Below, in pieces: positions 1 through 24,046 of a DNA stretch of 24,046 nt; the first letter of the stretch is position 1; each line of letters begins with the position of its first letter. The stretch covers positions 1 to 24,046 of IMG/VR virus record IMGVR_UViG_3300021079_000034; one strand, 5' to 3'. A program made the translations under genes and the position numbers. Source of the DNA: a virus. Below the pieces are notes generated by a model. That model did not search any database, was not told where the DNA came from, and worked only from the letters and a program-made list of their open reading frames with translations.

Positions 1-503
1 CCTTGCGGCCCAGTAGCACCTTGGAACCCGGTAATCCCTTGGATGCCTTGGATGCCTTGAGGCCCAGTTGCACCCTGCAACTGTTGAGGCCCAGTTGCAC
101 CTTGGAACCCGGTTGCGCCTTGGATGCCTTGGATGCCTTGCGGCCCAGTAGCCCCCTGCAAATTCTGCGGCCCAGTAGCGCCTTGAAACCCGGTTGCGCC
201 TTGGAACCCAGTAGCCCCAACAATGGAAGACGCTTGTAACGCTCGCAGAAAATAACACATCAGCCCTTCGCCGGGATCGCGAACAATGCCAAACACTGTT
301 GCTGACTGGTTGGGGTCGCAAGTCGTCCAAACCACTTTGCCGCCTACCACACTTTTTTGAACTATCCCGTACAGTGCCTGCGTTAAATTTGAAATCAAAC
401 TAGGCACTGACTCAGCCGATACGCTTGGATAAGGCACTTCTGGAGCGCAGGCAGCGTAGTGCGCAGAATTTTGTCCAAAGGGGCCGTTACAATCGCAGCT
501 CAT
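1..503 (-). CDS. Collagen-like fibre or tail protein, C-terminus outside window
   Basis: The frame opens with ATG at 503-501 and stays open to the window edge, so the gene is cut at its 3' end. About 85 residues form a non-repetitive, Cys-containing head (it begins [11 protein letters not shown] and has further Cys near residues 18, 57 and 77). From about residue 89 the protein changes to Gly-X-Y collagen triplets such as [13 protein letters not shown] and [10 protein letters not shown]. Collagen-like proteins with this GATG/GPQG composition are common in phage tail fibres and fibre-tip proteins, so a trimeric virion fibre is the likely role. It starts just after the o-spanin stop (505), so it lies downstream of the lysis cassette. 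Its repeat units resemble those of the large fibre encoded at 2693-6913. No Shine-Dalgarno is visible (ACCACTAATATG). The function beyond 'collagen-like virion protein' is inference. Confidence 0.85.
6..238 (-). repeat. Collagen-coding GXY repeats (left edge)
   Basis: The DNA is a run of imperfect 9- and 18-base units on the minus strand, coding for [13 protein letters not shown] and GIQGIQG triplets. The same units recur in the fibre gene at 4935-5281 and 5657-6752. These repeats can recombine with one another and can collapse in assembly. Confidence 0.8.
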
Positions 504-504
504 A

Positions 505-753
505 TTAGTGGTTATCTCGTTGTTTTAGTGCCGAAACCGCATTGATAGCATCTTGCTCGCACGCGGCGTACCGAGCTGCTGAGTGCCATGTCTCATTGCC
601 CACCGCTGTGTACGTCTGGCCCGGAGCCAGCTTCAATATCCCGCTGGGTGGAAACGCTGATCCCCGAGGAACTGAGGAGACGCTGGTGCAGGATATCAGC
701 CCGAGCGTCATCGCCAGCAGCACGAGCTTTGAGAATTTCATTCTGAACTTCAT
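505..753 (-). CDS. Outer-membrane lipoprotein, putative o-spanin (Rz1-like)
   Basis: 82 residues beginning [10 protein letters not shown], followed by a hydrophobic stretch and the lipobox LISC with Cys at residue 22, so the product should be a lipoprotein cut by signal peptidase II. The mature part is about 60 residues. Its first 150 bases or so lie inside the 3' part of the preceding coiled protein (593-859) in another frame, the classic Rz/Rz1 overlap. In that model the lipoprotein sits in the outer membrane, pairs with the inner-membrane spanin, and fuses the membranes at lysis. Position after holin and endolysin genes supports this. The open frame reaches up to 963, but the signal peptide fixes the start at 753, or at the second Met (741). 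It is less proline-rich than typical Rz1, so the spanin role is inferred from lipobox and overlap. Confidence 0.7.
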
Positions 754-859
754 CGCAATAATTTTCAATGTCTCGCTCAAGTTCCCACTTGGCTCGGACC
801 GCTTTAATTCCCAAGTACGCCTCAGCGAGCTTGAGGAGGGATAACAGAAGCGGCAGCAT
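593..859 (-). CDS. Small coiled protein, putative i-spanin (Rz-like)
   Basis: 88 residues. The N-terminus is hydrophobic (MLPLLLSLLKLAEAYLGI), then a highly charged helical stretch (about residues 20-62, [19 protein letters not shown]...) likely to form a coiled coil, then a flexible Gly/Ser tail. This matches an inner-membrane spanin subunit with a cytoplasmic-proximal anchor and periplasmic coiled coil. The lipoprotein gene at 505-753 starts inside it, as Rz1 does in Rz. It overlaps the upstream holin-like gene by 38 bases. The hydrophobic segment is short for a membrane anchor and contains Lys and Glu, so it may be a peripheral protein instead. I rely on context as much as on sequence. Confidence 0.55.
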   Translation of the reverse strand: MLPLLLSLLKLAEAYLGIKAVRAKWELERDIENYCDEVQNEILKARAAGDDARADILHQRLLSSSGISVSTQRDIEAGSGPDVHSGGQ

Positions 860-1100
860 TTGGCAAAGGCGCTTGAATTACGGGAGTAATTTGAACAGGC
901 GTAACGGAAGTAGCGGCTTTTGCGTGCGCTGCTCTGGACTGTTTGATGAAAAACGCAGCACAAGCCGCCAATGCGGCCAACGTGTGCGCCACGGTCGTGA
1001 GGGCCCCATCTGGAGCGTGGATGCCCACCATTACAAGAAGGCCAGACAGGCCAGCGTAAGAGGAATCTTCTTGGAGGCGTTCAAGGATGTAGTCTAGCAT
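822..1100 (-). CDS. Small membrane protein, putative holin or antiholin
   Basis: 92 residues with two hydrophobic segments: about 16-30 (YAGLSGLLVMVGIHA) and 36-52 (VAHTLAALAACAAFFI), joined by a short loop with Asp, and followed by a basic, then Pro/Ala-rich tail. Size, topology and place directly after the endolysin gene fit a small phage holin or antiholin. ATG at 1100 overlaps the endolysin stop by 7 bases (CTATGCTAG), which suggests coupled translation. The BhlA-like gene upstream (1615-1854) is another holin candidate, so one of the two could be a regulator. No enzyme motif is visible. Confidence 0.6.
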   Translation of the reverse strand: MLDYILERLQEDSSYAGLSGLLVMVGIHAPDGALTTVAHTLAALAACAAFFIKQSRAAHAKAATSVTPVQITPVIQAPLPNAAASVIPPQAR

Positions 1101-1618
1101 AGGTTTATGGTTTTTTTGAGGTCAGAAACTCGATTAAGCCAGCCATTTTTGGCGTATTCATACTGAGGCTTTGCTTTGCAAAGCGCAACGTAGAACTGCT
1201 CTTTCTTTTGGCAGTATACCAGCGCCACTTCGGTGGCTGGTTTAAGCTTACAAGCCGCCACTGCCGCCCCGATTGTTGCAGGCCCAATGATGCCGTCGTC
1301 TTTGGCTCCTACGGTGCGCTGGAGCAGTAAAACACCTTGACGCACCCCAGAATTAACGCAGGCGTCAAAGTAAGCAAACGACAATGGCCAAGGCAGCTTG
1401 TCAGCTTTGCACTCGAGCCACTCCTGCCAATAAATCGCCGTTGCTTTCTCTTCGGTGAGGTTTTCTATATCCACCCCGGGATGAGATCGGGCATCAATTC
1501 CGTATTTCGTGAGGCCACCCAGATCCCGGGGGTCATGCTCGCTGACAACCTTGCCACGAGACATTACTTTCTCGTGATCAAGAATGAACTTCATGGCGTT
1601 TTTAAAATCGTCAGTCAT
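1094..1618 (-). CDS. Endolysin, glycoside hydrolase family 108 with PG_binding_3 region
   Basis: 174 residues, a peptidoglycan hydrolase for host lysis. The N-terminus matches GH108: Glu16 in ILDHEKV is the likely catalytic acid, followed by the family signature DPRDLGGLTKYGI (residues 29-41). The C-terminal half (about 95-165) has the helical PG_binding_3 pattern, with FDACVNSGVRQGVLLLQ, DDGIIGPATIGA and a QFYVALC...NGWLNRV end. There is no signal peptide, so release depends on a holin. The longer open frame reaches 1648, but ATG at 1618 gives an ATGA overlap with the upstream gene's stop and fits the family start. Length is normal for the family. The usual 'EGG' around the catalytic Glu is EKV here. 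Confidence 0.9.
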   Translation of the reverse strand: MTDDFKNAMKFILDHEKVMSRGKVVSEHDPRDLGGLTKYGIDARSHPGVDIENLTEEKATAIYWQEWLECKADKLPWPLSFAYFDACVNSGVRQGVLLLQRTVGAKDDGIIGPATIGAAVAACKLKPATEVALVYCQKKEQFYVALCKAKPQYEYAKNGWLNRVSDLKKTINLC

Positions 1619-1854
1619 TGTGCGCTCCTTTCGAGAACTTTTGCCCACAATTCCTTGCGATCTCGCTCACATTCAAGAATTGCTTCTTTCAAATCGTTAA
1701 TCTGATCGCCGAGAGCTTTCATATGCTGATTTCGCTCTTCGTTCAGCCTTGTAATCAAGCTTTTATTCATCTGCTGTATAAACGCAATCGCAACGCAAGC
1801 CATCAAAAACGGAAGCCCTTGGTTCTTTGACGCTTCTACAAATAGGTCGTTCAT
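1615..1854 (-). CDS. BhlA/UviB-like holin candidate
   Basis: 79 residues. One membrane segment near the N-terminus (about residues 13-26, LPFLMACVAIAFIQQ) is followed by a charged coiled coil with heptad-like spacing (RLNEERNQHMKALGDQINDLKEAI...). One N-terminal membrane helix plus a C-terminal coiled coil is the BhlA/UviB holin architecture. It sits immediately upstream of the endolysin with a 4-base ATGA overlap. I chose ATG at 1854, five bases after the adhesin stop, rather than the TTG at 1866 inside the previous gene. The leader is AT-rich (CTTAATTTTATG) with no Shine-Dalgarno. Confidence 0.7.
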   Translation of the reverse strand: MNDLFVEASKNQGLPFLMACVAIAFIQQMNKSLITRLNEERNQHMKALGDQINDLKEAILECERDRKELWAKVLERSAQ

Positions 1855-1858
1855 AAAA

Positions 1859-2689
1859 TTAAGCAAAAGATACAGATCCAGTTCCAGATGTGAGTGTTGT
1901 TACTTTAAAGCCACCAGAAGCCACAGCGGTAGTTCCAGTTACGGTTGTTAAAGTAATTGTATGCGTGTCTGAGTATTTAAGAACAACAACTCCACTTCCG
2001 CCAATTGCAGCAGAGTTAGTATTATCTGCGCTTCCACCGCCGCCACCGCCTGTGTTCGGCGTCCCGGCAACAGCAGAATTTACAACATTAGTGCCTCCAC
2101 GCCCGCCGCCGCCTAATCCACCCAACCCAAAATTATCTGGTCTTCCACCTCCGCCGCCTCCGCCACCATAATACACAGATGTGCCTGTGATTGAAGAAGC
2201 AATGCCATCTCCGCCTTTGCCTAAAATAGTTGCGGTATTTCCATTACTGCCTGCTGTCCCGGCACCGCCACCGCCACCGCCGCAGAAACCTCCACTAGAA
2301 CTTCCCGATCCGCCAGAATTGCCTTGCCCAGTTGTCCCAGTTCCGCCTGCGCCAGCGGCTCCTGCTGCTGATCCACCGCCACCAGATCCGCCATTTCCAC
2401 CAGCTATGGCAGGTGCCAATCCCCCACCTTTACCTCCGCCAATCGCAATTATTGATGAGTTAAAAGATGAATTTGCTCCATTAGAATCAATGGCTCCTCC
2501 TGCTCCAACTGTTACTGGATATGATGTCCCAGTGGCAAGTATAAATGCACCAGAAAGAACACCACCCGCGCCGCCGCCGCCGCCGTTGTTAACGGCTGCA
2601 ATTTGACTGCCGCCGCCGCCTCCTCCAGCAACAATAAGGTAATTTACTGCTATTACTGACTTTTTTAAGCTACCTAGTAATGCGAGCAT
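1859..2689 (-). CDS. Glycine-rich tail-tip adhesin-like protein (polyglycine-helix type)
   Basis: 276 residues, about a third or more Gly. It contains YLIVAGGGGGG (about residue 18), many GGGGG(G) runs, YPVTVGAGG, PNTGGGGGG and a closing GGSGVVVLKY. This is the widespread phage glycine-rich domain, related in style to the distal adhesin gp38 of T-even-like phages, in which Gly-rich strands pack as polyglycine II helices and the loops contact the host receptor. After it comes a small beta tail (about 240-276, HTITLTTVTG...). It follows the long fibre gene by three bases, so it may cap that fibre. The complementary strand looks like a proline-rich ORF, which is only a shadow. Receptor binding is inference. 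Confidence 0.75.
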   Translation of the reverse strand: MLALLGSLKKSVIAVNYLIVAGGGGGGSQIAAVNNGGGGGAGGVLSGAFILATGTSYPVTVGAGGAIDSNGANSSFNSSIIAIGGGKGGGLAPAIAGGNGGSGGGGSAAGAAGAGGTGTTGQGNSGGSGSSSGGFCGGGGGGAGTAGSNGNTATILGKGGDGIASSITGTSVYYGGGGGGGGRPDNFGLGGLGGGGRGGTNVVNSAVAGTPNTGGGGGGSADNTNSAAIGGSGVVVLKYSDTHTITLTTVTGTTAVASGGFKVTTLTSGTGSVSFA

Positions 2690-2692
2690 AAA

Positions 2693-5600
2693 TTAAACAG
2701 TGGCGTCTCCGGCAACAACCCAAGAATTAGCAGCAATCTTGATTAACGAGATCACCGCATATTGGCCGGATGTTTTAAGTCCATTTTTGCCAACTACACT
2801 AGTAGTTCCGGGCGTTACAGCAGAAACAGTAACAGTTCCAGTAGTGGAAGTTTGCATTAACAATATCTGTGTACCAATAGGAAACGCTATAGAAGCATCT
2901 GTTGGGATTGTAACCGAAACTCCAGCAGTATTATTCAGCGTTACCAAGTAACCAGCATCCGCAAGCACAATGGGATATGTAGTACCAGTTTGGTTGTTAA
3001 TCTGTGCTTTCGACGTAGCCACAGGCAACCGTTCGGCAGCACTGTTGGTGACGTACATTTGGCTGCTGTCCCATTCGACGGAATGAGCAACAGGAGTTGT
3101 CTGAACTGCCCCAGCTTGAAATTTTATAGGGGCACTCGTAAGCGTTCCTGCTGCAAAATTTTGCGTTGAACTTGCGGTAAAAGTATTACTTGCTAAAATT
3201 GCATTTGTGTTTCCGCGCGATGCAATTAGTCCAACCGTTAAAGACTCCGTTCCAATTTGCGTTCCAGTTGCGCCTGCCGCTAACCCTATACTTAAAAGAG
3301 CCCCCTGTTGACCCGCGCCAGAAGTAATTAAGACTAAAATAGGCGCAGTTATATTGCCTGTAAACCAGCTTGGACGAACAAGAGAAACTCCAGTACCAAT
3401 GGCAGTTACAACCCACGGGCCACTTTGCGCCAACGCCGTTTGACTCAAAAGAACGGTGTCTCCAATCGCCAGCGTCTTTCCATCAACTGTCAAAAGAGAT
3501 GCCGTAACAAGCGTGGTGAGCGTTGAATTGTAAAGAGTTATCGCTCCTGACCCAGTAAGCCCCGAGGCAACTGTCATCGTAATCTGAGTGGCGCTATCGA
3601 CTGATTTTATGACTCCGCTTGTGATTGGAGAGTTGAAGCTCATCCCAACAACCGGAGTTATTGAAGAGCTTGTAAATGTAATAACAGCAGATCCTGATGT
3701 CCAACTAGCACCAGTCAACGATCCAGCAGTTGCCGGAAGCACGTTGCTCGTCTGCCTGACGGTAACAAGTTGCGGCCCTCCAACAGCGGCCCTTGCGTCT
3801 CCTGCGGTGGTTCCTCCTGTTCCACCATTAGCAATCGCAAGCGTTCCAGCAAGTGATACTGCGCCCGTTGTAGCTGTGTTTGGCGTTAAACCAGTAGTTC
3901 CAGCGGAGAAGGATGAGACGCCAGCAGCACCACCCGTTGAAGCAATTGTAATCGTGCCATTCCCGTTAGTAACAGTTACATTTGAACCAGCAGTAATGGT
4001 TGCTTTGCTTAAACCTCCCGTAGCTGTATTTCCAATAAGCAACTGCCCATCAGTATATGTAATTTGTCCAGTGCCACCTTTATCTAAAGCAAGAGGAGCT
4101 GCACTTGTAAGCGCAGGCTGTGCCCCTAGTGACGCTAATGCTGTAACTTGAGTAGTTGCTCCCGTGCCGCCACTAGCAATTCCTAGAGTGCCTGAAAGCA
4201 TAACCGCACCAGTTGCTGGAGTGCCACTTGGAGTCAGCCCGGTGAGACTTGTAACAAAAGATGTCACTCCACCAGAAGAAGAAAATTGCGTGAACGCGAG
4301 ACTTGTTGTGCCAACCGTTATTGGGATTCTGGTCTGCTGAACCCACGCCGTGTTGGAAAGCGTTGATCCACTCAATACAAGTATGAAATCGCCTTGGTTA
4401 ATTTCGTTTGTGCCAGTGCCACTCGTGTCGTAATCGGTTGCTCTGGTTAAAACATATGGAACAGATGCAGTCCCGGCTGTTGTTAGCGTGTAAACGCCAT
4501 TAAAAGCTGCGCTCGGAGTTGTGTTATTTGTGAACGCTCCAGTTTCATTTTTGATTAACAGGCGCTTACCAACGTCCGTGGACAGCAACGTGTATCCATC
4601 AATAATTAACGTGCCAACTGCATTTGCGGTAATCGTTGCGCCAACGCCGGATGTTCCGTTTGAGTATGTGTACGCCGTTGGCAAGGCCGCTACTGTTGCG
4701 TAGTCGGCTGCATCGTGAAAGTTGATTCCTGAGCCAATTGAGTCCGCATAAGACTTTGGCACAAGGTCATTTGAGCCAGATGGGGCAGTCGATACTGTCC
4801 CAGTGGTCAATGCCACAGAGGTAATGTCTGTGTTTGCCCCAGAAGCGGCTGCGCTTAAAGCAGTTCTGGCAGCAGATGCTGAAGTTGCTGAAGTGCCCCC
4901 ATCCGAAATGGACACTGGCAATGAAACGCCCGCTCCCGTTGAGCCTTGTAGCCCGGTTGAGCCTTGCAAACCTGTTGAACCGATTCCAGTAGCCCCAATT
5001 AAGCCAGTTGCGCCCACTGTGCCTGTGCCTGTTGCTCCTACATCACCAGTTGCGCCCGTAGCTCCTGTCAATCCAATTAACCCTGCGCCAGTAGCTCCTG
5101 CGTTGCCAGCAGGGCCAGTTGCCCCTTGTAAACCCGTAGCTCCCGTTTCTCCCGTTCCTGTTGCTCCTTGCAATCCTGTTGAACCAACGCCCGTAGCGCC
5201 CTGTAGTCCTGTAGCTCCAATCAACCCTGTAGCCCCAACCCCTGTGGCTCCCGATAAACCCGTAGCCCCCTGCAACCCAGACGTAACAATTGCCCAAATT
5301 AACTGGTGATTGTTTGCGAAATTAGTAGTACCAGTGCCACCAGAAGCTTGAAGCGTTACAGGAATTAAAATGTAAGAATTGTCACCAATTGTTGGCGTGC
5401 CATTAATTTTCCAACTTTGATAATTGGTTGAATCGTTTCGATCCTGAATTACAAAAGTGTCGCCGTTTTTATACAGCGGGAAAAACACATCAATATCATT
5501 ATTGTTTGCATCAATGTGTGAAAATGCAACTTGAGTCGAAAGTATTTGTGTTAAATTGTTCCATTTAACATCTCCATTAGAGATAGCCGCAGTAGGAGGC

Positions 5601-6913
5601 ATCGTCTGCGATGCTGTGTTTGCATTGTAATTAAAAAACGAAGCGGATTGTCCATTTGCCCCAGTAGCGCCTTGATATCCCGTAGCCCCAATTCCAGTAG
5701 CTCCCAATAAACCTGTGCTACCTGACAAGCCAGTTGACCCCTGCAAACCTGTAGCCCCAACCCCTGTGGCTCCAGACAAGCCCGTAGCGCCAACCCCTGT
5801 CGAGCCCTGTAATCCCGTGGCTCCAATCCCTGTTGCTCCCGATAAGCCTGTAGCCCCAACGCCCGTTGCCCCTTGCGTCCCTGTAGCACCCGGCAAGCCG
5901 GCGCTGCCTACGCCAGTGGCTCCAGACAAGCCAGTGGCTCCTTGTAGTCCTGTAGCACCATCCACCCCAGTTGCACCAAGACCAGTTGCGCCTTGAACAC
6001 CAACTCCAGTCGCGCCTTGTAACCCTTGCGTTCCGGCTCCTGTGCTGCCTTGTAGGCCCGTTGCGCCTTGTAATCCTTGAGAACCAGTTCCAGTAGCTCC
6101 CTGTAACCCTGTGCTGCCTTGCAAGCCAGTAGAGCCAACGCCCGTAGCACCAGTAGCTCCCGCGTTGCCTGCAACGCCTGTGCCCGTAGCACCTTGCAAT
6201 CCCGTAGCACCAGCGATACCTACTCCAGTTGAACCTGCTAAACCAGTAGCACCTGCCAAACCAGTGGCTCCAGCCAATCCTACGCCAGTGGCCCCTGCAT
6301 TACCCGTTGCGCCAATGCCTGTCGCACCTTGTAGCCCAGTAGCACCAACACTACCAGCACCGCCAGTAGCACCAGCCTGACCCGTTGCTCCAACGCTTCC
6401 AGAAACGCCAGTTGCCCCCTGCAAGCCTGTTGAACCAATGCCTGTAGCGCCAGTTAATCCTGTGGCTCCCGCGTTGCCCGCAACGCCTGTGCCCGTTGCC
6501 CCAGTTAACCCAGTAGAACCAGCCGATCCAGTCGTGCCCGTAGCACCTTGTGGCCCTGTCGAGCCAAAACCAGTTGCACCTTGCAAGCCCGTACTGCCTT
6601 GCAAGCCAACACCTGTTGCGCCTTGTGTTCCAGAGCCCGTTGCTCCTTGAATGCCAACGCCAGTCGAACCTTGATAGCCCGTTGCTCCTTGAAATCCAAT
6701 TCCTGTTGAGCCTTGATACCCGGTTGCTCCTTGCAACCCTGTTGCGCCTCCGCTGCCGTGAGTAGCAATGTATTCCAACAACGACAAGACGTATTGCCGA
6801 TAAACGGCTGTAGATAAATTGCTGTGAATATCTACAACTCCAGAAGATCCAGCAATTTGCTGAAGCAACGTGAGTGCGTATTGCTGAAATTCTGCGGTAG
6901 ACAAATTAGACAT
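2693..6913 (-). CDS. Long collagen-like tail fibre
   Basis: 1406 residues. The first 50 contain two copies of a helical motif ([19 protein letters not shown] at 3-21, [19 protein letters not shown] at 32-50; 12 of 19 identical). Then come collagen triplets (about 57-418, [10 protein letters not shown] and variants), a globular insert (about 419-544, with [17 protein letters not shown]), a second collagen block (about 545-660), then a long beta region. The latter holds a tail-fibre repeat domain (about 700-870: [49 protein letters not shown]) and several 'SGGTGATT' linkers typical of fibre shafts. The product should be a trimeric receptor-binding fibre. It is the first gene after the capsid protein. 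AAGG seven bases before ATG is a weak Shine-Dalgarno. Confidence 0.9.
4935..5281 (-). repeat. Second collagen-coding repeat block of the fibre gene
   Basis: About 115 codons of Gly-X-Y triplets ([10 protein letters not shown] type), with imperfect DNA repeats of 9 and 18 bases. It is separated from the first block by a globular insert coded at about 5282-5656. Confidence 0.8.
5657..6752 (-). repeat. First collagen-coding repeat block of the fibre gene
   Basis: About 365 codons of Gly-X-Y triplets, mostly GATG, GLQG, GSTG and GVGA. Synonymous codons vary (GTAGCTCC, GTTGCGCC, GTGGCTCC on the plus strand), so the repeat is held at the protein level more than at the DNA level. The repetitive composition opens long shadow frames on both strands. 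Confidence 0.85.
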
Positions 6914-6981
6914 AACCTTATGTAAGCTAATCAGAAGGGGATGACATAAGCCACCCCCCTCTTCATTAACTCACCTCAAGA

Positions 6982-8196
6982 TTAAAGCCCAGTTGCTGCC
7001 GTAGAGCAAGGCAACGGCTGACCGTCAAACGGGCAACGCTTGTACAGAATCGGCATGACGTTCTGCGGACGAATTGGCTGAATTGCGCGGCTGATTTGGT
7101 AGATGTGCTGACCAAAGTCGCCGTACAAGTTACAGTCATTGTCGCGGAAGTAAGTCCATTCCAGTTCGCCCATTGCGAGCTGCGGGGCAAACTTAAACGT
7201 GCCTTCTCCGACATAGTTTTCGGGAACCAGACGCTTGAATGCATCGCCTGCAATCACGAATCCTACTTCGTAAGGAGCAGAGACCCAATCCGGGTTGCGG
7301 CGCTGCGCGAACCCGTTCGTAACGGCGGTGCTGATGATCGGGTTAACGAGCACCAGATTGCCATTAGAGTCGAACCCAGTTGCCCGGAGAGGCTGCTGGT
7401 CGATGCCGAATGCAAACCCACGGTAGCCTTGGAACTGGTAGCCGCTAATGGAGTCTTCACCGAGCTTGAAGCTGCCAGCGGTTAGGTACAGCAGATCTTC
7501 TTTCACGTCGGCGTCGTTGCGAATGTTTTCAATCGCATCGGCGGAGAGCATGACTTGGAAAAACTCGCCTTCCTTAGCCGCAAACGGTTCTGCGAGCATT
7601 TCTTCACGCAGGAACGTACCAGCCCGGTACAACGTCTTGAAGTTCAGCGGACCGTCAGGAAGGGTCTGCGCGAACTTCGTGTTGATGTTCTGCATGTCGC
7701 CCGTCAAATTGCTCGTGAACGACGCAGTGGTATTTACGACATACTTGACCCCGGACTGAATGAGGTACTGGTAACGAATGTCGGCGTTGATGATTTGAAG
7801 AATGGTCTTCTCCAAGCTCACCTGCGCCTGCAAGTACGAACCCTTGAACGCCGTCCGGGCCTGCTTAACGCAGACGCGAGGACCAGCGCCACGGAGCGTC
7901 TGGAGGCTGAACTGGTACTCCGTAGAGCCCACTTGGTCGGGAGTAGCGCCGACGCCGCAAAGCGTGGTGTCCTCGACAAACGTGGGGCTTGCCAGAGAAG
8001 CAGCCGGGACGGCCATTTCTTCGACTACGGAACGCACAACGTCAGAGACATTAGGGAGAGTTCCCCCGTCTATGCTGTTGATATACGGTGATTTGCGAGC
8101 CAAGACCTTTGCGATCTGGCCGATGATGCGGTTAACGTCTTTGCTCGCAAAATTTTGGATTGTTGCGAGAGGGATACAATTGTTTGTGTCTGCCAT
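6982..8196 (-). CDS. Major capsid protein
   Basis: 404 residues. The overall pattern is that of an HK97-fold-type phage capsid protein: a helical N-terminal arm (IIGQIAKVLARKSPYIN), a core with SLEKTILQIINADIRYQYLIQSGVKY, then GYQFQGYRGFAFGIDQQPLRA, RNPDWVSAPYEVGFVIAGD and a C-terminal LEWTYFRDNDCNLYGDFG stretch. These C-terminal phrases are, to my memory, typical of capsid proteins from environmental podovirus-like phages. Placement after portal and scaffold supports the call, though two glycosyltransferases and an exported protein lie between. It has seven Cys, which is rather many for a capsid protein. The leader (ATACCACTGTTATG) lacks a Shine-Dalgarno and is preceded by a C-rich repeat. 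Confidence 0.8.
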   Translation of the reverse strand: MADTNNCIPLATIQNFASKDVNRIIGQIAKVLARKSPYINSIDGGTLPNVSDVVRSVVEEMAVPAASLASPTFVEDTTLCGVGATPDQVGSTEYQFSLQTLRGAGPRVCVKQARTAFKGSYLQAQVSLEKTILQIINADIRYQYLIQSGVKYVVNTTASFTSNLTGDMQNINTKFAQTLPDGPLNFKTLYRAGTFLREEMLAEPFAAKEGEFFQVMLSADAIENIRNDADVKEDLLYLTAGSFKLGEDSISGYQFQGYRGFAFGIDQQPLRATGFDSNGNLVLVNPIISTAVTNGFAQRRNPDWVSAPYEVGFVIAGDAFKRLVPENYVGEGTFKFAPQLAMGELEWTYFRDNDCNLYGDFGQHIYQISRAIQPIRPQNVMPILYKRCPFDGQPLPCSTAATGL

Positions 8197-8223
8197 AACA
8201 GTGGTATTTAAGGTTTCTATCTA

Positions 8224-8248
8224 GGGTTGGTTTGGTTGGTTTGGTTTT
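8224..8248 (-). repeat. C-rich leader repeat before the capsid gene
   Basis: The plus strand reads GGG TTGG TTTGG TTGG TTTGG TTTT, so the mRNA carries AACCAAACCAACCAAACC between the FGE-like gene stop and the capsid start. It should be unstructured in RNA. The G-rich DNA strand has four or more GG tracts and could form a weak two-tier G-quadruplex. A similar ACCAACCAA run precedes the gene at 19795-20097. Confidence 0.4.
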
Positions 8249-8256
8249 GAGTTGTG

Positions 8257-9240
8257 TTAGTTTGCGAAGACGCGAAACCCAAAGCCTGCCTCTTGACGAG
8301 CTGGGTTTGAATAGCCACGTATCAAGGTGCGTTGCGAATTTGCGTCTTGTAACCAACAGCCGCCACGAACTCGGCGACCGTAAAGCGGCGCTGCATCATC
8401 AAAGCACCATTCGTTTACGTTTCCGCTCATGTCGTAGATGCTCAATTCATTGGCGGTTTTACCCATGACAGGCTGCGCACCTCGCGCAGGGATGTTGGTG
8501 CTCGACCATGCAACGGAAGTTGATGTGTTGCTCCCCGAGTAGGTGTACGATCCGCTAGAAACGCCACCCAGAGCTGCCCATTCCCATTCTTTTTCGCTCG
8601 GCAGACGGTAGCCAGTTGCGGTTGCATCTACGTTTGGAACAACGTCGCCAGTTGTGTACAACACCGTTGCAACAAGTGTTCCAGTGGCGGTTGCTGTGCC
8701 AGACACCACCGTTTGATACGTGAACGTGGTAGCATTCACAACAAACACCGAGCGGGTAAGGTTGTAGCCAGTAGGAGTTGCTCCAGTCACCCGCACCCAA
8801 GCGCCAGAAGAGAGCTTGTGGCCTCCGGGTACGATAGCCGTGGCGACCGTGCCAGTGCTGGTCAGCGATCCGACAGACAATGTTCCAACATTGTAAACCG
8901 GGGTTAACGTGCCTTGCTGAATGGTTGCGGCATTGCACCACTTCAGTGCGTCGTACCAGTTGAGAGTCTCAACGGGAGCGGTTGCCGAGTAGCCAGTGCC
9001 AGACAAGGAGAGGTCAAACCCTCCGATGTTGCCTGCATATGTGCGAACGGCCAGCCATTCAGTGTAGTTGACTTCGCTTTGACCGACCTTAAAGCCAGTG
9101 ACTGCCTGCCCTTTAAAATTTGAGGCGGGAGCAATAGCAGAAGTGCCAGCAACTGTTACAAGTGTATTCCAAGCAGCTTCGCTGGTGCTAATGCCCAATG
9201 CAGAAACCGCGACGATCAGGATTCCTTTAAGGAACTTCAT
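8257..9240 (-). CDS. Secreted FGE/SUMF1-fold protein with an inserted beta domain
   Basis: 327 residues. A Sec signal peptide (MKFLKGILIVAVSALGISTSEA, likely cut before AW) precedes a formylglycine-generating-enzyme fold: VGQSEVNYTEWLAVRTYA (52-69), LNWYDALKWCNA, GYRLPSEKEWEWAALGG (about 210-226), MSGNVNEWCFDD, and the RRVRGGCW...GFGFRV end. Residues about 119-193 are an insert of the type GGHKLSSGAWVRVTGATPTGYN, a beta motif frequent in phage tail proteins. The two catalytic Cys of true sulfatase-activating FGE are absent from the C-terminal GGCWLQDANSQRT segment, so enzyme activity is unlikely. The fold is C-type-lectin-like and often used for ligand binding. The closest style is Verrucomicrobiota SUMF1 proteins (from memory). 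It sits 60 bases upstream of the capsid gene. Confidence 0.85.
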   Translation of the reverse strand: MKFLKGILIVAVSALGISTSEAAWNTLVTVAGTSAIAPASNFKGQAVTGFKVGQSEVNYTEWLAVRTYAGNIGGFDLSLSGTGYSATAPVETLNWYDALKWCNAATIQQGTLTPVYNVGTLSVGSLTSTGTVATAIVPGGHKLSSGAWVRVTGATPTGYNLTRSVFVVNATTFTYQTVVSGTATATGTLVATVLYTTGDVVPNVDATATGYRLPSEKEWEWAALGGVSSGSYTYSGSNTSTSVAWSSTNIPARGAQPVMGKTANELSIYDMSGNVNEWCFDDAAPLYGRRVRGGCWLQDANSQRTLIRGYSNPARQEAGFGFRVFAN

Positions 9241-9246
9241 AAGTGT

Positions 9247-9296
9247 GTTTTCTAGTGGTTGAATTGTTCTGCCTGAACAATAACCAGTTAGAAAAC
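9247..9296 (-). other. Long imperfect RNA hairpin upstream of the FGE-like gene
   Basis: Arms GTTTTCTA / TAGAAAAC, TGGTT / AACCA and ATTGTTC / GAACAAT pair in order around a 5-base loop, 20 pairs in all, with small bulges (g opposite gt, and a 2-base ga). On the minus-strand transcript it ends six bases before the ATG of the FGE-like gene and touches the stop of the 39-codon ORF. There is no T-run after it, so it is not a standard terminator. It could protect or process mRNA, or mask the start. Confidence 0.6.
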
Positions 9297-9415
9297 TAGG
9301 CTACGTCCAAGCGTGCAATTGCCTGCGCGGCAACGCAAAAGTCTTGTTTGTAGCCCCCGTCGTCTGGGCGGATATTACGACCGTTTGCAGGTTTAGGTCC
9401 TGCAACCAGCTTCAT
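9296..9415 (-). CDS. Small hypothetical ORF (39 aa)
   Basis: ATG at 9415-9413 and TAG at 9298-9296 enclose 39 codons, product beginning MKLVAGPKPANGR and ending IARLDVA. The frame is open upstream to 9470 with a GTG at 9430, so the start is unsure. It lies in the 257-base gap between a glycosyltransferase and the FGE-like gene, behind a candidate promoter (9440-9468). No family is recognised and no Shine-Dalgarno is present. It could be a leader peptide or chance ORF. Confidence 0.35.
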   Translation of the reverse strand: MKLVAGPKPANGRNIRPDDGGYKQDFCVAAQAIARLDVA

Positions 9416-9439
9416 GCGGAGAAGCCACACCGTGCTTTG

Positions 9440-9468
9440 CTTATAGCCTGCCCAATATTTTGAAGCAA
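9440..9468 (-). promoter_or_regulatory. Candidate sigma70-type promoter for the FGE/capsid genes
   Basis: On the minus strand TTGCTT (9468-9463), a 17-base spacer and TATAAG (9445-9440). It is in the only sizeable gap between the scaffold/glycosyltransferase genes and the capsid gene, and would drive the small ORF, FGE-like protein and capsid protein. The -35 box is a moderate match. Confidence 0.4.
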
Positions 9469-9497
9469 ACTATTTTTATGACAAAGTGAAAAATATT

Positions 9498-10085
9498 TTA
9501 GCTTCCCTCTGGCTGGCTAAATATTTCCTGCATTTTTGCAGACCGATACTTGCCTCCTCGACTGCGAACATGCACAACCCTTTCAAGCAGAACGCCAAGC
9601 TCTGGTTCACAATTAAGAATATCCACCTCCGGGCGGACATTCCCATCTTCACTTAGATCCTCGGAGATAAACTTCCGAATTGCTCCAAGGCAGTGCTCGG
9701 CGCTGGCATAAAACAAGTATGCCGGGCCTTCGTTTAGAAGGAGTGTCTTCTTTTCGGCTTCTTTTGCAGCCCGTGGCGTTAGGTCAAGGTTCAAAACATC
9801 GTAATCCGACATCCAGCCCCCGCCAGCAGCATGCAAGGCGCACCAGCGGGTAAACCTCGATTGGAACCATGCCGCCCGGGCCACGAGGCTGTTGTGTTTG
9901 TTTAACTCTTGAGCCAGCTTTTGTTGTAACTTGTTGTACAGCGGGCTTCCTTGAGCGTGCGACCTATTAAGCATTACGGGGTTCCAACCGTTGGCAGTCC
10001 ATGAGGTTTTCCACCAGTTCGCGCAGGCGAATTCTTCGGGCTGATCTGCGGTCGGAATTGATTGATAAAATGCGTATATGTTCAT
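9498..10085 (-). CDS. Glycosyltransferase with DXD motif (GT32-like sugar-binding region)
   Basis: 195 residues. The motif RWCALHAAGGGWMSDYDVLN (about 80-99) resembles the DXD sugar-binding region of GT32-type transferases, with Asp94 and Asp96 as the nucleotide-sugar/metal ligands. The N-terminus (MNIYAFYQSIPT) starts directly in a beta strand, as in GT-A folds. The TGATG overlap with the upstream glycosyltransferase stop makes 10085 the best start, although the frame is open to 10169. It probably transfers a sugar to a virion or host-surface component, perhaps together with its neighbour. The acceptor is unknown. Confidence 0.65.
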   Translation of the reverse strand: MNIYAFYQSIPTADQPEEFACANWWKTSWTANGWNPVMLNRSHAQGSPLYNKLQQKLAQELNKHNSLVARAAWFQSRFTRWCALHAAGGGWMSDYDVLNLDLTPRAAKEAEKKTLLLNEGPAYLFYASAEHCLGAIRKFISEDLSEDGNVRPEVDILNCEPELGVLLERVVHVRSRGGKYRSAKMQEIFSQPEGS

Positions 10086-11104
10086 CAGTATGTTTTGTAT
10101 CCGAGATGCTTCACCGGGACCCCGAGGTCGATGTGGCATTGATGCCCAGCCTGCTTTGCTCGCCTGCAAAACGCAATATCCTCACTGGCTCCTGTTGTTG
10201 GCAAGAAGTAGTCGTTTTTTACTTCTGGTTGAGTGGCGTCGATGTCCTCAAATACTTTTCGGTGAATCATAATACAGCCAGCTCCAATCCAATCGACTGG
10301 CGCAACCTTGTCAGAAAACGCCCGGGCGTCTGCGACAAGAGATTGGTCGCTGCACATCAGCCGCGCACCTTCCTGTCTGCCAAAGTACGCAGCCCCGACA
10401 AGCCGCTTACCAGCGCCCATCAGACGGTGAAGAACGTGCCGAAGAAGCGGCTGGTCCAGCATTGTCCGGGTTGACTCAACCCAGCTCTTGTACCAAGCCG
10501 CTCGGCCAATGCTTGGAATGATGTCATGGTCGAGCATGAACAGCCACTTGGCGTCAGTCTCGAGGAACTTTTTGGCAATCATGTTCCGAGCGACGTGAAT
10601 TTCGGTGTTCGTCACGCAGTCAAATCGAATGCGATCCTTCCCAAAATCCAGCGCCATTGCCACGAGCGCCATCGTTGTGACCGGGTTGCTGGTCGTGTAC
10701 CAAGGCAGGCCAACAAAAATGTCTCGCCCGGCAAACTCGCAGCGGTAAGACGGCATCCCATTTTGGTCATGGGACTCTGTGATTGGATTGGTAAACGGAG
10801 TCGGCTCCTCTACGGTTTCTGTTGTCTGCAAAGGAACCGTAACGTCAGCAGGCTCCGGCTCTTTAATTTCCTCAAGAACGGCCTTGGGGCGGCGGCGGCG
10901 GCGTTCTTTGCTTTCAATTGCAATATCGATCATGTCATCACCTTCAATCTCCCGCTCCTTAATTGGGTCGGGGTCTGGATCTGGCATACTTGCAACCGGG
11001 CGACCGTCCAGCGTTTGCGGCGGGCGTACCGGGGTCGAAAATGGGTTGGCTGAGTCTAGCGCCGAAAGTGTACGACGCTCCATTGGAGATATTTTTGGCT
11101 CCAT
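10085..11104 (-). CDS. Glycosyltransferase (GT-A fold) with disordered N-terminal extension
   Basis: 339 residues. The first 120 or so are low-complexity: PDPDPDPIKERE, RRRRRPK, and Pro/Glu/Thr-rich stretches. The catalytic part follows: DIFVGLPWYTTSNPVT (about 128-143), RNMIAKKFLETDAKWLFMLD with the metal-binding DHD at 192-194, then VDWIGAGCIMIHRKVFEDI and GASEDIAFCRRAKQAGH, the two phrases that close a phage GT2-like active site. It starts two bases after the scaffold stop. Placement among head genes suggests a sugar put on the capsid or made during assembly, but the acceptor cannot be read from sequence. The N-terminal tail is unusual for this family. Confidence 0.8.
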   Translation of the reverse strand: MEPKISPMERRTLSALDSANPFSTPVRPPQTLDGRPVASMPDPDPDPIKEREIEGDDMIDIAIESKERRRRRPKAVLEEIKEPEPADVTVPLQTTETVEEPTPFTNPITESHDQNGMPSYRCEFAGRDIFVGLPWYTTSNPVTTMALVAMALDFGKDRIRFDCVTNTEIHVARNMIAKKFLETDAKWLFMLDHDIIPSIGRAAWYKSWVESTRTMLDQPLLRHVLHRLMGAGKRLVGAAYFGRQEGARLMCSDQSLVADARAFSDKVAPVDWIGAGCIMIHRKVFEDIDATQPEVKNDYFLPTTGASEDIAFCRRAKQAGHQCHIDLGVPVKHLGYKTY

Positions 11105-11106
11105 AA

Positions 11107-12372
11107 TTAAGCGCCAGCTTCATCCAGACCCATGTCAATTGCGTCCGAGGCCGACATTTTGATGCGGTCGCTCATATTGCCGTTTTTTGATGAAGTCTGG
11201 CCTGATACAGAACTGCGCGGCATTTTTCCAGACGCCTTAATTGAATTCAGCTCCTTAGTTAGCTGTGTAATCTGCTGCTGTAGTTTTGCGCTTTGTGACT
11301 GCTCGTAACGTAACTGGTTTGTTACGACGTGGCTCAAAGTTGCTGCGGCAGCAATTGCAGCCCGCTCGCTGGAACTTTTTGGATATAACGCCGAGTTGAA
11401 CTTGGTTTCCAAATCCTTCACCCCTTCGTTGTGAGCCTGAATCCGTTGCACCTGCTCTGCGGTAGCCCCGGGCGGAATCTCTTGGTAGCGTGCCCAAGGA
11501 ACATCCTTTGTCAGATTCTCGACGTAGCCGTAAACTTGCCGGGATTCTTGTTGCTGCATTTCTTGCTGCTCGGCCTGACGCTGTTGCATCCACGCTTCTT
11601 GGTTTTGCGATGCCATTTCCAAGTCTTGCTCGCGAGATGACTCAATGTCGTCAATCTGAAGCAGTGCATTTTCAAGCCTGCGAGCGTCCACATACCCATC
11701 CTCGGTCGCGGCCAATCGGTCAATAGCATTTCGCTTCCACCATGCCTTGCTTACTTTTCCGGGGCCTCCAGCCTCTTCAATTGACTTGATTACGTCCTCC
11801 CCGGCTTTGTGTTTACGCAACAAGCCGTAAATACTTTCTGCGCTCTGTTTTAATGGAGCGTCATACTTTTCCTTAAATCCGGGATCGTTCTTGAGGTCAA
11901 ATGTGGCCCGGAATTTACGCAACTCATCGTAGTCAGGCGGAGCTTGCTGTTGGGATTCAGCCAGCTTTTGACGAAGAATTTCAGCCTCTGCCGCCTGTCG
12001 CTTGGCCAAGCTGGCGCTTTCTGCAAGCTTGCGCCAGTTTGACTGTTGCTTCTCAGACATATTTGGCGGCATTGGAATTGCCGCTATTTCAGGGTCAATT
12101 TCTGGCTGTTGTTTCCCAAAATCTGTCTGGAAATTTGCGCTGAACGGATTTTGTATTTCCTGTTTAGCCGCAGGCTTTTCTGCTTGAACATTTCTTTGAT
12201 ATGCAGACGAATTGTCCAAAGAATTGTCCAAAGAATTGTCCTCTGCCGCATCTAGGGCTGAGTCAATTGAATCACTAAGTGACTGGCTAATTGGGTCGGC
12301 ATCTAGCCGGGCCGCTCCGCCATCGGGATTTGCTGGTGTGATTTCTGGTACTGTGTCGTCGGTGTCGATCAT
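11107..12372 (-). CDS. Scaffold (head assembly) protein
   Basis: 421 residues, acidic and Gln/Glu/Ala-rich with long predicted coiled coil (about 105-170 and 250-310, e.g. QRQAEQQEMQQQESRQV) and a helical, basic C-terminal segment (SSKNGNMSDRIKMSASDAI). No enzyme motif. Its place between portal and capsid genes and its composition fit an internal scaffold that shapes the procapsid and leaves before packaging. The start at ATG 12372 (MIDTDDTVPEIT) lies four bases after the upstream gene's stop. The frame is open to 12450, but that part overlaps the previous gene. A 12-base tandem repeat encodes NSLDNSLDN near residue 46. Confidence 0.75.
   Translation of the reverse strand: MIDTDDTVPEITPANPDGGAARLDADPISQSLSDSIDSALDAAEDNSLDNSLDNSSAYQRNVQAEKPAAKQEIQNPFSANFQTDFGKQQPEIDPEIAAIPMPPNMSEKQQSNWRKLAESASLAKRQAAEAEILRQKLAESQQQAPPDYDELRKFRATFDLKNDPGFKEKYDAPLKQSAESIYGLLRKHKAGEDVIKSIEEAGGPGKVSKAWWKRNAIDRLAATEDGYVDARRLENALLQIDDIESSREQDLEMASQNQEAWMQQRQAEQQEMQQQESRQVYGYVENLTKDVPWARYQEIPPGATAEQVQRIQAHNEGVKDLETKFNSALYPKSSSERAAIAAAATLSHVVTNQLRYEQSQSAKLQQQITQLTKELNSIKASGKMPRSSVSGQTSSKNGNMSDRIKMSASDAIDMGLDEAGA
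12209..12241 (-). repeat. 12-base tandem repeat inside the scaffold gene
   Basis: Unit GAATTGTCCAAA (plus strand) in 2.75 copies; it codes in-frame for repeated DNSL/LDNS, so copy-number change would keep the frame. Confidence 0.85.
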
Positions 12373-12376
12373 ATAA

Positions 12377-12619
12377 TTACATGGTGGTGTGACTGCCAGA
12401 CGCTGAATCGTCTGCTTGCGGGATATCCGCCAAGATGTTTTCAATTGCACGAATGATGCGCTCGCACCCTTCCTTGTGCTTTGCCTCTAAAGCAACAGAC
12501 TCAATTGTGGTTCCAAGCAACGGCGGAACTTGGTCCCGTAGATACTTAAGAAGTCGTCCCCCGGTCTGTTGGTGATATTGCCTAAATCGTGCTGAGTCTG
12601 CGGAATTCCATTGATCCAT
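12377..12619 (-). CDS. Small portal-adjacent hypothetical protein
   Basis: 80 residues, mostly helical: MDQWNSADSARFRQYHQQTGGRLLKYLRDQVPPLL, then IESVALEAKHKEGCERIIRAIENIL and an acidic tail. Similar-sized proteins (GxxLLxYLRxxVPP... KEGxExxIxxIExML) lie between portal and scaffold genes in many environmental podovirus-like phages (family memory, not searched). The start lies one base after the portal stop (TAATATG). Its role is unknown; a small head-assembly or portal accessory factor is inference. Confidence 0.7.
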   Translation of the reverse strand: MDQWNSADSARFRQYHQQTGGRLLKYLRDQVPPLLGTTIESVALEAKHKEGCERIIRAIENILADIPQADDSASGSHTTM

Positions 12620-12620
12620 A

Positions 12621-15020
12621 TTAAGCTGCTGTTGGTGGTCTTGGTGGTGTTGCTACGTTAGAAATCATCGCATTCTGGTTTGGTGTATTTTGCGTGTAAA
12701 CTTCACCCATCTGTTTTTGTGCAGCCGCCGTTTGTTGCCGAAATCCGCCTTGATGCGCGGCTGCGGGGGTAAGGTCTGGAGGCGGCGGAGTATTGTGCCC
12801 TTTGGTAAGATGGTCGTGCGCCTGCCTGTACATCTGTTTGTATTTTCCAACAGCGTCCGAAGGCATTCCCTTGGCCTCCGCCGCCTGAATATGCATGCCA
12901 AAATGCTCCATAGCCTTTGTAAGCATCCCAACAAATTCAGGAGTTAATCCTCCCGCAGGAACGCCCTGAACAGCAGGCATCAACTTTTGAACCATTGTGT
13001 CGAGATGCACTTGATCGTTGTCTCGAGGCGAAACTGGAATGTCTTGACCAGCAATAATAGACTGAAGCTCAATAATTTGCTGACGTGTAGCTTCAATCGC
13101 CATTGCCTCCACTTGATCTTTTGGCAAAATTACTTCATTGGCCGTTGTCTCCCCAAGTTTTTTAACCCAATCCAATTTCATTAAGGCGTCTTGATTAATG
13201 GCGGGATTGCCCATGTACCGTTGAACCATGACATCCAAAATTTGGTTGTCTTGCGCCGAATTGTCGGGAATTAACTCACTTGCTGGGCTGTAAGCCATCA
13301 GAAGAATGTCTGCTGGGGAGATGTTTTTTTCCATCATCTCAAGGCAGCAATTGATGGCATCCTCATCCAAGTGTTCTGGAATCTCAAATGGAACTAAAAA
13401 CGGAGGAAGCTCGAGCATTGAACGATCAAATGCATCAACCACCTCGCGACGTGCCCATATAGCGTTCTTTTCTACCTGCCGGGCAAGGTCCAGCTTGCCC
13501 TTGAGGTCGGCTGCGGCTTTAAGGTGCTCGGGATGACATATGCCACGCTGCATACGCTCGACGCCGTGCGAGAATTGACGAGAAAAGCGCATGAGAACGC
13601 CTTGCCGAAGCTGGTTCTCAATAGCCGCCACTCGATTGACTTCTGATGCCGTTTTCTTGCCCTGCGTCTCAACTGGTGACCCGGGTAAAAATGTTCCAAC
13701 TTGAATTTCTGCAAGCTGTGAAACAAATCGGTCGAGTTGCAAAAAGTCCTCTACATCAGCCGGGAGGCCCTGCGGCACAACATCGTACCCTTCGGAAACA
13801 AATGCCACGGGATGATGCACCGTCAGCGGAGCCATGTTTGGCTTTGCTGTTGGTCCTTTTTTAAGCAGCAACAAGCCCTTGATGTAGCTGTTATCCACCA
13901 CCAAATTTCGAGCCTTATCTACGGCGACGTGGGTGTTGTACAGGTCTCTGCCAGCGCCCCGGGAACTCATCAGGTTTCCTGATCCGATCTCGACGGCAAA
14001 GAGCGCAAGTGTTTCGGACATGCGGTTATAGCGATCAACCTGCGTACAAATTTCGTCTCCGCTCTTATCATCGAAAAGGAAGCGGGATATTTTCCCGTGC
14101 GGTTCTTTGACCAAGATTTCACCCAGTTCCACATATTTCGCATCGTTCTCATAGCTGGCTCCGTAGGACCCTTCCCGCTGCCAGTCTTCGTACCTGCGAG
14201 CGTCGTCATCAGCATCGAGCGTGCGCCCGGCAGGGATGGCGTTGTTGATAGCTTTAACTAGGTTTTTGATGTGCCACCCGGCCAAAATGGACATCTGTTC
14301 ATTCTCAAGGATCGGTAAAAGCTCGGCGATTTGATATCGGCGCTTCCTTGCCCAAATAGGAGTTGCGTCTGAAAGCATCGGAGTCTCGATACTAAAGAAC
14401 GTGTAATCCTGCCTGAGAAACTCAGGCTTCCAGTCTCTGGTGTCGTCCCAACACCAGCCGCAATATCCAAAAGTCGTGTTTTCATGGACCGTCTGTGCAA
14501 CCAAATCATCAAATCCGTTCCAGCCCCGGATGCACTTGGTAATCGCATTCCGAAACACTTTCGTCTTGTGTTCGGTGTCAATGCCGTCCACCGGGTACTT
14601 TGCAAATGTAAGTGTCGCAGCCTGTTCTATGACTTCTCTAAACGGCGGCTGGATACGAGACACCATAGTAGAAAGGAAACCAGTAGGGCGATTGGAGCGC
14701 CAATTCTGGCCCATAGACTCCAACTTTTTTGGTTGGTAGGGAGGTTCATTGTTGAGTTTTTTCTGAATGAGTTGGTTTTTGCGATTTCTTTCGACGTTCT
14801 GTTGTTTGAGCCTGCGGTAGGCTGAATGAGCCTGTTGTGCGTCTTTAAACGTGCGACGCACCTGTAGCGTGTCCGGATCGACGGTGTCGGTGTTTCCAAC
14901 GTCCGGGTCCGTTACGTCCAGCCCAAGGATGCGTGGCTTCTCGTGGTGATCGCTCACCCGAGGAGATTTGTCGGCAAACTTGTCAGTGATTCGAGGGTCG
15001 AGAGGCTTTATGTTGGCCAT
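12621..15020 (-). CDS. Portal protein (head-tail connector)
   Basis: 799 residues. It forms the dodecameric ring at the capsid vertex through which DNA enters. Evidence is the order TerL ... portal, scaffold, capsid, the length, and family-like stretches: an N-terminal charged region, EVIEQAATLTFAKYP, an RNLVVDNSYIKGLLLLKKG core strand-helix segment (about 380-400), ASEVNRVAAIENQLRQGVLMRF (stem/wing helix), and a Gln/Pro/Ala-rich tail from about 730 (GGFRQQTAAAQKQ). The portal is at the large end for tailed phages, in the range of podovirus portals. No frameshift is seen. It starts three bases after the upstream stop, with no Shine-Dalgarno. Confidence 0.8.
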   Translation of the reverse strand: MANIKPLDPRITDKFADKSPRVSDHHEKPRILGLDVTDPDVGNTDTVDPDTLQVRRTFKDAQQAHSAYRRLKQQNVERNRKNQLIQKKLNNEPPYQPKKLESMGQNWRSNRPTGFLSTMVSRIQPPFREVIEQAATLTFAKYPVDGIDTEHKTKVFRNAITKCIRGWNGFDDLVAQTVHENTTFGYCGWCWDDTRDWKPEFLRQDYTFFSIETPMLSDATPIWARKRRYQIAELLPILENEQMSILAGWHIKNLVKAINNAIPAGRTLDADDDARRYEDWQREGSYGASYENDAKYVELGEILVKEPHGKISRFLFDDKSGDEICTQVDRYNRMSETLALFAVEIGSGNLMSSRGAGRDLYNTHVAVDKARNLVVDNSYIKGLLLLKKGPTAKPNMAPLTVHHPVAFVSEGYDVVPQGLPADVEDFLQLDRFVSQLAEIQVGTFLPGSPVETQGKKTASEVNRVAAIENQLRQGVLMRFSRQFSHGVERMQRGICHPEHLKAAADLKGKLDLARQVEKNAIWARREVVDAFDRSMLELPPFLVPFEIPEHLDEDAINCCLEMMEKNISPADILLMAYSPASELIPDNSAQDNQILDVMVQRYMGNPAINQDALMKLDWVKKLGETTANEVILPKDQVEAMAIEATRQQIIELQSIIAGQDIPVSPRDNDQVHLDTMVQKLMPAVQGVPAGGLTPEFVGMLTKAMEHFGMHIQAAEAKGMPSDAVGKYKQMYRQAHDHLTKGHNTPPPPDLTPAAAHQGGFRQQTAAAQKQMGEVYTQNTPNQNAMISNVATPPRPPTAA

Positions 15021-15023
15021 ATG

Positions 15024-15602
15024 CTATAGTGTGACCCAGCAGGCGCTAGGAAGGTTTGTTGCTCGTTGTAGAACTGAGCGGTCCATGAAAATTGCAGCCC
15101 GGTTATCGTGGCGCATCAGTGTGCAGCCCCCGAGGACGGCAGAAGACTTAGTGTCTCGGGCTTGTCGCACCGAGGCGCACAGCCTGTCGGTAGAGGCGAT
15201 GCATGAATTACAGCCGCCCCTCCAATTGACGTTGTTTGGGCAGGCTCGGCAAATCTGCGCCCGGGTCTCGGCGAGATCATCTGATACCAGTGGATGAGGT
15301 TCGCTCGAGTGCAGGATTCCCTTTGCCCACGTCCCAATGTCGTTCATCAGCTCGCCAGTTGCGGTTGTAGCGTTCACGCTGGTAATCGCAACCATATCCA
15401 CGCCGTGGCAGAAGTTTGGCCAGTTCGAGCAGATGTAGCTTGCCACGTCTCCCTCGATGTCACCCCCGGGCAAATGATTCTCGGCTCGGTACGTCTCCAC
15501 GGCTTTGATCAAGTCGGCGTAACTATACCCGGTCAACTTTACGTCTGACTGATAGTAGTGCCATCCCCCGGGAGGGACCATGCCTATAATTGGTTTTGCC
15601 AT
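15024..15602 (-). CDS. Cys-rich conserved phage protein upstream of portal
   Basis: 192 residues. N-terminus MAKPIIGMVPPGGWHYYQ, then YADLIKAVETYRAENHLPGGDIEGDVA, a common phage pattern for a short helical domain (PxGGWxYxQ...L...V..YR..N). The C-terminal half holds metal-site-like Cys (about 123-140: ICRACPNNVNWRGGCNSC), then LCASVRQARDT and GGCTLMRHDN. The spacing suggests Zn or Fe-S binding. Proteins of this shape often sit between terminase and portal. Function unknown. I chose ATG at 15602, two bases after the ParB stop; the frame is open to 15629. Confidence 0.8.
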   Translation of the reverse strand: MAKPIIGMVPPGGWHYYQSDVKLTGYSYADLIKAVETYRAENHLPGGDIEGDVASYICSNWPNFCHGVDMVAITSVNATTATGELMNDIGTWAKGILHSSEPHPLVSDDLAETRAQICRACPNNVNWRGGCNSCIASTDRLCASVRQARDTKSSAVLGGCTLMRHDNRAAIFMDRSVLQRATNLPSACWVTL

Positions 15603-15604
15603 GA

Positions 15605-16123
15605 CTACAGGACAAACTCGTGGTGACACTTTGGGCAGATGGTCGTGTCACTTTCAGGCTTCTTGGGCTTCTCTTCTGGCTCTTCAGGAGGATCATTTGG
15701 CGACCCCATCAACTCGATGAGTTCCTCCTGCGTAAACCCCAACGTGCTCACGTCAAAGTCTTCTTCCCGGAGAGCGTCAACCTCTGCCGCCAGTACATCG
15801 TAGTCCCACACAGCCATTGTGGCCAGTTGGTTATCAGCAATCGTGTACGCTCGCACCATCGCCTCGCTGAGATGCGCCAGCACAATGCAAGGGATCTGTT
15901 CAATCCCAGCCTTCTTTGCTGCCATCACCCGGCCATGCCCGGCAATAATGCGGCCAGAAGAGTGGATGAGAACTGGGTTTGTAAACCCAAAAGTCTTGAG
16001 TGAGTCAGCCAGCGCCTCCACCTGTGCATCAGAATGCACCCGAGCGTTCTGTGCGTAGGGCACTAACTCGCCAACCGGGCGCATGACGACCTCAAGTCGG
16101 TCTTTATTCGTGGCGCTTTTCAT
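15605..16123 (-). CDS. ParB/Srx-domain protein without a methylase half
   Basis: 172 residues. Residues about 13-110 form a ParB N-terminal domain: LVPYAQNARVHSDAQVEALA, GFTNPVLIHSSGRIIAGHGR (the GHGR signature around residue 64) and AYTIADNQLA. In many phages this domain is fused to an N6-adenine DNA methylase; here the protein stops after an acidic/Pro/Lys linker and a short ICPKCHHEF end with one CxxC pair. ParB-fold proteins bind DNA or nucleotides and some are nucleases or CTPases; which applies here is unknown. It starts 20 bases inside the upstream gene. Its place between terminase and portal is common in phages. Confidence 0.85.
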   Translation of the reverse strand: MKSATNKDRLEVVMRPVGELVPYAQNARVHSDAQVEALADSLKTFGFTNPVLIHSSGRIIAGHGRVMAAKKAGIEQIPCIVLAHLSEAMVRAYTIADNQLATMAVWDYDVLAAEVDALREEDFDVSTLGFTQEELIELMGSPNDPPEEPEEKPKKPESDTTICPKCHHEFVL

Positions 16124-16373
16124 GGGTGGGACAAAGAAAGACCTTCATGCCGTTCGACAGCGTGACCTGCTTTGATGTGAGTGTGCCGCATTTATTGTAT
16201 TCCATACCCCCGGGGCCTTTGTACGACTCAACGTGGCCGCACTCGTGCAGCTTGCGTGGCTTGGGATCTTTCTGGGCTTTAACTGGTTTGTAATCCTTCA
16301 CAAGAGATTTATGACGGTATTCTATTTCTTTTTGGATTTCAACCGAATGTATACCGTGAAGATGCCGTTGCAC
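16104..16373 (-). CDS. Small Cys/His-containing hypothetical protein
   Basis: 89 residues if begun at the GTG at 16373; an internal GTG at 16301 would avoid the overlap with the upstream gene and give 65 residues (VKDYKPVKAQKDPKPRK first). The likely functional part has ECGHVESYKGPGG, NKCGTL and VFLCPTHEKRH, four Cys/His-type ligands that could bind one zinc. Basic and small, it might contact nucleic acid. No family recognised. It overlaps the ParB-domain gene by 20 bases. Confidence 0.6.
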   Translation of the reverse strand: MQRHLHGIHSVEIQKEIEYRHKSLVKDYKPVKAQKDPKPRKLHECGHVESYKGPGGMEYNKCGTLTSKQVTLSNGMKVFLCPTHEKRHE

Positions 16374-16747
16374 TGTTTACAGTCTTCCGACTCATCAATG
16401 TAAACAATTGACCGAGCGTTCACCCCCGTCGTATGCCCGCACTTTGTGCAGTACTTCTCATTGTCCCGGACAAACACCTTGCGCTGCTCTCGTTTAAGTC
16501 GCGTCATGGTTCTCGGAAGTGAGTCAGGGACGTTTACTGGGCCAAACCACACGAGGCAGTCATCGGAGACCAAGTGCTCTTTCGCAATGTCCGCTCGAAT
16601 ATTTTCCAACGTATACGTCTGCTGGTCTTCAATTTGTTGCTGCTCTCGTTCTTCAGCATAGTACAAAAAACCAATCCAATAGATTCCCGGCTTATCAGGT
16701 CTTTTGGTTGCGTAAAGGGTCCAGCTTTTTTTGCCTCTGTTTTGCAT
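16322..16747 (-). CDS. Hypothetical protein with a zinc-ribbon-like Cys pattern
   Basis: 141 residues. The N-terminal 100 residues are mixed (KKSWTLYATKRPDKPGIYWIGF, LVWFGPVNVPDSLPRTM); the C-terminal part has CTKCGHTTG and, 21 residues on, CKQCNGIF, a CxxC...CxxC zinc ribbon, followed by a basic LKSKKK end. The rest matches nothing I know. It overlaps the upstream membrane gene by 53 bases. Start ATG 16747. Confidence 0.7.
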   Translation of the reverse strand: MQNRGKKSWTLYATKRPDKPGIYWIGFLYYAEEREQQQIEDQQTYTLENIRADIAKEHLVSDDCLVWFGPVNVPDSLPRTMTRLKREQRKVFVRDNEKYCTKCGHTTGVNARSIVYIDESEDCKQCNGIFTVYIRLKSKKK

Positions 16748-17060
16748 AGATCGATTTTCTAACGGGTTTTATTGGTGATGGCCTGTGATTAAGCGTCTGC
16801 ATGAAGTAGCTTATCCACAAGAAGTTAAGTGAAACTCCAACATTTAAAAGCACTTCAGTCCATGTCGGAGTAGATAACGTAGCTACATTTGCAACTGCTC
16901 CACAGAATGTAACAGAAGCAGCAGCCTTGCAAGCATACGCACCCCACTTGTTTGCGTACACAGGGCTGCGAGGGTTTCCAAACACTTTACTAATGAGGTG
17001 CAGCATGGACCCCATGCATGCAATGTTAGCGACGACGTTGATTGCGGTTATTTGATTCAT
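16695..17060 (-). CDS. Multi-pass membrane protein, holin-like
   Basis: 121 residues, with three hydrophobic segments: about 5-26 (TAINVVANIACMGSMLHLIS), 42-66 (YACKAAASVTFCGAVANVA) and 72-88 (VLLNVGVSLNFLWISYF), then a strongly basic tail (KPVRKSIYAKQRQKK). A similar pattern (STPTxxEVxLNxGxxLxFxWxxxF) is found in small phage membrane proteins near terminase genes. It may be a holin, antiholin or superinfection factor. It overlaps the upstream membrane protein gene by 35 bases, so the two are probably translated together. Confidence 0.65.
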   Translation of the reverse strand: MNQITAINVVANIACMGSMLHLISKVFGNPRSPVYANKWGAYACKAAASVTFCGAVANVATLSTPTWTEVLLNVGVSLNFLWISYFMQTLNHRPSPIKPVRKSIYAKQRQKKLDPLRNQKT

Positions 17061-17340
17061 CTGGAATTGGAGTAAAGATCTTGTTGCTTATGGTTTCGAC
17101 CGCTCGCAGGCCACAAAAACCAAGAAGAAAAGCAGCAGCATAACCATAGTGCGGGTCTGAATCTAAGTGTGAAATCTTCAACAATAACGGCGTTACATAA
17201 TTAGCCGACGCTGCCCCGCCAATAAGCGAAGCAACCGTTGCCAAAAGACTTTGCCCAGAAGTCTTGCTGCTCATCAGCACACTTCCAAACAAGCCTGCAA
17301 TGGCCAGCCCAATGTCAATTCCTTCTTCTTTTAAGTCCAT
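17026..17340 (-). CDS. Small membrane protein, holin-like
   Basis: 104 residues. Segments of about 20 hydrophobic residues: IDIGLAIAGLFGSVLM (near 8-24), LLATVASLIGGAASANYVTPLLL (about 32-54), and YGYAAAFLLGFCGLRAVETI (about 65-84). The pattern of a Gly/Ala-rich pair of helices with YVTPLLL and a third AFLLGFCGLR helix is typical of phage holins near terminase genes. ATG at 17340 is preferred over the TTG at 17346. An extended -10 promoter candidate lies 33-41 bases upstream. Confidence 0.65.
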   Translation of the reverse strand: MDLKEEGIDIGLAIAGLFGSVLMSSKTSGQSLLATVASLIGGAASANYVTPLLLKISHLDSDPHYGYAAAFLLGFCGLRAVETISNKIFTPIPDESNNRNQRRR

Positions 17341-17372
17341 ATACAAGAGGGGGTCATTCGCAACCGGGGGAG

Positions 17373-17381
17373 ATTATACCA
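17373..17381 (-). promoter_or_regulatory. Extended -10 promoter candidate before the membrane gene pair
   Basis: Minus strand TGGTATAAT, a perfect TGnTATAAT. It lies between TerL (stop 17407) and the gene starting at 17340, and sits inside a short hairpin with GGGGG/CCCCC ends (17366-17390). No good -35 box is seen. Confidence 0.4.
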
Positions 17382-17406
17382 TCAACCCCCGTGGGGTCGG
17401 ATTTTT

Positions 17407-19281
17407 TTATTCCGAGAAGTCCACAAAGCTCACTGAAGAATCTACCAGAGAAACAAGCTCTTTTTCAACAGCTTCTGGCTTCCTTTCACTCATGGTCGCC
17501 ACATTCCCGCCCCTCTGCCGCATCAAATGCACAAGCATACTCAACGAGTCCAGCGCATCAGGGCTCCCTAGCCGTGTCCGTTTGATATAGTCCTTCTTGC
17601 TCTCCACCCGCACCAGTCCCTTGCCCTTCTGCATGTAGCGCCGGGAGATAGCTTGCTTCGTCAGGTCCTCATTGCGGAACCCGGGGCTGATCTTGAGCCA
17701 CTCGAACTCAAGGTATTTGCCGAGCGCAAACAGCAACTCGGTCACCAGTCCGTTGTATAGCTCGTTAGCCTTCTGGCTGTCGTCCCCCATCACCGGGGTC
17801 TCCGTCGCTGCCCACGAGTAGTTCAACCCCATCACGTCCGCCCCAAACGTCGAGCACAACACATCGTGAATCCCAGCGCCGTTCCCGGTACGGTCAACGC
17901 ACAGCCATCTCGGGCCGATCTTCATCTGCTTGCAGAACTTCGTGATGGCCTGCGCCTGCTCAAGCGTAGCCGCCTTCGGAAAGGGCATCTGGCTGTCGAG
18001 CTGCAACATCGTCCGGGGCCGCTTGAACTCATGGAACTTCCCGCTCCTGTCCGTCCAACCGTCGCTCAGTCCAAACCGCCCGTAGGAGCACAACACTTGG
18101 TCAACCCCTTCGAGCGCCAAATCGAAGCTGGCCAACGGTACGACCGGGCCAGTGAAGCGGATGATGCCCTGTGCGTTGTCCATCATAGCCGGGGTGATGA
18201 TGCTCATGGCTATCCCCTCCTCCGGGAACCAGCCCCGGGCCATCGTGCTGGCCTCCGCCGTCCTGCCCTTGGACACATACGCCATGAACCCCTCATACGT
18301 CTGTAGCCCGTGAAACACCACCCGGCGTTCCTTCACGTTCTCACAGTCCGCTGCGTCGAGGCGGATGACCTGCCAGTCGTCCCGGCTCCGCCAGTCCCGG
18401 TCCAGCTCCATGTCTATGCTGCCCCACCCAAACTTCGGCTCGCACCGCTGCCCAAACTGGCTGGTCCTGTCACGAGGGTTCGATGCCGCAAACACCTTGA
18501 TGCGGCCCGGGGTGCTTGAGTCAGCAGCGGTCAGGCAGTTCATCACGCCAGCCCAGACGCCGTCCGGGACCTCCTCAGCCTCGTCCAGTACGATGTGCGT
18601 CCGACTCACCTTGCCCCACCGGGGATGTGCCGGGCCAAACCGGGGCGACGGGTGGAACCCACGCAGGCTCCCGTGGCCGCTCTCCCCCTTCGGGATGGCA
18701 ACCAAGTGGATGCCCTGCTTGCTGTCCGTCGTGCTCTGGATGCTCGTGGCGAGGTCGTCGTCCATGCCGCCCGGGCGGACCAGCGCCGTCCGATGGAAGG
18801 TCTTGATCGAGGCAAAGATGTTCCGAGTAGCGTGCTGGGCCGTTAGGGAGACGACCTTGACGCAGGTCCAGTCCGGGTCCCTGTACCAGTCGAGGTAAAA
18901 CCATGCCGCTGCCCCGTAACTTTTGCCCATCGAGCCTGCGCCCTGAACCAACAGCTTGTCGGTCCCCATCAGACCCTCCCATACCCGGCGGCAGGACTCG
19001 GGCCTCCAGTCGAACGCCCCGGGTCCCCACAGCAGGATGGCCGCAGGCTCAAACAGGTCGGCGTCGAGCAGGTGTTGGACGTAGCCCCGGACAATCTTCT
19101 CCGCCATCGCCTCGGTCAGCGCCAGCTTGCCACGGTGCTGGAGTGCCGCCTGTGCGATGTACCCGGCGCAGCGGATCAGCCCACGCTCCTCGCTTGAGTC
19201 GGCCAGCTCCCGGGCCTCCGTTGCGATGCGGATGGCCCGAGCGACCGGGGGCGGCAGGGTCGTCAGCAGGTCGTCTGACAT
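17407..19281 (-). CDS. Terminase large subunit (ATPase/nuclease)
   Basis: 624 residues; motor that pumps DNA into the procapsid and cuts it. Walker A is GAGSMGKS (114-121), Walker B is IVLDEAEE (230-237) with the catalytic Glu234, and a coupling-motif-like AASNPRDR follows near 270. The C-terminal nuclease shows Asp in SFDLALEG (about 387), Asp in CVDRTGNGAGIHD (about 462), and LGSPDALDSLSML (about 575). The first 100 residues are a helical extension. It starts with a TGATG overlap on the nuclease-like gene upstream. The body is very GC-rich, but the last 50 codons or so are AT-rich like the following genes. Length is at the upper normal range. Confidence 0.95.
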   Translation of the reverse strand: MSDDLLTTLPPPVARAIRIATEARELADSSEERGLIRCAGYIAQAALQHRGKLALTEAMAEKIVRGYVQHLLDADLFEPAAILLWGPGAFDWRPESCRRVWEGLMGTDKLLVQGAGSMGKSYGAAAWFYLDWYRDPDWTCVKVVSLTAQHATRNIFASIKTFHRTALVRPGGMDDDLATSIQSTTDSKQGIHLVAIPKGESGHGSLRGFHPSPRFGPAHPRWGKVSRTHIVLDEAEEVPDGVWAGVMNCLTAADSSTPGRIKVFAASNPRDRTSQFGQRCEPKFGWGSIDMELDRDWRSRDDWQVIRLDAADCENVKERRVVFHGLQTYEGFMAYVSKGRTAEASTMARGWFPEEGIAMSIITPAMMDNAQGIIRFTGPVVPLASFDLALEGVDQVLCSYGRFGLSDGWTDRSGKFHEFKRPRTMLQLDSQMPFPKAATLEQAQAITKFCKQMKIGPRWLCVDRTGNGAGIHDVLCSTFGADVMGLNYSWAATETPVMGDDSQKANELYNGLVTELLFALGKYLEFEWLKISPGFRNEDLTKQAISRRYMQKGKGLVRVESKKDYIKRTRLGSPDALDSLSMLVHLMRQRGGNVATMSERKPEAVEKELVSLVDSSVSFVDFSE

Positions 19282-19694
19282 CAGAGCAGCTTGAAGTCGG
19301 CAATTGGAATGTGAACCATAGGCTCCTCGTCTTCACGGTCGCCACGGTCGTGTCTGCCTCCGATGTGAATAGCGTCGAACGTGGGCGTCACCCAGCCCAG
19401 TGAGTCTGTCCACTGCACTACCAGCATGAACGGTAGGTTGGTGCGCTGTGACAGGTTCAGGCCCGTCAACACCTTGCCCAGCGCAACCATGTAGGTTGGG
19501 TACTGCTCTCGAGGGTTGGTGCGGCACTTAACCTCTGCCCATGCCATTACCCTGTTGCCCCTCGAGAGAGCGTAGTCAATCTCGTAGCGCCGTGGCAGTT
19601 TCACCGCATTGCAGCGCCAGCGTTCCAGCAAGGCGTCAGCTACCCGGCGCTCATTGACCAAGTCTGCTGGCGTCTCGTATATGGGGCGGGACAT
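19281..19694 (-). CDS. PD-(D/E)XK-like nuclease domain protein next to TerL
   Basis: 137 residues. Core YEIDYALSRGNRVMAWAEVKCR (about 37-58) shows the ID ... EVK arrangement of a PD-(D/E)XK nuclease, followed by QYPTYMVAL and a conserved DRGDREDEEPMVHIPIADF end, which I recall from phage proteins beside terminases. It may act in packaging or as a resolvase-like nuclease; neither is shown here. It begins with a one-base overlap on the small membrane peptide (TGATG) and ends with another on TerL, so it is translationally tied to both. Confidence 0.75.
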   Translation of the reverse strand: MSRPIYETPADLVNERRVADALLERWRCNAVKLPRRYEIDYALSRGNRVMAWAEVKCRTNPREQYPTYMVALGKVLTGLNLSQRTNLPFMLVVQWTDSLGWVTPTFDAIHIGGRHDRGDREDEEPMVHIPIADFKLL

Positions 19695-19798
19695 CAGAGC
19701 AGGTGTTGGTCAAAGCAGGTGATGACCGCAATGGCGAACCCGGCGAGCATCGACAGCAAGACGAAGTCGCTCCACATGAAGCTAGTGGACACAATCAT
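19694..19798 (-). CDS. 34-aa membrane peptide between packaging genes
   Basis: ATG at 19798-19796 and TGA at 19696-19694. The product begins MIVSTSFMWSDF and has a clear membrane segment FVLLSMLAGFAIAVITC (about 12-28), ending in a short polar tail. Its ATG shares an ATGA with the upstream stop and its TGA shares a TGATG with the downstream start, the pattern of real coupled genes. Too short for most gene callers. Function unknown. Confidence 0.65.
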   Translation of the reverse strand: MIVSTSFMWSDFVLLSMLAGFAIAVITCFDQHLL

Positions 19799-20097
19799 GG
19801 GCGCAGGATGATACGGCCATAGCTCCGGCCCAGTGGTTGCACAAATAAGCCTGTAGCGTCCCGGCGGACCCGTAGGCGCTGAGTCTGCCCGAGCAGCATG
19901 CCGGGGTTGGCTGTGGCCTCGCTGCCCGTGGGCTGCGTTCGTTTAAAGACGGCAAAGGTCTTGGAGACGGCCACACAGAGGAACGTCAGGTCGGGCATGA
20001 CTGCGGCCTCGGCGTTGTTCTGCACGTCGTATGGGCGCAGTCCGTAGCTGGTCAGTGAGTTTGTGTAGGTGTTACCCTCGGTGAAGTAGGTAGCCAT
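19795..20097 (-). CDS. Hypothetical protein (100 aa)
   Basis: Begins MATYFTEGNTYTNSLTSYGLRPYD and ends GRSYGRIILRP; mixed beta-looking sequence with a run VMPDLTFLCVAVSKTFAVFKR. No family recognised. Its 3' end overlaps the 34-aa membrane gene (ATGA). Position between TerS and TerL genes suggests a virion or packaging accessory. A CAACCAACC-rich leader precedes the ATG. The 114-base gap upstream holds no clear gene. Confidence 0.7.
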   Translation of the reverse strand: MATYFTEGNTYTNSLTSYGLRPYDVQNNAEAAVMPDLTFLCVAVSKTFAVFKRTQPTGSEATANPGMLLGQTQRLRVRRDATGLFVQPLGRSYGRIILRP

Positions 20098-20211
20098 ATT
20101 AGGTGTAGGTTGCTGATTGGTTGGTTGTTACGAACGAAAAGCAGTGGGGTTTTCCACTCCATATGACTGCCATTGTATTGCGTTATGGGGAAGTGGTTGA
20201 ATTTAAGTTGT

Positions 20212-20760
20212 TTACAAAGGTGACGTTGCAGACTGCTTCAGGACATCGTCTAAACCGGGCTGATTCATCGGGGCGGACTGGTACATCAGCTCTGCGGCCT
20301 CTGGGGCGACAATCACGGCCTCCATCCATTCCCGGGGCGGATTGGGGTGGTTGCGGTGGTAAACCTCGAACGTCAGCTTAACGTCGGACCCGGCGTCCAG
20401 CGTCACGTTGTCAGCCAGTTCCCCGGCAAGCTTGGCGTCGGCCATCAGAGCGCCCAGACGGTCAAACGTGGCCTCGAGCTTGCCGTCAGCCCGCTTCACA
20501 ACCTTTGTCGGCACAGTGCCTTCGATCATCTGGCGCAGCAGGTCCCGCTTGTTATCGATGGCCATCAGGGACCGACAATTGACCTCGGTCTGAATCTCGG
20601 CGATCCGAGCCTTGATGTCGGCCTTCTTATAAAGCTGGTAGCCGATTTGCCCGGGGTTGTTGGCATGCGGAGCCAACTGGGTGTAAGCGGCCTTACGGTC
20701 CAGTCCTTCGGCGACGAGCCAGCAGAATCGCTCGTGCAGTCTGTTGGTCAGGCGAGGCAT
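20212..20760 (-). CDS. Terminase small subunit
   Basis: 182 residues; binds the packaging site on phage DNA and starts packaging with TerL. The N-terminal half has the TerS helix-turn-helix pattern: NRLHERFCWLVAEGLDRKAAYTQ (about 6-28), then IGYQLYKKADIKARIAEIQ (about 39-57), equivalent to the 'AA..LL....V..RI.EL' helices of TerS_1-like proteins. The rest is an oligomerisation/linker region (LMAIDNKRDLLRQMIEG) and an acidic/Pro-rich C-terminus. It is the first gene after the terminator and a candidate promoter. No Shine-Dalgarno (CGCTGATCATG). Confidence 0.8.
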   Translation of the reverse strand: MPRLTNRLHERFCWLVAEGLDRKAAYTQLAPHANNPGQIGYQLYKKADIKARIAEIQTEVNCRSLMAIDNKRDLLRQMIEGTVPTKVVKRADGKLEATFDRLGALMADAKLAGELADNVTLDAGSDVKLTFEVYHRNHPNPPREWMEAVIVAPEAAELMYQSAPMNQPGLDDVLKQSATSPL

Positions 20761-20847
20761 GATCAGCGGTTTGGAGCAGCGGCGGCAGAAAGGGGGGGGC
20801 GACCCACAGTGTTGGAGTTTGTTGTCATTGTAGTGCTTTTGGGTTGG

Positions 20848-20876
20848 ATAATGCCTGTTTACATCATTGAGGTCAA
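20848..20876 (-). promoter_or_regulatory. Candidate sigma70-type promoter for the packaging genes
   Basis: Minus strand TTGACC (20876-20871), a 17-base spacer and CATTAT (20853-20848). It lies between the intrinsic terminator (20921-20959) and TerS (start 20760), where a promoter would be needed. The -10 box has 4 of 6 matches. Confidence 0.55.
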
Positions 20877-20920
20877 ACGGATGGTTTCCGGCGTTGTAGC
20901 TTGGATTGTTAAAATATACG

Positions 20921-20959
20921 AAAAAACCGTCAAACCACTTGATTTGGCTTGACGGTTTT
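20921..20959 (-). terminator. Intrinsic terminator after the MazG gene block
   Basis: Minus-strand RNA: an 11-bp stem AAAACCGTCAA / TTGACGGTTTT, one A/C mismatch, then CCA/TGG around a 7-base loop, followed by a T run (six T, 20926-20921). On the plus strand only four T follow, so it works best for minus-strand genes. It closes the accessory block 24 bases after the last stop at 20983. Confidence 0.85.
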
Positions 20960-20982
20960 GAGTACCCTTATTGCAGAGCAGG

Positions 20983-21183
20983 CTATCGATGTACGGCGGA
21001 TAGAGCGGCGGTTAAGGCGTTTGCGATGGAGTTGATGGGGGCAACCTTGTGGCCTTGAGTTCGCTTGTAGGTGGTGGCTGGGCGGTTGAATCGTTTGAGA
21101 GCGGCCTTGGCTTTGGCCTTCTGTTCGGCCTTATGATCAGCCCTTTGCGGTCTTTGATTTGCTGCCAAGCATGAGCTAAGCAT
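20983..21183 (-). CDS. Possible small basic protein overlapping the MazG 3' end
   Basis: 66 codons if begun at 21183 (true start may be later). The first 18 or so overlap the conserved end of MazG; afterwards the sequence is Lys/Ala-rich (AEQKAKAKAALKRFNRP, then INSIANALTAALSAVHR), more protein-like than the MazG frame, which ends in Pro/Thr/Arg-rich low-complexity sequence. Its stop is close to the terminator. Either a small overlapping gene or the sign of a frameshift in the MazG tail. Confidence 0.35.
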   Translation of the reverse strand: MLSSCLAANQRPQRADHKAEQKAKAKAALKRFNRPATTYKRTQGHKVAPINSIANALTAALSAVHR

Positions 21184-21410
21184 GTCGTTACATCAGTGTC
21201 TTCAAGTGCACACAAGTTAATTAGGCACACCACAACATCACCGACAGCATCAATCATATCCTCGCGATTGCCCGCGTTGACGGCATCTGCCAGTTCTCCC
21301 ATCTCGGAAACGGCCTTTAGCAACTGCGCGGTGGACGTTGAATTGGGAATTATTTTGCGAGTTTCTGCCCAGTCGATGACTAGGTCTTGATAGTTTTCAA
21401 AGGTTATCAT
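21012..21410 (-). CDS. MazG-like nucleotide pyrophosphohydrolase
   Basis: 132 residues. The first 90 or so match the all-alpha NTP pyrophosphatase fold: AVSEMGELADAVNAG (about 33-47, giving E36xxE39) and EDMIDAVGDVVVCLINLC (50-67, metal ligands D54 and D58), ending at AWQQIKDRKG (about 80-90), the usual end of phage MazG proteins. It hydrolyses NTPs or dNTPs to monophosphates; phages use such enzymes to manage nucleotide pools. The following 45 residues are low-complexity (RPNRRPKPRPL) and may be out of frame (see the overlapping ORF at 20983-21183). It starts four bases after the upstream stop. Confidence 0.8.
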   Translation of the reverse strand: MITFENYQDLVIDWAETRKIIPNSTSTAQLLKAVSEMGELADAVNAGNREDMIDAVGDVVVCLINLCALEDTDVTTCLAHAWQQIKDRKGLIIRPNRRPKPRPLSNDSTAQPPPTSELKATRLPPSTPSQTP

Positions 21411-21414
21411 AAGT

Positions 21415-21735
21415 TCAAATAAGGATTCTTATACTCATTGGGGTTTGATCATTCTCTTGCTGCTTCGCCTTCTTTTCACTAGCAACAAGAAGGTCTACAA
21501 GCTCATCTGTAGCTTTAGCACATTGCCACCATGTATAATAGTCACACACAGGGGACCGCCCGTCTGGATGACAATTGTAGTAAAAAGTATGTTGATCAAC
21601 CTTTGTAGCATTAACATGTACTAACAATCCATCATCCCAGCAATAATCTAAACCTAAGCGAGTTGCTTGAGTTTTAGTAAGCTTGAGCCATTCTTTGCCA
21701 TCCAATTTGATTGTTTTGATTTGGTCGTCGGTCAT
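21415..21735 (-). CDS. Hypothetical protein (106 aa)
   Basis: Begins MTDDQIKTIKLDGKEWLKLTKTQATRLGLDYCWDD and contains KVDQHTFYYNCHPDGRSPVC and DYYTWWQCAKATDELVDLLVASEKK. Soluble, no known motif; the paired Cys/His (CH, C) could bind metal. The start shares ATGA with the upstream stop and is preceded by GGAGGGAGAAGT, one of the few good Shine-Dalgarno-like sequences here, though it also codes for the end of the previous protein. The gene is clearly AT-rich. Function unknown. Confidence 0.75.
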   Translation of the reverse strand: MTDDQIKTIKLDGKEWLKLTKTQATRLGLDYCWDDGLLVHVNATKVDQHTFYYNCHPDGRSPVCDYYTWWQCAKATDELVDLLVASEKKAKQQENDQTPMSIRILI

Positions 21736-21920
21736 ACTTCTCCCTCCTCGCGTTCAATGGCCCTGTAAAGCTCTGCCTGTTTTAGTTCGTGGTAATTCAC
21801 TAACAGCCGCAAAACACACAGCAACGTGCTGTCCTCTGTTGTTTCCGCAAAATCCTCTACGTAAGCGGCGATGCGGCTTAGCATAATGCTATGAGTTTCG
21901 TTAAGTAGTTCTTCTGTCAT
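21732..21920 (-). CDS. Small helical hypothetical protein (62 aa)
   Basis: MTEELLNETHSIMLSRIAAYVEDFAETTED then STLLCVLRLLVNYHELKQAELYRAIEREEGEV, probably two or three helices, acidic. Both ends overlap neighbours by ATGA (MTase stop and the next start). No family recognised; a small regulatory or binding protein is only a guess. Confidence 0.7.
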   Translation of the reverse strand: MTEELLNETHSIMLSRIAAYVEDFAETTEDSTLLCVLRLLVNYHELKQAELYRAIEREEGEV

Positions 21921-23566
21921 AATTGTTGTATCAATGTTCTAAACGCTAATTCTGCCGTTGCTGGGACTACTCCGTTGCCAAGGAGCCGCAGTTCGTCGGT
22001 GCGATTTCCTTGACTGGCTGCTTCGACATAGCACCCGTTCTCCCAAACCTTTTGGTCAAGAGTGGATCTCCATACTTCTTCCATCTCTGATAATGCATCA
22101 GACAAAGCCCATGCCCTTTCGCTGGCTTCTCGCAAACCTTGCAAGATTGCCGCTCCTTCCACGGCTTCTTGCCTTCTTTCCAATGCAATTTCGTATGACA
22201 ACTGGCACAAAGCGTAACCAAGTTCTCGTTTAAATTGTTCAATGAATTCCTGTCCTTGTGATGGATTCCCACAAGATTCGTAGACCCACATTCCTGACAG
22301 GCCCCAGCCTTGAATTGGGTGGCCCGTTTGTACGCACCAGACAAAGTAACAGATTCTTTGAGTGAATGCTGCCAACTGCATTCCCGTCCACAGTATTTCC
22401 TCCGCAAGAAAACACTGAAGTCCTCTAGTCGTCCATTGAACTTCTTGCGTGTTAGCTTTACTCCACACTTCAAACAGGATTTGTCTGGCTCTTGCTTTTT
22501 CGGATAAACTCTCATAGGCATTCACACTATCCCCATAAGGATTCAGCGTCAAGGTTTCACCCAGAACACTGGAAGATTCATTAGCACACAAACCCAGCGC
22601 GGGTTCAGTTTCCCGTTCGTATTGTGTTGAGCCTGCTCCCCCAGTCTGTGTTTCCCGCTGTCCTCCTGCTTGTCCTGCGCCATCAAACATCGAGGTGTTG
22701 CCCACGATTGCACTTGAGCCGTCAATGGCATCGTTGCCACATCCCCCTTGGCTTGTCTCAAGGCCCAAGTCTCTGGGTTCTCGTCCGGGGTCTGCCACGA
22801 CTCTGGGCGGCTCCCATGTGTATTGGGGTTGTCCGGGACGGGCTGGCCATGCATCGCTACAGCATTCGGCAGCGTGTCCGCTGGATGCCCCTTGCGCTGC
22901 TGCCTCCCAGAACCACTTAATCCCTTGTAGTCCCGAGTCGCGCAAGTGGGCCAGTTGGATTCCTCCCTCTTCACCGCGCTCCCAAGCCGAGGCCATTTGA
23001 TTCCCTGCGAGTCCACTTGATAGCCAATATGATTTTTGCATTCTATCGTAGGCCAAGATAAACACTCGTTTGCGCTGGTGACTCGCGTTGCATTCAGCCG
23101 CACTGAATATTCCAAACGTCGTTTCGTAACCAATGCTTTCCAACTCTGCAACGACTTCTCGGAGTCCGAGACTAATGTGTCCTTCGACGTTTTCAAAGAA
23201 GCAGATTCGTGGCCGAAGAAGTCGAATTCCGCTTGCGATGTAGGGCCAAAGATGTCGCTCGTCTTCTGCTCCTTTACGTTGTCCTGCGGCTGAAAATGGC
23301 TGGCAGGGATATCCGCCAGAGAGGACGTCCACTTTTCCAGAAAACTCTGCCCAAGGGAAGGACTTGAGATTACTCCAGATCGGAGCCGCATCAAGTTGCC
23401 CGCCTTCCATTCTCGCAAGAAGGAGTTCGCACGCGAAGGCTTCGATCTCCGCATAAGCGACCGTTCGCAAATTTGGGAGCACTCTACGGAGTCCAAGGTC
23501 AATGCCTCCGTACCCGGAGCAAAGGCTGATATGAGTGATTTCGGTAGTATCCACATAATTATTCAT
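21917..23566 (-). CDS. C5-cytosine DNA methyltransferase, frame interrupted by an HNH-coding segment
   Basis: 549 codons. Methylates cytosine in DNA using SAM, likely to shield the phage genome from restriction. Seen: motif I LCSGYGGIDLGL (15-26), PCQPFS with catalytic Cys88 (motif IV), ENV at 125-127 (motif VI), QRKRVF at 164-169 (motif VIII), a variable region with WPARPGQPQYTWEPPRVV (about 240-258), and motif X LRLLGNGVVPATAELAF near the C-terminus (about 525-541). Residues 349-533 lie over an HNH endonuclease gene in another frame, yet stay open, so motif X is joined in frame. Residues about 5-339 also overlap a second long frame. ATG 23566 overlaps the upstream stop by 8 bases (ATGAATAA). 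Confidence 0.9.
   Translation of the reverse strand: MNNYVDTTEITHISLCSGYGGIDLGLRRVLPNLRTVAYAEIEAFACELLLARMEGGQLDAAPIWSNLKSFPWAEFSGKVDVLSGGYPCQPFSAAGQRKGAEDERHLWPYIASGIRLLRPRICFFENVEGHISLGLREVVAELESIGYETTFGIFSAAECNASHQRKRVFILAYDRMQKSYWLSSGLAGNQMASAWERGEEGGIQLAHLRDSGLQGIKWFWEAAAQGASSGHAAECCSDAWPARPGQPQYTWEPPRVVADPGREPRDLGLETSQGGCGNDAIDGSSAIVGNTSMFDGAGQAGGQRETQTGGAGSTQYERETEPALGLCANESSSVLGETLTLNPYGDSVNAYESLSEKARARQILFEVWSKANTQEVQWTTRGLQCFLAEEILWTGMQLAAFTQRICYFVWCVQTGHPIQGWGLSGMWVYESCGNPSQGQEFIEQFKRELGYALCQLSYEIALERRQEAVEGAAILQGLREASERAWALSDALSEMEEVWRSTLDQKVWENGCYVEAASQGNRTDELRLLGNGVVPATAELAFRTLIQQL
21967..22521 (-). CDS. HNH endonuclease coded inside the methyltransferase gene, different frame
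   Basis: 184 residues. C16xxC19 and C44xxxC48 form an N-terminal zinc site; the HNH core is C75xxC78, H87-H88 (IHHKDRN), N100 (NENLVTLC) and C105xxC108-H109; a second Cys/His module follows (C127xxC130, GLCLMHYQRW with C140 and H143). This is the layout of phage HNH homing-type endonucleases. A TGA sits directly before the ATG at 22521. The last 15 codons or so run through the motif X region of the methyltransferase in another frame. HNH genes are mobile, so it probably invaded the MTase gene between its recognition region and motif X. Confidence 0.85.
   Translation of the reverse strand: MPMRVYPKKQEPDKSCLKCGVKLTRKKFNGRLEDFSVFLRRKYCGRECSWQHSLKESVTLSGAYKRATQFKAGACQECGSTNLVGIHHKDRNSLNNLNENLVTLCASCHTKLHWKEGKKPWKERQSCKVCEKPAKGHGLCLMHYQRWKKYGDPLLTKRFGRTGAMSKQPVKEIAPTNCGSLATE
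22549..23556 (-). CDS. Second long reading frame across the methyltransferase gene (WPT-repeat type)
   Basis: 335 codons, same strand as the methyltransferase but shifted. From about residue 100 it reads like a phage family I recall next to or over C5-MTase genes: SWPTIECKNH (about 170), NWPTCATRDYKGLSGSGRQQ, TLPNAVAMHGQ, SWQTPDENP, SWATPR and the closing LNPRWVCVLMNLPVFW. The closing phrase corresponds to the family's LNPRWVEWLMGFPxGWT. The first 100 codons resemble shifted MTase sequence (DIPASHFQPQ opposite GYPCQPF), so the true start is probably internal. It ends 27 bases before the HNH start. I cannot search, so family membership rests on memory. Confidence 0.5.
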   Translation of the reverse strand: MWILPKSLISAFAPGTEALTLDSVECSQICERSLMRRSKPSRANSFLREWKAGNLMRLRSGVISSPSLGQSFLEKWTSSLADIPASHFQPQDNVKEQKTSDIFGPTSQAEFDFFGHESASLKTSKDTLVSDSEKSLQSWKALVTKRRLEYSVRLNATRVTSANECLSWPTIECKNHIGYQVDSQGIKWPRLGSAVKREESNWPTCATRDYKGLSGSGRQQRKGHPADTLPNAVAMHGQPVPDNPNTHGSRPESWQTPDENPETWALRQAKGDVATMPLTAQVQSWATPRCLMAQDKQEDSGKHRLGEQAQHNTNGKLNPRWVCVLMNLPVFWVKP

Positions 23567-23957
23567 TGTCGTCGTCTTCTGTTTCTGGAACAGGCTCGCC
23601 CTTTAGGTATTCCAAGTCTGGAAAGTACGGGTCTACCTGTGATTTCTTGAGCACAAATACGCCTCTCAAATCCGGGTGATCCCGGAGGATGAAACGGACG
23701 TATACGGCTGCGAGCGGATCGCTTATTTTGAAGCCTTCGGTTTTGACTGTCTCTACGTTAATCTTCCAGCGAAGGACCTCGAACAGCATGTTAATGCCGA
23801 TGTTTCTCTGTCCTGACCGCGAGACCTCGTAGGCCATGTTTACCAAGATGGGCATGACGTGAGGATTAGCCTTGTGATAGATGTGATACCGCTCCCAGAG
23901 GCTTTTCTTCCGCTTCTTGGGCTTCTCATCGAAGTCAAACTCGGGATGCTCATTCAT
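23559..23957 (-). CDS. Conserved phage hypothetical protein (132 aa)
   Basis: A Lys-rich acidic N-terminus (FDFDEKPKKRKKSLW) leads to a helical core: YHIYHKANPHVMPILVNMAYEVSRSG, GINMLFEVLRWKINVETVKT, then FKISDPLAAVYVRFILRDHPDLRGVFVLKKSQ. The order 'NPHV ... IxxxxxRWxxxVET ... FKIxxxxxxxYxRxxxxDHPxxxGxF' recurs in many phage hypothetical proteins near methyltransferases (memory). The end is acidic (EDDDNE). The function is unknown; a small DNA-binding or replication-linked protein is speculation. It overlaps the neighbours at both ends by 8 bases. Confidence 0.75.
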   Translation of the reverse strand: MNEHPEFDFDEKPKKRKKSLWERYHIYHKANPHVMPILVNMAYEVSRSGQRNIGINMLFEVLRWKINVETVKTEGFKISDPLAAVYVRFILRDHPDLRGVFVLKKSQVDPYFPDLEYLKGEPVPETEDDDNE

Positions 23958-24046
23958 GTTCTATTTGTTTAAAGAAAATGAGGTTGCGAACCGCATGAAC
24001 AAATTCCACGTCGCCAAAGTAAATATCAAAGACGGCCAGCCAATGC
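23950..24046 (-). CDS. C-terminal fragment of an unknown protein (runs off right edge)
   Basis: Frame from 24045 down to TGA at 23952-23950 gives a 31-residue end: WLAVFDIYFGDVEFVHAVRN, then LIFFKQIEHE. Its stop lies in ATGAATGA, overlapping the next start by 8 bases, the same junction type as at 23559-23566. Another frame is also open (stop five bases before that ATG), so the frame choice is by coupling pattern. No family recognised. Confidence 0.45.
   Translation of the reverse strand, partial: HWLAVFDIYFGDVEFVHAVRNLIFFKQIEHE

Follow-up and report, generated by a model that had tools for sequence, protein, structure and literature searches.

The presumed capsid gene in a set of related viral contigs is preceded by a conserved promoter and, directly behind it, a structured RNA of about 190 nucleotides, which fairly probably forms a cis-acting 5′ leader of the capsid transcript. 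A covariance model of the RNA matched 103 of 105 capsid-bearing contigs, once each. Sequence comparison indicates that the RNA is conserved, with its sequence largely rewritten and its fold kept through compensatory changes. In the predicted fold, a hairpin on the 5′ side is followed by three H-type pseudoknots in tandem, and a fourth pseudoknot is probable at the 5′ end. We infer that the leader acts on the capsid transcript at the level of its stability, its translation or its elongation.

The locus and the distribution of the RNA

The stretch analyzed, called the window here, is a 24,046-base IMG/VR virus record, and all of its genes discussed below lie on the minus strand. A first-pass annotation of the window had pointed to promoter words, a 39-codon open reading frame (ORF) and a 50-base hairpin of 20 pairs; all three are present on the minus strand where it had placed them, flanked by an upstream gene at 10169-9498 (-) and by a gene with an FGE-sulfatase (FGE) domain (Table 1).

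Table 1. Leader features and neighboring genes in the window
Feature	Position	Strand	Remarks
-35 hexamer TTGCTT	9463..9468	-	Fixed place in relatives
-10 hexamer TATAAG	9440..9445	-	17-nt spacer to -35; fixed place in relatives
P0 5′ arm CGG	9430..9432	-	Pairs with CCG 9419-9417 in the P1 loop, 3 bp (probable)
RNA core (P1, PK1, PK2)	9349..9432	-	R1 match, E 3.6e-7; the window's group is not in the model
Hairpin P1	9408..9426	-	Stem 9426-9421/9413-9408; conserved loop UCCGCAU 9420-9414
39-codon ORF, incidental	9296..9415	-	ATG 9415-9413, stop TAG 9298-9296
PK1, H-type pseudoknot	9387..9407	-	9407-9404/9399-9396 and 9403-9400/9390-9387
PK2, H-type pseudoknot	9353..9381	-	9381-9377/9363-9359 and 9369-9366/9358-9353
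P4 5′ arm GGCUAC	9350..9355	-	Pairs with GUAGCC 9304-9299; partly shared with PK2
P5 hairpin inside P4	9315..9336	-	Leader fold; covariation in another group
PK3 5′ arm GCUUGGAC	9305..9312	-	3′ arm GUUCAGGC at 9278-9271; forms a long-range pseudoknot with P4
P6, 20-pair hairpin, 50 bases	9247..9296	-	Inner part competes with PK3 3′ arm 9278-9271
FGE-sulfatase domain gene	8257..9240	-	PF03781, E 2.6e-21; first gene 3′ of the leader
Putative major capsid gene (HK97-like fold suspected)	6982..8196	-	tblastn relatives, weak Foldseek matches

The first-pass annotation had called the downstream genes capsid genes. The putative capsid protein has no sequence match in Pfam, PHROG or the PDB, and the name draws its support from weak structural matches. 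An AlphaFold model of the protein is of low confidence (mean pLDDT, 46.5). When this model was compared with the PDB by Foldseek, the first 25 matches were all phage or phage-satellite particles, nearly all of them titled capsids, at weak scores (best E value, 0.018, none below 0.001; TM-scores below 0.3). A BFVD search with the same model returned several weak matches carrying capsid names. On the evidence of the model, the gene at 6982-8196 is likely the capsid gene.

A tblastn search with the putative capsid protein found 145 relatives among candidate stretches of viral contigs, and the best 80 of the 145 were kept. Two later scans returned 80 relatives each, mostly from contigs already in the set, and added 3 and then 20 new contigs; by scan, the count of contigs ranged from 145 to 154. 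Neither the presumed capsid and portal proteins (tblastn) nor two leaders (blastn) had a match in 50,697 phage records. The capsid protein had no relative in the genome contigs either.

The covariance model, R1, was built from 25 aligned leaders outside the window's group, a group being a set of leaders that look alike, and contains only three nested helices, P1, PK1a and PK2a. The window's group was left out because MAFFT mis-set PK1 there, and R1 still misaligns some leaders of that group. With E values up to 0.05 allowed, R1 was run on both strands of 84 sources, which are the window plus 83 loci and total 901,011 bases. It matched 83 of the 84, with one match each; 25 of the loci had gone into the model. 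Among 21 further sources outside the model, 20 were matched. The matches lie directly 5′ of the capsid gene or of an FGE gene placed before it. Of the two sources lacking a match, L008 displays the RNA by eye, and the contig of L342 begins inside it. When 26 contigs of the 84 were searched whole, each held one strong match, and two held a weak second one. Many of the sources are near-identical phages, and alignment A3 accordingly contains 66 distinct rows among 83.

R1 was also run on 88 of at least 128 loci gathered by a 14-base pattern scan and one further search, and gave at least 14 strong matches, that of L281 included; 13 of the 14 are in contigs that have the arrangement described above. 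The other, a copy scoring 97 bits, is at L170:6024-6119 (+), in a 65-kb contig outside the capsid lists, where the sequence piece ends before the next gene. Weaker matches in the same set were those of L203 (E value, 0.018) and L236 (0.096). Within the related contigs, weak matches were found in L034 (2e-4, within a coding frame) and L024 (0.079), and within the window at 20683-20589 (0.0016, inside an ORF) and 21794-21830 (0.28); those in the window and in the L034 and L024 contigs were taken as chance. In a related phage, the segment L034:5093-5129 (+), upstream of the capsid leader, scored 44.5 bits against abiF (RF03085), which exceeds the gathering threshold of this RNA family.

Searches of Rfam 15 with the leaders of the window and nine relatives gave no match at the gathering level, and the best Rfam match in 9200-9520 had an E value of 9.7. 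ARAGORN reported no tRNA or tmRNA gene in the window and six loci. As a whole, the window's leader (9500-9225, minus strand) folds with a z score of -4.31, which none of 200 shuffles equaled.

In 17 of the 105 sources, an FGE gene separates the capsid gene from the leader, and in these the RNA stays beside the promoter. Ten loci have an FGE gene together with a leader that is clearly alignable with that of the window. In loci lacking the FGE gene, the same kind of RNA is found directly 5′ of the capsid gene, as read in 23 loci and then in the remaining leaders. The FGE-domain genes of L032, L041, L064, L066 and L303 are only about 38 to 58% identical to the window's gene at 8257-9240 (-) and occupy the same slot between leader and capsid gene, behind rather different leaders, which suggests that the gene has repeatedly been inserted or exchanged at this site.

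A 4-mer resembling a Shine-Dalgarno sequence was absent behind the leader in all 54 distinct start contexts, but only 2 of the 22 gene starts examined in the window have one, and its absence is therefore not special to the leader; the host may make little use of this signal. Elsewhere in the window, an ORF of 1,406 amino acids at 2693-6913 (-) holds long collagen-like G-A-T-G repeats and is perhaps a fiber protein. A C-5 cytosine methylase ORF (21917-23566, minus strand; 549 amino acids; PF00145) is overlapped in other frames by ORFs at 22549-23556 (-) (335 amino acids, no Pfam match) and 21967-22521 (-) (184 amino acids; HNH domain PF01844, E value, 1.2e-4), and this region possibly contains overlapping genes or a frame change.

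Helices of the core and of the 3′ half

Over the 66 distinct rows of A3, the 27 pairs of the five core helices are paired in 89.5% of cells, compared with 66.3% in shuffled controls and at most 43.4% when partners were slid. Changes on both sides of a pair were counted in 443 cells (138 shuffled), and the covariation score was 0.628, against 0.213 in shuffled alignments (0 of 500 reached it) and 0.070 to 0.114 with slid partners. Counting how many pairs have changed on both sides (26, compared with 20.4 shuffled) is a weak measure. Hairpin P1 has changes on both sides in all six of its pairs and is paired in 97.9% of cells, and across the family its loop reads UCCGNAU. One P1 pair is G-U in 38 of the 66 rows; such frequent G-U pairing is in keeping with an RNA of capsid sense.

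A3 was fitted to P1, PK1a and PK2a, and the fit favors those helices. The helices that are absent from the model, PK1b and PK2b, are paired in 78.8% of cells, with a covariation score of 0.530, compared with 0.189 shuffled and at most 0.127 slid. Eleven of their pairs have changes on both sides (9.8 shuffled), a count reached by 118 of 500 shuffles, and the pair at the outer end is weak both in PK1b (33 sequences unpaired) and in PK2b (40). The covariation behind PK1 and PK2 is that of the family, and their register inside the window was read by eye.

The additional helix at the 5′ end, P0, is probable. By eye, the 78 distinct leaders comprise 60 with CGG/CCG, 11 with CGA/UCG, 2 with CGC/GCG and 3 with UGC/GCG, while P0 is unpaired in L033 and L361; a count by regular expression gave 12 for CGA/UCG and 2 for UGC/GCG. 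Within A3, P0 is nearly invariant and displays almost no covariation.

Downstream of the core, the full-length MAFFT alignment sets PK3 out of register between groups, and PK3 was therefore counted within one group and by scripts. In A6, for which 20 leaders from a single group were aligned by MAFFT alone, P4, P5 and PK3 together are 91.6% paired, with a covariation score of 0.405, compared with 0.156 shuffled and at most 0.100 slid. Changes on both sides were found in 13 of 24 pairs (8.1 shuffled), distributed as 1 of 6 in P4, 6 of 10 in P5 and 6 of 8 in PK3, and this alignment too has many G-U pairs, fitting an RNA of the capsid-sense strand. Across groups, the two arms of PK3 are rewritten together, as in CTTGAAT/GTTCAAG, GCTTCTAATG/TATTAGGGGC and CCTTGTGG/CTGCAAGG. 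The mean PK3 score was 15.9 for a leader's own arms, 12.8 for swapped arms and 11.5 for shuffled ones. When the 65 distinct leaders were taken singly, the score exceeded that of 95% of dinucleotide shuffles in 38 and fell short in 27, with the worst scores in L041, L054, L068 and L025; the failures stem partly from the script mis-setting P4 in some leaders.

The minimum-energy local structure of L010 and of L024 is a long hairpin formed by PK3 and the 3′ strand of P4. At L010:378-441 and L024:5934-6003, this strand can extend the PK3 helix, to 20 bp in L010. The hairpin is an alternative to P4 and may mark a two-state switch in these leaders.

The promoter, the short reading frame and the terminal hairpin

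The promoter is conserved in the relatives, and its support comes from its fixed distance to the RNA, not from its match to the consensus. In the window, it has 8 of 12 consensus matches, and for that reason it is not in the list of the promoter scan. Among 64 distinct upstream segments, a TTG starts 44 to 38 nucleotides 5′ of the RNA core in 55, compared with 2 to 19 in the seven other intervals of equal width. This count at a fixed place was added because the search for the best site itself favors TTG. The best-scoring site has a spacing of 16 to 18 in 60 of the 64 segments, and its -10 element ends 7 to 11 nucleotides 5′ of the core in 61; at least 9 consensus matches were reached in 30 of the 64, compared with 14% of plain base shuffles. 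Since the promoter lies at a fixed distance, the start of the RNA falls roughly where transcription is expected to begin. Between 8000 and 12000, the minus strand has no terminator-like site, and the leader and the genes that follow it therefore probably form one transcript.

The 39-codon ORF is not conserved across the aligned leaders and is incidental. Among ten aligned relatives, only L003 has the same frame in full. The leader of L002 is 97.5% identical to that of the window, yet its frame is shifted and ends after 37 codons, and in the other relatives the ORF ends after 5 to 77 codons, starts elsewhere or lacks the AUG. Among 67 distinct leaders, the frame behind the first AUG has a length of 2 to 80 codons in 48, and the other 19 have no AUG there. 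In many leaders, the AUG of the ORF falls at the conserved P1 loop. The first-pass annotation had offered attenuation as one role of the leader; attenuation by a leader peptide was rejected since the frame is not conserved and no intrinsic terminator follows the ORF (minus strand, 8000-12000). A reading of the hairpin as a terminator was likewise rejected, there being neither a U run behind it nor a terminator-like site in the same interval of that strand.

This hairpin, P6, is the last and most variable part of the larger RNA. In the window, its folding energy is -18.6 kcal/mol (z score, -5.53; 0 of 200 dinucleotide shuffles as good). It ends just before the start codon, as had been noted, with the FGE ATG 6 nucleotides beyond it. 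The stop codon of the ORF, which it was said to contain, has only its last base in the stem, with the other two outside. Conservation of the stem, proposed in the first-pass annotation as a check, was borne out within the window's group, where the outer stem is kept by covariation and has been rebuilt with five sequences (one in the window, L002, L003 and L004; one each in L005, L006 and L013; and one in L008 and L009). Seven folded members of the group gave z scores of -3.0 to -6.4, with 0 to 3 of 200 shuffles as good; the piece folded for L009 runs past the ATG, and its outer 3′ arm overlaps the start codon. P6 is also found in L034 (z score, -4.5). Folding gave a weak or absent P6 in L007 (-0.7), L031 (-1.5) and L059 (-1.1), and in L066 an FGE gene lies, as read by eye, between the 5′ arm and TTAGAAAAC, the latter standing 5′ of the capsid gene. 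Start masking as a general function of the hairpin is contradicted by these four loci. The inner P6 pairs 9281-9275/9269-9263 use the PK3 bases 9278-9271, so that the two pairings are mutually exclusive. The suggestion of a control leader holds in one respect, that of a promoter of its own before the capsid genes, which is well supported, and falls short in another, the hairpin being only one part of a larger RNA whose pseudoknots had gone unseen.

Possible roles of the leader

That the RNA stays with the promoter when an FGE gene intervenes suggests that it serves the transcript and not the capsid start codon; likewise, with an FGE gene in front of the capsid gene, masking of the capsid start is not the leader's general role. 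As a leader of the capsid transcript, the RNA would act in cis. Its 5′ end would be folded from about the first transcribed base, shielding the transcript from 5′-end-dependent decay, and the exclusive pairing of PK3 or P6 near the start codon could allow a bound factor to control how often translation of the first gene starts. Capsid protein would then be produced in large amounts, at a level of its own. In our judgment, transcript stabilization needs far less structure, and a specific partner or a role in trans is possible. A bolder reading, which we consider less likely than not, is that four chained pseudoknots starting at about the first transcribed base constitute a new class of phage RNA device, a specific ribonucleoprotein switch for shell supply with the decay machinery, the ribosome or RNA polymerase as its target, in uncultivated phages whose contigs are mostly up to 60 to 70 kb.

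The elaborate fold, the single strong copy in each of the 26 contigs searched whole and the link to the transcript whichever gene comes first would also suit a noncoding RNA that is released from the capsid transcript by cleavage near its 5′ end and works in trans, for example in capsid assembly, in genome packaging or against the host. Such a role is unlikely, however: the minus strand has no terminator-like site in 8000-12000, the structure reaches to a few nucleotides from the start codon in the window's group, and the sources examined always have the capsid gene, or the FGE and capsid genes, behind the RNA. To our knowledge, the put RNA of phage HK022 contains no comparable chain of pseudoknots, and its fold is different. 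It is nevertheless the precedent for a further candidate, an element that binds RNA polymerase and gives read-through of pauses or terminators in a long morphogenesis operon. The leader is promoter-proximal, its start lies close to the expected +1, and it remains beside the promoter even where the capsid gene is not the first gene behind it, and HK022 putRNA is likewise described as a cis-acting phage RNA that works on its own transcript and alone suppresses pausing and termination (PMC9378689). Unlike the leader, put is described there as serving early genes, and with no terminator-like site found on the minus strand in 8000-12000 we consider a put-like function distinctly improbable.

An autogenous operator, in which the capsid or another late protein would bind the pseudoknots and repress translation, has the described precedent of T4 gp32 (PMC3014915), and both the position of the pseudoknots 5′ of a gene for a presumably very abundant protein and the exclusion between PK3 and P6 near the ATG are in keeping with it. 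In the 17 of 105 sources with an FGE gene in between, though, direct control of capsid initiation would be lost, and the probability of this arrangement is low. That the region holds only a chance hairpin and promoter-like words in an ordinary, unstructured leader is scarcely credible given the covariation and the fixed position in more than 100 contigs, even though the window's promoter matches the consensus at just 8 of 12 positions and is missing from the scan list.

Among described systems, the leader of T4 gene 32 resembles the cis-acting leader favored here in placing a pseudoknot in a phage mRNA 5′ of the start codon, and the transcripts of gene 32 are described as exceeding other T4 mRNAs in stability (PMC3014915). 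It differs, as far as that paper describes it, in that a lone pseudoknot precedes a gene for a single-strand-binding protein, rather than three or four in a chain preceding a presumed capsid gene. STAXI (RF01728) likewise consists of tandem pseudoknots, usually three, and is described from Enterobacteriales near DNA-handling genes (PMC2864571), not before a presumed capsid gene; it repeats one pseudoknot, whereas the units here differ, by eye, in length and loops, and the leaders of the window and nine relatives had no RF01728 match at the gathering level. The manA and wcaG motifs are, like the leader, structured RNAs, found mainly in metagenomes and phages (cyanophages), and are potential 5′ untranslated regions; as presented in PMC2864571, they are linked to metabolic and photosynthetic genes, and the leader here had no Rfam match. 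The main text of a study of human microbiomes (PMC8040213) does not contain the word capsid. The literature searched, which included few subscription papers, yielded no such structured leader on a tailed-phage capsid transcript, the phage pseudoknot leader found in it being that of T4 gene 32 (PMC3014915).

From its sequence and setting, the leader looks like an undescribed control element on the shell transcript. The 17 of 105 sources in which an FGE gene follows the leader provide a natural test of transcript control versus control of capsid translation, and the chained-pseudoknot architecture is ready for three-dimensional work. Having been kept by compensatory changes in more than 100 contigs while its sequence was largely rewritten, the leader must matter for the making or timing of shells in these phages.
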